Of a stretch of DNA of 64,000 nucleotides, positions 1 to 64,000 are shown in pieces. The notes beneath the pieces were generated by a model. The model was not told where the DNA came from. It saw only the letters and a program-made list of their open reading frames with translations, and searched no databases. Source of the DNA: Comamonas sp. (GTDB lineage: Bacteria > Pseudomonadota > Gammaproteobacteria > Burkholderiales > Burkholderiaceae_C); NCBI GenBank assembly GCA_015478895.1, contig JADMKK010000038.1, positions 1-64,000 of the forward strand. Direction: 5' to 3'. A program made the translations under genes and the position numbers. The first letter of the stretch is position 1, and every line of letters starts with the position of its first letter.

Positions 1-8
1 CTATTTGA

Positions 9-338
9 ATGGAAATAGGAGGCTTTGAACTGTCTACAAAACTCTGGTCGATTCACTTTTGTCAATTCGTGTTGCGTGATGGGTTATTTTGTACGTCGAA
101 TACTGCGGAGGATTCACGCCTAGACGGGCATAAGTACCAAGGGGTGTTAGGTGCTTATTACGGCGTACCGTTGCTCAAAAATGCGGGGGAACTCTATGGC
201 ACGCTGTGCCATTTCGACAGCGTCCCTCGCAGCCTAGACGACGAAGAGTTCGCCGTGCTGCAGCAGGCAGCCAAGATACTTCCCAGCTACTTGTTGCGTG
301 TCAACGCGATTGGGGTGAGAAGCGGCCTTGTGCACTAG
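9..338 (+). CDS. GAF-domain protein (3' portion; a stop lies directly upstream in frame at the window edge)
   Basis: Translation FCQFVLRDGLFCTSNTAEDSRL...YYGVPLLKNAGELYGTLCHFD is GAF-like; N-terminal part of the domain not visible. Confidence 0.6.
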   Translation: MEIGGFELSTKLWSIHFCQFVLRDGLFCTSNTAEDSRLDGHKYQGVLGAYYGVPLLKNAGELYGTLCHFDSVPRSLDDEEFAVLQQAAKILPSYLLRVNAIGVRSGLVH

Positions 339-373
339 TTTGCTGCGAGCGATGTGCACAAGGCCGCTTTTTT
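321..373 (+). terminator. Rho-independent terminator (possibly bidirectional)
   Basis: Perfect 15-bp inverted repeat AGCGGCCTTGTGCAC / GTGCACAAGGCCGCT followed by TTTTTT. Confidence 0.85.
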
Positions 374-400
374 AAGGGCGATAAAAATACAGAGGTAGGC

Positions 401-2260
401 TTACTCGCCCATCACTACGCCTTCACGGCGTGGGTCTGCACCGCCAAACCAGAACACTTTGCCATGCGCTTCTCCGCGGGTGATGGCTTGCAAGCCGCTG
501 GTCAGCTCTAGCTCTTTGACTTCCGCGCCGCGTGCTTGCAGCGCTTGCACGGTGGCGGCAGGAAAGCGCTTAGCTTCCAGCAACGTAGGTCCATTCAAGC
601 TGCTGAAGTTGGGCAAGTTAATGGCTTGCTGCGGCGTCAACCCCCAGCCGAGTACACCTTGCAGCGTTTTGGCGGTGTAGTGAATGATTTGCGCCCCGCC
701 AGGGCTGCCCGCGCTCATGATGACGTGGCCTGTTGCTTTATCAAATACCAGCGTGGGCGCCATTGATGAGCGTGGGCGCTTGCCGGGTTCTACGCGGTTG
801 GCGATAGGTTGTCCGTCAGCGGCCTTGGGGGCCATGCTGAAGTCCGTCAGTTCGTTGTTCAACAAAAAGCCTTTAACCATTTGACGACTGCCAAACTGTG
901 CTTCGATGGTGGTCGTCATGGCCAGGGCATTGCCGAATGCATCGACGATGCTGATGTGGCTGGTGCCGTATTCCACCTGTTCGGGCATGGGTCCATGGCT
1001 GACTTTGAACTGGGTGGGGTTACCCGGTTGCGCCACTTTCATGCTTTGCTGACCAATGAGGCGGGAGCGCTCTTGTAGATAGCGGCTGTCGAGCAAGTTA
1101 AGCCAACTGCCACCGGGGGCTTGCACGAAATCAGGATCGGCCACATAGAGCGCACGGTCTGCAAACGCCAAGCGTGAGGCTTCCGTGTAGAAATGGAGCC
1201 AATCTGCGGTAGGCAGCCCATCTTGGCCCAGTGCCATGGTGGCTGCGGGAGTGCTGCCAAGGATGCCGAGGATTTGACCAATCGCAATCGCTCCTGAGCT
1301 CGGTGGCGGGAAACCGCAAACTTTGTAGCCGCGCTGAGGCATGTCGGCGACCGTGGCCGGCAGGTTCCAGTCGTGGCACAAGGCCTCGCGTTTTTTTGGC
1401 TGATAGTGGGCCAAGTCCTGAACCGAAAGCGTCCCCGGATTGGTGGGATGGCTGCGCACTTTTTGCACGATGGCCTGGGCCACCTCGCCTTCATGCAGTG
1501 CCTTGCTACCTTGCTTGGCAATAGCGCGCAGCACTTGTGCGTATTCTGGATTTTTGAGTACGGCACCCACGCCCAAAGGCTGGCCATCTGCACTGTAGAA
1601 GTAGGCTTTGGCAACAGGATCTTGGTGCAAGAACTTTTCGCCGGACAGTAAGGTATTCAAGCGGTGGCTGACTTTAAAGCCATGCTCCGCCAAATGAATG
1701 GCGGGCTCAAACAAGCTGGCCCAAGGCAGCTTGCCATGCTCTCGGTGTGCCATCTCCAGCATACGTACGGCTCCGGGGGTGCCCACTGATCGGCCCCCTA
1801 CTACAGCGTCGTCAAAGGCCATGGGTTTGCCGTCTGTTTTCAGAAACAGATTTTCCGTAGCGGCGGCAGGGGCGGTTTCGCGACCATCGTAAGCTTCCAC
1901 TCTCGCTCCTGCCGAATGCAACAAGAATGCGCCGCCGCCAATGCCACTGGACTGTGGCTCAACCAAGCCCAACACCATTTGCACCGCAATGGCGGCATCT
2001 ACTGCACTGCCACCCGCCTTGAGCACTTGATAGCCTGCGTCGGTCGCCAAGGGGTTGGCGGCGGCCACGGCAAACTTTTCCGTAGCCCAGCCAGGTTTTT
2101 CAGTCCAGCCGGAGCCGCCTTCGGGCTGCGCAGGCGTTTGGTAATTCAAGCGGGACTGCTCTGCCCGTGGCGCTGTGTCGCAGGCGGCGAGCAGGGCTGC
2201 AGATACGACAACGCCCAGCACAGTAGCCGGGCGTTGAATGGTGCGATGTATGTCACGCAT
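401..2260 (-). CDS. ggt: Gamma-glutamyltransferase precursor
   Basis: ORF 401..2302; GGT motifs (SSGIGGGAFLLH, YGTSHISIVDAFGNALAMTTTIE, SSMAPTLVFD, SAGSPGGAQI); ATG at 2260 preceded by GAGGAG and followed by a lipoprotein-type signal (LLAAC). Confidence 0.93.
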   Translation of the reverse strand: MRDIHRTIQRPATVLGVVVSAALLAACDTAPRAEQSRLNYQTPAQPEGGSGWTEKPGWATEKFAVAAANPLATDAGYQVLKAGGSAVDAAIAVQMVLGLVEPQSSGIGGGAFLLHSAGARVEAYDGRETAPAAATENLFLKTDGKPMAFDDAVVGGRSVGTPGAVRMLEMAHREHGKLPWASLFEPAIHLAEHGFKVSHRLNTLLSGEKFLHQDPVAKAYFYSADGQPLGVGAVLKNPEYAQVLRAIAKQGSKALHEGEVAQAIVQKVRSHPTNPGTLSVQDLAHYQPKKREALCHDWNLPATVADMPQRGYKVCGFPPPSSGAIAIGQILGILGSTPAATMALGQDGLPTADWLHFYTEASRLAFADRALYVADPDFVQAPGGSWLNLLDSRYLQERSRLIGQQSMKVAQPGNPTQFKVSHGPMPEQVEYGTSHISIVDAFGNALAMTTTIEAQFGSRQMVKGFLLNNELTDFSMAPKAADGQPIANRVEPGKRPRSSMAPTLVFDKATGHVIMSAGSPGGAQIIHYTAKTLQGVLGWGLTPQQAINLPNFSSLNGPTLLEAKRFPAATVQALQARGAEVKELELTSGLQAITRGEAHGKVFWFGGADPRREGVVMGE

Positions 2261-2353
2261 GGGGCAGTCTCCTCGTTGGGTGAATGCCTCAGTGTGCGAC
2301 AAAACCGCTTGGGTCGCTGTAGGTGCTTCACGCAGCTACAGCTAGTAGAGAGC

Positions 2354-3592
2354 TTAGCGAATCCAGCTAATGAAGCCTTGAATGAGGAAGGCGTTGATGA
2401 TGTCGATGAAGAAAGCGCCAACCAAAGGCACGATCAAGAAAGCCTTGTGAGAGGGGCCGTACTGGTTAGTAATAGCCTGCATATTGGCTACGGCTGTTGG
2501 GGTTGCACCCATGCCGAAACCACAGTGGCCCGCCGCCAAGACAGAAGCGTCGTAGTTCTTGCCCATGATGCGAAAGGTCACGAACCAAGCATATAAACCC
2601 ATGACTACAGTTTGCGCCGCCAAGATGACCATCAACGAGCCCGCCAGATCACTCAGCTCCCACAGCTTGAGCGACAGCAAAGCAATCGCCAGGTAAATAG
2701 ACAGGGCCGCATTGCCAAAGACGTCGATCGCACGGTCGAACACCTTGAAACCGAAGATGTAATCCAGCACGTTGCGGATAATCACGCCGCCGCCCAAGCA
2801 CCACACAAAGGTGGGTAACTGCACCGTGGTTCCCTGGGTCAGGGTGGTCATGAATTCACCAAATGCCAGACAGCCGGCGAACAGCGCCAGCGTTTCAATC
2901 GCAGCGTCCGCGGTAATCAGGCGAGGGGCCTTGCCGGGAGATTCAAAGTTTGCAACGTTGCTGCTTTCGGTCACGGTGCTGCCCGAGGGATCGAGCTGAT
3001 CGGCTTCACTGCGGGGTTTGGCCAACTTGTACCGGGTAATGAGGCGCTTAGCCAGTGGCCCGCCCATGATGCCGCCAATGATCAGGCCAAAAGTAGCACA
3101 GGCCATGCCCAGCGTGGTAGCGCCCGTCAAACCGTGCTGCTGCTCCAGTACCGAACCCCAGGCACCTGCTGTGCCGTGGCCGCCTACCAGCGTAATGGAG
3201 CCGGCAACCAGGCCCACCAGAGGATCTAGCCCCAAAGCCGTAGCCAGCCCCACGCCCACGGCGTTTTGCACCAAGATAAAGGCCACGATCACGCCCAAGA
3301 ACACCACCAAGCCCATGCCGCCTTGTTTGAGTTTGACGAAATTGGCGCTCAGGCCGATGGAGGAGAAGAAAACCAGCATAAAGGCGGCTTGCAAGCTGGT
3401 TTCAAACCCAAACGACCAACCCATGGTGGCGTGCAACAAATAAATAACAGCGGCCACCACCAGACCCCCGGCAACAGGCTCGGGGATATTGAAGTTGCGC
3501 AAAAAGCGAATGCGCTGTACCAAGAATTTACCCAGTAGCAAAACGAGCACCGCCAAAATAAGCGTGTAGTACGCACTGAAAGTCACATGCAT
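2354..3592 (-). CDS. gltS: Sodium/glutamate symporter GltS
   Basis: Hydrophobic ~410 aa protein with GltS motifs (NIPEPVAGGL, GGHGTAGAWG, GHCGFGMGATPTAVANM). Confidence 0.93.
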   Translation of the reverse strand: MHVTFSAYYTLILAVLVLLLGKFLVQRIRFLRNFNIPEPVAGGLVVAAVIYLLHATMGWSFGFETSLQAAFMLVFFSSIGLSANFVKLKQGGMGLVVFLGVIVAFILVQNAVGVGLATALGLDPLVGLVAGSITLVGGHGTAGAWGSVLEQQHGLTGATTLGMACATFGLIIGGIMGGPLAKRLITRYKLAKPRSEADQLDPSGSTVTESSNVANFESPGKAPRLITADAAIETLALFAGCLAFGEFMTTLTQGTTVQLPTFVWCLGGGVIIRNVLDYIFGFKVFDRAIDVFGNAALSIYLAIALLSLKLWELSDLAGSLMVILAAQTVVMGLYAWFVTFRIMGKNYDASVLAAGHCGFGMGATPTAVANMQAITNQYGPSHKAFLIVPLVGAFFIDIINAFLIQGFISWIR

Positions 3593-4002
3593 GAAGTTCT
3601 CTTTCACAGAAAGCAGCAAAAGCGACTATCCACGTTACAGCGAAGGCTGGCGCGTAGAAAAAAGCGCTTACGGTTGAAGGTCAAAAACTTATCTGTCCAG
3701 ATATGAGGAAACAAAATTCCTCAAGCTACTTAATTAATAGCTAATTGCCATTACGCTTAAATGGCTTTCTGGCAGAAGTATGTTGATACTAAAAAAGTCC
3801 ATTAATGATTTTTTAGAATGTGACGCTTATGCCGAAACAGGTATAAGGTCATGCGCGCCGGACTATGCATCAATGCGCGCATCAACGCTTGCTGTGGTGG
3901 CTATTTCCTGAAGCAGTTTGTGTTTGTTAGGCCAGAGGCAAAAATATGCTAAAGGTTTCATGCAACGGTGACGCTGTAGCCCGTAACCCTAGCGGTGAAT
4001 GC

Positions 4003-5550
4003 TCAGCCTAGTGCTACGCGCGCCATGCCCATGCGTTGGGCTTGCTCGCAAGCTTGCAACGCTTGGGAAAGCGCTTCTTGTGGGGTGTGACCAGGGTTGG
4101 CCTGAATCACGCCGGCACTAAAACTCAAGGTGATCGATTGATCTTGGTACAGCAAGGGGCGTTCAGAAAGCTCGGTCTGCAATCGCGCCAGTGCGTGGGC
4201 TGCTGCCGTCGCGGAGGTGGCAGGAAAAACCACCGCAAACCCTGTGTGGCTGATGCGGGCCAAAGCATCTTGAGGGCGTAGCGTGCAGCGTGCCACCCGC
4301 GCAAGGTGGGTAATGGCTGCGGCTTGGGCATCCCCACTGTTATCTTCCGGTGATAGGTGTGCGAGTGCTGCATGCTCGTCCAGCTGCAATACCGCCAGAC
4401 CCAGGGGTCCGGGATGCCGCCGGTTGCGTGCAGCTTCGCTTTGCAGTGCCTCGTGCAGACCTTGCGTATTCAAGGTGTGGGTCGCCGGATCGTGCCGGGT
4501 GCTGTCTTGTACCTGGGTCAGGGCCGATGAGAGCTGGGTGATTGCGATCTCCTGGTCTTGTACTTGCTGGCGCAAGTCACTGAGCTGGGCTTGAACCACG
4601 CGGTTTTCTGTGATTAAGGCGTTGCCAGAAGCCACCACTGTGTGCAGGGCGCTCGCCAGTTCCTTGAAGTCTTGGGAGTGCTCCAGCTGTTCAGCGCAGT
4701 TTTGCAAAGCATGGGCATGGCTATCGCTGAGTTTGCCCAGCCCCAACATTTGTTCGCTGTGCTCGGCCAGCAGGTGCTTGAGTTCGGTGTGTGCATCGCT
4801 GCGGCTGCCTTCAATTTCCAGGTGCCGAAAGAGCAGGTTCTTGAGATGAGTCTGGATCGTGTCGAGCTGCTGCAGTGTCCAGGGGCGCTGCATGGCAGTT
4901 GTCAGCGCGCTGGCTTGCTCTTGCAAATGCGGGTCCTGGGTGGCAATGGACAAAATATGCTCACTCACCATGCGCAGCAACGCATGCATACTGCGGCGGC
5001 GCTGGGCCTGATCTTCGGCAGTGAAAGACAAGCGGTAACTGTAGTTGCTGAGCATCTGCTCCAGTGCGGGCAGAGGCGGGGGCGCAATGCGCAAAAAATC
5101 CACCAGCTGCAGGGACAATTCACGCATGCGTGCATCTTCTTCGCCCAGCGCGTTGGCCGTACTTTCAATCACTCGCGCGAAATGCTCGGCCAGTGAAGAC
5201 GGTAAAACATGCACCGTGTGTGCGGTGGGCACCGTAGCCAGTGCGGGTGTTTGGCCGCGGTCTCCCAAGTCCAGCTGGGCATAGTCGGCAATGGCCGCTT
5301 GCAAGCCTGTCCAGTCCTGAGCTTGCACCGCTGCAGAAAATTGCTGAGCAATACGCTTTTGAGCGAGCGTTTGGGTGGGCAGAACGCTGGCAATGCGGCG
5401 CAGCGGTGCCAAGGGGAAAGCCACTTGCGGCAGCAAGCCCGCCACTTCTTCATAAACGGCCTGGTAATTTTCCGGTGTAGGAGCCAAGCGTCGAGACGCC
5501 AGCAGTTTGAGCGTGTCGCGTGCGATATCGGCGGGAAAGCGTTCGGCCAC
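4003..5550 (-). CDS. GGDEF-family protein with degenerate signature motif
   Basis: C-terminal GGDEF fold (DPATHTLNTQGLHEAL...RISHTGFAVVFPATS...ITLSFSAGV) but SHTGF in place of GG(D/E)EF. Confidence 0.75.
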   Translation of the reverse strand: MAERFPADIARDTLKLLASRRLAPTPENYQAVYEEVAGLLPQVAFPLAPLRRIASVLPTQTLAQKRIAQQFSAAVQAQDWTGLQAAIADYAQLDLGDRGQTPALATVPTAHTVHVLPSSLAEHFARVIESTANALGEEDARMRELSLQLVDFLRIAPPPLPALEQMLSNYSYRLSFTAEDQAQRRRSMHALLRMVSEHILSIATQDPHLQEQASALTTAMQRPWTLQQLDTIQTHLKNLLFRHLEIEGSRSDAHTELKHLLAEHSEQMLGLGKLSDSHAHALQNCAEQLEHSQDFKELASALHTVVASGNALITENRVVQAQLSDLRQQVQDQEIAITQLSSALTQVQDSTRHDPATHTLNTQGLHEALQSEAARNRRHPGPLGLAVLQLDEHAALAHLSPEDNSGDAQAAAITHLARVARCTLRPQDALARISHTGFAVVFPATSATAAAHALARLQTELSERPLLYQDQSITLSFSAGVIQANPGHTPQEALSQALQACEQAQRMGMARVALG

Positions 5551-5681
5551 GGCAGGGTGTTTCGGTAATTGAATATGCCCAGAGTGTCGCAGAGGCTGCC
5601 GTGTGTGTAAGCAAAGCTTGCTGGCTTGGGGGAGTTCAGGCTTGCTAGCACCCTACAATCGACGCAACCTGTTTACAGCAC

Positions 5682-6470
5682 ATGAAAATTCTTATTTCTA
5701 ACGACGATGGCTATCAAGCCCCCGGCATCGTGGCCTTGCATGCGGCTTTGGCGAGCTTAAGCGGCGTCGAGGTTGAGGTGGTCGCCCCTGAGCACAACAA
5801 CAGCGCCAAGTCCAATGCACTGACATTACATTCCCCGCTGTATGTGCAGCGGGCTGCCAATGGCTTTCGCTATGTCAATGGCACTCCTGCCGATTGCGTG
5901 CATATCGCAATGACAGGCTTGCTGGGCTATCGCCCTGACTTGGTCGTTTCTGGCATCAACAATGGTGCCAATATGGGGGATGACACCATCTACTCCGGTA
6001 CGGTCGGTGCAGCGATGGAGGGCTATCTGTTTGGTGTGCCGGCCATTGCTTTCTCCCAGGTGGAGCGCGATTGGCTGGAGCTGGAAGCCGCTGCCCAGAA
6101 AGCCAAGCAATTGGTGCAGCAAATGCTGCAACAGCAATTGGTCGGCAGCGCGCCGTGGTTGCTTAATGTGAATATCCCTAATTTGCCTTTGGAACAATTG
6201 GGTTGCGTCAAACTGTGCCGCCTGGGGCGCAGGCATTCGGCAGAACCGGTGATCACGCAAATTAGTCCGCGTGGGGAAACGATGTATTGGATTGGCAGTG
6301 CTGGAGCGGCCAAGGATGAAGCAGAGGGCACCGACTTTCACGCAACCGCCCAGGGGCATGTCGCTATCACCCCTTTGAAGGTTGATTTGACCGATCATGC
6401 CCATTTGAGTTACTGGGCCCAAACAGCAGCCCGCCTAGATGCTGAGATTCCAACGCAGGAGCACCAATGA
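5682..6470 (+). CDS. surE: 5'/3'-nucleotidase SurE
   Basis: [16 protein letters not shown] start, [37 protein letters not shown]. Confidence 0.97.
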
Positions 6471-7261
6471 GCCAACCCAAGCGCCCCGGTTTCCCAGCTT
6501 GGATCGCCAGTTCTGCGGCGCCTGCAAATTCGGTTTCGCGCGCCATGGCGCGTACGACGGGAGGCGGTAATGCCGGAGTTCGGCCTGCTGCTGCTCCGGT
6601 CGGAATCGGATTGGATTCAGCCGCTGTGCGTACCCGCATGGTGCAGCGCTTGGCTGCATCTGGCATTCAGTCACCCAAAGTCTTATCTGCCATGGGTAGC
6701 GTAGAGCGCCACTTGTTTGTTGACAGTGCTTTGGTCAATCAAGCTTATGAAGACACAAGTTTGCCGATTGGCCTACAGCAGACTATCTCTAAGCCCAGTG
6801 TAGTCTCGCGCATGATCGAGCTTTTGGAGGGCGCAGAGTGCGCGCGGCAATCTGGATTGGCGCGTGTCTTGGAAATTGGCACGGGCTGCGGCTATCAAGC
6901 TGCAGTTTTGGGCCGGGTAGCACGTGAGGTGTATTCCATAGAGCGGCTGCGAGGGTTGCATGAAAAAGCCCGGAACAATTTGCGCCATTTGCGACTCACC
7001 AACGTGCATCTATTGTTTGGTGATGGAATGCAAGGTTATGGTCAGGGCGCTCCCTATGCTGGAATCATTGCGGCAGCCGGAGGAGATGCTGTGCCCCATG
7101 CTTGGCTGGATCAATTGGCGGTGGGTGGACGCTTGGTCGCCCCTCTGGTGAAAAGCCCGGGTCATCAAGTGCTTTTGGTCATTGACAAGACGTCACATGG
7201 GTTTACCGAATCCGTACTCGAAGCCGTGCATTTTGTCCCTCTAAAATCTGGGATTGCCTGA
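6467..7261 (+). CDS. pcm: Protein-L-isoaspartate O-methyltransferase
   Basis: SAM-binding [15 protein letters not shown]; overlaps surE stop. Confidence 0.95.
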
Positions 7262-7268
7262 AAGGGAA

Positions 7269-8117
7269 ATGAATATGTTTTTATCGCGAGGTCTTGGCGC
7301 TTGGGGGGCAATGCTGCTTGCTGCAGGTATGGCTGCAGGTTGCGCTCAGGTGAACGAGGCTCCAGTCGAGGACCGTAGGGGTTGGGGGTCTACGATACCG
7401 CGTGTCGATCCTGCGTCCTTGCCCGGTGCTGAAAATGCGGGCAAGCCGGGCTACTACACCGTGCAGCCAGGAGATACTTTGATCCGTATCGGTCTGGAGC
7501 ATGGTCACAGTTGGAAAGATATTGCGCGTTGGAGCAATCTGTCCAACCCTAACTTGATTGAAGTGGGGCAAGTTGTACGCGTTGTGCCTCCCGGTACAGT
7601 CGTCGCTGAAGCTACGCAAGGAGCGCGTCCTGTGGCAACAACAACGGTACAGCCGACCACCCTTCCTCCTGTGGGCGCCACCGCGCCTGTTGTGACGCCA
7701 GTAACGCCTGCTGCAGAAACATCTGCTTCCTCTAAGGGCGGCGATGCGAGTGGACTGGGTTTTATGTGGCCCGCGTCTGGCAACTTAATTGCTGGCTTTA
7801 ACGAGTCCACCAATAAAGGTTTGGATATTGGCGGTAAAGCAGGTGACCCCGTGGTGGCCGCTGCCGACGGACGTGTTGTATATGCCGGTGCAGGTTTGCG
7901 TGGGTATGGTCATTTGATCATTCTCAAGCACAACAATACCTACTTGACAGCTTATGCCCACAACCAAAAGCTGCTGGTGAAGGAAGATCAGAATGTGAAA
8001 AAGGGCCAGACGATTGCCGAGATGGGCAGTAGTGATGCTGACCGCGTCAAGCTTCACTTTGAAGTGCGCCGTCAAGGCAAGCCAGTCGATCCGTCTCGCT
8101 ATTTGCCAGCGCGATAA
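7269..8117 (+). CDS. nlpD: NlpD-like lipoprotein, LysM plus M23 peptidase domain
   Basis: Lipobox AAGC, LysM (YYTVQPGDTLIRIGLEHGHSWKDIARWS), C-terminal LytM/M23 fold. Confidence 0.9.
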   Translation: MNMFLSRGLGAWGAMLLAAGMAAGCAQVNEAPVEDRRGWGSTIPRVDPASLPGAENAGKPGYYTVQPGDTLIRIGLEHGHSWKDIARWSNLSNPNLIEVGQVVRVVPPGTVVAEATQGARPVATTTVQPTTLPPVGATAPVVTPVTPAAETSASSKGGDASGLGFMWPASGNLIAGFNESTNKGLDIGGKAGDPVVAAADGRVVYAGAGLRGYGHLIILKHNNTYLTAYAHNQKLLVKEDQNVKKGQTIAEMGSSDADRVKLHFEVRRQGKPVDPSRYLPAR

Positions 8118-8150
8118 GCTGTAATTCAACGGCCTGCGTGGCCCCAGTTG

Positions 8151-8189
8151 AAATGCCCGAGGCAATTGCATCGGGCATTTTCGTTTTTT
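8151..8189 (+). terminator. Rho-independent terminator after nlpD
   Basis: AAATGCCCGA-N10-TCGGGCATTT then TCGTTTTTT. Confidence 0.85.
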
Positions 8190-8212
8190 ACCGTGCACAC
8201 CAAGGAGTTTGT

Positions 8213-9229
8213 GTGGCCAATCAATCTATATCCTCGGATGTTCAATTGCCCGATGAAGTTGAAGACTCCAGTGAGATTGATGTCTCCTGCGGGCAAGCGG
8301 AGGTGCGTGAGTGCATGGCTTCGCTAGAGCAGCATGGCGTGCGTTTAGATAAAGCATTAGTGGATTTGGTGCCAGAGTTTTCTCGCAGCTATTTGCAGCA
8401 GTTGCTGGCGCATGGCGCGGTGCAACTCAATGGCAATGAGGCTAATAAGGCATCTTCCAAAGTCAAGCTAGGTGACGCCATTTCCATCGAGATGCGTCCG
8501 ACGGCCCAAAGCCAGTCGTTCAAGCCCGAAGCGATGAACCTGGATATCGTGTTTGAAGATGCGCACTTGCTCGTAGTGAACAAGCCTGCAGGCTTGGTGG
8601 TGCATCCGGCGCCAGGAAATTGGAGTGGTACGCTACTGAATGGCTTGCTAGCTCACCATGCAGGCGCGGTAACGGTGCCGCGTGCGGGCATCGTCCATCG
8701 CTTGGACAAAGATACAAGTGGTTTGATGGTTGTGGCCAAAGATCGCCAAACGATGGATGCACTGGTTGCCTTGATTGCGCGCAGAGACGTCAGTCGCCGT
8801 TATTTGGCACTGGCGCACAAGTTATGGCAGGGCACGGAGCTGCAAACGGTTCATGCTCCGATAGGCCGTGATCCACGCAACCGCTTGCGCATGGCCGTGG
8901 TGGACCTGGCGCAGCAGGCTGGCAAGGAGGCCAGAACCGACATTACTTGCTGGGATACCAATGATGCGCACTGCCTTGTGCATTGCAAATTGCATACGGG
9001 GCGTACACACCAGATCCGGGTGCATATGCTGTCGTTGGGGCATCCTTTGGTGGCTGATGCGGTGTATGGTGGTGCTCAGGCAGGTGGTATGCAGCGTCAA
9101 GCTTTGCACGCTTTTCGCCTGTCTTTTGTCCATCCTATCTCTGGGAAATTGCTGGAGCTTGCAGCAGAACCCCCTGCGGATTTCCTTGGTGCTGTGCAGC
9201 AATTAGGGCTGCGCTACAATTCCTGCTGA
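8213..9229 (+). CDS. rluD: 23S rRNA pseudouridine synthase RluD family
   Basis: S4 domain plus HRLDKDTSGLMVVAK and GRTHQIRVH; GTG start with AGGAG upstream. Confidence 0.92.
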   Translation: MANQSISSDVQLPDEVEDSSEIDVSCGQAEVRECMASLEQHGVRLDKALVDLVPEFSRSYLQQLLAHGAVQLNGNEANKASSKVKLGDAISIEMRPTAQSQSFKPEAMNLDIVFEDAHLLVVNKPAGLVVHPAPGNWSGTLLNGLLAHHAGAVTVPRAGIVHRLDKDTSGLMVVAKDRQTMDALVALIARRDVSRRYLALAHKLWQGTELQTVHAPIGRDPRNRLRMAVVDLAQQAGKEARTDITCWDTNDAHCLVHCKLHTGRTHQIRVHMLSLGHPLVADAVYGGAQAGGMQRQALHAFRLSFVHPISGKLLELAAEPPADFLGAVQQLGLRYNSC

Positions 9230-9349
9230 TTTTTCAGTGACAGCCTTTTCTGGGTTGTGTACATCGGTGGTGTGCTTGCCCGTGAGGGTCCAGTCCATCT
9301 GTCTATTTATTTCCTCGCTCTATCCAGAGCACATTCCCGCGCGAAACCT

Positions 9350-10132
9350 ATGAATACGGTGGATGCCAAACGGGTTCTTGAAACCGCTTTGATCTGTGCC
9401 CAGCAGCCCTTGCAGCTGAGGGATTTGCGCGCCCTATTTGATGGCAATCTGGGCAGCGATACGCTGAAGGACTTGTTGCTTGTGTTGCAGCAAGAATGGA
9501 CTGGGCGTGGTGTCGAGTTGGTACATGTAGCGTCTGGTTGGCGATTTCAAAGTCGTCCCGAAATGCGTGCCTATCTCGATAAATTGCATCCAGAAAAGCC
9601 TCCTCGCTATAGCCGGGCCGTATTGGAAACTTTGGCCATCATTGCTTACAGACAGCCTGTCACGCGAGGCGATATCGAAGATATCCGTGGTGTGACCGTC
9701 AATAGTTTGATCATCAAACAACTGGAAGATCGTGGTTGGATTGAGGAAATTGGCCATAGAGAAACAGTGGGTCGCCCAGCTTTGCTGGCAACGACGCGCC
9801 AGTTTTTGGATGACTTAGGTTTGAAATCACTCGACGAAATGCCCATGCTGGATGAGCCTGAGACGCAAGCAACCTTGTTTAGTGCGCTAGAAGCGCAGGA
9901 GACGGAAAATGACTTGTCGTTGGTGGACTCCATGCCTGAACGCGCAGAGTCTGAAGCTGTGGAGCAGGCACTGGATGCAGTACTGCTCTCTGAAAGTGCT
10001 GAAGCTGCATCTGATACTAAAACTGGAGCCGATTGGCTGGGTCAGTCGATCCTGCCATTGGAAAGAGTGCTGAAAAATCAAGCAGTTGACGCAATTATGT
10101 CGCCTGACTTGCCAAGAGCAAAAAATGCCTAA
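9350..10132 (+). CDS. scpB: Segregation and condensation protein B
   Basis: ScpB motifs [50 protein letters not shown]. Confidence 0.93.
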
Positions 10133-10212
10133 ACAGTGTTTCTTGTTCTTTAAAAATACTTATACCCACAGCGGTTGCCACGGTGAAGAGGCGGCTGCAG
10201 AAATGGAAAATC

Positions 10213-11505
10213 ATGACAAAAAATAACAACCAGCCCCGCCGCGCGCCGCGTGCTTTTGATGGCCGCAAGGCCAACCAGCGTCCAGCCTCGAATAACATCG
10301 TGGCAAAGCGGTCTGCCGAAGTCGTAGCTCCTGCAGTGTCCGAGGATGAACTGGATGGGCTGGTGCAAGCACAAGCACAAGCACAAGCACAAGGCTATGA
10401 GTTTGCAGACATCATCTCTGGTGCGCTGGACGCTGCAGAAGACCAGCCTGAAGCCGAGATTACCAAGCGCGTGCTGCAGCCAGAAGCTGATTCGCCCAAG
10501 CTGCACAAGGTGTTGGCTCAAGCAGGTTTAGGCTCTCGTTTAGAGATGGAGCGGTTGATTGTCGAAGGACGGATCACAGTCAATAACGAGCCAGCACACG
10601 TGGGTCAGCGTATTAAGTTCGGCGACACGATCAAGGTCAACGGTAAGCCCATCAGCTTCCGGATTCAGCAGCCTGCCCCCCGCGTTTTGGCTTATCACAA
10701 GCCTGCAGGTGAAGTTGTGACCCTAGACGATCCACAAAATCGACCCACTGTATTTCGCAAGCTCCCTAAGTTGTTGCATGGAAAGTGGCAATCGGTAGGG
10801 CGTCTGGATCTGAACACAGAAGGCCTGCTGCTATTTACCAATTCTGGTACTTTGGCCAACAATCTGATGCACCCGCGATTTGGTTTGGAGCGTGAGTATG
10901 CTGTTCGCGTATTGGGCGCTTTGACCAAGGAAGAAAAGCAGCGTTTGCTGGACGGTGTGCAGCTGGAAGACGGCTTGGCTACCTTCGGCTCGATTGAAGA
11001 TGGCGGCGGCGAAGGTGTCAATCAATGGTATCGCGTCACCATCTCTGAAGGACGCAATCGTGAAGTGCGACGTATGTTGGAAGCCGTTGGGCATGCGGTC
11101 AGTCGCCTGATTCGTATTCGCTATGGCGCTATGTTGTTGCCACGTGGCCTTAAGCGTGGTGCGTGGATGGATCTGGATGACAGTGACGTGCGCGCGCTGA
11201 TGATGGCCTCCGGGGTGGATTTGCCTTCCGCTCGTCAGCCCATGCAGCCCAGCACGCGAAGAGAGTCCGATCGCGCAGGCTCACGTGCCAAGGCCCGTGT
11301 TTCGGCAGCCGCTGAAGCACGAGAAATGCGTGCGCGACGCAAAACGAAGTCTTCACCGAAGAAAACCAGTAATAACGATTACCAATTGCCGCAAAAGCAG
11401 CCTGATCCGTTGAAGACAGCAGTAGGCTATATCGGTCATGACAGCTTGACACGTGCTCGTGAGCAAGCCAAACGCAAAGCCAGCGCGCGCAAATCCGGGC
11501 GATAA
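10213..11505 (+). CDS. rluB: 23S rRNA pseudouridine synthase RluB family
   Basis: S4 domain; [27 protein letters not shown]; basic C-terminal tail. Confidence 0.92.
10366..10393 (+). repeat. In-frame hexanucleotide tandem repeat (CAAGCA)n encoding (QA)n
   Basis: CAAGCA x4 plus a partial copy read directly. Confidence 0.9.
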
Positions 11506-11611
11506 CCTGCGAGGGTGCATCACCACTGGCTTTTAGGGTTGGTGCTGCGCCGCTAGAATCAAGGGTTTTGCCGAGTCGGCAAAAAATACACATATTCATT
11601 AGGAACACCAA

Positions 11612-12037
11612 ATGGCAATCGAACGCACACTCTCCATCATCAAGCCTGACGCAGTTGCAAAGAACGTGATCGGTCAGATCTACAGCCGTTTCGAAAACGC
11701 TGGCTTGAAGATCGCCGCCGCTAAGCTGGTGCACCTGTCGCGCGCTGACGCAGAGCAGTTCTACGCTGTGCACGCTGCACGTCCTTTCTTCAAGGACCTG
11801 GTTGAATTCATGATCTCCGGCCCTGTGATGATCACAGCGCTGGAAGGCGAAAACGCCATTCTGAAGAACCGCGAACTGATGGGCGCTACTGATCCTAAAA
11901 AGGCTGAAGCTGGCACCATCCGTGCTGACTTTGCTGACAGCATTGACGCCAACGCTGTACACGGTTCCGACGCTGCTGAAACAGCGGCGGTTGAAATCGC
12001 TTTCTTCTTCCCTGGCATGAACGTCTACGCACGTTAA
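11612..12037 (+). CDS. ndk: Nucleoside diphosphate kinase
   Basis: [18 protein letters not shown]... NAVHGSDA active-site region. Confidence 0.97.
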
Positions 12038-12128
12038 TTCCATGAATCCCATGCTGGCCGTGCTTGCTGTAACGGCGGCACTCCATGCATGGGAGTGTCG
12101 CCCTGTAAGTGGTCTGGGGTAAAAGTAT

Positions 12129-13250
12129 ATGACCACGAATTTATTGAATTTTGATCTCCCCGGCCTTGTCGCATTTTGTGAAGGATTGGGCGAGAAGCGT
12201 TTTCGAGCTACGCAACTGTTCCGCTGGATTCACCAGCGCGGAGCCAGCGATTTTGACCAGATGACCGATCTGGCCAAGTCCTTGCGTGAAAAGCTCAAGG
12301 GCAATGCCTGTATTGAAGGCTTGTCTGTTATTTCCCAACATGAATCGAAAGACGGCACGATCAAGTGGCTGTTCGATGTGGGTGATAGCAATGCGGTAGA
12401 AGCCGTATTTATTCCCGAAGATGATCGCGGCACTTTGTGCGTGTCCTCGCAGGCCGGTTGTGCTGTAGGGTGCCGTTTTTGCTCCACGGGCCATCAAGGT
12501 TTTAGCCGCAACCTGACAACAGGCGAAATCTTGGCACAGCTGTGGTTTGCCGAGCATTTCTTGCGCAAGCACCTGAATAAAGAAGATCGTGTCATCACCA
12601 ACGTGGTGATGATGGGTATGGGGGAGCCCATGCAAAACTATTCAGCCTTGGTGCCTGCGCTGCGCACCATGCTCGATGACCATGCCTATGGTTTGTCGCG
12701 CCGCCGTGTGACGGTATCTACCTCGGGCGTTGTGCCGATGATGGATCGCCTGGCACAAGACTGCGCCGTTGCTTTGGCCGTTTCGCTGCACGCGCCCAAT
12801 GATCCCTTGCGCGAAAACCTAGTGCCTCTGAATAAAAAATATCCGCTTGAAGAGTTGATGCAGGCGTGCGTGCGCTACTTGGAATTTGCTCCGCGTGATT
12901 TCATTACCTTTGAGTACTGCATGCTGGACGGCGTCAACGATCAGCCTGAGCATGCGCAGCAGCTGATTCAATTGATCCGTTCGCACGGTAATGGCAAGCC
13001 TTGGTGCAAGCTGAACCTGATTCCTTTCAATCCGTTTCCAGCCTCTGGCTTGCTGCGCTCTTCGAATGCTGCAGTCTCTGCCTTTGCCAAAATTTTGAGC
13101 GATGCAGGCATTGTGACCACCGTGCGCAAAACACGGGGCGATGACATCGATGCTGCGTGCGGGCAGTTGGCGGGAGATGTGAAAGATCGCACGAAGGCGG
13201 CAGAACGTATGGCAAAGCAACGTACCATACCGTTGATACCCATTCGCTAG
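12129..13250 (+). CDS. rlmN: 23S rRNA (adenine2503-C2)/tRNA methyltransferase RlmN
   Basis: Radical SAM CX3CX2C ([12 protein letters not shown]), [10 protein letters not shown]. Confidence 0.97.
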
Positions 13251-13273
13251 ACCTCCAACTCTTTATCTTCAGG

Positions 13274-14107
13274 ATGTGCATGCCAGCTTTACCGATGCCC
13301 CTAATGCCAATGATGAGCAAAGCCCGCAGGGCTTTTTGGGGTTGGGCAGCAGCATGCACGTTGGTGGGTTGTGCGACTTCCGCGCAGATCAAGCCTGAGG
13401 ATATTCCGGGTTCTGCGGCAGAGACGGAAGTGCATCGCCTGGCCAAAACTCGACTGCAACTGGCTGCTTTGCATTTCGAAGAAGGTCGTATTGAAGTCGC
13501 CATGGGAGAGGTTGCCCAAGCGTTGCAAGCCTATCCGCGCTATGTGGATGCTTTCAATTTGAAGGGCTGGATGCATTTGAGTCAGCGCGATTACCAGGCG
13601 GCCAACGATAGCTTTGCGCACGCGCTGGCCTTGCGCCCCAATGATGCGGACACGCTCTATAACCTGGGTTGGCTGAATTGCCAGCAAAAGAAATTTGCAG
13701 AGGCAGATCGTCAATTGACTGCTTCATTAGAGGCTCCGAGGGCGAATGGGGCAAGCAATGTGCGGACATGGCTTGCCAAGGGAGTTTGCTTGCGCCAAGC
13801 CGGAGCGTTGGAGCAAGCGCTTATCGCCTTAAAGAAAGCACATGAAATAGAGCCTGGCAATCCGATGATTGCTTATAGCTTTTCCGAAGTTCTGTTTGCC
13901 CAAGGCCAAATTGAGCGCGCACGTTTTTATGTGCGGCGCATCAATAATGGCCAGTGGGCATCTGCAGAATCACTGTGGCTGGGCATCAAGGTAGAGCGCC
14001 GTTTGGGCGATATCGTGGCGATGCGACAGTTGGCTGATCAATTGAATAAGCGATTCCCAAATTCCAAGGAATGGCAACGGTTTGAGCGGGGAGCGTTTGA
14101 TGAGTGA
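13274..14107 (+). CDS. pilF: Type IV pilus biogenesis lipoprotein PilF/PilW, TPR
   Basis: Lipobox LVGC, TPR repeats (YVDAFNLKGWMHLSQRDYQAANDSFAHALALRPNDADTLYNLGW), between rlmN and rodZ. Confidence 0.88.
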   Translation: MCMPALPMPLMPMMSKARRAFWGWAAACTLVGCATSAQIKPEDIPGSAAETEVHRLAKTRLQLAALHFEEGRIEVAMGEVAQALQAYPRYVDAFNLKGWMHLSQRDYQAANDSFAHALALRPNDADTLYNLGWLNCQQKKFAEADRQLTASLEAPRANGASNVRTWLAKGVCLRQAGALEQALIALKKAHEIEPGNPMIAYSFSEVLFAQGQIERARFYVRRINNGQWASAESLWLGIKVERRLGDIVAMRQLADQLNKRFPNSKEWQRFERGAFDE

Positions 14108-15080
14108 AGTGGAAGTAGGTAGCGTACAGCAACAATCCAACGAGCGTTGTGCGAGCGCTGGACTCATGCTGCGTGAGGCGCGCGAGTCTCGGCAAGTTTC
14201 AATCCAGATGTTGGCTTCTTCGCTGAAAGTGCCTGTCGTCAAGCTGCAAGCGCTGGAAGATGGGCATTGGGATGAGTATACCGATCTGGTGTTTACACGT
14301 GCATTGGCGCAGAGCGTGTGTCGCATTCTTCAGATTGAGTCGGCGCCCATTATGGAGTTGTTGCCAAAGGCTGGCGCAGCCAGACTGTCGACCAACCCTG
14401 AAGGGATCAATACGCCTTTCAAAGACAAAACGCTGCGCTCTTCCATGTCCTCCAGCTCTGAAGGCAGTGGGGGAAATATCGCTAAGTTACTGGCGGTTTT
14501 GCTGATTACCGCAGCGGGCGCTGCTGCTCTGTATTTTTTGCCGCAATGGCAAGCAGAGGGCGATAGTGAGAGCACTGTCGGCGCTGTACCAGGCAGCGCT
14601 GATTTCCCCGTGGCATTGCCCGAGCCTCTGGTGATGGCTGCGCCGGCCCCGGCCATTGAAGCTGCTTCGGTTACCACAGTTGCGCCTGGGACATTGCCTT
14701 CCAGCACTGCTGTAGCACCAACGAGCGACGCTGTGCTTGCAACTACTGCAGGCGCGACCACCGCTGCAACCACGCCCCCTACGGCGGCGCCCGTTTTGGC
14801 AAAGCCTGCGGAACAGGCCGCAGTCGTCAGTGGTAATGCACAGCCCGTATTGCGTTTTACTGCTACAGGCGAATCTTGGGTGCAAGTGCGCAATGCACAG
14901 CAGCAAGTGGTAATGGAGAAAATTTTGAAGGCTGGCGACGTCTATGAAGGGACAGCCGCTGGCCGACCACTCCAAGTGGTGATCGGTAACGCCGATTTCA
15001 CGCGGTTGGAGATTGATGGCGCTGCATGGGATTTGGCCGCAAGGGCCAAAAATAATGTGGCCCGATTCGAGGTGAAGTAA
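14100..15080 (+). CDS. rodZ: RodZ-like helix-turn-helix protein with DUF4115 C-terminus
   Basis: N-terminal HTH (LREARESRQVSIQMLASSLKVPVVKLQALE), one TM, C-terminal SWVQVRNAQQQVVMEKILKAGDVYEG. Confidence 0.85.
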   Translation: MSEVEVGSVQQQSNERCASAGLMLREARESRQVSIQMLASSLKVPVVKLQALEDGHWDEYTDLVFTRALAQSVCRILQIESAPIMELLPKAGAARLSTNPEGINTPFKDKTLRSSMSSSSEGSGGNIAKLLAVLLITAAGAAALYFLPQWQAEGDSESTVGAVPGSADFPVALPEPLVMAAPAPAIEAASVTTVAPGTLPSSTAVAPTSDAVLATTAGATTAATTPPTAAPVLAKPAEQAAVVSGNAQPVLRFTATGESWVQVRNAQQQVVMEKILKAGDVYEGTAAGRPLQVVIGNADFTRLEIDGAAWDLAARAKNNVARFEVK

Positions 15081-15083
15081 CCA

Positions 15084-16355
15084 GTGTCTGACAACACATT
15101 CTCAGCGTCGCCCATCGCGATCGCCGCCCCGTTGCCACGCAAGAGCCGTCAGGCTCGCGTGGTGTGGCGCAACAACATTGTCACCGTCGGGGGCGATGCG
15201 CCCGTGCGCGTGCAGTCCATGACCAATACCGACACGGTTGCTGCGGTGGAAACCGCCATCCAGGTACGCCAGCTGGCGCAAGCCGGCTCGGAGATGGTGC
15301 GTATTACCGTGAACACGCCGGAGGCAGCGGCGGCTGTGCCTTATATCCGTGAGCAGTTGGACCGCATGGGCGAGTACGTGCCGCTGGTGGGTGACTTTCA
15401 CTACAACGGCCACCGCTTGCTGACCGACTACCCCGATTGCGCGCAGGCGCTGTCCAAGTACCGCATCAACCCCGGCAACGTGGGCAAGGGCGACAAAAAA
15501 GACAAGCAATTCGGCCAGATGATCGAAATTGCGGCCAAGTACGACAAGGCCGTGCGCATTGGCGTGAACTGGGGCTCGCTCGATCAAGAGATCATGGCCC
15601 AGTTGATGGATCAGAATTCCTTGCGCAGTCAGCCCTGGGAAACGCGCCAAGTCATGTATGAGGCGCTGATTACCTCCGCCATTGGTTCGGCCAAGCTGGC
15701 TGAATCGATCGGCTTGAACCCCGACAACATCATCTTGTCGTGCAAGGTCAGCGGTGTGCAGGATTTGATTTCGGTCTACCGCGCTTTGGCGCAGCGCTGC
15801 GACTACGCGCTGCACCTGGGCTTGACCGAAGCCGGTATGGCCACCAAGGGCACGGTGGCGTCCACCGCCGCACTGTCGGTGCTGCTGCAAGAAGGCATTG
15901 GCGACACCATCCGCGTCTCGCTCACGCCGCTGCCCGGCGAAGCGCGCACACAAGAAGTGGTGGTGGCTTCGGAGGTTTTGCAAAGCCTGGGGCTGCGCGT
16001 GTTTGTGCCCAGTGTGACGGCCTGCCCAGGTTGTGGCCGCACCACCAGCACCACATTCCAGGAGCTGGCCAAGCAGATCGATGACTACCTGCGCGGGCAG
16101 ATGCCTGTGTGGCGCATGCAATACCCCGGTGTTGAAGCCATGAAAGTGGCGGTGATGGGCTGCATCGTCAATGGCCCCGGCGAGAGCAAGCATGCCGACA
16201 TTGGCATTAGCCTGCCTGGTAATGGCGAAGCGCCAGCGGCCCCTGTCTTTATCGATGGCGAAAAGGCCATGACGCTGCGCGGCGAGGGTATTGCCACGGA
16301 GTTCCAAGCGATTGTGGAGTCCTACGTGCAAAGTCGCTGGGGTGCTAAAAGCTAA
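15084..16355 (+). CDS. ispG: 4-hydroxy-3-methylbut-2-enyl diphosphate synthase
   Basis: [50 protein letters not shown]. Confidence 0.97.
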
Positions 16356-16367
16356 AACGATAGCTGC

Positions 16368-16433
16368 ATGCCGTGGTTAAACCTAGCTTTCAAATAGAAA
16401 ACATATGGAAAGCTAGTAAAACCAAGGGCATGG
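16368..16433. repeat. Large imperfect inverted repeat in ispG-hisS spacer
   Basis: Left arm CATGCCGTGGTTAAACCTAGCTTTC, right arm GAAAGCTAGTAAAACCAAGGGCATG. Confidence 0.8.
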
Positions 16434-16476
16434 TGCTCACTTTTCATAAGCGCTGAATTTTCTAGAGATTTCTCAA

Positions 16477-17772
16477 GTGGCAAAGACCGACAAACTCTCC
16501 GCCGTCAAAGGCATGAATGACATCCTCCCCGGCGAGTCCGCCCGCTGGGAATGGCTGGAAGCGCAAGTGCGCGACCTGATGGGCCGCTTTGCCTACCGCA
16601 ATGTGCGCACGCCCATCGTGGAGCACACGCAGTTGTTTGTGCGCGGCATTGGCGAGGTGACTGACATCGTCGAAAAGGAAATGTATTCCTTTGAAGACAA
16701 GCTCAATGGCGAGCGCCTGACGCTGCGCCCTGAAGGCACGGCCAGCCTGGTGCGCGCCACCATCGAAAACAATTTGCTGTACGACGGCGGCAAGCGCATG
16801 TGGTACATCGGCCCCATGTTCCGCCACGAGCGCCCGCAGCGCGGCCGCTACCGCCAGTTCCACCAGATCGGTGCCGAGGCCATGGGCTTTGCCGGCCCCG
16901 ATGTCGATGCCGAATTGATCTTGCTGGCTGTGGCGCTGTGGAAGCGCCTGGGCCTGACACAGTGGCGCCTGGAAATCAACAGTCTGGGCCAACCCGATGA
17001 GCGCCAAGCGCACCGCGCAGCGCTGATTGCCTACCTGGAGCAGCATACCGAGGTGATGGATGAGGAAGCCAAGCGCCGCATGTACAGCAACCCGCTGCGC
17101 GTGCTGGACACCAAGAACCCTGCGATGCAGGACATGGTCAACGCCGCGCCCCAGTTGCTGGACTATCTGGGCGAGGCCTCTTTGGCGCACTTCAATGGCC
17201 TCAAAGCCATTCTGGATGCCAACGAGGTGCCATGGACGGTCAACCCCCGTCTGGTGCGCGGTCTGGATTACTACAACCTGTCAGTCTTCGAATTCGTCAC
17301 CGATTTATTGGGCTCGCAAGGCACGATTTGTGCCGGTGGCCGCTACGACTATCTGATCGAGCAAGTGGGCGGCAAGCCCGCACCGGCCGTGGGCTGGGCG
17401 CTGGGTGTGGAACGTGTGCTGGAGCTGGTCAAAGAGCTGGGCACTGAAATTCCTGAGCAAACGTTGGATGTGTACGCCATCGTGCCGGATGTAGCCGCCA
17501 TGCCTGTGGTGCTGCGCACCCTCACGCAACTGCGTGAGGCCGGTATTCGCGCACAAATGCACACCGCAGGCGCAGAAGGCATGGGTTCCATGAAGTCGCA
17601 GTTCAAAAAGGCCGATGCCTCGGGTGCACGCTTTGGTTTGATCTTTGGTGCTGATGAGCTGGCACAAGGCAAAGTGACTGTGAAATCACTGCGCGATGGC
17701 CAAGGCGAACAAGTGCAACAAGTGCTGGCTGAAGTGGCATCTTGGGCGCACACCCTACAATCGAACGCTTAA
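16477..17772 (+). CDS. hisS: Histidyl-tRNA synthetase
   Basis: [17 protein letters not shown], class II motifs, [13 protein letters not shown]. Confidence 0.97.
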
Positions 17773-17790
17773 TTTGTAACGACACCAGAT

Positions 17791-18471
17791 ATGGCAACGC
17801 ATCTCGACCTCGAAGAACAAGAGCAACTTGACCAGATCAAGCACTTCTGGAGCAAGTGGGGCACCCCCATTACTGGCGTGGCTGTGGTGGTTATGGCCAG
17901 TTTTGCTGCATGGAATGGCTATCATTTTTGGCAGCAACGCCAGGCTTTGCAAGCGTCAGCGCTCGCTGACGCCGTGGTGGTAGCTGTCAATAGCGGCGAT
18001 AAAGCCCGCGTCACACAAGCGTTTGATGCTATCAAGGCAGATTACTCCAGCACCATTCAAGCAAGTCAGGCGGCCTTGCTGGTCGCGCAGGCTGCCGTGA
18101 ATAACGACCAACTGCCTGAAGCCAAATCTGCTTTGCAGTGGGCGGCTGAGCACAGTAAAGATGAAGGCTATCAAGCCACCGCCAAGCTGCGTATGGCAGC
18201 TGTGCTGATGGAAGAAAAAGATCTGGATGCTGCCGCAGCGGTATTGCGCGGTAGTTTTCCTGTTGAGTTCAAGGGTTTGGTCGCAGATCGTTTGGGTGAT
18301 GTTTTGCAGCAGCAAGGTCAACCGAACGAAGCTGTGACTGCTTACCAAGAAGCATGGAAGCTGCTTGCGCCGCAAGTGGACTATCGTGCGCTAGTGGGTT
18401 TTAAGCTCAACGCTTTGGGGGTAGTGACTCCTGAAACTGTTTCTGTGAATTCCTCGGAGACCAATAAGTGA
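17791..18471 (+). CDS. YfgM-family tetratricopeptide membrane protein
   Basis: MATHLDLEEQEQLDQIKHFWSKWG plus TM; between hisS and bamB. Confidence 0.88.
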   Translation: MATHLDLEEQEQLDQIKHFWSKWGTPITGVAVVVMASFAAWNGYHFWQQRQALQASALADAVVVAVNSGDKARVTQAFDAIKADYSSTIQASQAALLVAQAAVNNDQLPEAKSALQWAAEHSKDEGYQATAKLRMAAVLMEEKDLDAAAAVLRGSFPVEFKGLVADRLGDVLQQQGQPNEAVTAYQEAWKLLAPQVDYRALVGFKLNALGVVTPETVSVNSSETNK

Positions 18472-19634
18472 ATAACAACGCGCAACGCAATCAAGGCTCT
18501 CGTGTTTGGGTGACTGCACAACGAACTTTGTTGGCCGCCGCCATGGTGACCGCTTTGGGTGGTTGCGCGTGGTTGGGCTCCAGCAAGGCTCCTAAGCCGG
18601 CAGATTTGGGCCCTAATGTGGTCAATCTTCCCGTGCGCCAGGCTTGGACGCTGCGCGTGCCTTCGCTCAAGGACGCCTTGCGCGTTCATGTACAAGGCGA
18701 CAACGTGCTGGTGGCTTCGTCAGATGGCACGGTGGTGAGTATCAATGCTGGCAATGGCCGTGAGAACTGGCGTGCGCAAGCGGGTAAGGGCCTGCAGACT
18801 GGAGCAGGTTCTGATGGTCGATATGCAGCGGTAGTTACCACCGGTAATGAGCTGGTCGTGCTGGAAGGTGGCAACAAGCTGTGGGCCAAGAACCTCAATA
18901 CTTCTGCCTTCACTGCACCTTTGGTAGCGGGCGGACGTGTATTTGTGCTGGCTGCGGATCGTTCAGTCACTGCATTTGACGCGCAAAATGGCGCCCGTCT
19001 GTGGACGCAAAAGCGCGACGGTGAACCGCTGGTCTTGCGTCAGCAAGGTGTCTTGCAAGCGCATGGCAACACCTTGCTGGCAGGCTTGTCTGGCCGTCTG
19101 GTAGCGCTCAATCCTGATAACGGGGCCATTGAGTGGGAATCGCCATTGGCCGCTCCGCGTGGCACCAATGATGTCGAGCGCCTGGTGGATCTCGTAGGCC
19201 CTGCTAGTCGAATCGATAGCGTGGTATGCGCACGCGCATTTCAGGCTTCGGTGGGCTGTGTGGATGTTAATAGGGGGCAAACTGTCTGGGCACAAACTGC
19301 CAAAGGAGCAGTGGGAATTGATGGTGATGCAGAGTACGTGTTTGGCACCGAAAGCAACGGCATTGTGCAGGCATGGAGTCGCACGGATGGCGCAAAGCAA
19401 TGGTCGGTGGACCGTTTCCAGCACCGCAAGCTGACCGCACCTTTGGTGTTGGGTCGCTCGGTGGTAACGGGTGATGAATCAGGTTTGGTGCATATGCTGT
19501 CGCGCAATGATGGCTCGCACCTGAATCGAATGAATACAGATGGAACTGGCGTAGCTGCGGCGCCAGTGGTTGCTGCCAATACGTTGGTGGTTGTGACGCG
19601 TGGCGGGGGCATTTTCGGCTTCCGCCCGGATTGA
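18468..19634 (+). CDS. bamB: Outer membrane assembly lipoprotein BamB
   Basis: Lipobox LGGC; PQQ-like beta-propeller repeats. Confidence 0.93.
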
Positions 19635-19647
19635 CAAAAATTTTCGA

Positions 19648-20982
19648 ATGAAGCCAGTTATTGCCCTCGTCGGGCGGCCCAATGTGGGCAAATCGACCTT
19701 GTTTAACCGTCTGACAAAGACCCGTGACGCTATCGTTGCGGACTTTGCTGGTTTGACCCGCGACCGCCATTACGGCCATGGTCGCCAAGGTAAACATGAA
19801 TATATCGTGATTGATACGGGCGGTTTTGAGCCCGATGCTTCCAAGGGCATCTTTAAGGAGATGGCCAAGCAAACGCGTCAGGCAGTCGCTGAAGCGGATG
19901 TGGTGATGTTTGTGGTGGATGCCCGTGATGGCTTGTCTGCCCAGGATCACGACATCGGCAACTATCTGCGTCGTCTGGGTAAGCCTTGCTTACTGGTGGC
20001 CAATAAAGCCGAAGGCATGAAAGCTGGTGCACAACTGTCTGAGTTCTTTGAACTGGGTTTGGGTGAGGTGCACCCCGTTTCGGCGGCGCATGGCCAAGGC
20101 ATCAAAGACATCGTAGAACTTGCGCTGGCACCCTTGCTGTTGCAAGACTCCGCAGAAGAAACGATCGAAGATGTAGAAGCCCGTCCTGTGCGATTGGCGT
20201 TGGCCGGACGTCCGAATGCGGGCAAGTCGACACTGATCAACACTTGGCTGGGCGAAGAGCGTTTGGTGGCATTTGACATGCCCGGCACCACACGCGATGC
20301 CATCTCTGTGCCTTTTGAGCGCAATGGTCAGCAGTTTGAACTGATCGACACTGCAGGTTTGCGCCGCAGGGGCAAAGTTTTTGAAGCGATTGAGAAGTTC
20401 TCGGTCGTCAAGACTTTGCAGGCCATTGAAGACGCTAACGTTGTGGTCATTTTGATTGACGCTACTGAAGGTGTCACCGATCAAGATGCGCACATAGCGG
20501 GCTATGTCTTGGAAAGTGGACGCGCTGTAGTGTTGGCGATCAATAAATGGGATGCTGTGGACGACTACCAGCGTCAGCTGGTGGAGCGAGCAATCGAAAC
20601 ACGTCTAGGCTTCTTGAAGTTCGCAGCCTTGCACTACATCTCTGCTGTGAAACGCCAAGGCTTGGCACCACTTTGGGCATCCATCGTGCAAGCGCATAAG
20701 GCTGCAACCTGCAAGATGCCAACACCCGTGCTCACACGGGTACTGATGGAGGCCGTGCAGTATCAAACACCAAAGAAAGTGGGTGCTTATCGTCCGAAGC
20801 CGCGTTTTGCGCACCAAGGCGGTATGAACCCCCCAGTCGTTGTCGTCCACGGAAATTCGGTGGAACATATTACTGATGCCTATAAGCGTTTCTTAGAAGG
20901 CCGTATCCGTAAAGAATTTAATCTGGTAGGTACGCCCTTGAGGATTGAGTTCAAAACTTCCCACAATCCCTACGCCGACTGA
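19648..20982 (+). CDS. der: Ribosome biogenesis GTPase Der (EngA)
   Basis: Two G domains ([28 protein letters not shown]) and KH-like C-terminus. Confidence 0.97.
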
Positions 20983-21099
20983 GGCGGGAAGCCATCACCA
21001 TAGCGCTGCAAGTGAGCGATTTCCTCAAGGAAGAAGGGCACTCAATGTGCTGTGGTAAGGTGTCGGTTTACAACAACATTTCCGAACACGGAGAATATC

Positions 21100-21354
21100 G
21101 TGAGCAATAAAGGCCAACTCCTGCAAGATCCTTTTCTGAACGCACTGCGTCGTGAGCACGTCCCGGTCTCCATTTATTTGGTGAACGGCATCAAGCTGCA
21201 AGGTCAGATTGAATCCTTCGACCAATACGTCGTGTTGCTGCGCAATACAGTCACACAAATGGTCTATAAGCACGCTATTTCCACCATCGTTCCTGGACGT
21301 CCGGTGAGCTTTAGCACCGCCGATAACAACGACAACGAGGCTACAGCCGCTTGA
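21100..21354 (+). CDS. hfq: RNA chaperone Hfq
   Basis: [53 protein letters not shown]. Confidence 0.98.
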
Positions 21355-21409
21355 AACTGTTGATCTATCCCTTCCCTGTGCGTCTGTGCGGGGTGGGGGA
21401 GGTAGTGGC

Positions 21410-22618
21410 ATGAGCATGAACGCCACTTCTTCCCCTGACGCCACCCCGGTTGTGCTGGTAGGCGTTGATTTTGGTTTGCCACACTTCGACAGCGAGCTTG
21501 AAGAGTTAGGGCTGCTGGCGCAAACCGCTGGATTAAACCCCGTTGCACGTATTTCCTGCAAGCGCAAAGCGCCCGATGCCGCCTTGTTTATTGGCAGCGG
21601 TAAAGCGGATGAAATTCGCATGCTCGCGCAAATGCACGGAGCGCAAGAAATCCTGTTTGATCAGGCGCTAAGTCCTGCCCAACAGCGCAATCTTGAGCGC
21701 CATCTGGAGATGCCTGTCAATGACCGTACGTTGTTGATTTTAGAAATCTTTGCACAGCGTGCTCGCAGTCACGAAGGCAAGCTCCAGGTCGAGTTGGCGC
21801 GGTTGCAATACGTCAGCACGCGCTTGGTACGTCGCTGGACCCACTTGGAGCGCCAGATGGGCGGTATCGGTGGTCGTGGTGGTCCTGGCGAAAAGCAGAT
21901 TGAGCTGGATCGACGCATGATTGCCGAGGCCATCAAGCGCACTAAAGACAAGCTGCAAAAAGTCAAGAAGCAACGCCAAACCCAACGCCGTCAGCGCGAG
22001 CGCCGTGATGTTTTCAACATTTCGTTGGTAGGCTATACCAATGCCGGTAAATCTACGTTGTTCAATGCTTTGGTCAAAGCGCGTGCCTATGCTGCGGATC
22101 AGTTATTTGCTACGTTAGATACCACCACTCGGCAACTGTATTTGAGTGAAGCCAGTTTGTCGGTTTCGCTTTCCGATACGGTGGGTTTCATTCGAGATTT
22201 GCCGCACGGATTGGTGGCAGCCTTCCAAGCCACACTGCAAGAAGCCGTAGATGCAGATTTACTGCTGCACGTAGTGGATGCATCCAATGAAACCTTTCCC
22301 GAGCAGATGGATCAAGTACGCAAGGTACTAGGTGAAATCGATGCGCTCGGCATTGCCCAAGTCTTGGTATTCAATAAATTGGATGCTTTGTCTGCAGAGC
22401 GAATGCCTGCTGTGTTGCAAGATACGTATGACGTGGATGGCGTTGCTGTACCGCGTGTATTTGTTAGTGCTCGCACGGGTGCCGGTTTGCCTGAGTTACG
22501 GCAATTGCTTGCAGATGCTGCGTTGGCCTCACGCCAAAACCCCGCTGGTGGGGACTTGGACTTTGAGGGCGATATATACCAGCTTGAGCAAGCGCCACCT
22601 GAAAAACGGGACGATTGA
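21410..22618 (+). CDS. hflX: GTPase HflX
   Basis: GGIGGRGGPGEKQIELDRR and GYTNAGKSTLFNAL. Confidence 0.96.
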   Translation: MSMNATSSPDATPVVLVGVDFGLPHFDSELEELGLLAQTAGLNPVARISCKRKAPDAALFIGSGKADEIRMLAQMHGAQEILFDQALSPAQQRNLERHLEMPVNDRTLLILEIFAQRARSHEGKLQVELARLQYVSTRLVRRWTHLERQMGGIGGRGGPGEKQIELDRRMIAEAIKRTKDKLQKVKKQRQTQRRQRERRDVFNISLVGYTNAGKSTLFNALVKARAYAADQLFATLDTTTRQLYLSEASLSVSLSDTVGFIRDLPHGLVAAFQATLQEAVDADLLLHVVDASNETFPEQMDQVRKVLGEIDALGIAQVLVFNKLDALSAERMPAVLQDTYDVDGVAVPRVFVSARTGAGLPELRQLLADAALASRQNPAGGDLDFEGDIYQLEQAPPEKRDD

Positions 22619-22689
22619 GCAGAAGTTGCCCAACCCAATTGGGCACAATGCACGATGGTTCATTGCTATTTCAATTTGAGACTTTTCGC

Positions 22690-24048
22690 ATGAATTTCCT
22701 GAATCGCGCCCCACGCTGGGCAGTGTTGCCAGAACGCTTGCGGGGAATGTTCAATCTGAATGATCCCCGCTGGGGCCGTGGTGAGGACAAAAATGCAGGG
22801 GAGGGCGAGCAGCGCCCGGATTCTGATCGTCCTGTGCCGCCGCCTTCTTCTAATCAACCCTCTCGTGGGCAAAATAACCAGTCCGGGCAACCTCCAGACC
22901 TGGATGAGTTATGGCGCGATCTCAATCGCAAGCTTTCAGGGTTGTTTGGTGGCAAGCCACCACAAGGTCCCCCTCGCGGTAACGGAGGGCCGCCACCCAG
23001 TATGAAAGGCACCGGAATTGGTGTTGGTGTCATCGCTGGTATTGCGGTACTGATTTGGCTGGGGACAGGCTTTTTTATCGTACAAGAAGGTCAGCAAGCA
23101 GTTATCACGCAATTTGGCAAATACCACTCAACGGTTGGCGCTGGCTTTAACTGGCGTTTGCCTTCGCCTGTGCAAAATCACGAGCTGGTTTACGTTTCGC
23201 AAATTCGTTCTGTGGACGTAGGCCGTGACAACGTCATCAAGAGCACTGGTTTGCGTGAGTCGGCCATGTTGACCGAAGACGAGAACATCGTTGAGATCAA
23301 ATTTGCCGTGCAATACCGTCTGAGTGACGCGCGTGCTTGGCTGTTCGAAAGCAAAAGCCCAGATCTCGCAGTCGTGCAAGCAGCAGAAACTGCTGTACGT
23401 GAAGTCGTCGGCAAGATGCGCATGGACACCGCACTGGCCGAAGAGCGTGACCAGATTGCTCCGCGTGTGCGCGATCTGATGCAGTCCATCTTGGATCGTT
23501 ACAAAGTTGGTGTTGAGGTGGTTGGCATCAATATGCAGCAAGGCGGTGTGCGCCCGCCAGAGCAAGTGCAGGCGGCATTTGACGACGTGCTTAAAGCAGG
23601 GCAAGAACGTGAGCGCGCAAAGAATGAAGCGCAAGCGTATGCCAATGACGTAGTGCCACGCGCCACAGGTGCTGCTGCTCGTTTGGCTGAGGAGGCGCAA
23701 GGTTATCGCGAACGGATTGCAGCGCAGGCTGAAGGTGATGCGCAGCGTTTTAGTGCCTTGCTGGTGGAATACAAAAAGGCTCCCCAAGTGACACGAGACC
23801 GTTTGCATACTGAAGCTATGCAAGAGGTCTACAGCAACGTGACCAAGGTGCTGGTGGATACGCGTCAAGGCTCGAACTTGCTGTATTTGCCACTGGATAA
23901 AATCATGCAAAGTGCAGGCGCAACTCAGCAAGCTGCACAAGATGCAGTATCCCGTGCGCAATCGCAAAACGGTGCGAACGTTGTCCCTGCTACCCCCGAT
24001 ACTCGTGTGCGTGATGCAAATCGCTCGCGAGATCGTGATTCCCGCTGA
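22690..24048 (+). CDS. hflK: FtsH protease modulator HflK
   Basis: N-terminal Gly/Pro-rich region, TM, SPFH domain. Confidence 0.95.
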   Translation: MNFLNRAPRWAVLPERLRGMFNLNDPRWGRGEDKNAGEGEQRPDSDRPVPPPSSNQPSRGQNNQSGQPPDLDELWRDLNRKLSGLFGGKPPQGPPRGNGGPPPSMKGTGIGVGVIAGIAVLIWLGTGFFIVQEGQQAVITQFGKYHSTVGAGFNWRLPSPVQNHELVYVSQIRSVDVGRDNVIKSTGLRESAMLTEDENIVEIKFAVQYRLSDARAWLFESKSPDLAVVQAAETAVREVVGKMRMDTALAEERDQIAPRVRDLMQSILDRYKVGVEVVGINMQQGGVRPPEQVQAAFDDVLKAGQERERAKNEAQAYANDVVPRATGAAARLAEEAQGYRERIAAQAEGDAQRFSALLVEYKKAPQVTRDRLHTEAMQEVYSNVTKVLVDTRQGSNLLYLPLDKIMQSAGATQQAAQDAVSRAQSQNGANVVPATPDTRVRDANRSRDRDSR

Positions 24049-24059
24049 GGAGATCTGTT

Positions 24060-24950
24060 GTGAACAGAGTTGGATTTATTGCCTCTAGCCTGCTGGTTGT
24101 GCTGGCCCTGTTGAGCTCGATGCTCTTCGTGGTGGATCAGCGCCAGTTTGGCGTGGTCTATGCCTTGGGTCAAATCAAGAGTGTCATCACTGAGCCCGGC
24201 TTGAATTTCAAGTTGCCCCCGCCATTTCAAAACGTGCGCTATATCGATAAGCGCCTGTTAACGTTGGACAGTACAGATACCGAGCCCATGCTGACTGCGG
24301 AAAAGCAGCGCGTAGTGATTGACTGGTATGTGCGCTGGCGCATTACGAATCCCTCGGAATACATTCGTAACGTGGGTCTGGATGAGAATGCCGGTGCCAT
24401 GCAACTCAATCGTGTGGTACGCAACGCTTTTCAAGAAGAAGTCAATAAGCGTACGGTTCGTGAATTACTTTCGACCAAGCGCGAGACGTTGATGGCCGAC
24501 GTAAAAGAGGAAGTCTTAAAGGCAGTCTCTGGCGGTAAGGCTTGGGGCATGGATGTGGTAGACGTGCGTATTACACGTGTCGATTACGCAGAAACCATCA
24601 CGGAATCTGTGTATCGCCGCATGGAAGCAGAACGCAAGCGTGTGGCCAATGAGCTGCGTTCGACCGGTGCTGCTGAAGGCGAAAAGATTCGTGCGGAAGC
24701 TGATCGCCAGCGCGAAATCACGATTGCCAATGCTTACCGCGATGCGCAAATCATCAAAGGTGAGGGCGACGCCCAAGCTGCTCGCATCTATGCGGAATCT
24801 TTTGGGCAAGATGCCCAATTCGCTAAGTTCTATCGCAGTCTGGAAGCTTACAAAGCTAGCTTTGCAAGTAAAAATGATGTGATGCTGGTGGATCCTGCAA
24901 GTTCTGACTTCTTCAAGACCTATCGTAGTAGCGGAAGCGGCAGCAACTAA
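24060..24950 (+). CDS. hflC: FtsH protease modulator HflC
   Basis: SPFH domain; SMLFVVDQRQFGVVYALGQI. Confidence 0.95.
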   Translation: MNRVGFIASSLLVVLALLSSMLFVVDQRQFGVVYALGQIKSVITEPGLNFKLPPPFQNVRYIDKRLLTLDSTDTEPMLTAEKQRVVIDWYVRWRITNPSEYIRNVGLDENAGAMQLNRVVRNAFQEEVNKRTVRELLSTKRETLMADVKEEVLKAVSGGKAWGMDVVDVRITRVDYAETITESVYRRMEAERKRVANELRSTGAAEGEKIRAEADRQREITIANAYRDAQIIKGEGDAQAARIYAESFGQDAQFAKFYRSLEAYKASFASKNDVMLVDPASSDFFKTYRSSGSGSN

Positions 24951-24956
24951 CAGCCC

Positions 24957-25045
24957 TTCGCTGTTCAGCGAAAGCCCTCAAGGCCAATCCAGGTTCCGAT
25001 GGAAACGCAAGTTTCTAGACGGCCTGCGTTGGCCTTTGTTCTTTG
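24957..25045 (+). other. Structured intergenic element after hflC (tandem hairpins)
   Basis: TTCGCTG-TT-CAGCGAA; then AAGGCCAA...TTGGCCTT enclosing GAAAC-GCAA-GTTTC; T-rich 3' flank. Confidence 0.55.
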
Positions 25046-25279
25046 TGGAGCGCTTGTTTGCTTTTGATTTCCCCGTGTCATTGGTGAGCGGTTATGCACT
25101 GTGCTTATGGCCTTGTGCGCCGGTCAGACGCGCTGCGTGGACGTATCCTGTATCGCAGTCAGTCCAGACCTGCTGTGGTCGCAGAAATAACGTGTACCAA
25201 GTCTAGGCCTTAAGGCTTTGTGCGGTCTATTGCACGATAGCCGATAGAATTGCGTTTTTAACAGCCTCCCCTTTTTTCC

Positions 25280-26428
25280 ATGTCCGCTTGGGTCCTGCCG
25301 GATCACATTGCCGATGTTTTGCCTTCCGAGGCACGACACATCGAAGAACTGCGTCGAGGTTTGCTCGATACGGCACGCAGCTATGGGTATGAATTGGTCA
25401 TGCCCCCTCTCTTGGAGTATTTGGATTCTTTGCTTACCGGCACGGGTGAAGCACTGAATCTACAGACTTTCAAACTGGTAGATCAAATCTCAGGTCGCTC
25501 CATTGGTTTGCGTGCTGATACGACGCAGCAGGTAGCGCGCATTGACGCGCACCTGCTTAATCGTCAGGGCGTCACGCGCCTGTGCTATTGCGGTCCTGTG
25601 TTGCATGCAACGCCGGATCGCCCTCGGGCCACGCGGGAACCTTTGCAGTTCGGTGCCGAGATTTACGGGCACGCAGGGCTTGAAGCGGATGTGGAGGCGC
25701 TCAGCCTTGCTTTGGCGTGCGTTGAAGGTGCGGGGGTGATCAATCTCACGGTTGATCTGGCTGACGTTCGCATTGTTCGCAGCCTGCTGGCTGGGGTCAT
25801 GGTGGATGCCAGTGTGCTTCAAAAAGTGCATGCAGCGCTGGCGACCAAAGATGCAACCGAACTCGCTGACATCACCAAGAATTTTCCGCAGGCTTCGCGC
25901 GAAGGCTTGAGGGCGTTGCTGCAACTGTACGGTGATGTCACCGTGCTGGACGAAGCCGAAAAGGCTTTGGCACGCACGCCGGGTGCGCAGCACGTGCTGC
26001 AGAACTTGAAATGGTTTGCAGCACAGTTTTCACAGGCGAACGTCACGTTCGATCTGGCGGATCTGCGCGGCTACTCTTATTACAGCGGCACACGCTTTGC
26101 CGTTTACGCCCCGGGCGCTAGTGATGCACTGGTGCGCGGTGGCCGTTACGACGAAGTGGGTGCTGTTTTTGGACGCAATCGCCCTGCGGCGGGCTTTTCA
26201 CTGGACATCAAGCAGTTGGTGTCTGTGGTGCCAACGCGTCCGCTGCGAGCGGCCATCCGCGCTCCCTGGGGCAATGATGCACAGCTGAGTTTTGCTATTG
26301 CGCAGTTGCGCAGCCAAGGTGAAACCGTCGTCTGTGTATTGCCCGGGCATGAGAGCGAGGTGGACGAATTCCACTGCGACCGAGAACTGGCGCAATGCGC
26401 CGGTCAATGGGTCGTTCAAGCCGTTTAA
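25280..26428 (+). CDS. hisZ: ATP phosphoribosyltransferase regulatory subunit HisZ
   Basis: HisRS-like N-terminus ([21 protein letters not shown]), [13 protein letters not shown]; located before purA. Confidence 0.92.
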
Positions 26429-27835
<1,407 letters not shown>

Positions 27836-27889
27836 GTGGCGTTGCCTCTATAAACACGCTCCTTCGCAAAATTACACAGGAATACGAAC

Positions 27890-28414
27890 ATGTTGACTGA
27901 AGACGGCAAGCACTTGTACGTGAGCTACGATGAATATCACGGCCTGATCGAAAAGCTGGCTTTGAAGATTCACCAGTCCGGCTGGGAATTTGACACCATC
28001 TTGTGCTTGGCCCGTGGTGGCTTGCGCCCCGGTGATATCTTGAGCCGCATTTTTGACAAGCCTTTGGCCATCATGTCCACGAGCTCTTACCGTGCGGAAG
28101 CCGGCAAGGTGCAAGGTCATCTGGACATCGGTCGTTTCATCGCTACGCCCAAGGGTGAAATCGCTGGCCGCGTGCTGCTGGTCGATGATCTGGCCGACAC
28201 TGGTGTGACGTTGAACGCCGTGGTCAAGCGCTTGAAGGAAAACTACGAGCCCATTACGGAGTTGCGTACTGCGGTGATCTGGACCAAGGGCGTCTCTTCG
28301 TTCAAATCGGATTACTCCGTTGAAGACCTGCCTACGAATCCTTGGATTCACCAACCTTTCGAAGGCTACGACAACCTGTCGCCCGTAAAGTTGATGGAGA
28401 AGTGGAAGCTGTAA
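27890..28414 (+). CDS. Phosphoribosyltransferase
   Basis: PRPP-binding motif RVLLVDDLADTGVTL. Confidence 0.9.
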   Translation: MLTEDGKHLYVSYDEYHGLIEKLALKIHQSGWEFDTILCLARGGLRPGDILSRIFDKPLAIMSTSSYRAEAGKVQGHLDIGRFIATPKGEIAGRVLLVDDLADTGVTLNAVVKRLKENYEPITELRTAVIWTKGVSSFKSDYSVEDLPTNPWIHQPFEGYDNLSPVKLMEKWKL

Positions 28415-28432
28415 TTGCAGCTATACCTCTGT

Positions 28433-28463
28433 AAAAAGGAGTCACTTGCGGACTCCTTTTTTT
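28433..28463 (+). terminator. Rho-independent terminator
   Basis: AAAAAGGAGTC-ACTTGCG-GACTCCTTTTTTT. Confidence 0.92.
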
Positions 28464-28735
28464 ATGCGTATTAATCAAAAATAAGAGCAGCAAGCCGTTG
28501 TCAAGCAAAGATATCAGCAATGAAGCATTGCAAAGTTGAGTGTTTGTAAGGGCAAGGTGCTCCTCATTTTGATAGCTTGCAGCGCAAAGGTTTTGTTTGC
28601 CGCAGCATTTTGGATCTTGATTCCGATAGCACGGTGGATTAATGCGCGGATCTGCACCAACTTTTTCCCATGCACCCCATGCTTGAGCCTGCGATGAGGT
28701 AGTAATTGCAGCACGGCCACGTGCTGTTAAGTAAA

Positions 28736-28824
28736 TGCATCAAAGTGGTGCGTGCTTACGAACTAAAATGGTGCCTTTAAAGCTGCCTCGCAGGAGGTGA
28801 CTTGATGTGCACCAAAATGGTGAG
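28736..28824 (+). promoter_or_regulatory. Array of three NtrC-like sites upstream of glnA
   Basis: TGCATCAAAGTGGTGCG (28736-28752), CGAACTAAAATGGTGCC (28759-28775), TGCACCAAAATGGTGAG (28808-28824) versus TGCACC-N4-TGGTGCA. Confidence 0.8.
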
Positions 28825-28836
28825 TCATTTCATGGC

Positions 28837-28856
28837 CATGAAGCGGGTGCTTCATG
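28837..28856. promoter_or_regulatory. Perfect inverted repeat between NtrC sites and sigma54 promoter
   Basis: CATGAAGC-GGGT-GCTTCATG. Confidence 0.6.
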
Positions 28857-28898
28857 AGCTTATGCTTACTTAAGTATGAAGCAAGGTGGTTGCCGAGC

Positions 28899-28914
28899 TG
28901 GCACGCAAACTGCT
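28899..28914 (+). promoter_or_regulatory. Sigma54 (-24/-12) promoter of glnA
   Basis: TGGCACG-CAAA-CTGCT; GG and GC separated by 10 nt. Confidence 0.8.
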
Positions 28915-28960
28915 TTGCTAAACGCGTACTTTCTATGAAGCGCTTTTCCAGGAGAACCTG

Positions 28961-30376
28961 ATGGCTAAGACCGTTGCAGATGTGATGAACCTAGTGAAGG
29001 AGAACGAGGTCAAGTTTATTGACTTCCGCTTCACTGATACCCGTGGCAAAGAGCAGCACGTGACCGTGCCTTTGTCGCACTTCGATGAGGACAAGTTCGC
29101 ATCGGGCCATGCATTTGACGGTTCATCCGTGGCTGGCTGGAAGGGTATCGAGGCATCGGACATGCTGCTGATGCCTGATCCCAACACTGCCAACATCGAC
29201 CCCTTCTTTGAAGAAACCACACTGATTTTGCAGTGCGATGTGATCGAGCCCGGTGATGGCAAAGCCTATGAGCGCGATCCACGTTCGGTGGCAAAGCGTG
29301 CAGAAGCCTACTTGAAGGCTTCCGGCTTGGGCGATACCGCATACTTCGGTCCAGAGCCAGAATTTTTCATCTTTGACGGCGTGCGCTGGGGCACTGAGCC
29401 CCACAATCCGCACTTCGAAATCGAAGAGTACGAAGCACCCTGGAACACCGGTACCAAGTTTGAAGGCGGTAACCGTGGCCACCGTCCACGTGTCAAGGGC
29501 GGCTACTTCCCCGTGCCTCCTGTCGACAGCACGCAAGACATGCGTGCTGAGATGTCCTTGATTCTCGAATCGCTGGGCATTCCGGTGGAAGTGTTCCACC
29601 ACGAAGTGGCTGGCGCTGGCCAAAACGAAATCGGTACACGCTTTTCTACCTTAGTAGAGCGCGCCGACTGGACACAGCTGCAAAAGTACGTGATCTGGAA
29701 CGTAGCGAACACTTATGGCAAGACTGCCACTTTCATGCCCAAGCCATACGCTGGCGACAACGGCTCGGGCATGCACGTGCACCAGTCGGTGTGGAAAGAC
29801 GGCAAGAACCTGTTCGCAGGCGACGGCTACGCCGGTCTGTCTGAGTTCGCGCTGTACTACATCGGCGGCATCATCAAGCATGCACGCGCGCTGAACGCTA
29901 TCACTAACCCCGGTACCAACTCATACAAGCGTCTGGTGCCCGGCTTTGAAGCGCCCGTAAAGCTGGCTTACTCGGCCAAAAACCGCTCGGCTTCGATCCG
30001 TATTCCTTACGTGAGCAATCCCAAGGGCCGCCGCGTGGAAGCACGTTTCCCCGATCCACTGATGAACCCCTACTTGGGCTTTGCTGCCTTGTTGATGGCT
30101 GGTTTGGATGGCGTGGAAAACAAAATCCATCCGGGCGAAGCTGCCACCAAGGATCTGTACCACCTGCCTCCAGAAGAAGACAAGTTGGTACCTACGGTCT
30201 GCCACAGCTTGGATCAAGCCCTGGAAGCTCTGGATGCTGACCGTGCTTTCCTGACCAAGGGCGGCGTATTCAGCGACAGCATGATCGACGCTTACATTGA
30301 ATTGAAGATGGGCGAGGTAACACGTTATCGCCAGGCAGTACACCCTGTCGAATTCGACATGTACTACTCGTTGTAA
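28961..30376 (+). CDS. glnA: Glutamine synthetase type I
   Basis: [47 protein letters not shown]. Confidence 0.98.
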
Positions 30377-30428
30377 TGGCAATGACCGAGGCTGCCCGGC
30401 GCTGCCTCGGTATTGTTTTTACAAAGTC

Positions 30429-30455
30429 AAAGGCAGCCAGTAGGCTGCCTTTTTT
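30429..30455 (+). terminator. Rho-independent terminator after glnA
   Basis: AAAGGCAGCC-AGTA-GGCTGCCTTTTTT. Confidence 0.9.
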
Positions 30456-30580
30456 GCAGGGCGTGTTTTCCAAGCGTGGCTGCTATCAAGGACAGCAAGA
30501 AATTCGCATTGCACAATAGCGCAGTGCACTGAAATGCTGTGAGCTTCTCAGTGGTCCCCGTCTTGTAAGGAAACACCAGC

Positions 30581-31093
30581 ATGAGGCAAAAGATTTTGGC
30601 AGCGGTATGTGCAAGTGCTTGGCTGGTTGGTCAGCCGTGGGCCTTCGCGCAAGAACGTATCTACCGCTGTGGCAATGAATACACCAACAATCAGGCGCTT
30701 GCCAAGCAGCGCAATTGCCAGGTGATTGAGGGTGGTCATGTGACGGTCATACACAGCCAGTCCCCAGGTTTAACGGGGGGCAATACTGCTTCTGCTTCCA
30801 AGTCCGCACAGACTCCCAGCCCTAACCGGACAGTCAAGGTGGAAGCGGGCCAACAAAAGGCGCGTGACAGTGATGCGCGTTCCATCTTGCAAGCTGAGTT
30901 AACCAAAGCACAAGAAAGGCTGGGGGCCTTGCGGCTGGAATTTAATGAGGGCAACCCCACCAAGACGGCCTTGGAGTTGCGCAACCCTCAAGTTTTTAAT
31001 GAGCGCTTAGAACAATTAAAAGCCAGCATTACTCGGCAAGAAAGTGATGTAGCTGGTATTGAGCGTGAATTAGAGCGCCACCGTGGTGGCTGA
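30581..31093 (+). CDS. Secreted hypothetical protein, DUF4124-like N-terminus
   Basis: Signal peptide; RIYRCGNEYTNNQALAKQRNCQVIEGG; C-terminal coiled coil. Confidence 0.65.
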   Translation: MRQKILAAVCASAWLVGQPWAFAQERIYRCGNEYTNNQALAKQRNCQVIEGGHVTVIHSQSPGLTGGNTASASKSAQTPSPNRTVKVEAGQQKARDSDARSILQAELTKAQERLGALRLEFNEGNPTKTALELRNPQVFNERLEQLKASITRQESDVAGIERELERHRGG

Positions 31094-31106
31094 TTGACAA
31101 GAACTG

Positions 31107-32225
31107 ATGACATCTATGGCCTTCGCTAATAGCTCGGCAAGCCTGCACTTTGCTGCTTTGGATTTGCTTTCGACCTTGACCGTGGTCGTTGATAAAAAGG
31201 GCGCAGTGATTTTTGCCAATGCGGCCGTAGAAAGTGCGATGGGAATTTCTCGGCGCATGCTGGACGGTGGGGAGTTCGCACAATACCTGTCTGCACCCTC
31301 GATGCTGCGCACCGGCCTGGAGTCTGCAGACGGACAAAGTTATGCAGCAATGAGCTTTGACACTGGCTTGCAGCGTGCCGTGCAGGAACCCTTGTTTGTG
31401 CATGTCACGGTCACGCCGATAGAGCACACAGAGCTGAAATTGGTGGAGCTGTGGGTGCTGGAGCAGCAAGCCCGGCAAGACCGAGAGGAGCGTTTGGTAG
31501 AGCAAGCGCAGGCCAACAAAGAGCTGGTGCGCAATCTGGCCCACGAAATCAAAAATCCTTTGGGCGGTATTCGCGGCGCGGCGCAATTGCTGGAAATGGA
31601 TCTGGAGAGCAAGGAGCTCAAGGAATACACGCAAGTCATCATTCATGAGGCTGACCGTTTGCAGAGTCTGGTGGACCGTTTGCTGGCGCCACACCGTCAT
31701 CCGCATCAATTGGTGGACTTGAACATTCATGAAGTCTGCGAACGTGTGCGCTCCTTGGTGCTGCTGGAGCATCCCCAAGGATTGAAGATCCGGCGTGACT
31801 ACGATATTTCTATTCCGGAGTTCAAAGGGGATCGCGCGCAGCTGATTCAGGCCTTGCTCAATATCGTCCAGAACGGCGCCCAGGTGCTCTCGGAAGAGAT
31901 TGCGCGTGGCCAAGCAGAGATCACTTTGCGCACACGGGTTGTGCGCCAAGTAACTATTGGCCGTCAGCGGCACAGGTTGGCATTGGAATTGCATGTGATT
32001 GACAACGGCCCCGGCGTGCCAGATCACATCAAGGAGCGGATTTTTTATCCGTTGGTGACTGGTCGGGATGGTGGCTCGGGTTTGGGACTGCCGCTGGCAC
32101 AGACATTCGTGCAGCGCCATCACGGTCTCATTGAGTGCGAAAGCGTGCCGGGGCGTACGGACTTTCGCATACTCATCCCGTTGCCTGACAACGCGGGCTC
32201 TCAGAGAACAACCAACGGAAGGTAA
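31107..32225 (+). CDS. glnL: Nitrogen regulation histidine kinase NtrB
   Basis: LAHEIKNPLGGIRGAAQLLEMD; HATPase GRDGGSGLGLPLAQTFVQRH; adjacent to ntrC. Confidence 0.95.
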   Translation: MTSMAFANSSASLHFAALDLLSTLTVVVDKKGAVIFANAAVESAMGISRRMLDGGEFAQYLSAPSMLRTGLESADGQSYAAMSFDTGLQRAVQEPLFVHVTVTPIEHTELKLVELWVLEQQARQDREERLVEQAQANKELVRNLAHEIKNPLGGIRGAAQLLEMDLESKELKEYTQVIIHEADRLQSLVDRLLAPHRHPHQLVDLNIHEVCERVRSLVLLEHPQGLKIRRDYDISIPEFKGDRAQLIQALLNIVQNGAQVLSEEIARGQAEITLRTRVVRQVTIGRQRHRLALELHVIDNGPGVPDHIKERIFYPLVTGRDGGSGLGLPLAQTFVQRHHGLIECESVPGRTDFRILIPLPDNAGSQRTTNGR

Positions 32226-32234
32226 ACACAGCAT

Positions 32235-33800
32235 ATGAAGCCGATCTGGATAGTAGATGACGACCCCTCGATCCGCTTCGTCTTAGAAAAGGCGTTGGCG
32301 CGCGAAAGTTTGGATACACGCAGTTTTAGCAATCCTCGGGAAGTGCTTGCAGCACTGGCTGATTTGCCGCAGGGCGATCCGGCGCAACAAGGACCGCGTG
32401 TACTGGTCAGCGATATTCGCATGCCTGGTGGCTCGGGCCTGCAACTGCTGGAGCAATTGCACGCTCAGCAGCCAGATTTGCCGGTCATCATCATGACGGC
32501 TTACTCCGACTTAGACAGTGCAGTTTCTGCTTTTCAGCGCGGTGCTTTTGAGTACTTGCCCAAACCATTTGATTTGCCCAAGGCCGTACAACTGATCCGG
32601 CGCGCCGTGGAAGAGAGTGAACGCGAGCAGGTTGCTGAAGAGCGGCAGACGGTCATGGCCGAAATGCTGGGGCAAGCGCCTGCTATGCAAGATGTGTTTC
32701 GCGCAATTGGCCGATTGAGCCAAAGCTCGGTAACGGTGATGATCACTGGTGAATCAGGGTCTGGCAAAGAGCTGGTGGCCCGTGCTCTACACAAGCACTC
32801 TCCGGTGTCCAATGGCCCATTTGTCGCGATCAATACGGCTGCAATTCCCAAGGACTTGCTGGAGTCGGAACTGTTTGGTCATGAACGCGGTGCTTTTACT
32901 GGCGCGCAAACCCAGCGGCGTGGGCGTTTCGAACAAGCCGAAGGCGGCACGCTGTTTCTGGATGAAATTGGCGATATGCCCTTCGATTTGCAAACGCGCC
33001 TGCTGCGCGTGTTGTCGGATGGACAGTTCTACCGCGTGGGAGGGCACACGGCGGTTAAAAGCAATGTCCGGGTGATTGCTGCCACACACCAGAATTTGGA
33101 GCAGCGCGTGAAAGATGGCATTTTCCGCGAGGACTTATTCCACCGTCTTAATGTCATTCGCTTGCGCTTGCCTTCACTGCGTGAGCGCGCAGAAGATGTG
33201 CCAATGCTGACTAAGCATTTCTTGCAGCGCAGCGCCAAACAATTGGGGGTAGAGCCCAAACGCATTGCTGACACTGCTTTGCAGCGTCTAGCGCAGTTCA
33301 GCTTTCCAGGTAATGTGCGGCAGCTAGAAAACATTTGCCACTGGCTGACCGTGATGGCACCTGCGCAGCAAATCTCAGTGCAGGATTTACCTCCGGAAGT
33401 ATTGCATCGCTCTACCGCAGCACCAGACGCCTCGATCACGGCAACCGAGCGTCAAGGCGAGCCCATGCATCTGTCCGCTTCCATGGAGATGGGGAAAACC
33501 GTAGTGCAGCTAACGTCTGCGGCGATGGGGTCGCCCCCTGATTTTTCATCTGCCGCCGACGATCACCGTTGGGAAAGTTTGCTGGAGGCTGAAGCACGAA
33601 AATTGTTAGCTCAGGGTCACCACGACGTGTGGGATATCTTGAGCAAGCGCTTTGAATCGAGTTTGATTACGACTGCGCTGGCTCAGACGCATGGCAAACG
33701 CATGGAAGCCGCACAACGCCTGGGAATTGGTCGCAACACCATTACGCGAAAAATTCAGGAGCTAGGCCTGGATGAAGCAGAAAGAGGCGCCGCTGAGTAA
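32235..33800 (+). CDS. glnG: Nitrogen regulation response regulator NtrC
   Basis: Receiver ([17 protein letters not shown]), AAA+ [22 protein letters not shown]-terminal Fis HTH. Confidence 0.96.
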
Positions 33801-33827
33801 AGCAAGCTGAGTGAAATAAATTGGAAG

Positions 33828-33856
33828 TTAGCGCACCAGCAGTGCGCTAATTTTTT
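33828..33856 (+). terminator. Rho-independent terminator after ntrC
   Basis: TTAGCGCAC-CAGCA-GTGCGCTAA-TTTTTT. Confidence 0.92.
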
Positions 33857-33901
33857 AAGTGGCTATAGAGGTATAGACAGCTTCAGCAGATTATTAGGTT
33901 C

Positions 33902-33915
33902 GTCCTACGTAGGAC
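33902..33915. promoter_or_regulatory. Perfect 14-bp palindrome, candidate operator
   Basis: GTCCTACGTAGGAC upstream of the 34006 ORF. Confidence 0.45.
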
Positions 33916-34005
33916 CCCCTTGGCCGCTGACTTAGATGCTGGAGGATTTTTTCGACAATAGAGTAATTCGTTTGTCGACTTGTATTTGTCAGAAATGCCT
34001 AAGTT

Positions 34006-34881
34006 ATGGCCCCATGCACCTCAAATTCCGTTGCCGCGCCTCTGGTTATGTATCAACCTAGGGGCGTTTTCAGTATTGCCAAAACTTCAAAGCAGCAAAC
34101 CGCTTATGTCGCTCTCTTAGACATGCGTGTGCGCACGGTAGAAAAACAAGAGGATGCTTACTGGCGGACGCGTTTTTGCCGTGAAGATTACTACGTTCCA
34201 GGGCGCGGTTACGACCAATATCAGCCTGCCTATGCGATGGGGTGTAGCAATGCGCTGCAGCAGTCTGACGCCGATTTCCAAGACTTAGAACGCGAAATGG
34301 AAGCGCAATGGGCTACCGATAGCGGCTCCAGCTTGTTGCCATGGCGTGAAGTGCGTTTCGCCATACAGGCAGCTTGGGAACGCACTGCTTCGCATAGGCT
34401 GAAAATTGAGCTGCCCGCGTTAAATTCCCCAGCCGTTGTAGATGTGTTGGGTGATATACAACCCATTTATCGCAGTTGCGTAGCTTTAGCGGATGATTTG
34501 CAGCGTATGGGTAGTGTGCCAATGAGCAGCTTTGCTCACCAAGTTCTGCAGCGACATAGCCAAATGTTGCGTGGCTTTGCCTTGACGCTGCAGAAAAAAA
34601 TGGCGTTGGACGTGCGCAGGCAAACTCCTGATGTATTTACGCACTGGTCTCACTGCTGGCGTAGTCAATGGGCGCAATTTAAAAATCGTATGGCTGAATG
34701 GGAGCCTGCTCAAGTTTTTGAGTTGTGTGAGGTGCGCGAGCGCAAACTGTTTACTGCTTACCAGCGTACGCTGCATAAAAAACTCCCTGCAGAAATATCG
34801 GAGCTGCTGCAGCAACAATCCCATCAGCTCAAAATCAATGTGGACAGATTAGGCTGGGTGCGTGCCAACTGGAGTTTGTAG
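34006..34881 (+). CDS. Conserved hypothetical protein
   Basis: Long ORF with plausible composition (AYWRTRFCREDYYVPGRGYDQYQPAYAMG...VRFAIQAAWERT) followed by a terminator; function unassigned. Confidence 0.7.
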   Translation: MAPCTSNSVAAPLVMYQPRGVFSIAKTSKQQTAYVALLDMRVRTVEKQEDAYWRTRFCREDYYVPGRGYDQYQPAYAMGCSNALQQSDADFQDLEREMEAQWATDSGSSLLPWREVRFAIQAAWERTASHRLKIELPALNSPAVVDVLGDIQPIYRSCVALADDLQRMGSVPMSSFAHQVLQRHSQMLRGFALTLQKKMALDVRRQTPDVFTHWSHCWRSQWAQFKNRMAEWEPAQVFELCEVRERKLFTAYQRTLHKKLPAEISELLQQQSHQLKINVDRLGWVRANWSL

Positions 34882-34906
34882 AGGCACTATCTTTGCATCG
34901 AAGCAC

Positions 34907-34929
34907 AGCAACCAACAGGCTGCTTTTTC
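34907..34929 (+). terminator. Putative Rho-independent terminator
   Basis: AGCAaCC-AACA-GGcTGCT then TTTTCTT. Confidence 0.55.
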
Positions 34930-35116
34930 TTGGCCTTGTGCAGGACTGAGGCCAAGACTCGCGCAGCGACTGAAAAGCGCCAATACTTCAAGTTGCTAAG
35001 GGACTTGCCTCATCTTGAGCACTTTTCCCACATCTAAGTCTGAAGCTCAATTGAACAATCAGTTCTATAGCAGGCCCATCAATAAAAGTAGGCTCTTAGA
35101 CTGAAAGGGAACACTC

Positions 35117-35455
35117 ATGACCATGCACTACACCGGAGCCTTGTTGGGGCGAGAGGCGATTATCCAGTTCCCTGAAAGTACAGCGCAGGTACGTTATTCC
35201 GTGCGTGGTGAACTGCACTGGCGCGTCACGGACAAGAATGGAAATGTCACTCACGGAAATGAGCGGTTGAGCTATCTCCAGCTGTCGGATTCACTGCACT
35301 TTTTAAACTGGATTGAGAAAACTGGATTTACTGTCAGCCAGGTGATTGATACAGAAAATGGCACGGTCAAGGCTTTTTGGTCGTATGCAGACGATCTGAG
35401 CGAGAAAGGCCACCGCGCCTCCATGTTTGTCGATGGCAGCTTTAGCTTTGTGTGA
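35117..35455 (+). CDS. MoaF-like small protein
   Basis: Ends ...FLNWIEKTGFTVSQVIDTENGTVKAFWSYAD, resembling the MoaF-type fold; GAAAGG RBS. Confidence 0.6.
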   Translation: MTMHYTGALLGREAIIQFPESTAQVRYSVRGELHWRVTDKNGNVTHGNERLSYLQLSDSLHFLNWIEKTGFTVSQVIDTENGTVKAFWSYADDLSEKGHRASMFVDGSFSFV

Positions 35456-35467
35456 AAGAGGCTATCG

Positions 35468-35866
35468 CTAACGAATGATTTCGCTTTTCACCACCATGTC
35501 GAGGACATAGATGCCGCATGTTGGGATCGTGACAGGCCACCTTGTTCCGAAAGTAAGGGTCAACAGCGGCTCAGCTTCTGCTTCGATGGCCCATGTGCGT
35601 ACTCTGGGTAACTGCATTCCAACTTTTTGCTCCAGTGCCATGAGGGTTGGTTGGTTGCAGGCCATCAAGGTAGAACGTACTCTCCAATAATGGGGCAGCT
35701 TGCGCGACTGCGTTTGATAGTGCCTAACCTCTCGGGCCAAGGGTATGTACAGCACTTCTGAAATAGCTTGCGGGACACGAAGCACATTCCTTGGAGAATA
35801 AAGCCTGGCAGCAGGGCCATGCAGGAGCGCGCTGAGAGCTATAAAATCATGAGCGCTTTGATACAC
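35468..35866 (-). CDS. Hypothetical protein
   Basis: 132-aa ORF with no overlapping better candidate. Confidence 0.45.
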   Translation of the reverse strand: MYQSAHDFIALSALLHGPAARLYSPRNVLRVPQAISEVLYIPLAREVRHYQTQSRKLPHYWRVRSTLMACNQPTLMALEQKVGMQLPRVRTWAIEAEAEPLLTLTFGTRWPVTIPTCGIYVLDMVVKSEIIR

Positions 35867-35900
35867 ACTGCGCTTATCGATTTGTCGTCTGGAATGGTTT

Positions 35901-36518
35901 ATGTCTCCTGATTTTTATTGGTGCCATCGTCGTTGGGCGAGCCGTACCTGCGGCACTTTGACAATGGTGGCGATGCTGACCGCTTGCGCTGGACTCGGTG
36001 GTGGAAAGGAGTCCGCACCGAGCATTCCCCAAGTTCAGGAGCGGTTTGGCTCTTCGGCAACCTTTTCGCGCATGTTTGATGCCACGCCTACCCAGGTCTG
36101 TGAGGCAGCGCGACGTGCCTTGCTCAGCCAAGGCTACATCGTGAATAAAGCCGAAAAAGAGATGGTAGAGGGCCAAAAAAGCTTTCAGCCGCAGTCGGAT
36201 CGCCACGTGCAGATGAATATCCGCGTCACTTGTGTGCCCGACAGTGCACAAGGCAAGCTCAGCACGGGCTTTGTCACTGCTTTGCAAGATAGCTTTGCAT
36301 TGAAGATGGCCAGCAATTCCGCCAGCTTGGGGGTCAGCATGCTCGGCTCTGTCTCGGTGCCTGTTGCAGCAGGGCATGATTCCATGATCAAGATCGGTAG
36401 CGAAACCGTGACTGCCGATGCTTTCTATGACGGCTTCTTTGATCTGATGCGTCGTTACTTGATCGTCGACATTCAGCCCCTGGGCGCGGCGCCCAGCGCT
36501 TCGCGCACGTTCGAATAA
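35901..36518 (+). CDS. DUF2242-like lipoprotein
   Basis: Lipobox LTAC; VCEAARRALLSQGYIVNKAEKEMVEGQKSFQPQ. Confidence 0.75.
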   Translation: MSPDFYWCHRRWASRTCGTLTMVAMLTACAGLGGGKESAPSIPQVQERFGSSATFSRMFDATPTQVCEAARRALLSQGYIVNKAEKEMVEGQKSFQPQSDRHVQMNIRVTCVPDSAQGKLSTGFVTALQDSFALKMASNSASLGVSMLGSVSVPVAAGHDSMIKIGSETVTADAFYDGFFDLMRRYLIVDIQPLGAAPSASRTFE

Positions 36519-36533
36519 AAGAAAACTCAAAAT

Positions 36534-36576
36534 AAATAGCTTCTGGCCCTTGCTGCATAAGGGCTAGAAGCTATTT
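36534..36576. repeat. Dispersed palindromic repeat, copy A (best-conserved hairpin)
   Basis: AAATAGCTTCTGGCCCTT-GCTGCAT-AAGGGCTAGAAGCTATTT, 18-bp arms with one mismatch. Confidence 0.9.
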
Positions 36577-36610
36577 TTATGCCTATTGCATCAATCTGCA
36601 TCAATCTGCA

Positions 36611-37501
36611 TCAATCCATAAACAGGGCCGGGTCGACCATGGTGCGGTTGAGCATGACGCCCCAATGCAGGTGTGGACCCGTCACGCGACCACTTGCGCC
36701 GACTTTGCAAAACGCTTGCCCTTTTTTTACGGCATCGCCCACTTTGCATTGCATGCTGGAGAGGTGACAGTACATGGTGAGCAGGCCACCGCCATGGTCC
36801 AGCCAGACGGTGCCGCCGTTAAAGAAGTAGTCCGCCACATCGACCACTTTGCCAGCCAGCGGGGCCGTGATGGCGGTACCTGTGGGTGCGGCAATATCCA
36901 TTCCGCTGTGTGGATTGCGTGCTTGCCCGTTAAAGAGACGGCGCAGGCCAAAGCTGCTGCTGCGCCTGCCGGGGCAGGGCTGGCCCATGTGCAAAGCTGC
37001 AGCATCAGGCAGCGGCGAGCTAAACATGGCCATGATGGTTTGCTGGTGCGCTCTTTCTTTTTCGTGGCGCGCCAGGTCAGCAGGTGCCAGGTCTACGGTT
37101 TTGGGCGCAACCTTCAGGCGTTGCTCGGCATATTTTTTGTCGTGCACGACATAGTCCATCGATTGCATGCCATCGTCGTTGTGCACAGTAACTGTATGAA
37201 CGCCGGTCTTGGCAGACAGTGGAATGCCAATCAAGGCTGTCCATTCAATCATGTCGCCCATGACGAGCACCGGAAAGCCATCGGCTGTACTGACCTGTGG
37301 GTGCTTGGCCGAGGGGCCTAACGACAGTCTGGCAACGCCGCCTGGCACGCGGCTGTCCCTAGGGTACAGACGCTGCTCCAAAGGGGCATCATTGCTGGAC
37401 CATGCAGGTGCTGCCATGTACAAGCCTGTGCTGGCTACCGCCCCCAACCACGAGCGGCGTGACAAATCGAAAGAGTACGTAGGTAAGTCCATGGCAGACA
37501 T
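36611..37501 (-). CDS. M23 family peptidase
   Basis: HSGMDIAAPTGTAITAPLAGKVVDVADYFFNGGTVWLDHGGGLLTMYCHLS...GPHLHWGV. Confidence 0.92.
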   Translation of the reverse strand: MSAMDLPTYSFDLSRRSWLGAVASTGLYMAAPAWSSNDAPLEQRLYPRDSRVPGGVARLSLGPSAKHPQVSTADGFPVLVMGDMIEWTALIGIPLSAKTGVHTVTVHNDDGMQSMDYVVHDKKYAEQRLKVAPKTVDLAPADLARHEKERAHQQTIMAMFSSPLPDAAALHMGQPCPGRRSSSFGLRRLFNGQARNPHSGMDIAAPTGTAITAPLAGKVVDVADYFFNGGTVWLDHGGGLLTMYCHLSSMQCKVGDAVKKGQAFCKVGASGRVTGPHLHWGVMLNRTMVDPALFMD

Positions 37502-37666
37502 TGTGGCGTGATCGCTGCTTTATTGCTGATGAGGTTGGGTGCGAGCTGCTGCCCGAGTACTGCAGAGACTTTGACATGGCGCAGAAAGATTGCGCCCTGG
37601 GCCCTGCCACATTGCCTGCCATTCGCGTTAGCCTCTTGGGCTGTGTCTATTAAAAGTGGTAATGCA

Positions 37667-38044
37667 ATGAACGAATTTCGAATTGTGGTCATCGGTGCCG
37701 GCGAAACGGGTACACCTTTGCTCAAGCAGTTGCTGACATCGCCCTTTGTCAATGTGCTGGGCGTTGCGGATTTGAACTTGGAGCTGCCAGGCATTGCCTT
37801 GGCGCTGGAGCATGAAGTGCCTGTCACCGACAACTTCATGGATCTGGTACGCCAAGGCGCTGAGGTGGACATCATCATTGACGTCACCGGCGCGCCCAAG
37901 GTGCGTGAACAACTTCGGCAGCACATGGTGGACTCGCACAACACCCACACCATCATCATGCATGAGCACATTGCCCTGCTGATGATGTCCTTGTCCGCAG
38001 GGAAAATGATCGACAGCAAACACGGCCATCAGCAGTACGCATAA
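37667..38044 (+). CDS. Stand-alone NAD-binding Rossmann-fold protein (125 aa)
   Basis: RIVVIGAGETGTPLLKQLL...VLGVADLN...VDIIIDVTGAPKVREQL; ATG at 37667 preferred over upstream ORF start. Confidence 0.7.
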   Translation: MNEFRIVVIGAGETGTPLLKQLLTSPFVNVLGVADLNLELPGIALALEHEVPVTDNFMDLVRQGAEVDIIIDVTGAPKVREQLRQHMVDSHNTHTIIMHEHIALLMMSLSAGKMIDSKHGHQQYA

Positions 38045-38051
38045 AAATAAA

Positions 38052-38094
38052 GATAGCTGCCTGCCATTGATGGATAAGGGCTAGAGCCTGTTTT
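38052..38094 (+). repeat. Dispersed palindromic repeat, copy B
   Basis: GATAGCTGCCTGCCATTGATGGATAAGGGCTAGAGCCTGTTTT. Confidence 0.75.
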
Positions 38095-38132
38095 GAACGT
38101 CATCAAGTGAATACGGTTAGGCAACCTTGCAC

Positions 38133-38163
38133 AAAGAAAGCTGCTTTCAAGCAGCTTTCTTTT
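38133..38163. terminator. Bidirectional Rho-independent terminator
   Basis: AAAGAAAGCTGC-TTTCAA-GCAGCTTTCTTTT. Confidence 0.88.
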
Positions 38164-38188
38164 ATGGCAGTGTGGCCTAACTTTTCAT

Positions 38189-39550
38189 TTACATAGAGCC
38201 GCCGATGCCTAGCAACTGGTGCAGTGGAGTGCTTTTACCGTTGAGCTTGAATTCCCCTTGCGAGTATTCCAGCTCGCTCGTGGACATATCGCCTTGTGTT
38301 TTTACAAAGCCTTGGGCAATTAGCGCATCCATGCGTTTTTTGGTCCCGTCCTGTACCTCCGCTTGCAGCGCATCGTCTGCCATTTCCTGGCCCAATTGCT
38401 CCAGCAAATTGAGGTAGTCACTGCGTACCTTCTCGCCCATCAGCAGTGCCAGCAGGTCCGTAGGCATAGACAGGCGCAGGGCTCCGTATAAATCGGTCAC
38501 GGGATCAAAGGTGCTGGAGTTTTCGCCTTGGTAAGCAAGGCGGGCACTGAGTTCGCTTTGCCCCTCTGGCGTACGTATGGCGAAGCGTTCGATGGCAATC
38601 TCCGGTTTGCGTCCTAAAAATACGGGCAGGCTGCGCATCAACTCCATACGGTGCGCTTCGTCGCGCATGTTGCCCTGGGTCCAGATCATGACTTGGTCCA
38701 GCCATGTGGCATCTATGTTCTTGAGGCGCAGGTCCATCACCAGGCCCGACGTGCGGTAGCCGGGCGCATCCATATTGGCGACCTTGATTTTGAAGTCGTT
38801 GTCGATCATTTCTCCGCGCACCGTAGTGGCGGTGTCCAATGCGATGCCTTGCAAGGTGACGCTGGCCCGATCCTCGGGTTCAAACACCTTGATGCTGCTA
38901 ATTTTCATGCTGGCCGGGCCGTCCCAAAAACTATGCCCAGGGACGACAGCACCAGAAAACTCCAGCGCTGTATCTTGCACTTCCAGGCGTGAGCCATCTT
39001 CAGACTTGAGTTGAAGGGCTGGCATGCGTGCCCAGCCTTGGGCGGCATTGCGCTGTGCCGACAAGTTCAGCTGGGCCTGCATTCCGCCCCAGCTCAGGTC
39101 AGAGCCATCGGCGAAATTGACCGCCACCTCTGGCGAGCTAATGCTATGTTCGGTCGCGCCACTCCAGGCCATCTGGGAGAGCATTTGCAACACAGCGCGG
39201 CCTTGCAGGGCTTGGCGTAAATCAGGGTCGCTGTCTTGCGGCAGCTCAAAACGGCTATCCATACTGCCGCCTTGTCCCTTCGCCCAAGGGCCGTGGGTGA
39301 TGTGGTGCGTCGCGGTGATATCGAAGCGCTCTTCTTCATCCACAAACGACCATTGTGTCTTGGCCTTGGAGCCGATAATGCCGCGCTCGTATTCCAGCAC
39401 GCTGACGGAGAAACCGTCTTCGGTGCTCCAGTCCAATGCCGTTTTTTCGAACGACTGCTGGATCTTTCCGCCTACGTAATAGCTGGTGCCCAGCGCTGCA
39501 GCGAGTACCAAAGCTCCAGTTCCGAGTACGCCAATGGCCATTTTTTTCAT
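38189..39550 (-). CDS. YdgA/DUF945 family protein
   Basis: N-terminal TM, GTSYYVGGKIQQSFEK, ELSARLAYQGEN. Confidence 0.75.
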   Translation of the reverse strand: MKKMAIGVLGTGALVLAAALGTSYYVGGKIQQSFEKTALDWSTEDGFSVSVLEYERGIIGSKAKTQWSFVDEEERFDITATHHITHGPWAKGQGGSMDSRFELPQDSDPDLRQALQGRAVLQMLSQMAWSGATEHSISSPEVAVNFADGSDLSWGGMQAQLNLSAQRNAAQGWARMPALQLKSEDGSRLEVQDTALEFSGAVVPGHSFWDGPASMKISSIKVFEPEDRASVTLQGIALDTATTVRGEMIDNDFKIKVANMDAPGYRTSGLVMDLRLKNIDATWLDQVMIWTQGNMRDEAHRMELMRSLPVFLGRKPEIAIERFAIRTPEGQSELSARLAYQGENSSTFDPVTDLYGALRLSMPTDLLALLMGEKVRSDYLNLLEQLGQEMADDALQAEVQDGTKKRMDALIAQGFVKTQGDMSTSELEYSQGEFKLNGKSTPLHQLLGIGGSM

Positions 39551-39672
39551 GCACAACCCCTAGTTATCTTGTTTCTTGTGCAGTGCAAAGCAACTGCTTG
39601 GCCAAGATTCTAGGAAGCTTGCAGCATTAGCTTTGTAAGCTTTTTAGGCTGTTGTTTTTTGTTATAAATTTT

Positions 39673-39716
39673 GATAGCTGTTTTCCCTTTATCTATAAGG
39701 GCTAGAGGCCAAAAAA
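39673..39716 (+). repeat. Dispersed palindromic repeat, copy C
   Basis: GATAGCTGTTTTCCCTTTATCTATAAGGGCTAGAGGCCAAAAAA. Confidence 0.75.
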
Positions 39717-39772
39717 GCTCTATATTTGTTGCGCTGTGTTTTTGCGCTTTGAGCAAGCGAGCGAGCAGGCAC

Positions 39773-39794
39773 AAAAAATCCGCCCGAAGGCGGA
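39773..39794 (-). terminator. Rho-independent terminator with UUCG tetraloop
   Basis: Minus strand TCCGCC-TTCG-GGCGGA-TTTTTT. Confidence 0.88.
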
Positions 39795-39822
39795 ATGTGT
39801 AGAGCTTTGACGCTTCAGAAAA

Positions 39823-39894
39823 TTAGAAGATCAAGGCCAGCAAGATGATGATTGGGATGGGAATGCCTATCATCCACAAAAGAATTGATCGCAT
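39823..39894 (-). CDS. Small hydrophobic protein, 23 aa
   Basis: MRSILLWMIGIPIPIIILLALIF*; AGGAGA RBS on minus strand upstream of ATG; downstream terminator. Confidence 0.75.
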   Translation of the reverse strand: MRSILLWMIGIPIPIIILLALIF

Positions 39895-39931
39895 CAGAGT
39901 CTCCTTTCAGTTTCAGAAAAATTGAGGGCGG

Positions 39932-40972
39932 TTAGAAGTTGTCGCGCTGGCGGCCGCCGTAAGTGGCAGACAAGCTGCCGACAAAAGCGCCCATCAGCAG
40001 TGCCACAAACATCCACAGCATGGAATGCGCAGTGGCTTTGCGGGCTTCTTCAGCGGCCTGCATGGCTTTTTCCTGCGTTTCCTTGGCGGTCTGCTTGGCT
40101 TCGTCAATACCTTGCTTCACATCAGCAAAGGTCTTTTGCACGCGTGCTTTGGCCTCAGGCTGGCTGAGATCGGTGCGCTGGGCAATCAGCTGGGCGACGT
40201 AGTCGGCATCGGCTTCCGGCAGGGTGCCAGTGCGCAGAGCCTGGCTGAAGATGCTGCCAATTTCCTGTGCGTCTTCAGCGGCAGAGCGTGCCTCGCGTGT
40301 GACTTCGCGGGCTTGGTCGGCCATATTCTCGACAGCGTCCGCGGCTTGTTGCTGCTGGGCTTCGGTGGGGCCACCGTTGCGCATCATGCTGCTGATCCAG
40401 TAAGACAGATCACCATCGCTGTTGGCCTGCCCAGTGGCTGCACCGACGACGCCGCTGAGCGCTGCAGAGGCTGCGCCACCGGCAGCACTGCCGACTGTGC
40501 CGACCGCACCACCGACGACGGTCGCGGTCGTGCTGGCGACGGTTGCTGCAGCTTTACCTGCGCCGGAGATGGCCGATGTGACGACGGAGCCCGCCAGCAC
40601 AAACATGGCGATGGTCGCCAGTGCCCAAGCCAGAAAGCCGTGGGCGGTATCGCGGAAATACACCTCATCGGTATGTACGCCTTGCCATTTGGTGCGCAGG
40701 CGACCGGCCAGATAGCCACCGACGGCAGCCGATGCCAGCTGGGTAATCACCAGCCACACCACCGCACCCCAGCCCACCGTGGACCCATCCGCACCACTGC
40801 CTGACCATACGGAAACAGAAGACAGCCCCAAGCCTATGCCCAGCATGAACAGCAGCAACGACAGCACGCCAGCAGCCAATGCGCCTGCAAAGATGGCGGC
40901 CCACGAAACGCCACTTTGGCTGGTGGCGGCTCCCACCGCCGTGCTACCCGGTTCATAAACGGTTGTGACCAT
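39932..40972 (-). CDS. Integral membrane protein with Gly/Ala-rich core ('PhnA-like' hypothetical family)
   Basis: N-terminal TM (SWAAIFAGALAAGVLSLLLFMLGIGLG), C-terminal TM near ATAHSMLWMFVALLMGAFVGSLSATYGG. Confidence 0.75.
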   Translation of the reverse strand: MVTTVYEPGSTAVGAATSQSGVSWAAIFAGALAAGVLSLLLFMLGIGLGLSSVSVWSGSGADGSTVGWGAVVWLVITQLASAAVGGYLAGRLRTKWQGVHTDEVYFRDTAHGFLAWALATIAMFVLAGSVVTSAISGAGKAAATVASTTATVVGGAVGTVGSAAGGAASAALSGVVGAATGQANSDGDLSYWISSMMRNGGPTEAQQQQAADAVENMADQAREVTREARSAAEDAQEIGSIFSQALRTGTLPEADADYVAQLIAQRTDLSQPEAKARVQKTFADVKQGIDEAKQTAKETQEKAMQAAEEARKATAHSMLWMFVALLMGAFVGSLSATYGGRQRDNF

Positions 40973-41171
40973 AAGTGCCTCCTTGTAAAAGTGATTCGTA
41001 TGGTCGCGTCTGGAGAGTGCTCTGCTTGTAGGAGTGAGAGTCCATTACAGGTACTGCATTGGCCTAGATTCCATAGCGATTACGTTGTAAGTAATGGACT
41101 GCAGTGGTGCAGTTGTTCGCGCCAATTCGCGATGGGTGGTGCTGACGAGCGGTCAGCTCTGCAATCACAGT

Positions 41172-41214
41172 AAAAATGGCCTTGAGCCCTTATCCATAAA
41201 GGGCAGGTAGCTAG
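41172..41214 (-). repeat. Dispersed palindromic repeat, copy D
   Basis: Reverse complement TAGCTACCTGCCCTTTATGGATAAGGGCTCAAGGCCATTTTTA. Confidence 0.75.
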
Positions 41215-41234
41215 CAAAGTGATTGTTCTGCCTT

Positions 41235-42059
41235 TCAGGCGGCTTGGAAGACCGGGCTGGGGGCTGGGTGTATGCAAACCGCCTGTTGCTGTGCCTGGTA
41301 GTGCGCTACTCCGCGCACCACATCGCCAATCACCAGCACGCTGGGGCTGCTCAGTTGCTGCGTCTGCATGGTGCTTGCCATGTGCTGCAAGGTGGTGATG
41401 GCGTGGCGCTGCTGGGGCTGGCTGGCGTTTTGAATGATGGCAACGGGGGTAGAGCCCGCAAGGCCACCTTGCTGCAGTGCATCGGCAATATGCGCTGCCG
41501 CTGCGACACCCATATAGACCACCAGCGTCAAACGTGCAGCATGGGCGGTTGCGGCCAGTTGTAGCCAGTCGGTCGGTGCGCCACCGGGCTTGGCATGGCC
41601 GGTGATAAAGATTACGCCCTGTGCATGGTCGCGGTGGGTCAGCGGCGCACCCAGGCTGCTTAAGCCCGCCAGCCCAGCCGTGATGCCGTTGATGATTTGT
41701 ACTTCGACGCCGCACGCGCGCAGGTGCTCCACTTCCTCTCCGCCCCGGCCAAAGATGAAGGGGTCGCCACCCTTGAGGCGCACGACCTGCTCGCCTTGCT
41801 GTACGGCCATCAGCATGAGCTTTTCAATGAAGGCCTGTGGAGTGCTCTGGCAGCCACCACGTTTGCCGACGTAGACGATGCGCGCCTTCGGGCTGGCATG
41901 CGCTACTACTTCAGGCGAAACCAGATCGTCCACCAGCAGCACCGTAGCGCGCTGGATGGCTTTGAGCGCCTTGAGGGTCAGGAGCTCAGGGTCGCCCGGG
42001 CCAGCGCCGACCAGTTTGCAGCTGCTGCCTGTGTAAGAAGTTGAAAGGTCGTAGGGCAT
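41235..42059 (-). CDS. cobA: Uroporphyrinogen-III C-methyltransferase (SUMT)
   Basis: CKLVGAGPGDPELLTLKA, VRLKGGDPFIFGRGGEE; ATG at 42059. Confidence 0.95.
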   Translation of the reverse strand: MPYDLSTSYTGSSCKLVGAGPGDPELLTLKALKAIQRATVLLVDDLVSPEVVAHASPKARIVYVGKRGGCQSTPQAFIEKLMLMAVQQGEQVVRLKGGDPFIFGRGGEEVEHLRACGVEVQIINGITAGLAGLSSLGAPLTHRDHAQGVIFITGHAKPGGAPTDWLQLAATAHAARLTLVVYMGVAAAAHIADALQQGGLAGSTPVAIIQNASQPQQRHAITTLQHMASTMQTQQLSSPSVLVIGDVVRGVAHYQAQQQAVCIHPAPSPVFQAA

Positions 42060-42070
42060 GGTGCGTTCCT

Positions 42071-44920
42071 TCAAAGGGTGGCTGCAGCGGTGGCAGATGT
42101 GTGTTGCACCAACTGGCGCAAAGTGGGCAGGCAGGAGCCGCATTGCGTGCCGCAGTGCAATTGGGTTTGCAGTTGCTGCAGGCGCTGGTCTGCGCTGCCG
42201 TGGCAATCTGCCAGTTGTGTGGTGATGGCCTGAGCATCCACCCCCCAGCAGCTGCATACCATCTGTCGTGCTTTGGGCGTGGCACTGGGCTGTGCATCCG
42301 GGTGCAGCAATTGCTGGCTGGACATGGTCACGGCCTGCTGCGCTTGCAGCAGCGGCACCAACCAGCTGGCCGCGCGCGTGTCACCGCACAGCAGCAGGGC
42401 TTCCAGCTGCATGCTCCCGGCATCGGTCTGGCGCAGTTGCAGCGTGCGGCTGAGTTGACGGCGCGGATCGGCATAGTGCAACAAGGAAGCACCCTGCAAA
42501 TGCAGAAGCCGCCGGATGTATTGCAGCACCTCGGCAGTCAGCGGTGTGCTGCTGGCGGCGCGCAGCAACACACCGCTGCGTGCTTGCGCCGTGTCGTGCA
42601 GCGCACCCGCGCTGCTGAATGGTACGCACGTAGCAAAGTCCAGCTGCGGCATCAGCGTGGCCAATTGCTGGCGCACGGTCAGTACTGCGTCAGGTGACAG
42701 CCAAGCGGCCGCGACCAGGCTCCAGGGCAGATCAACGGGTTCAACCCGCACTGGCACATGCTTGAGCTCAGGTTGTTTGGACTGTGGGCAGAACACCGGC
42801 GTGGTGAGCTGGTTGACACCTGCAATCGGTTGGCCCTGGCGGTCATGACCACCCAGGTATTCACTGCCCCAGTGCATGGCCATGAACAGCTGCGACAGGC
42901 CTTGCGCAGTGTCGGGCTGCACCGGCGCAATCAGTTCGCCATAGCGGCTTTCGACACGCACCAGTTGCCCCTCGTACAGACGGTGGCGCTGCATGTCCTG
43001 TGGGTGCATGTGCAATGCAGGTTCGGGCACATGGGCAAACAGGCGCGCCACCTGGCCGGTACGGCTCATTCCATGCCACTGATCGCGCAGGCGGCCAGTT
43101 GTGAGACTGAAAGGGCGCTGGGCGGTGCGCGCTTCAGCCACCGGTTGGAAGGCCTGCGCTGCAAAGCGTGCACGGCCATCGGGTGTGGGGAAGGTGCCGT
43201 CGGCATACAGCCGTGCAGGACCTTGGGTTGCCCCTGTCGGAAAAGGCCATTGCTGCGGGCCGCGCTGCTCTAGCAGCTCCCAGGACAGGCCCGTAATGTC
43301 CAGATCGCGCCCGCGTGTGCTGTCGCGGTGTTCATTCCATATGGCCTGTGCGCCAGCGCTGGCATTGTCGGTGTCATATGGAAAAAGGGAGGACTGGCCG
43401 GGGCGCAGCATGGCTTCAATCCGCTGCGCTACCTGCACGGCAATCTGCCAGTCATGGCGCGACTGAGCAACTGGAGGCAGAGCAGCCCGCACCCGCGATA
43501 TGCAGCGTTCGCTGTTGGTGACAGTGCCCAGCTTTTCCCCCCAGGTGGTGGCGGGCAGCAGCAGATCGGCAAAGGCTGTGGTCGCTGTCGTTGCAAAAGC
43601 ATCCTGCACGATGACGAACTCCGCTTTTTCCAGCGCACGGCGCACCAGTTGCTGGTCGGGCATGCTGTGGGCGGGGTTGGTACAGATGATCCACAGCAGC
43701 TTGATCTCGCCGCGTGCAGCGGCCTCAAACATTTCTACGGCACTCTTGCCGGGTGTGGCGGGCACGTCGACTACACCCCAGTGTGCAGCCACCTCAGCAC
43801 GGTGCAGGGGGTTGCTCATATCGCGGTGGGCGCTGAGCAGGTTGGACAGCCCCCCCACCTCCCGGCCGCCCATGGCATTGGGTTGCCCCGTCAGCGACAA
43901 CGGGCCGGCACCGGCCACACCGATCTGGCCTGTTGCCAGGTGCAGATTGATGAGCGCGGCATTGTTGACTGTGCCACTGCTGCTCTGATTCAGCCCTTGG
44001 CAGTAAAAACTCAGCGTGGGCGCGCGTTGCTCTGTGGTGCCCTGTGTGCCACCCAGAGCAAACCAGCGTGCTGCCAGCTGCAGATCTGCCAGTGCAATGC
44101 CACAGGTGCGTGCTACTTTGTCAGGTGTGGCATCGCGCACTAGTTCCTTGAGGGCGGTAAAGCCCGAGGTGTGCTGGTCAATATAGGCCTGATTGATCCA
44201 GCCCTCCCACAGCATCAGGTGCAGCATGCCGTGGTAGAGCAGCACATCGGTGCCAGGCTGCAGCGGCAGATACAGATCGGCCATTGCAGCTGTCTCGGTG
44301 CGGCGCGGGTCCACCACAATAATTTTGAGCGCCGGATTGGCCGCCCTGGCATCTTCGACACGGCGAAACAGCACGGGGTGTGCCCATGCGGTGTTGCTGC
44401 CGGTAATGAACAGGCACTGCGTGTGCAGCACATCGTCATAGCAGGCCGGTGGCGCATCGGCACCGAGTGTGCTTTTGTAGCCTGCGACAGCGCTGCTCAT
44501 GCACAGGCGCGAATTGGTGTCGATGTTATTGGTGCCCAGCAAGCCTTTGGTGAGCTTGTTGAAAACATAGTAATCCTCCGTCAGCAACTGGCCGCTGCCG
44601 TAAATGCCCACAGCATCTGGGCCGTGTTCACGCACCGTGCTGGCAATGCGCGTGGCGGCATGTTCCAGAGCATCATCCCAAACTAAAGCTTGCGGTGCTG
44701 CGCCGCGCTGCAGGCGCTGCATGGGTTGCAGCAACCGTGTCTGCTGGCCCAGCACGGGGTCTGCGCTGAGGTGCAAGGTGCTGCCCTTGGTGCACAGGCG
44801 ACCGTAGTTGGCAGGATGCTGCGGGTCACCGCGTACGCCAGTGATGCGCTGACCATCAGAGACAATCAGCACACCACAGCCAACACCGCAGTAAGGGCAC
44901 GTCGAGCGGGTTTCAGTCAT
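42071..44920 (-). CDS. nasA: Assimilatory nitrate reductase catalytic subunit, C-terminal BFD-like [2Fe-2S] domain
   Basis: CPYCGVGCGVL [4Fe-4S] motif, molybdopterin oxidoreductase, C-terminal CSCWGVDAQAI...CGTQCGSC. Confidence 0.94.
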   Translation of the reverse strand: MTETRSTCPYCGVGCGVLIVSDGQRITGVRGDPQHPANYGRLCTKGSTLHLSADPVLGQQTRLLQPMQRLQRGAAPQALVWDDALEHAATRIASTVREHGPDAVGIYGSGQLLTEDYYVFNKLTKGLLGTNNIDTNSRLCMSSAVAGYKSTLGADAPPACYDDVLHTQCLFITGSNTAWAHPVLFRRVEDARAANPALKIIVVDPRRTETAAMADLYLPLQPGTDVLLYHGMLHLMLWEGWINQAYIDQHTSGFTALKELVRDATPDKVARTCGIALADLQLAARWFALGGTQGTTEQRAPTLSFYCQGLNQSSSGTVNNAALINLHLATGQIGVAGAGPLSLTGQPNAMGGREVGGLSNLLSAHRDMSNPLHRAEVAAHWGVVDVPATPGKSAVEMFEAAARGEIKLLWIICTNPAHSMPDQQLVRRALEKAEFVIVQDAFATTATTAFADLLLPATTWGEKLGTVTNSERCISRVRAALPPVAQSRHDWQIAVQVAQRIEAMLRPGQSSLFPYDTDNASAGAQAIWNEHRDSTRGRDLDITGLSWELLEQRGPQQWPFPTGATQGPARLYADGTFPTPDGRARFAAQAFQPVAEARTAQRPFSLTTGRLRDQWHGMSRTGQVARLFAHVPEPALHMHPQDMQRHRLYEGQLVRVESRYGELIAPVQPDTAQGLSQLFMAMHWGSEYLGGHDRQGQPIAGVNQLTTPVFCPQSKQPELKHVPVRVEPVDLPWSLVAAAWLSPDAVLTVRQQLATLMPQLDFATCVPFSSAGALHDTAQARSGVLLRAASSTPLTAEVLQYIRRLLHLQGASLLHYADPRRQLSRTLQLRQTDAGSMQLEALLLCGDTRAASWLVPLLQAQQAVTMSSQQLLHPDAQPSATPKARQMVCSCWGVDAQAITTQLADCHGSADQRLQQLQTQLHCGTQCGSCLPTLRQLVQHTSATAAATL

Positions 44921-44949
44921 CTGCAAACTCCGTGGGAATGTTGGGCCGT

Positions 44950-45351
44950 TCAGGCTACGCTGGAGCAGCTTTGGCCGGAGCAGCGCCGTGCAGGGCCGGC
45001 GACAGGGCGAGTGAGATCCAGCGCAACGGTAGCCAGTTGATCGGCATCCATATAAACCTGTCCACCTTCGACTTTGACGTCGAAACGTGGCGTACAGCCT
45101 TCATCGGGCGCAGCCGCATGGCCGCTGTCCAGCGCAATGTTCCAGTTATGCATGGGGCAGGCCACACTGCGGCCAAACACCAGACCTTGAGAGAGCGGGC
45201 CGCCCTTGTGCGGGCAGCGGTCGAGTAGGGCAAACACTTCATTTTCCGCGTTGCGGAACACGGCGACATCCAGACCCTGGGGGCGTGCCACGCGGCGTGC
45301 GCCAAGCACGGGGATGTCTTCGATGGTGCAGATCAATTGCCAGAATGACAT
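44950..45351 (-). CDS. nirD: Nitrite reductase [NAD(P)H] small subunit
   Basis: Rieske-like DRCPHKGGPLSQGLVFGRSVACPMHNWNIAL. Confidence 0.95.
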   Translation of the reverse strand: MSFWQLICTIEDIPVLGARRVARPQGLDVAVFRNAENEVFALLDRCPHKGGPLSQGLVFGRSVACPMHNWNIALDSGHAAAPDEGCTPRFDVKVEGGQVYMDADQLATVALDLTRPVAGPARRCSGQSCSSVA

Positions 45352-45374
45352 GGGGAAATCCTTTGGATGGTGGC

Positions 45375-47867
45375 TTAGACGTTGGCGGGAGCAGGGCTGC
45401 TGGCAGCGGTGCCGATGGGAATGACGCGTTCGAATTGGCGGGTGTCAACCGCTGCCTTGCTCAATTCAAACCAGGGGTCAGGCTCCCCATCCAGTGCAAA
45501 CTGCAGCTGTTCCCACAGTGACTTGCGGCCTGCGTGGTCTTCCAGAATGCGCTGCTTGATGTAATCCATGCCGACGCGCTCCAGGTAGTGCACCGTGCGC
45601 TCTAGGTACCAGCCTTCGAGGCGATACAGCTGCATGAAAGCGCCGGTGTACTCCAGCACTTCTTCAGCAGTTTTGAGTTTGGTAAAGAACTGCGCCACTT
45701 CAGTCTTGATACCCCCGTTGCCGCCAATGACCATTTCCCAGCCGCTGTCCACGCCGACAATGCCCACGTCCTTGATGCCAGCCTCGGCGCAGTTGCGTGG
45801 GCAGCCGCTGACGGCAAACTTGACCTTGTGCGGCGCGTACATGCGCCACATGGCACGTTCCAGATCCTTGCCCATCTGGGTGCTGTCCTGCGTACCCATG
45901 CGGCACCATTCACTGCCCACACAGGTTTTGACCGTGCGCAGCGCCTTGGCATAACCATGGCCGCTGGGCATGCCCAGATCGCGCCAGACTGCGGTCAGGT
46001 CTTCTTTCTTCACCCCCAGCAAATCGACGCGCTGGCCTCCTGTGACCTTGACGGTGGGAATCTGGTATTTGTCCACTACGTCGGCAATGCGGCGCAGCTC
46101 GTCGGCGCTGGTCTCGCCGGCCCACATGCGCGGGATCACGCTGTAGGTGCCGTCTTTCTGGATGTTGGCGTGGGCACGTTCATTGATCAGACGGCTCTGT
46201 GGATCGTCCTGCGCTTCCTGGGCCCAAGTGGAAATCAGGTAGTAATTCACAGCAGGGCGACAGGTGGCGCAGCCATTCGGAGTTTTCCACTCCAGCGCGG
46301 CAAATACATCGCTGATGCGCAGCAGATGCTGGTCACGAATGGCATCGCGCACCGCCTGGTGGCCGTGGGTGGTGCAGCCGCACACGGCCTTGGTCTTGGG
46401 GGCTGCCGAGTAATCGCCCCCTGCGGTAAACATGATGATCTGCTCGACCAGCCCGGTGCAGGAACCGCAGCTGGCGCTGGCCTTGGTGTGCTTGCGCACT
46501 TCGTCCAGTGTGAACAGTCCTTTGTCCTTGATGGCTTTGCAGATGCTGCTCTTGGTGACGCCGTTGCAGCCGCAGACTTCATCGCTGTCCTGCATGGCGG
46601 ACGCTTTGTTGTGGCCTTGGTGGCCGCTGTCACCAATGTTGGACTCGCCAAACATCAGGCGATCGCGGATGTCGGCAATCGAGCGTCCTTCGCGCAGCAG
46701 TTTGAAATACCAGCTACCGTCTACAGTATCCCCATACAGGCAGGCACCCACCAGCTTGTCGTCCTTGATGACCAGCTTCTTGTAGACGCCGCCTCCGGGC
46801 GCGAACGGGTCGCGCAGCACAATGGTTTCCGTATCGGCATCCCCTTGGAAGTTACCGGCTGAAAACAGGTCAATCCCCGTGACTTTGAGCTTGGTCGAGG
46901 TGAGCGAGCCGCTATAGCGGCCAATGCCCCATTCTGCGAGGTGGTTGGCCAGCACTTTGGCCTGCTCGAACAGCGGGGCGACCAGCCCGTATGCAATGCC
47001 TCGATGATTGGCACATTCACCCACGGCATAGATGCGCGGATCGGTCACGGTCTGCATGGTGTCACTCACCACAATGCCGTGGTTTACGTGCAGGTGCATG
47101 CGCTGGGCCAGCTCTGTATTGGGGCGTATGCCCACAGCCATTACCACCAGCTGAGCGGGCACTTCACGGCCGTCCTGGAAGCGTATGGCACGTACACGGC
47201 CACTGCCATCTCCCAGCAGCTCCTGTGTGTGGGCATTCATCAGGAACTGCAGGCCCCGGTCCTGCAAGGACTGCTGCAGCATCTTGCCGGCGACATCGTC
47301 AAGTTGGCGCTCCATCAGCCAGTCATTCACATGTACCACGTTGACTTGCATGCCGCGCTTGCTCAGGCCGTTAGCGGCCTCCAGCCCTAGCAGACCGCCG
47401 CCAATCACGACCGCATGGGAGAACTGCTGTGCCGCATCAATCATGGCCTGGGTGTCGGCAATGTCACGGTAGCCAATGACGCCTCCAAGTTGAGCGCCAG
47501 GCACGGGCAATATGAAGGGGTTGGAGCCGGTCGCCAGCACCAGCCTGTCATAGGTGGTAATCACGGTGTCACCGGCAGCGTTGGTGGCCGTCACGCTGCG
47601 GCGTGTGCGATCCACTTGTGTGACTTGGTATCCGGTGTGCAACATGATGCAGTTGTCCGTGTACCAGTTCCAGTCATTGAGCACAATTTCTTCGAGCGTT
47701 TGCTCACCGGCCAGTACGGGGGAGAGCAAGATGCGGTTGTAGTTAGGGTGCGGTTCGGCACCAAAAACGGTGATCTCGTAGTGATCGGGTGCAATCTTGA
47801 GCAGCTCTTCCAGCGTGCGGATGCCTGCCATGCCATTGCCGACCAAGACCAGTTTGGATTTCTTCAT
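45375..47867 (-). CDS. nirB: Nitrite reductase [NAD(P)H] large subunit
   Basis: N-terminal FAD/NAD domains, two BFD-like [2Fe-2S] domains, siroheme/4Fe-4S GCPRNCAEAGIKDVG. Confidence 0.97.
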   Translation of the reverse strand: MKKSKLVLVGNGMAGIRTLEELLKIAPDHYEITVFGAEPHPNYNRILLSPVLAGEQTLEEIVLNDWNWYTDNCIMLHTGYQVTQVDRTRRSVTATNAAGDTVITTYDRLVLATGSNPFILPVPGAQLGGVIGYRDIADTQAMIDAAQQFSHAVVIGGGLLGLEAANGLSKRGMQVNVVHVNDWLMERQLDDVAGKMLQQSLQDRGLQFLMNAHTQELLGDGSGRVRAIRFQDGREVPAQLVVMAVGIRPNTELAQRMHLHVNHGIVVSDTMQTVTDPRIYAVGECANHRGIAYGLVAPLFEQAKVLANHLAEWGIGRYSGSLTSTKLKVTGIDLFSAGNFQGDADTETIVLRDPFAPGGGVYKKLVIKDDKLVGACLYGDTVDGSWYFKLLREGRSIADIRDRLMFGESNIGDSGHQGHNKASAMQDSDEVCGCNGVTKSSICKAIKDKGLFTLDEVRKHTKASASCGSCTGLVEQIIMFTAGGDYSAAPKTKAVCGCTTHGHQAVRDAIRDQHLLRISDVFAALEWKTPNGCATCRPAVNYYLISTWAQEAQDDPQSRLINERAHANIQKDGTYSVIPRMWAGETSADELRRIADVVDKYQIPTVKVTGGQRVDLLGVKKEDLTAVWRDLGMPSGHGYAKALRTVKTCVGSEWCRMGTQDSTQMGKDLERAMWRMYAPHKVKFAVSGCPRNCAEAGIKDVGIVGVDSGWEMVIGGNGGIKTEVAQFFTKLKTAEEVLEYTGAFMQLYRLEGWYLERTVHYLERVGMDYIKQRILEDHAGRKSLWEQLQFALDGEPDPWFELSKAAVDTRQFERVIPIGTAASSPAPANV

Positions 47868-47901
47868 TGCGACCCCCGTGGGCGGATTCCATTAACAAAC
47901 G

Positions 47902-47952
47902 AAAAAAGGCGCCGTTCCTTGCGCAGATGGGGCTGCGAAGAAAGACGCCTTT
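47902..47952 (-). terminator. Leader attenuator hairpin upstream of nirB
   Basis: Minus strand AAAGGCG...CGCCTTTTTT with inner CGCAG-CCCCAT-CTGCG. Confidence 0.75.
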
Positions 47953-47980
47953 GTCTTGGGTTCCGGTCCACCGTTGCACC
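47942..47980 (-). ncRNA. Candidate ANTAR-target two-hairpin element in nirB leader
   Basis: P1 GGTGC-AACGGT-GGACC (47965-47980, one G-G mismatch), P2 AAGAC-AAAGGC-GTCTT (47942-47957); both hexaloops A1/G4. Confidence 0.7.
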
Positions 47981-48017
47981 TCACCCTGTAGCCAGCTCTG
48001 ACTACGGAAAAGAACAA

Positions 48018-48033
48018 TGCAATAGTTGTGCCA
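48018..48033 (-). promoter_or_regulatory. Sigma54 promoter of nirB operon
   Basis: Minus strand TGGCACA-ACTA-TTGCA, perfect -24/-12 match. Confidence 0.85.
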
Positions 48034-48084
48034 GATGAAATTTGCGGTGCCAAGCGATCACCGTGAGCCAATACAGGCAGCACA

Positions 48085-48119
48085 TGCACTGCATTGGTGC
48101 TATTGCACCAAGCTGGTCG
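48085..48119 (-). promoter_or_regulatory. Two tandem NtrC-like sites upstream of nirB
   Basis: Plus strand TGCACT-GCAT-TGGTGC (48085-48100) and TGCACC-AAGC-TGGTCG (48104-48119). Confidence 0.75.
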
Positions 48120-48141
48120 CTCCAGCCCCGGGTAAGAAAAC

Positions 48142-48172
48142 AAAAAAGCCACACGCATGGAGCATGTGGCTT
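48142..48172 (-). terminator. Rho-independent terminator after nrtD
   Basis: Minus strand AAGCCACATGC-TCCAT-GCGTGTGGCTTTTTT. Confidence 0.85.
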
Positions 48173-48190
48173 GGGAAAGAGCCTTTGGAC

Positions 48191-48991
48191 TCAGGCGGCT
48201 TTTTCGACATGCCCCTGGCGGGTGTAGAGAAAGTCGATCACCGCTTTGCGGCAGCGCTGGTATTCGCCGTTTTCCGCCAACTCCACCCGGTTGCGCGGGC
48301 GGCCTAGCGGGACGTGCAGCACTTCGCCAATAGTGGCGGCAGGCCCATTGGTGAGCATCACGATTTTGTCGGACAGCAGTACGGCTTCATCTACATCATG
48401 CGTCACCATGACCACCGTACTCTGGGTGCGTGCGACGATCTCCAGCAACTCATCTTGCAGCTTGGCGCGTGTGAGTGCATCCAGCGCACCAAACGGTTCG
48501 TCCATCAGCAACACCTGCGGCTCCATGGACAGGGCTCTGGCAATGCCCACGCGCTGCTTCATGCCGCCGGAAATCTCGCCGGGCCGCTTGGAAGCGGCAT
48601 GGCTCAGCCCCACCATTTCCAAGGCTGCATCGGTTCGCGCTTTGAGTTGGGCCTTGTTTTCCTGGCGACCAAACACACGCTCAACCGCCAGATAGACGTT
48701 GGCATAGCAAGTCAGCCAGGGTAACAGCGAGTGGTTCTGGAAGACCACGGCACGCTCAGGCCCTGGGCCTTTGATTTCGCGGTTCGCGCACAGCAATACA
48801 CCCGCCGTGGGCGTGGTCAGCCCCGCAATCAGATTGAGCAGGGTGGACTTGCCACAGCCCGAGTGGCCAATCAGGCTGACAAACTCACCCTTGGCGATGC
48901 TCAGGTTGATGTCGCTCAGCGCAGGAAACAGCCCCTTGCTGGTCTGGAAGGCCTGGTCGATGTTCTGGATCTGAATGAATTTGTCGCTCAT
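48191..48991 (-). CDS. nrtD: Nitrate ABC transporter ATP-binding protein
   Basis: Walker A GHSGCGKSTLLN, signature EISGGMKQRV. Confidence 0.93.
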   Translation of the reverse strand: MSDKFIQIQNIDQAFQTSKGLFPALSDINLSIAKGEFVSLIGHSGCGKSTLLNLIAGLTTPTAGVLLCANREIKGPGPERAVVFQNHSLLPWLTCYANVYLAVERVFGRQENKAQLKARTDAALEMVGLSHAASKRPGEISGGMKQRVGIARALSMEPQVLLMDEPFGALDALTRAKLQDELLEIVARTQSTVVMVTHDVDEAVLLSDKIVMLTNGPAATIGEVLHVPLGRPRNRVELAENGEYQRCRKAVIDFLYTRQGHVEKAA

Positions 48992-49908
48992 GACTTCACC
49001 TCTTCATAAGTGAATGCGGATGCCAGCTTGATCAGCGTCCATTCCAGCATCAGACCGACGATGCCGATGACAAAAATGGCAATGATGATGTTGGCCACAT
49101 TCAGGTTGTTCCACTCATCCCAGACCCAGAAACCAATGCCGACACCACCGGTGAGCATTTCGGCCGCTACGATCACCAGCCAGGCAGTGCCTACGGCCAG
49201 GCGCACGCCCGTCAGCAGGTAGGGCAGTACAGCCGGGAACAGGATGGTGGTGGCAATCTTCCACTCCGACAGGTTCAGCACGCGGGCAACGTTCATATAG
49301 TCCTGCGGCACGCGCTGCACCCCTACGGCAGTGTTGATGACCATCGGCCAGATCGAACAGATGAAGATGGTCCAGATAGCGGCCGGGTCGGCTCCTTTGA
49401 ACACGAGCAATCCAATTGGCAGCCAGGCCAGCGGCGAGACGGGGCGCAGCAAACCAATCAAGGGATTGAACATGCGCGAGAGAAACGCAAAGCGACCAAT
49501 CACAAAGCCCAGCGGAATGCCGACCAGCGCTGCCAGTCCAAAGCCCAGCGCCACTCGCTGTAAAGAGGCGAGAACGTTCCAGCCCACGCCTTGGTCATTG
49601 GGGCCATTGCGATAAAACGGGTCACTAAAGATGTCAACCGCTTGCTTGAATGTGTCTTGCGGGGTAGGAATGGCTTGCTCGGTCGTGCTGGAGATGACGG
49701 ACCACAGGCCCACCATCAACAGGACGCCCAGACATGGAGGCAGCACTTGACCTGCGGCTGTGCTGGCGCGCTGCTTCCAGGCGCTGCGTGGCGCTGTGGT
49801 GCCGGTAATGGACGACGCAGGCGGCGCTGCCTGCGCAGCAAATTTTTCCGTAGCAGTGTCTGCCAAAGGCAAGTTGCTGGATGGGGAATGAAAAATGGCA
49901 CTGACCAT
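48988..49908 (-). CDS. nrtB: Nitrate ABC transporter permease
   Basis: BPD permease; FICSIWPMVINTAVGVQRVPQDYMNVARVLNLS; 4-nt overlap with nrtD. Confidence 0.93.
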   Translation of the reverse strand: MVSAIFHSPSSNLPLADTATEKFAAQAAPPASSITGTTAPRSAWKQRASTAAGQVLPPCLGVLLMVGLWSVISSTTEQAIPTPQDTFKQAVDIFSDPFYRNGPNDQGVGWNVLASLQRVALGFGLAALVGIPLGFVIGRFAFLSRMFNPLIGLLRPVSPLAWLPIGLLVFKGADPAAIWTIFICSIWPMVINTAVGVQRVPQDYMNVARVLNLSEWKIATTILFPAVLPYLLTGVRLAVGTAWLVIVAAEMLTGGVGIGFWVWDEWNNLNVANIIIAIFVIGIVGLMLEWTLIKLASAFTYEEVKS

Positions 49909-49919
49909 GTGGGCGCTCC

Positions 49920-51197
49920 TTAGACCTTGATGGCAAAGTTGTCGGCGTATTGGGCGGGGTTGCTGCCATCCCAGACGACACCATCAATGAGTTTGCTGCT
50001 GCGCATCACCTCCTTGGGGATGTTCACATTGAACTGGGAGGCTGCTTCCTTGTACAGATCAATCCGGTTGATCTGTTTAGCGACGGACAGATAGTCTGGG
50101 TGCTCCTTGAGAAGGCCCCAGCGCTTGTGCTGGGTGAGAAACCACATGCCATCGGACAGGTAGGGAAAGTTCACCGCACCATCGCTGAAGAATTTCATGT
50201 GGTTTGGGTCATCCCAGGATTTGCCCATGCCGTTCTGGTAGCGACCCAGAATGCGCTGGTTGATGGCATCCACATGGGTGTTGACGTAGGACTTGTCAGC
50301 AATGGTTTCAGCCATCTTCACCTTGTTTTGCAGGCTGGCATCAATCCATTGACTGGCTTCCAGAATGGCCATCATCACGGCGCGTGAGGTGTTGGGGTTT
50401 TGTTTGACGAAGTCGGAGGTCGTGCCCAGCACTTTTTCCGGATGGTCTTTCCAGATGTCTTGTGTGGTGACGGCCGTGACACCGATCTTGTCCATGATGG
50501 CACGATGGTTCCAGGGCTCCCCCACGCAAAAGCCATCCATATTGCCTACGCGCATATTGGCCACCATTTGCGGAGGCGGGACGGTGATGACCTTGGCATC
50601 CTTGAAGGGGTTGATGCCTGCGCTGGCCAGCCAGTAGTACAGCCACATCGCGTGCGTGCCCGTGGGGAAGGTCTGGGCAAAGGTGTATTCGCGCTTTTCG
50701 CTGGCCATCAGTTTGGCGAGACTGGCACTATCCACCGCCCCCTTGTCAGCCAGTTTTTTGGACAGCGTGATGGCCTGGCCGTTGTGGTTGAGCGTCATCA
50801 GCACCGCCATGTCTTTCTTGGCACCGCCCACGCCCAGCTGCAGGCCGTACATCATGCCGTAGAGCACATGGGCAAAGTCCAGATCGCCATTGACCAGCTT
50901 GTCACGCACACCAGCCCAGCTCGCTTCCTTGGTGGGGATGATCTTGACGCCGTATTTCTGGTCAAAGCCCAGCACCGAAGCCATGACCACGCTGGCGCAG
51001 TCGGTCAGCGGAATGAAGCCGATCTTGACTTCTTTTTTCTCGGGAGCATCGGAGCCTGCAGCCCAGACGCCGTTGTGGCCCAGCTGGGTGTACAGCGCAG
51101 CGCTTGCGGCCAAACCTACGGTCTGGGATAAAAAGCGGCGGCGTGATGGGGTCGATGGGGTGTCGTCAGTGGGGGCTGCAGAGGGTGTATGTGCCAT
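49920..51197 (-). CDS. nrtA: Nitrate ABC transporter substrate-binding protein, Tat signal
   Basis: RRRFLSQTVGLAASA; NrtA-like fold (KIGFIPLTDCASVVMASVLGFDQKYG); ATG at 51197 with AGGAGC. Confidence 0.93.
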   Translation of the reverse strand: MAHTPSAAPTDDTPSTPSRRRFLSQTVGLAASAALYTQLGHNGVWAAGSDAPEKKEVKIGFIPLTDCASVVMASVLGFDQKYGVKIIPTKEASWAGVRDKLVNGDLDFAHVLYGMMYGLQLGVGGAKKDMAVLMTLNHNGQAITLSKKLADKGAVDSASLAKLMASEKREYTFAQTFPTGTHAMWLYYWLASAGINPFKDAKVITVPPPQMVANMRVGNMDGFCVGEPWNHRAIMDKIGVTAVTTQDIWKDHPEKVLGTTSDFVKQNPNTSRAVMMAILEASQWIDASLQNKVKMAETIADKSYVNTHVDAINQRILGRYQNGMGKSWDDPNHMKFFSDGAVNFPYLSDGMWFLTQHKRWGLLKEHPDYLSVAKQINRIDLYKEAASQFNVNIPKEVMRSSKLIDGVVWDGSNPAQYADNFAIKV

Positions 51198-51256
51198 GGT
51201 CCTGCTCCTTCGATGCGTGATGTCAAAAATCAAAACAGAGTGACTGTCTGAAAGCG

Positions 51257-51305
51257 CAACGGCGTCCCGATCCATCCTGGCTTACAGGGGAAGGGGACGC
51301 CGTTG
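51257..51305 (-). terminator. Leader attenuator hairpin upstream of nrtA
   Basis: Perfect 12-bp arms CAACGGCGTCCC/GGGACGCCGTTG; weak U-tract immediately downstream (CGCTTTC), further U-rich TTTTGATTTTT. Confidence 0.65.
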
Positions 51306-51345
51306 TCCTTGAAAGTGCTTGACTCCAGACCGCCGTTGGCCGGGA
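51295..51345 (-). ncRNA. Candidate ANTAR-target two-hairpin element in nrtA leader
   Basis: P1 TCC-C-GGCC-AACGGC-GGTC-T-GGA (51324-51345), P2 GGAC-AACGGC-GTCC (51295-51308); identical A1/G4 hexaloops. Confidence 0.75.
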
Positions 51346-51360
51346 TTCGCTACCCTAGCA

Positions 51361-51376
51361 TGCACAAAGTGTGCCA
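51361..51376 (-). promoter_or_regulatory. Sigma54 promoter of nrtABD
   Basis: Minus strand TGGCACA-CTTT-GTGCA; GG-N10-GC. Confidence 0.8.
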
Positions 51377-51462
51377 ATGGATACAGAGGCTCGTGCAACA
51401 GAGAATGCCCGCCCGCTGTAGGCAGGCTATGTGCCCCAGGGGGGCGGGGCCTGCCACTTGCA

Positions 51463-52785
51463 TCAGGCTATGGGCTTGGCCAGCAAGTCCGCCATTGACA
51501 GCACTGCTTCCGCCACATCGATGATGCGGCGGTTCTGGCTCATGGCGGTCTGGCGCAGCAGCTTGTGGGCTTCACTTTCCGAGAGCTTCTGGTGGGTCAT
51601 CAACAGGCCTTTGGCTCGTTCCAGCGTTTTGCGCTCCGTCAGTGCCTGGCGCACGGTGTCCAGTTCATTGCGCATGGCCTGCAGCCTTTGCGACTGCTCC
51701 TGCACTACGCTGAGCACCGACATCTGCAGCGGTGGTGCCCAGTGGTTCTCTGCAGGCATGGCGCTGCGCATGGTGAAAAATTCGGGTACAGCATCCCCTT
51801 GCGGGTGCGCAGCGGGCATGGTTGATGGAAGTCGCGCAAGGCCAGTCTGTGCCAGATCCAGCTGTACTTCGCAGTCGCGCACCAAGGCTTGGGTCAACAA
51901 AGACTCAATGTGGTGCATGCCGTCCATGACATTGGTGCAGGCTTCAAACCATAACGGGCTCAACTCACGGGGCAATTGCGCACCATCGAGTGCGGTGCAC
52001 CCAATACGGCGCAGGCGCTCCACGGCGGTGACATCAGACCCTGTGGCGCTACAGCGCTGCCAGGCCTGCACCAGTGCTTCGGGGGCACAGTCAGCAAACA
52101 CCTGCATGCAGCGTTCCTGCGCCTCAATCAAATGCAGCCAGTGCTGCTGACTGTCTGTGTAGCTGACGCCTGCGCTGAACGTTGCAGCGCCTGTGGCGCG
52201 CTCCTGGCCTGCCAGTTCCTTGCCTTGCATGAAATGGAACATGGCCACCAGCAAGCGCGAAATACTGGGGTAGGTGGCGCTGTCAGCAGCCTCAAATACC
52301 ACATTCAGCAAGTCGGCAATCAGGTGGATATAGGCTTGGGTAGATGTGTGCACGCTGGCACCAAACGCCGAAACGCTGTGGCGCAAACCCGCCAGAGCAT
52401 CCAGTCCCTGCAGCACATAGGCAATGCGGCTGCACAGGCGTGCGCCTTGGCCGCCCTGCAGGCTGTCTACATCAAGCTGGGAGAGGGCTGTGCGCAAAGT
52501 GGCCATGTGCTGATCGCTGGTCTGGCGCTGCATATGCAGAGCATCGCGCCCCATTAAGCCTTCGCTGGCCAGAAGAATGCTGGACAGGCCACGCTCCTTT
52601 TGCAGCGCATGAATCAGTTCAGCCAAGGCGCGCACCAAACTGCTGGTGCGCAGCATTCGCTGCAGCTCGTTGATTTCACACTGGCGCGCGGCTGCCAAAA
52701 AATGCAGGGGGTTTTCCATGGATGCATCGTGGGTCAGGATAGACAGGCTTAGCAATTTCTGTGCCTTGCAGGCGGTGAACTTCAA
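51463..52785 (-). CDS. nasR: Nitrate-sensing NIT-ANTAR antiterminator
   Basis: NIT-like N-terminal region (LIHALQKERGLSSILLASEG) and C-terminal ANTAR (LTERKTLERAKGLLMTHQKLSESEAHKLLRQTAMSQNRRIIDVAEAVLSM). Confidence 0.92.
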   Translation of the reverse strand: MKFTACKAQKLLSLSILTHDASMENPLHFLAAARQCEINELQRMLRTSSLVRALAELIHALQKERGLSSILLASEGLMGRDALHMQRQTSDQHMATLRTALSQLDVDSLQGGQGARLCSRIAYVLQGLDALAGLRHSVSAFGASVHTSTQAYIHLIADLLNVVFEAADSATYPSISRLLVAMFHFMQGKELAGQERATGAATFSAGVSYTDSQQHWLHLIEAQERCMQVFADCAPEALVQAWQRCSATGSDVTAVERLRRIGCTALDGAQLPRELSPLWFEACTNVMDGMHHIESLLTQALVRDCEVQLDLAQTGLARLPSTMPAAHPQGDAVPEFFTMRSAMPAENHWAPPLQMSVLSVVQEQSQRLQAMRNELDTVRQALTERKTLERAKGLLMTHQKLSESEAHKLLRQTAMSQNRRIIDVAEAVLSMADLLAKPIA

Positions 52786-52846
52786 CGTTACTCCCCCAAA
52801 AAAAGTTCAGAAACTGCGTTCGATGCAGCCTTTGTCTAGATAGGGG

Positions 52847-52891
52847 TCAAAATGGCCTTAAGCCCAATAGATATAAAGGGTGAATGCTCCT
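52847..52891 (-). repeat. Dispersed palindromic repeat, copy E (diverged)
   Basis: Reverse complement GGAGCATTCACCCTTTATATCTATTGGGCTTAAGGCCATTTTGAC. Confidence 0.65.
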
Positions 52892-52975
52892 TTTTGTATC
52901 TACTTGTTCCGCATGGGAACTGTTCAGAGTCCTATCAACTCCTAAACTGCTGAATCAATCTTTACGAGGCCACAC

Positions 52976-54052
52976 ATGACACATGATGAAATTCGCGCAA
53001 TTTTGACCTTGTGCCTGCTGGCATCGTTTGCCGATGGCGAAAAGCACGACCGTGAACGGGAGCAAATCCGTCAGGTGGCTGAAGGGCTGGCGGGCGATAG
53101 CCAAGTGAATTTGCCCGGTCTTTACCAGGACGTACTGCTGCGCCGTGTCAATTTGCCCGATGTCTTGGCGCGCCTGAGCGAGCCTGAATCGCGCCAGCTG
53201 GCGTATGAAATGGTGGTGTGCGTGTGCGATGCAGACGGCCACACCAGCCCCAAAGAAGAAGCTTTTCTGGCACAAGTGCGCCAAGCCTGGGGTATGGCAG
53301 GCCGTAGCGTTGACGCGAGCGGTGCTGATACATCGCCTGCTACCGCTTCAATAGCTGCAGGCCAAGCTACGACAACGGTTTATGGCAGTTTTGATCAACA
53401 AGCGCAGGCGGTTGCCGATGCACCCTTGCGCGCGAATGTGGTGGAAGCCGCTTTGCCCGCAGATCTGCCGGTGCCGCATCCGGCTGCGGTGGATGCGCTG
53501 CCTATCTCGGCTGCCCAGCGGCAGCCGGGAAGCTTGTCGCGCCAGGAGATGGACAGCAAGATTTTGAAGTCTGCCATCATGAATGGTGCCATTGAGCTCT
53601 TGCCCGAAAACCTGTCCACGTTGGCCATCATTCCGTTGCAGATGCGCTTGGTTTACCAAATCGGGCAGACCTATGGTTATGAGCTTGATCGTGGTCATAT
53701 CAAGGATCTGCTGGCCGCGCTGGGCGTGGGCTTGACTTCCCAGTACCTGGAGGAGGCAGGGCGCAAGCTGCTCAGCGGTTTGCTGGGCAAAGCAGGCCGG
53801 GGCATCTTTGGTGGCGTGGGCCGCCAGGCGGTGAGCAGCGGCATGAGCTTTGCCAGCACCTATGCCCTCGGTCATGTGGCCAACCAGTACTACGCTGGCG
53901 GTCGCCAACTGTCGACCGACATGCTCAAAGACGCTTACCAGCACGTCATGCAAGATGGACGCCAGTTGCAGGCGCGCTATCTTCCGCAGATGCAGGAAAC
54001 CGCACGCGGCTTGAACACGGCCAAAATCATGTCCATGGTGCGCGGCGGTTAA
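52976..54052 (+). CDS. TerB-like / DUF533-like protein
   Basis: N-terminal helical SFADGEKHDREREQIRQVAEG, C-terminal glycine-rich helical membrane-associated region. Confidence 0.65.
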   Translation: MTHDEIRAILTLCLLASFADGEKHDREREQIRQVAEGLAGDSQVNLPGLYQDVLLRRVNLPDVLARLSEPESRQLAYEMVVCVCDADGHTSPKEEAFLAQVRQAWGMAGRSVDASGADTSPATASIAAGQATTTVYGSFDQQAQAVADAPLRANVVEAALPADLPVPHPAAVDALPISAAQRQPGSLSRQEMDSKILKSAIMNGAIELLPENLSTLAIIPLQMRLVYQIGQTYGYELDRGHIKDLLAALGVGLTSQYLEEAGRKLLSGLLGKAGRGIFGGVGRQAVSSGMSFASTYALGHVANQYYAGGRQLSTDMLKDAYQHVMQDGRQLQARYLPQMQETARGLNTAKIMSMVRGG

Positions 54053-54118
54053 AAACGGCCACCATCAGGCAGCGTCGCGCATCTTGGCAATAGGCGTTCT
54101 TGCCTCTTGGCCTTTTGG

Positions 54119-55732
54119 TTAACTCCACAGAGCCAAAGTGCGCGGCGCAGACTGGGGCATCAGTAAGAGGCCTTGATTGGCGGAAGGCGACGAAGGCACC
54201 TTGAAGCGCTGCACCAGCTGGCGCAAATGCGCGGATTGCTCGCGCAGGCTGTGTGCGGCCGCAGCGCTTTGTTCCACCAGTGCCGCGTTTTGTTGTGTCA
54301 TGCCATCCAGGGCACCCACGGCGTGGCTGACTTGCTGTACGCCGTCGTGCTGCTCGGCAGCGCTGGTATTGATATGGCCCATGACTTCCGTGACCCGCTG
54401 AATCGACTGCACCACCTCGTGCATGGTGCTGCCCGCTTCCTGCGCCAAATGAGCGCCATTGGCAACGCGGTCCACAGAGTCTTGGATCAGCACTTTGATT
54501 TCTTTGGCTGCTTGGGCACTGCGTTGCGCCAGCGTGCGCACTTCTGCGGCGACCACCGCAAAGCCCCTTCCTTGCTCGCCAGCGCGCGCAGCTTCTACGG
54601 CGGCATTGAGCGCCAGGATGTTGGTCTGAAAGGCGATGCCATCGATCACGCCAATGATGGCGGCAATCTTCTGGCTGCCGGCATGGATATCACCCATGGT
54701 GCTTACCACTTCATTGACCACGCTGCCACCGCGCTGCGCCACACCGCAAGCTTGCTGCGCCAGATTGGCAGCCTGCTGCGCGCTGGTGGCAGTGTCTTGC
54801 AGGGTGTGCGTCAGCTGCAGCATGGCACTGGCTGCTTGTTGCAAATGGCTGGCGGTAATCTCTGTGCGTTGTGACAAGTCTTGATTGCCGGTGGCAATCT
54901 CGTTGCTTGCGCTGTGGATGGCATCCCCACTGTCACGTACGTCTTCAATCATGCTGCCCAGCGACTGGCTCATGCTGTGCAGCAATTGCAGCAGCTGACC
55001 AAACTCGTCGCGGCGCTCTTCCTGCAACTGGGTGCACAAGTCGCCTGCGGCGATGTGCTGGGCCATACCGTTGGCCTGTGTCAAGGAGCGGCGAATGCTA
55101 TTGATAAGCAGGTAGGCACCCATGGCCACACCCAGCAGCAAAAATACCATGTTGATGGCCGCAGCACGCACGACGCCTTGTCGCGCAGCACCCATGTCCG
55201 CACGCATTTGTGCCAGTTTTCTGGCCTGAGTTTGCTGATAACTCAGTAGCGCTTTTTCATAAGCTTGTGCAGCCTGTTGATAGGCTGCGTACGTGCTCTC
55301 CACGCTCTGGGTGTTGGTGGGATCGCTGGCCTTGCGTTCCAAGGCCTGGTTTTGCTGGGTGAGCATGGCTTGACGCAGTTGTTGCAATGCCTGCAGCTGG
55401 CGCTGGTCGTGCGCGTCGCTGCTGGAAGTTTGCAGGGCCTGCTGCCACTCGGTGATTTGCTGGCGGGTGCCTTGAATCTGTGCTGTCAAGCTGGCCGTGT
55501 CCTGCAGGTTCGCGCTGCCTAGCGCTGCCAGTGTGCGCACGGCATTGACTTGGGAGAGCGCGCTCCATGCACTGGCATGGTCAAGCCGCTGCGAGAGCAG
55601 GGTGTCTTGCTGGTTGAACTTTTTCTGGTGCGCTGCAGAGTTGTAGCCCGCCAGGCCAACGATCACGATCGCGCCCAAAACGATGCTGGCTACGCCGAGC
55701 CAAAGTTTGCGAGTGACGCCGATGTGCTTCAT
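54119..55732 (-). CDS. Methyl-accepting chemotaxis protein
   Basis: HAMP plus signalling hairpin [48 protein letters not shown]. Confidence 0.96.
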   Translation of the reverse strand: MKHIGVTRKLWLGVASIVLGAIVIVGLAGYNSAAHQKKFNQQDTLLSQRLDHASAWSALSQVNAVRTLAALGSANLQDTASLTAQIQGTRQQITEWQQALQTSSSDAHDQRQLQALQQLRQAMLTQQNQALERKASDPTNTQSVESTYAAYQQAAQAYEKALLSYQQTQARKLAQMRADMGAARQGVVRAAAINMVFLLLGVAMGAYLLINSIRRSLTQANGMAQHIAAGDLCTQLQEERRDEFGQLLQLLHSMSQSLGSMIEDVRDSGDAIHSASNEIATGNQDLSQRTEITASHLQQAASAMLQLTHTLQDTATSAQQAANLAQQACGVAQRGGSVVNEVVSTMGDIHAGSQKIAAIIGVIDGIAFQTNILALNAAVEAARAGEQGRGFAVVAAEVRTLAQRSAQAAKEIKVLIQDSVDRVANGAHLAQEAGSTMHEVVQSIQRVTEVMGHINTSAAEQHDGVQQVSHAVGALDGMTQQNAALVEQSAAAAHSLREQSAHLRQLVQRFKVPSSPSANQGLLLMPQSAPRTLALWS

Positions 55733-56038
55733 ATGAAATTCCTGTGACCTGCTGAAAATGGTTGTTCAAATGTCGGGCTGCTTACAAAAACAGGCGCTTG
55801 CTAGGCAGAGTGGAAGGGAAAAGCACGGTCGTTCGTATTGGGGCTAGCACGCATAGCTGGCTGAACGGTTCGCTGGGTCAGTGTGTTGTTAGGGTTCGGA
55901 TGGCCGCGGCACTGAGCGATTGCTGCCCACTGGGCGCAGCACAGCCTGCGTTTTCCCATCGAGAGCGGGGCTTGTTACCGGTGAAGGCTCAATGGCTCGA
56001 TCAGCGCAGGCATACTTGGTCGCTTATTTCCCACACTT

Positions 56039-56962
56039 TTGATGAACACCCGCTCCCCTTTGCTTTTTGCTGCATCACCGATTGGCGTGTTTGACAGCGG
56101 TATCGGTGGCCTGAGCGTCTTGCAAGCGCTGCGCCATGAGCTGCCCCATGAGCACTTTGTCTATTTGGCCGACAGTGCCCATGCGCCTTATGGTGAGCGC
56201 GGTGATGCCTTTGTGCAGGCGCGTACTTTGGCCATTGCCCAGTATTTGCGTGCGCAACACGGTATCAAAGCGCTGGTGATTGCCTGCAATACGGCAACGG
56301 CGGCGGCGGTTGATTTGCTGCGTGCGGAACTGCCTGATCTGCTGCTCATCGGCGTAGAGCCTGCCATCAAACCAGCGGCGCTCTCCAGCCAAACACAGCA
56401 TGTAGGGGTGATGGCCACACGGGGCACGGTGGAGAGCCGGCGCTTTAAAAAACTGGTGCAAGAGCATGGGCAGCAGGTGCAGTTTCACGTACAGGCTTGC
56501 GATGGACTGGCGCGGGCCATTGAGCACAGCACCCTGCAAGAGGGCGATGTGGTCACTACTGAAATTGCAGCGCTTTGCCGTGACTACACCACGGCTTTGG
56601 GCCGATTTGGCCTCAAGACTGGCGAGATGGATACGCTGGTGCTGGGCTGCACGCACTACGTTTTTGTGAAAGATGAATTGCGGGTGTTGCTGGGGCTGGA
56701 TGTGCAGTTGATTGATACGGGCGCTCCCGTGGCCAGGCAAACACGGCGCTTGTTAGAACGTGCCCAGTTACTGAACCACCCACAGCCTGCCGCGCAGATC
56801 GCACCGCGCAGTGTGCAAGCGCTGGGAGCATCGGAGCATTTGCAGCTTATAACCACCGGCAGCCTGGCTGCATTGCAAGCCGCTGCCGCCCGCTGGCTGG
56901 ATTTGCCCGCAAGTTGCTGCACCGTTGCCGCCATGCCCGCTGTTGTACCCAGTGCTATTTAG
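56039..56962 (+). CDS. murI: Glutamate racemase
   Basis: IGVFDSGIGGLSVLQAL, DSAHAPYGER, VLGCTHY. Confidence 0.96.
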   Translation: MMNTRSPLLFAASPIGVFDSGIGGLSVLQALRHELPHEHFVYLADSAHAPYGERGDAFVQARTLAIAQYLRAQHGIKALVIACNTATAAAVDLLRAELPDLLLIGVEPAIKPAALSSQTQHVGVMATRGTVESRRFKKLVQEHGQQVQFHVQACDGLARAIEHSTLQEGDVVTTEIAALCRDYTTALGRFGLKTGEMDTLVLGCTHYVFVKDELRVLLGLDVQLIDTGAPVARQTRRLLERAQLLNHPQPAAQIAPRSVQALGASEHLQLITTGSLAALQAAAARWLDLPASCCTVAAMPAVVPSAI

Positions 56963-56966
56963 CTTT

Positions 56967-57003
56967 GATAGCATCCAGCCGTTGATGCATAAGGGCTAGG
57001 GGC
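56967..57003 (+). repeat. Dispersed palindromic repeat, copy F
   Basis: GATAGCATCCAGCCGTTGATGCATAAGGGCTAGGGGC. Confidence 0.7.
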
Positions 57004-57023
57004 ACATCCGCTTCGCAGCGGTG

Positions 57024-57836
57024 CTACTTGGGGTTGAGGTCGGGCAAAAACTCAATGCCTGTGCGTTGCACCAATTCGGCATAGCTGATAGGTTGACTGT
57101 TGCGCTCGTCGTCACGATTGGCTTGCCAGTGCGCCCAGGCACGGTTGGTCTTTGCGTCGTACACCAGTTTGTACAAATGCGTAGGCACTGCCACCTGATT
57201 GTTGCCCACGGTAGTGCTCTGGGTTTCGTACACCGGGCCGGTGATGATGAAGACGTCACCTTGCGCACGGCTGGCATAGGTACGCGTGTCACGCTCAATG
57301 CGCGCCCAAGGTCCGCTGTTTTGTTTGCTCGACTGGGGCACCATATTGGCCAGCGAGAAGCTTTGCGCCATTGCCTGGGCAGTGGGCATGTCACCTGCCG
57401 GTGCCATGTGTCCGCGTGAGTAGCCGGAGCCTTTGTAGTCGCTCAGTTCGGCGCGTTCAGCACGGGGCAGGCGCGCATCTGCAAAAAACTTGTTGGTGCG
57501 CTTTTCATCGGCATCAGCCACCAAAGCTTTGTTCAAACGCTGCGCCACATACAGCGGGGTGCGTGTGTTGCCGTTGTGCAAGATGGCAAAGGCGTCATAG
57601 CACAGGTCTCGCAGCTTGGGCTGACTTGGCACCAAGGGCGGCGTAGCAGCAGCAAAAAACTGGCGGCAATCCTTAAAGGCGTGCTCATTGGAGGCCAGCC
57701 GCTCGGCTGCAGGCCCGCTGGCTGCGGGTGGCGAAGAACTGGGGGCATTGCCCAAACAAGCACTGAGTAAGGCTGCGCCGACGGACGAAGCCAATACAAC
57801 GCGTGCACTGCGCGTCGAAAACTTTCCAAAAATCAC
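57024..57836 (-). CDS. DNA/RNA non-specific endonuclease (secreted, lipoprotein-like)
   Basis: GYSRGHMAPAGDMPTAQAMAQSFSLANMVPQ (DRGH-like motif), LSACLG lipobox. Confidence 0.92.
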   Translation of the reverse strand: MIFGKFSTRSARVVLASSVGAALLSACLGNAPSSSPPAASGPAAERLASNEHAFKDCRQFFAAATPPLVPSQPKLRDLCYDAFAILHNGNTRTPLYVAQRLNKALVADADEKRTNKFFADARLPRAERAELSDYKGSGYSRGHMAPAGDMPTAQAMAQSFSLANMVPQSSKQNSGPWARIERDTRTYASRAQGDVFIITGPVYETQSTTVGNNQVAVPTHLYKLVYDAKTNRAWAHWQANRDDERNSQPISYAELVQRTGIEFLPDLNPK

Positions 57837-57844
57837 TGCAATCC

Positions 57845-57885
57845 CAAATGGGCCTTAGCCCTAATGTTCACAAATCAATAGCAGG
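57845..57885 (-). repeat. Dispersed palindromic repeat, copy G (diverged)
   Basis: Reverse complement CCTGCTATTGATTTGTGAACATTAGGGCTAAGGCCCATTTG. Confidence 0.55.
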
Positions 57886-57944
57886 GGATTGAAGCATTTT
57901 TTGACGAAAGGTTCCGCTAAACGGTTATCTGTCTCGGAAAAAGA

Positions 57945-58394
57945 TTAATTGCCGTCCACGCTGGCGCTCCAGCGGTCATTCCAGTCGTGGCGCACGCGCT
58001 CGATGCTGCGGCGGTCGCGCTTGGTGGGGCGGCCATCGCGCAGTTGTGCGATAGCGGTTGCGGGCTCGGGTGCCAGGCGTCGCTGCTCTGTCAAGCGCGC
58101 GCGCTCGGCCATGCTCTCGGGCGTTTCTGCATACAGCAGTTGGGCCACTGGCGCTGGGCCGCGCATGTTGCTCAGACCCAGGATGGAGACAGTTTTCGGC
58201 ACATCGCCCTGGCGCAGGTCGATGGTGTCTCCCACACGCACTTCGCGTGAAGCTTTAGCCGCAGAGCGATTGACCGTCACACGACCTTTGCCAATCTGCT
58301 CCACCGCCAAAGCACGTGTTTTGTAAAAACGCGCAGCCCAAAGCCATTTGTCCAGACGCATCGAAGAAATTTCACTCATGGTGTCGATTTTCAT
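57945..58394 (-). CDS. hslR: S4-domain RNA-binding protein (Hsp15-like)
   Basis: MRLDKWLWAARFYKTRALAVEQIGKGRVTVNRSAAKASREVRVGD. Confidence 0.9.
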   Translation of the reverse strand: MKIDTMSEISSMRLDKWLWAARFYKTRALAVEQIGKGRVTVNRSAAKASREVRVGDTIDLRQGDVPKTVSILGLSNMRGPAPVAQLLYAETPESMAERARLTEQRRLAPEPATAIAQLRDGRPTKRDRRSIERVRHDWNDRWSASVDGN

Positions 58395-58636
58395 GCATGC
58401 CTTACCGTGGAGTTGCAGGTTGCAAAGATGACCTGATGCGCAACATTTCGGGTTTTTACCAGAGAGTGGCCGGCGGATGAACGGGATGATGCGCGGTGAA
58501 TTGTCAGAGGATGGCTCGCCAGCATGATCCTGCGCAGAGCGAACGCACGCAACGAATGGCAGCCTGTCTGTCTATTCAGATTCCAATCCAGTACGCACTG
58601 CGTTGGCGTATTTTGTCGGTGATGAGAGGGGTAGCT

Positions 58637-58786
58637 ATGACCAAACAAGACGCTGCTGCGCCATTGCAGCAGTTCCAAACAGAGACAGAGGCACTCAGGG
58701 CCGAGACAGCCTCTACACGTTGGCAGGTTGCTGCTGGCGTGGCCGTGCTGGGTATTGCGATGCCTGCTTTGACTGCGGCGGGGTAG
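58637..58786 (+). CDS. Short ORF directly upstream of tctA, possible TctB remnant
   Basis: 49 aa with one hydrophobic stretch (WQVAAGVAVLGIAMPALTAAG). Confidence 0.35.
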   Translation: MTKQDAAAPLQQFQTETEALRAETASTRWQVAAGVAVLGIAMPALTAAG

Positions 58787-58791
58787 CTGTA

Positions 58792-60327
58792 ATGGAAATC
58801 TTGACTGCTTTCTGGGATGGTCTGCTGAATGCAGCCACCCCCTGGCACTTGGCCTGGGCGCTGGCAGGCTGTGTATTGGGCACCTTGATCGGGGTGCTGC
58901 CAGGCTTTGGGCCTTCTGTGGCCGTGGCCATCTTGCTGCCCATGACGTTCAAGGTGGGCATAACGCCAGCGTTGATTTTTTTTATTGCCATTGCGTGCGG
59001 AGCCATGTATGGCGGCTCGACGGCCTCCATCTTGCTGAATACGCCGGGCGCAGGCACCAGTGCGGTAACTGCCATGGAGGGCAACCGCATGGCACGTAAC
59101 GGGCGCGCCGGGGTGGCACTGGCGACGTCAGCCATCGGGTCTTTCGTGGCGGGCACGCTGGCTGCTGCGGTGGTCGTGGGCGTGGCACCCTGGGTGGCGG
59201 GGATTGCGATGAAGCTGGGCCCCGCAGAGTATTTCATGCTGATGGTGATGGCCTTTGGGGCGGTGAGTGCGGCCATTGGAAAAAGTACTTTGCGCGGCAT
59301 GACAGCGCTTTTCGTCGGTATCAGTCTGGCTTGCGTGGGGTTTGAAGAAACGTCTGGTGTGGAACGGTTGACCGGTGGTATCGCCTGGTTGCACGACGGC
59401 ATCGATATGGTGGTGGTTGCGGTGGGGCTGTTTGTGAGCGGTGAAGTGATGCACGCAGCAATGTATGGAGGCAGCGCCCACCGCACCTGCAACACGGTAG
59501 GGCGCGTGCGCATGTCGCGCACTGACTGGCAGCGCTCTTGGCCTGCCTGGTTGCGTGGCACTGCGCTAGGTACGCCTTTTGGCTGTGTTCCGGTAGGGGG
59601 CATTGATATGCCCACCTATCTGAGCTATGCCTCAGAGCGCTATGTAGCCAGGCCCCAAGCGCGTGTGGAATTTGGCAAGGCAGGAGCCATTGAAGGAGTG
59701 GCAGGGCCAGAAGCAGCCAACAACGCAACGGTGACTGCCGCGTTGATTCCGCTGCTCACCATGGGCATTCCCACCAGCAATACCACCGCCGTGATGCTGG
59801 GCGCTTTCAATAACTACGGCGTGCACCCAGGGCCGCAGCTTTTTGGCAGCGCGCATGCGCTGGTCTGGACGCTGATTGGCTCACTGTTTATTGGCAACGT
59901 GATCTTGCTGATCTTGAACTTGCCGCTGGTACGCATGTGGACATGGTTGCTGCGCATTCCACGCCCGCAGTGGTATGCGGGCATGCTGATTGTGGCGACG
60001 GCAGGTGTGTATGGCATGCGGCAAAGCGGCGTAGATTTGCTGCTGCTGTACGTTTTTGGTTTGCTGGGGGTGGTGATGCGGCGTTATGACTTTCCCACCA
60101 CGCCGCTGGTGGTGGGGCTGGCGATGGGGCCACTGGCAGAGCTGCAATTGCGCAGCGCTGTGGCCGTGGGCCATGGCAGTTTCGGCATATTTGTGACACA
60201 GCCGCTGTCGCTGGTGTTGCTGGTGGTGGTGCTACTGCTGGTCATCGTTCCTCGCATTTTGCAAAGCTGGGCCAACCGCCGCATGGCCCAAGCCAGAGCT
60301 TATGCCAAGGAGATGGAGATGCCCTAG
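58792..60327 (+). CDS. tctA: Tripartite tricarboxylate transporter large membrane subunit TctA
   Basis: [68 protein letters not shown]. Confidence 0.93.
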
Positions 60328-60354
60328 AGCAGTCGCACCCGGCCGATGAGCCCA

Positions 60355-60397
60355 CAAAAAAGGCCTTGGATAAAGATATCCAAGGCCTTGGTTTTTT
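60355..60397. terminator. Bidirectional Rho-independent terminator
   Basis: AAGGCCTTGGATA-AAGA-TATCCAAGGCCTT flanked by A-run and TTTTTT. Confidence 0.93.
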
Positions 60398-60418
60398 GGG
60401 CCGCTATGGCCGTATTGC

Positions 60419-62080
60419 TTAATGCAGCATCATGGGTTTTTGCTTGTCGCGGGCTGCAGGCTTGAGCGCAGCACGGTGATGACCGTTGGATGCCGCCGTT
60501 TGCGACGCAATAGACGCAAAGTTGGACGAGCTGCCAGTGCCGGTGCGGAATGTCGCCACCACGTTGTTAAGCTCCGCAGCCTGGTGGCTCAGGCTATTGG
60601 CGGCAGCGGCGCTTTCTTCCACCAAGGCCGCGTTTTGCTGGGTCACTTGGTCCAGCTGTGCAATGGCATCGCTGACTTGGCTGGCACCCAGACTTTGTTC
60701 TCGGCTGGCGCTGCTGATTTCCTGAATCAGTGTGGACACGCTTTGGACTTGGCGCACCACATCGCTGATGGTCTGGGCCGTAGCGTCCACCAAACGGGTG
60801 CCTTCGCTGACCTGGTTCACGCTTTGCTGAATCAAAGCCTTGATCTCTTTGGCAGCCTCAGCACTGCGGCCAGCCAATGAGCGAACTTCGCCCGCCACCA
60901 CCGCAAAACCACGGCCTTGTTCACCTGCACGCGCCGCTTCTACGGCCGCGTTGAGCGCCAAGATATTGGTCTGGAAAGCAATGCCGTCGATCACGCCAAT
61001 GATGTCGGCAATCTTGTGCGAGCTGTTGGAGATGGACACCATGGTCTGCGTGACGCGTTCCATCGCCTGGCCGCCTTCCGTGGCCGTCTGTGCAGCGTTG
61101 CGGGCCAACTCCGTCGCTTCCTGGGCGTTATCGGTGTTGTGGCGTACGGTGGACGCCAGTTGTTCCATGCTGGCTGCCGTTTGCTGCAGATTGCTGGCCT
61201 GCTCTTCGGTGCGCTGCGACAAATCGTTGTTGCCTGTGGAGATTTCGTTGGAACCTGTGGCAATCGATTCGCTGCTTTCGCGGATGCGGTTGACGATACC
61301 GATCAGGTTGCCATTCATGCTTTGGAGCGCTTGCATCAGGCGGCCCAGTTCATCCTGGGTGCGTACTTCCACTTGCGAGGTCAAATCGCCTTGGGCCACG
61401 GTCTCCGCAATATGGACTGCACGGTCCAAGCTTTGCGTGATGGTGCGAATGATTATTGCTGCGCCTAGCAGCGCCAGCACCAAAAGGATCAGCACCGCCA
61501 CACCGGCCAGCGCAATGACCTGCTTTACAGCGGCCTGAGCCGCCTCATATTCAATTTGTGCCACTTTTTCTTGCAGCGTGGCCAGTTCTTGCAAGCTGGC
61601 GGCAAGGGGGCTCACGCTGGGGAACAGCCGGTACTCAATGAACGAGCCCAGCGATGTGTGATCTTGATTGACAAACAGGCGCAGCAGTTCTTCAATACGG
61701 GGGGCAATGGCGCTGAGCAAGGTGGTGACGCGCTTTGCCATCACTTCCTCTTCCGCCACCAACTCCGTTTGCAAATAGTCGTTCCAGGCCACTTCGACTT
61801 GTTTGCGCACCGTTTCCAGCGTTTCTTTGCCAGACTCCGGCAGGATTTGCTGGTTGTAAACCTTGTTGGTGATTTCCACCAGCTTGATACCGTAGCCATC
61901 GCTGACGGTCTTGATCTGCTGAATGGGTATCACCCGGTTGGTGTAGATGTACGCAAGGCGGTCATTGCTGGCGCTAAGTTGCTGCACCAAGATGGCCGTG
62001 ATGGCCATTGCCAGTACCAAGAGTCCTGCTACAAGCAGCCATAGCTTGGCCCGGATACTGAGATTTCTCATTCTTTGCAT
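60419..62080 (-). CDS. Methyl-accepting chemotaxis protein
   Basis: 4HB-type N-terminus, HAMP, hairpin [55 protein letters not shown]. Confidence 0.96.
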
Positions 62081-62378
62081 GTCTTCTATCCTGGATTCTT
62101 CGGAACCTGTTTGCCCCGCACCACCACAAAAAATCGATTGGCATGTATCTAATAAGCCAATAGATCGGGAAAATTGTGGCAGATTGTTAATGATTTGCCG
62201 CTTATTGGATATGCGGTAATGCGAGATTTTTCAGTTACTGCTAGCACTTTTACAACAAAAACATACAAATCAAGGTGTTGGACACGCTGATTGGCAGTGA
62301 TATCGTTGATGGCGATGGGCAGCATCTGGAGGCGCGATTGAAGGTGGTGTTTTTGCGTCACATCCGGACAGATCACGC

Positions 62379-62404
62379 AAAAAAGGCCGCATGGTGCGGC
62401 CTTC
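62379..62404 (-). terminator. Rho-independent terminator
   Basis: Minus strand AAGGCCGC-ACCAT-GCGGCC-TTTTTT. Confidence 0.85.
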
Positions 62405-62431
62405 AGTCAAACAAGGTGGGCAAGACCCCAT

Positions 62432-62599
62432 TCAATCGGGCATCGAACAATGACCGCCTTGCACGGCCTGGCCTGATCCTGCCGCAATAAACGGTGCTTC
62501 AAAGCGCAAATCAACGGGTTTGGAGCTGAGAAAATCCCACACCAGAAAGGCGACCAGAATCACCCAGAAAGCAGTGCGCAGCACGGTGGCTTGAGTCAT
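62432..62599 (-). CDS. Small single-TM protein (55 aa) downstream of yeeE
   Basis: MTQATVLRTAFWVILVAFLVWDFLSSKPVDLRFEAPFIAAGSGQAVQGGHCSMPD*; GGAGA RBS; followed by a terminator. Confidence 0.75.
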   Translation of the reverse strand: MTQATVLRTAFWVILVAFLVWDFLSSKPVDLRFEAPFIAAGSGQAVQGGHCSMPD

Positions 62600-62612
62600 G
62601 GTGATGTCTCCT

Positions 62613-63710
62613 TTAAAAGCCAAAGTGGCGACGAATGCGCAGGCCAAAAATGGTGCCTGCAAAAGCCAGCGGTACCCAGATCCAGCCGTGGATGGAGCCC
62701 GTAGAAATGCCCGAGAACATGGCACCCACATTGCAACCAAACGCCAGGCGCGAGCTATAGCCCAGCACCAAGCCGGCGATCAAAGCCACCACCCATTGTT
62801 GGCGGCTTAAGGGCTTGGCGCTGGTGGGTGTGGAAGCACTGACCCACAGGGCACCCGCCAAAATACCGATGTTGGTGATGGAGGTGACATCCAGCAGCAC
62901 CGTCTCTGACAGGCGTGCAGCATTGCCGGGCTGCATCCAGAACCAGTTGCTCGACAGGTCGGCGACACCCGTGGCCGTCGCCACCTTGGCGGCCCATAGG
63001 CCAAAGCCGTAAACCACACCCCAAGGCTGGCCCGCAATCAGCAAGTTGGCTGTGGCCAGGAGCGCCAGCAACACCGCGCCCACCACCCATTTACGCACCA
63101 GCAATGGCTTGGCTGGAATGCCGGCCTGGAGGTTGGCGCGTTGGCAATAAAAGCCCACGCCCGCCGCCACCACAGCCAAACCTGCCAATGTGGCCACCAA
63201 AGCAACTTGCCAGCCCCAGGTGGTGACCAAACCCACAGGTTGGGTGCGACCCAGATCCAGCCACCAGCCCAAATGCACACTGCCCAAAAAGCTGCCAATG
63301 GCAAACACCGGCAAGATGGCCGCGTTCATCGGGATGCCCAAGCCGGCCTTGTACAGCGTGCCGCTGCCGCAGCCATCGGCAATTTGCATGCACAGGCCAA
63401 AGACGAAGGCGCCCACAATCAAGCTCACACTGGGCGGGCCTAAGGCGGCTGTCAATTCAGGAAAGCGGCCCAGCAGCGGCATCGCCAGGCAGGCAGCCAG
63501 AGCCAGCAAAATGAGCTGGCCGAAAACGCCGGAAGGATCTTTGTCCTCCACCAGCATGCGCCAGCCGGTGGTAAAGCCAAAGCGCTTGCCCGCCAGTACA
63601 GCGCCCAGCCCAATGCCAACCAGAAACAGACCGGCCTGGCGCGCGGACACGCTCCACAGCAGCCAGCCAAAAAATGCAGCCATGATGATGGCCAAAGGTA
63701 ATCGCTTCAT
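62613..63710 (-). CDS. YeeE/YedE-family sulfur-compound transporter-like protein
   Basis: Repeated C/G motifs GLCMQIADGCGSGTLYKAG and SSRLAFGCNVGAMFSGISTGSIHGW. Confidence 0.92.
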   Translation of the reverse strand: MKRLPLAIIMAAFFGWLLWSVSARQAGLFLVGIGLGAVLAGKRFGFTTGWRMLVEDKDPSGVFGQLILLALAACLAMPLLGRFPELTAALGPPSVSLIVGAFVFGLCMQIADGCGSGTLYKAGLGIPMNAAILPVFAIGSFLGSVHLGWWLDLGRTQPVGLVTTWGWQVALVATLAGLAVVAAGVGFYCQRANLQAGIPAKPLLVRKWVVGAVLLALLATANLLIAGQPWGVVYGFGLWAAKVATATGVADLSSNWFWMQPGNAARLSETVLLDVTSITNIGILAGALWVSASTPTSAKPLSRQQWVVALIAGLVLGYSSRLAFGCNVGAMFSGISTGSIHGWIWVPLAFAGTIFGLRIRRHFGF

Positions 63711-63746
63711 TCGAAGACAGCCTCTCGGGTGATTGCTATTTAAAAA

Positions 63747-63781
63747 GATAGCTGCTGGCCTTTGATTTAAAAAGACTTCAG
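63747..63781 (+). repeat. Dispersed palindromic repeat, partial copy H
   Basis: GATAGCTGCTGGCCTTTGATTTAAAAAGACTTCAG. Confidence 0.55.
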
Positions 63782-63857
63782 ATGCTTTTGGTACTGAATT
63801 CAAGATAAATCAACGGCAGGCTGCTCTCTTTTTCTTTGTTATTGGTTTTCTGGGTGT

Positions 63858-64000
63858 TTAGTTGAGCTTGCGTTCCCACCACTGCTTGGTGGAGCGCAGC
63901 AACTGCTCGCCCCGGCTGGGGGCATTGTCCAGTTGCGGAAAGTCGGGCTGCTGTGTCCAGTCCACCATGGAGCCAGCGTACAGCTTCACGTTGGGCAGAC
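63858..64000 (-). CDS. Sulfurtransferase (rhodanese family), C-terminal part, cut by window end
   Basis: Minus-strand translation LPNVKLYAGSMVDWTQQPDFPQLDNAPSRGEQLLRSTKQWWERKLN*. Confidence 0.75.
   Translation of the reverse strand, partial: LPNVKLYAGSMVDWTQQPDFPQLDNAPSRGEQLLRSTKQWWERKLN

Follow-up and report, generated by a model that had tools for sequence, protein, structure and literature searches.

Introduction

The nitrate assimilation genes of Comamonas raise the question of whether nirB, which follows the nrt operon, is expressed through a leader of its own and, if so, how this leader would be read. They were analysed in a window that corresponds to a whole stretch of 64,000 nucleotides (contig JADMKK010000038.1) from a Comamonas sp. 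genome of 3.2 Mb, the nirB gene of which has its best named match in Comamonas kerstersii (91% identity). The genes succeed each other on the minus strand in the order NIT-ANTAR protein, nrtA, nrtB, nrtD, nirB, Rieske small subunit, nitrate reductase and tetrapyrrole methylase. The features that matter here are the following:

51463-52785, minus strand: NasR homologue with NIT and ANTAR domains (Pfam, whole-genome domain search, match to 4AKK)
48191-48991, minus strand: nrtD
48146-48172, minus strand: terminator of the nrt operon, 3' of nrtD
45375-47867, minus strand: nirB, assimilatory nitrite reductase, first gene 3' of the leader (Pfam)
44950-45351, minus strand: nirD-like Rieske protein (Rieske-type small subunit), 3' of nirB (Pfam)
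42071-44926, minus strand: nitrate reductase of the molybdopterin type, downstream of nirB (Pfam)
41235-42257, minus strand: tetrapyrrole methylase, downstream of nirB (Pfam)

The genome encodes one RpoN and a sole ANTAR protein, the NIT-ANTAR NasR homologue located beside nrtA. This regulator matches PF08376 (177.6 bits) and PF03861 (65.2 bits), and 405 residues align with the solved NasR of Klebsiella oxytoca, 4AKK (E 7.6e-39). It is presumed to be the ligand of two leaders, those of nrtA and nirB. The residue aligned with Tyr164 of EutV, which stacks on loop G4, is a His (EAH) in the window NasR and a Trp (QAW) in that of K. oxytoca.

Architecture of the nirB leader

The gap between nrtD and nirB holds the nrtD terminator and the nirB leader. 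This leader includes the following elements:

48086-48100, minus strand: NtrC-type site GCAC-N7-GTGC (GCACCAATGCAGTGC), 67 nt 5' of the sigma54 element (sequence)
48018-48033, minus strand: sigma54 promoter TGGCACAACTATTGCA (sequence; kept in aligned relatives)
47988-48005, minus strand: hairpin P0, GUAGUC[AGAGCU]GGCUAC, a third ANTAR-type hexaloop, 7 nt 5' of P1
47965-47980, minus strand: hairpin P1, GGUGC[AACGGU]GGACC, with one G.G mismatch
47942-47957, minus strand: hairpin P2 (antiterminator), AAGAC[AAAGGC]GUCUU (sequence, alignment of relatives)
47902-47952, minus strand: intrinsic terminator AAAGGCG...CGCCTTTTTT (RNAfold; alignment of relatives)

The sigma54 promoter, P1 with its single mismatch, P2 and the terminator had been proposed on the minus strand in the initial annotation, and each was recovered there between 48033 and 47902. 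The NtrC-type site (48100-48086) and P0 were absent from that description. The bare sigma54 pattern is not rare (eight occurrences with at most one mismatch against 4.8 expected), so that the weight of TGGCACAACTATTGCA rests on its conservation in relatives. Another sigma54-like site without mismatch, TGGCACCCACATTGCA, occurs at 62720-62735 of the plus strand. A sigma54 promoter lies 12 nt from the start that it serves; the RNA is predicted to start at about 48007, which would place P0 at its very 5' end. NtrC sites follow the pattern GCAC-N7-GTGC. Of 164 leaders, 84 have it in the 220 nt that precede the sigma54 element, where 0.009 occurrences would be expected per stretch.

The 5' arm of the terminator, AAAGGCG, is identical to the P2 loop plus its closing base, as the initial annotation had claimed, positions 47952-47946 being common to both structures. 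RNAfold gives the terminator (47952-47902) -46.8 kcal/mol, with a z score of -2.8. In the fold of the full leader the terminator beats P2, whereas in an RNA that ends after P2 all three hairpins, P0, P1 and P2, form. P1 is extended by an outer stem in which GGGU (47986-47983) pairs with ACCC (47961-47958).

This architecture is established by sequence, conserved structure, covariation, loop signature and gene context. In the aligned nirB leaders of the genus, the stems of P1, P2 and the terminator covary, and sliding the partners destroys the pairing. The terminator stem has 98.7% of its cells paired in relatives, with changes from G-C to A-U inside the stem. At the position of the P1 mismatch, a standard pair is also missing in 8 of 19 relatives. 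In these 19 related nirB leaders, the loop G4 of P0, P1 and P2 is invariant and each of the three hairpins is closed by a C:G pair in 19/19 cases. Nearly all relatives carry the leader 30-40 nt 5' of nirB, with the overlapping antiterminator.

ANTAR ligands are described as pairs of hexaloop hairpins, the second of which overlaps a terminator (PMC3369931; PMC8164766). The window leader shows two six-base loops with A1 and G4 (P1 AACGGU, P2 AAAGGC), C:G closing pairs, linkers within 2-25 nt (PMC8164766), the overlap of P2 with an intrinsic terminator and an ANTAR protein in the same genome. It departs from this definition in the number of its hexaloop hairpins, three instead of exactly two: P1 and P2 of the initial annotation stand, but its count of two does not, P0 being present as well. 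The linkers between P0 and P1 and between P1 and P2 are both of 7 nt; the leader can thus be seen as two overlapping dual motifs, each of which fits the dual-hexaloop definition.

The third hairpin, P0

In the 19 related nirB leaders, 98.2% of the cells of the P0 stem are paired and two-sided changes affect three of its six pairs, while the loop has G4 in 19/19 and A1 in 18/19. For example, P0 of C. kerstersii (GCAACC[AACGCT]GGTTGC) differs from that of the window (GTAGTC[AGAGCT]GGCTAC) by two compensatory pair changes, A1 and G4 being kept.

A blind test was applied to 160 leaders in which the sigma54 element and P2 are both clear. All their hairpins more than 42 nt 5' of the P2 loop with loops of 4 to 9 bases were collected, without being picked by their loop letters. 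Among the distinct upstream hexaloop hairpins of at least 6 bp, A1/G4 is found in 40 of 47, against 145/3131 (4.6%) in control DNA taken from these loci; no comparable bias was found for loops of 4, 5, 7, 8 or 9 nt in these 160 leaders. An upstream A1/G4 hexaloop hairpin is present in 90/160 real leaders, against a mean of 4.35/160 (maximum 9) after shuffling. The p-value of the loop bias, about 1e-44, ignores kinship and should not be taken at face value since the leaders share descent; a sounder figure is that 21 of the 28 distinct P0 loop sequences have A1 and G4. Several exceptions keep G4 with a G at position 1 (GAAGCA, GAAGCT, GAGGAT, GATGCA). In the EutV structure, the protein holds loop G4 and makes no contact to A1 (PMC8934654).

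When P1 is also required, the 160 leaders divide into 86 with three hairpins, 70 with two and 4 with one, the triples including leaders from other families. The upstream hexaloops of leaders from other families of the order have A1/G4 in 10/10. The distance between the P0 and P1 loops is mostly 25-28 nt, and 35-40 nt in other families. Since 74 of the 160 leaders have no clear P0 of the AnnGnn type, P0 is not indispensable. Some nirB leaders have no room for it: counted from the start of the model, their sigma54 element is located at -29 versus about -47. In six loci (L050, L053, L060, L069, L079 and L096), several of them before nirB, the distance of this element to P1 is shorter by about 18-20 nt. 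P0 appears to be absent from such close-promoter leaders as if it were a removable module. Pairing among the loops of P0, P1 and P2 was considered and rejected by eye, AGAGCU, AACGGU and AAAGGC not being complementary.

The loop signature argues that P0 is probably a NasR site of some kind. The alternative that survives best, although it is rather unlikely, is that P0 is a mere 5'-end hairpin stabilising the mRNA, P1 and P2 doing all the ANTAR work as in an ordinary two-hairpin leader. A protective hairpin would be expected near the start of the RNA, and P0 indeed begins at about base 2 of the transcript; many leaders also have a P0 stem with a loop other than AnnGnn. Furthermore, three Comamonas genomes in which a domain search finds no ANTAR protein (G005, G012 and G027) retain both a sigma54 site and a hairpin at the 5' end immediately before nirB (L028, L021 and L022), with a stem at the place of P0, which suggests that the 5' stem may have a separate use of its own. 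But a protective stem has no need of an A1/G4 hexaloop, and this is nevertheless kept at the frequency given above. Moreover, it is exactly upstream of nirB in these three ANTAR-less genomes that the G4/AnnGnn signature of the P0 loop was not found, nor were P1, P2 and the terminator, a loss that fits loops kept for the protein. Protection of the 5' end therefore accounts for the P0 stem and not for its loop, and P0 may play both roles, the stem serving stability and the loop NasR. In one genome (G050) an ANTAR protein is present, yet P1, P2 and the terminator are absent before nirB.

The nrtA leader and the probable independence of nirB

The second ANTAR-type leader of the window precedes nrtA:

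51258-51376, minus strand: nrtA leader, with a sigma54-like element, two hexaloops and an overlapping terminator

Both its hexaloops are AACGGC, with 33 nt between the loops. The initial annotation considered that the nrtA and nirB leaders reach the same logic with different primary sequences. The shared logic holds, both having a sigma54-like element, AnnGnn loops and a terminator overlapping P2, but the sequences are not that different, as the P2 cores match at 11 of 12 bases (GACAAAGGCGTC / GACAACGGCGTC). The window contains the core GACAANGGCGTC two times, once in each of these leaders, against 0.03 occurrences expected. The nrtA leader differs by having two hexaloops, the first being placed at the promoter distance where P0 sits in triple leaders. 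The idea that P0 is a copy of the nrtA type was rejected, as the nrtA leader of the window has only two hexaloops. The nrtA leader of C. kerstersii resembles that of the window, and other Comamonas nrtA leaders have a single hexaloop well 5' of P2. Of the ATG codons of the nrtA reading frame, the first (51275) falls within the terminator, and translation probably begins at that of 51197.

In the genome itself, a covariance model of P1, P2 and the terminator, without P0 (R1), finds no leaders other than those of nirB and, weakly, nrtA; a match at 30389-30456 (17.1 bits) was rejected as a leader, being a terminator of the ordinary kind that has no hexaloops. Searches of the family and the order used the stricter filters of Infernal, and their counts are lower bounds: at least 81 leaders in at least 66 of 251 family genomes and at least 69 matches in at least 63 of 350 order genomes. 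The leaders of the family mostly lie between nasR and nrtA, or upstream of nirB. Among 80 related nirB loci, the leader is found directly before nirB in 32, elsewhere in the locus in 26 and in both places in 9. With 32 of 80 loci having their own, a separate nirB leader is real, common and not peculiar to the genome of the window.

These data bear on a second alternative, according to which the nrtA promoter drives nirB together with the nrt operon, the nirB leader being a leftover or a promoterless internal attenuator. The fact that nirB comes right after nrtD in the same orientation speaks for it, as does a genome with ANTAR proteins (G009, locus L020) in which nirB directly follows nrtD with neither leader nor terminator. 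In the window, by contrast, a terminator closes nrtD (48172-48146), as the initial annotation had indicated. The sigma54 element, the GCAC-N7-GTGC site, the stems and the loops are also conserved across the genus, including where nirB is not close behind nrtD. This alternative is thus very improbable. A second, separately promoted leader of the ANTAR type in front of nirB, as first put forward in the initial annotation, is the best reading, owing to its covarying architecture, the conserved overlap of P2 and terminator, the sole ANTAR protein being a NasR homologue and the terminator of the nrt operon.

Relationships with known leaders

Trained on 15 nirB leaders of the genus, the window sequence being one of the 15, a model gives the site 62.9 bits. 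At gathering scores, Rfam gives no match in the window or in the loci of ten relatives, so that known models do not cover this group of leaders. Below these scores, the Rfam P11 and narK models, which are independent of the model above, both match the two leaders of the window, at the right place and on the right strand. P11 (RF00625, NalA), with a gathering score of 70, reaches 20.8 bits, and the leader is not assigned as a member; narK RNA (RF03032) reaches 24.0 against 43.2 bits.

NalA, the nirBD leader of Pseudomonas, depends on sigma54 and NtrC and is bound by NasT (PMC12830290; PMC3973561). The nirB leader of the window shares with NalA/P11 its location before nirB, a sigma54 promoter with NtrC control, predicted in the window, hexaloops and an AAAGGC P2 loop inside an overlapping terminator. 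They differ by the protein, NasT with NasS for NalA (PMC12830290) and presumably a one-component NIT-ANTAR NasR in the window. Rfam P11 looks like this NalA leader, since one of its loci (L226) ends in an apparent nirB start. It is filed in Rfam as an sRNA gene and not as an ANTAR leader. The two P11 loci that were read (L225 and L226) each have three AnnGnn hexaloop hairpins (AACGTG, ACAGAG and AAAGGC for L225), and the third hexaloop is therefore not confined to Comamonas. No description of a third hairpin in ANTAR leaders was found in the literature searched, although an earlier account for NalA of Pseudomonas is possible. The narK RNA model extends from promoter to P2, with a loop AAAGAC, and its middle part fails to align with the leaders of the window.

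The nasF leader of K. oxytoca is comparable in its NIT-ANTAR regulator, nitrate as signal, A1/G4 hexaloops, C:G closing pair and overlap of P2 with the terminator (PMC7496416). NasR binds the nasF P1P2 RNA only with nitrate or nitrite, two hairpins being enough for full affinity (PMC7496416). By description, nasF has a two-hairpin ligand and a single nas operon, whereas in the window there are two separate leaders, of which that of nirB has three hairpins. In Enterococcus faecalis, the eut leaders share the dual hexaloop antiterminator logic, and their protein, EutV, holds G4 (PMC8934654), but they belong to an ethanolamine two-component system with two hexaloops per site.

It is very unlikely that the leader RNA, once terminated, acts mainly as a small RNA in its own right, such as a sponge of NasR: the EutX/Rli55 sponge for EutV is a precedent (PMC8934654), RNAs of this kind from Pseudomonas were at first recorded as an sRNA, P11 (RF00625), and three loops would hold more protein, but the leader lies just before nirB with an overlapping antiterminator in nearly all relatives, and a sponge has no need of P2 inside the terminator.

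Proposed mechanism and significance

The locus very probably carries a nitrate-responsive antitermination leader of nirB, involving NtrC and sigma54, NasR and, probably, docking on P0 and P1, the action of NtrC and NasR and the response to nitrate being inferred from work on NasR, EutV and NalA. Under a shortage of fixed nitrogen, the RNA would be started at about 48007 by NtrC and sigma54. Without nitrate, the terminator (47952-47902) would fold and transcription would end before nirB. With nitrate, the NIT-ANTAR NasR would gain the ability to bind AnnGnn hexaloops and, by holding P2, would keep the P2 loop bases out of the terminator, so that RNA polymerase would read through into nirB and the gene of the nitrate reductase. 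The hairpin that emerges first from the polymerase, P0, would serve together with P1 as a docking site from which NasR reaches P2. In the EutV structure, the dimer touches one hexaloop at a time; it is recruited by one hairpin and then moves on to that of the antiterminator (PMC8934654). This model of upstream recruitment followed by transfer (PMC8934654), together with P0 being made first, favours a docking role for P0, whose binding by NasR we infer.

How ANTAR proteins use their hairpins is disputed between one dimer on two hairpins and the EutV model of one hexaloop at a time. Natural leaders with two hexaloops (nrtA) and with three at even spacing (nirB) that face one NasR in one cell would provide a direct test of these views. 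Moreover, both Rfam P11 and narK RNA look like ANTAR leaders, and their recognition as such would aid annotation. This kind of leader is known; what is new is the presence of three putative docking loops, here and in many relatives, versus the two described. The chances appear evenly balanced that leaders of nitrate assimilation in proteobacteria include a functional, undescribed three-hexaloop class, in which NasR or NasT would be loaded on the first hairpin and passed to the antiterminator, raising or sharpening the response to nitrate.

Follow-up and report, generated by a model that had tools for sequence, protein, structure and literature searches.

The leader preceding nrtA in this stretch of Comamonas DNA, the whole 64-kb length of which is called the window below, is, with high confidence, a nitrate-responsive transcription attenuator at which transcription started by sigma54 would be controlled through antitermination by NasR. 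By analogy with characterised ANTAR systems, NasR very probably grips a switch made of two small hairpins, P1 and P2, to prevent early termination. This reading is carried by the sequence of the leader, its covariation, the mutual exclusivity of P2 and the attenuator, the conservation of these parts and their co-occurrence with NasR, all of which were established here. An ANTAR two-hairpin attenuator had been proposed in the original prediction, and the proposal is supported by covariation in P1, by the NIT and ANTAR domains encoded by nasR and by the joint occurrence of leader and NasR/ANTAR genes across 301 genomes.

Composition of the nrtA leader

Direct reading of the sequence places the whole set (promoter, P1, P2 and attenuator) on the minus strand at 51377-51246, base for base as originally described, with the following parts and neighbours:

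51463..52785, minus strand: nasR ORF, encoding NIT and ANTAR domains (Pfam, 177.6 and 65.2 bits)
51377-51361, minus strand: sigma54-type promoter TTGGCACACTTTGTGCA (sequence; conservation in 29 leaders)
51345-51324, minus strand: P1 hairpin TCC-C-GGCC-AACGGC-GGTC-T-GGA (covariation, four of six pairs)
51309..51327, minus strand: P1-P2 linker of 19 nt (from the P1 core) or 15 nt (from the extended stem)
51308-51295, minus strand: P2 hairpin GGAC-AACGGC-GTCC, the putative antiterminator (98.3% of stem cells paired in 29 leaders)
51257..51305, minus strand: attenuator hairpin with perfect 12-bp arms, overlapping P2 (sequence, folding, alignment)
51305-51294 and 51268-51257, minus strand: attenuator arms CAACGGCGTCCC and GGGACGCCGTTG, respectively
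51246..51259, minus strand: degenerate U-tract of the attenuator, TTGCGCTTTCAGAC, where relatives have GTTTTTGTTTTT
51225..51235, minus strand: U-rich stretch TTTTGATTTTT, preceded by a 4-bp stem (sequence)
49920..51197, minus strand: nrtA, nitrate ABC-transporter binding protein with the Tat-like signal RRRFLSQ (Pfam, sequence)

P1 and P2 had been called two identical hairpins, which holds for their loops (AACGGC twice) and fails for their stems; in P1, a TCC/GGA extension is split from the GGCC/GGTC core by one C.U mismatch. Transcription of nrtA is expected to start near 51350, and its translation likely begins at ATG 51197, which follows AAGGAG, rather than at ATG 51275, the start of the longest ORF. 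The latter codon sits within the attenuator loop, and automatic annotation from it could mask the leader altogether.

The promoter is of the -24/-12 type with correct GG-GC spacing. Taken alone, this match is not significant, the 64-kb window holding 12 equally good sites; the TGGCA and the -12 GC are nonetheless invariant in all 29 related leaders. Elsewhere in the window, a sigma54-type site, CTGGCACGCAAACTGCT, at 28898 on the plus strand scores 12 matches, equal to the promoter of nirB. The genome contains rpoN. Within the window, at 32244-33764 (plus strand), ntrC is found, as are the nitrate-assimilation genes that it likely targets. A search for NtrC sites within 250 nt upstream of the nrtA promoter gave nothing convincing (best 9/14, shuffle p 0.7), whereas the nirB promoter is preceded, at a distance of 67-86 nt, by candidates of the GCAC-N7-GTGC type (shuffle p 0.03), and 14 of 34 related promoters have an NtrC-type site at p ≤0.05. 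For nirB and for many relatives, an NtrC-like site is plausible; for nrtA in this genome it is not.

The closing C of P2, its loop and its 3' arm all fall within the 5' arm of the attenuator, and the two structures are therefore mutually exclusive, as had been claimed. Folding the growing transcript stepwise displays the switch: P1 and P2 form first, and the attenuator displaces P2 once its own 3' arm has been made. The attenuator hairpin alone folds at -32.5 kcal/mol and the 107-nt leader at -47.5 kcal/mol (z -3.8; none of 200 shuffles as good). Enforcing P2 makes the whole leader about 18 kcal/mol less stable, which implies that a bound protein would be needed to hold it.

Conservation and covariation

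How readily do such hairpins arise by chance? Hexaloop hairpins with A1 and G4 and stems of at least 4 bp are common, with 80 on the minus strand of the window, and pairs of them no more than 60 nt apart occur six times on that strand and four times on the other. Across both strands, only one pair has identical loops, and that pair is P1/P2 of nrtA.

The original prediction had named compensatory changes among related leaders as one of its checks, and a lack of covariation in P1/P2 as one of the outcomes that would refute it. In an alignment of 29 nrtA-type leaders (A1), on which both the covariation analysis and the covariance model R1 described below are based, P1 covaries strongly, four of its six pairs changing on both sides yet remaining paired. 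The covariation score of P1 and P2 together is 0.278, compared with 0.120 after shuffling, and none of 500 shuffles reaches it, although the aligned leaders are related and shuffle counts are consequently not true probabilities; controls in which the pairing was slid by one to three columns each score about 0.10 or less. P2 is nearly invariant across the 29 leaders, as expected if the same bases are needed for both P2 and the attenuator, and this double constraint makes it unsuited to a covariation test. Every aligned leader keeps A1 and G4 of the hexaloops, the closing C-G of both loops (columns 43-50 and 97-104) is invariant, and P2 overlaps the attenuator in 29 of 29. Compensatory pairs also occur in the upper attenuator stem. 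The first helix drawn by RNAalifold, at columns 3-15, was rejected as an RNA structure because it coincides with the promoter and precedes the expected start site.

Since the hairpin comes after nasR and on its strand, it could be the ordinary terminator of that gene, with a sigma54 promoter for nrtA that has nothing to do with it and small hairpins that are incidental. Such an arrangement is highly improbable, in that the promoter is located between nasR and the hairpin, which puts the terminator inside the nrtA leader. Moreover, P1 covaries, A1 and G4 of the hexaloops are invariant, and the same set recurs before nirB, with no nasR upstream of it.

NasR and its co-occurrence with the leader

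The gene next upstream of the leader, on the same strand, is nasR, and it does encode the ANTAR protein that had been anticipated, being moreover the only ANTAR gene in the 3.2-Mb genome. Its product, the presumed trans-acting regulator of the leaders, is related to the Klebsiella oxytoca NasR structure 4akk (E 7.6e-39; residues 28-432 aligned), and both carry LR..AM..N.R in the RNA-binding helix. Downstream of the leader follow, by Pfam, nrtABC, nirB, a Rieske-type nirD-like gene and assimilatory nitrate reductase.

The NasR protein was searched for in 301 genomes of the family Burkholderiaceae and in a set of named genomes, among which Comamonas kerstersii has the nearest homologue (66% identity). 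In every NasR locus read from the 301-genome search, a sigma54 site, P1, P2 and an overlapping terminator stand behind nasR; in the Zobellella loci from the named-genome search, promoter and P1-like matches lie elsewhere in the locus. R1 finds leaders in 157 of the 301 genomes, and 155 of these 157 have a NasR/ANTAR homologue (Fisher p = 8e-28, which is not a strict probability because the genomes are mutually related). Only two of the 78 genomes without such a homologue have a match, both weak. The leader is found in 70 of 74 genomes with full NasR and in 85 of 149 with only a shorter ANTAR homologue, leaving 68 ANTAR-homologue genomes in which it was not detected. Within the genus, R1 matches 36 of 54 genomes at E up to 0.05, and in the class, at a stricter cut-off, 27 of 243. 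One weak match (E 0.009) is in G129, a member of the genus in which a NasR homologue was not detected. In the genome of the window there are exactly two sense-strand matches, at 51247-51376 (nrtA) and 47894-48033 (nirB); R1 does not recognise the other copies of GACAACGGCGTC, on contigs 25 and 44, as leaders.

A second leader before nirB

The nirB leader (48034-47902, minus strand; R1 E 1.5e-6) has the same design as that of nrtA, and both precede nitrate assimilation operons; neither it nor the long P1-P2 linker had been mentioned in the original prediction. Its parts are:

48018..48034, minus strand: sigma54-type promoter CTGGCACAACTATTGCA, upstream of nirB (sequence)
47988..48005, minus strand: extra hairpin H0, GTAGTC-AGAGCT-GGCTAC, with an A1/G4 hexaloop (96% of cells paired in 17 nirB leaders)
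47965..47980, minus strand: P1 of nirB (H1), GGTGC-AACGGT-GGACC, with one G.G mismatch (17-leader alignment)
47942..47957, minus strand: P2 of nirB, AAGAC-AAAGGC-GTCTT (sequence, 17-leader alignment)
47902..47952, minus strand: terminator AAAGGCGTC / GGCGCCTTT with U-tract TTTTTT, overlapping P2 (99.3% of cells paired)
45375..47867, minus strand: nirB, NADH nitrite reductase large subunit (Pfam NIR_SIR, Pyr_redox_2, Fer2_BFD)

Judging from this arrangement, nirB, together with the genes behind it, would be the second target operon. An alignment of 17 nirB leaders shows three pairs that change on both sides in H0, as many in H1, and one compensatory pair in the terminator. Taking the longest A1/G4 stem, H0, as P1 was rejected on the evidence of relatives: H1 retains A1/G4 and the closing C-G in other nirB leaders, whereas H0, a feature of Comamonas nirB leaders, retains its stem but has A1 and G4 in the loop in only about 60% of those read. 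In four Comamonas nirB leaders (L144, L147, L148 and L153), position 1 of the P2 loop is G (GAAGGC, GACGGC), contrary to the A1 rule.

Strength of the nrtA attenuator

As had been suspected, the U-tract of the nrtA attenuator is weak; in fact, its tail, GTTGCGCTTTCAGA, is the poorest of 36 leaders. The perfect look of the stem, with its 12th base pair, was gained because a U was lost, the corresponding column pair 97-161 being C-G in only two of 29 leaders. Basal termination at this attenuator may therefore be poor and, its tail being the weakest of the 36, basal leakage is likely. The stronger U-rich stretch that had been pointed out further on, TTTTGATTTTT, does exist behind its 4-bp stem, but it is not conserved in close relatives (it is absent in C. 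kerstersii, L120 and L133) and was rejected as a conserved back-up terminator.

It is conceivable, if unlikely, that the leader is a NasR target whose attenuator has lost most of its termination in this clade, so that NasR controls nrtA weakly or otherwise, and that the nirB leader is the real nitrate gate. Besides the U paid for the 12th pair and the weakest tail of the 36, set against 11 T of 14 at nirB in the same genome, this would account for the tail TTG[TC]GCTT that three other members of the genus have in common. On the other hand, P1, P2, the promoter and the perfect 12-bp stem are all kept, no other decay is visible in the leader, and a long GC-rich stem can terminate despite a poor U-tract.

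Proposed mechanism

ANTAR mechanisms of this type have been published (PMC3369931, PMC7496416, PMC8934654). NasR binding, nitrate dependence, termination and NtrC control are each proposed here by analogy with the Klebsiella, Pseudomonas and EutV work, and initiation by sigma54 and NtrC in particular is suggested by the promoter together with studies in Klebsiella and Pseudomonas (PMC5424462, PMC3973561). RNA polymerase with sigma54 would start near 51350 when good nitrogen is scarce, NtrC being the expected activator, and P1 and P2 would be the first structures to form in the nascent RNA. Without nitrate, the 12-bp attenuator would replace P2 immediately on completion of its 3' arm, and some transcripts would end before reaching nrtA. 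Once NasR, the NIT-ANTAR protein, has bound nitrate or nitrite, it would sit on the A1/G4 hexaloops and hold P2, keeping the attenuator open and allowing nrtABC to be transcribed, while the second leader of the same design would control nirB and the genes behind it. In SELEX (PMC7496416), NasR picks paired hexaloops that carry A1 and G4 and are closed by C:G, and P1 and P2 of both leaders fit this consensus.

Relation to known regulatory RNAs

At gathering threshold, an Rfam search returned zero matches. Below it, RF03032 (narK) gives 25.8 bits for nrtA and 24.0 for nirB against a threshold of 43.2, and RF00625 (P11) gives 23.6 and 20.8 bits against one of 70, with E-values of 0.004 to 0.014 for both families and both leaders in short local searches. 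The leader works, on the present reading, like narK and P11, but as it falls short of both thresholds, it is assigned to neither family. The consensus of the cis-regulatory narK RNA runs GGCACA...UUGCU, then GGCAGCC-AACGGC-GGCUGCC and CGAC-AAAGAC-GUCG, which reads as a sigma54 promoter, P1 and P2; unlike the nrtA leader, the model ends before the terminator and P2 is not modelled as a stem. The P11 consensus also begins with an apparent sigma54 promoter, part of which is drawn as an RNA stem. The two consensus sequences suggest that narK and P11, instead of being distinct RNA classes, both belong with the NasR/NasT leaders, and that each model has taken in a sigma54 promoter.

In P. aeruginosa, the nirBD leader is regulated by NasT with NasS, in contrast to the one-component NIT-ANTAR protein expected to act here. 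That leader, NalA/P11 (via PA1785, NasT type), otherwise resembles ours in its sigma54 promoter, its two loops, its nirB target and a terminator sharing GGACAA.GGCGUCC (RF00625 alignment; PMC3973561). P11 is listed by Rfam as a gene, and it is this listing, along with the subthreshold matches of P11 to both leaders (23.6 and 20.8 bits) and the RNA of about 105 nt that an early stop would free, that might speak for a trans-acting small RNA, attenuation being its by-product. We consider this very unlikely. The title of Romeo 2012, cited in PMC3973561, puts the Pseudomonas operon down to transcriptional antitermination, conservation resides in P1, P2 and the terminator, and in the loci read the leader stands before nitrate genes.

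The antitermination reading has its closest counterpart in NasR/nasF of Klebsiella oxytoca, where a NIT-ANTAR protein likewise acts on a nitrate assimilation operon through two hexaloop hairpins, the second over an intrinsic terminator, and where general nitrogen control by Ntr is combined with nitrate control by NasR (PMC7496416, PMC5424462). The differences are the two separate leaders found here, at nrtA and nirB, and the weak U-tract of the nrtA attenuator. The EutV/eutP ANTAR motif of Enterococcus faecalis also has tandem A1/G4 hexaloops with the second over a terminator (PMC3369931); unlike the nrtA leader, it serves ethanolamine genes, answers to a two-component REC-ANTAR regulator and has a linker of 5-12 nt. 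The nrtA leader would be an ANTAR attenuator in the NasR/nasF sense, a known type of control in a new bacterial group. Attenuation by NasR, described in Klebsiella, would thereby also be at work in Comamonas and many of its relatives, in each genome of which R1 finds both putative NasR targets.

Spacing of the two hexaloops

The E. faecalis eut leaders have linkers of 5-12 nt; extension to 14 nt was not tolerated by EutV (PMC3369931), and the addition of 20 nt failed as well (PMC8934654). The nrtA linker in the window, at 15-19 nt, exceeds that range. This length, like the weak U-tract, the lack of a convincing NtrC site at nrtA and the 68 ANTAR-homologue genomes with no leader detected, speaks against the preferred reading; the eut range itself describes one system and is not a limit that defines the family. 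In 33 nrtA-type leaders, 12 to 38 nt separate the P1 core from P2, and all linkers of at least 20 nt fold into a hairpin; across the set, 9.2 nt on average (sd 3.6) stay unpaired, compared with 11.5 nt (sd 6.9) after shuffling. Most relatives have a long linker with its own hairpin and about 9 nt left unpaired, near the spacing that EutV tolerates. A conserved linker hairpin was rejected for the nrtA leader of the window itself, the MFE of -0.6 kcal/mol being no better than that of shuffles.

Perhaps, as a tentative suggestion to which we give less than even weight, RNA architecture rather than a short linker sets the P1-P2 distance in betaproteobacterial NasR leaders: a non-hexaloop hairpin in linkers of 20-38 nt (about 9 nt unpaired), none in Variovorax-type linkers of 12-14 nt, and a third hexaloop-type hairpin before P1 in the Comamonas nirB leader. 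If true, leaders would adjust their spacing in a modular fashion, which would loosen the limit on distance found with EutV. In the EutV structure, the ANTAR dimer reportedly touches one hexaloop at a time, which raises the question of how far apart two hexaloops may lie; the range of linkers that occur in nature could serve directly to address it. In the Variovorax-like leaders L011, L016, L019, L024 and L034, where the linker is 12-14 nt, there is a different promoter-P1 hairpin (such as GGACC-GGCGAC-GGTCC).
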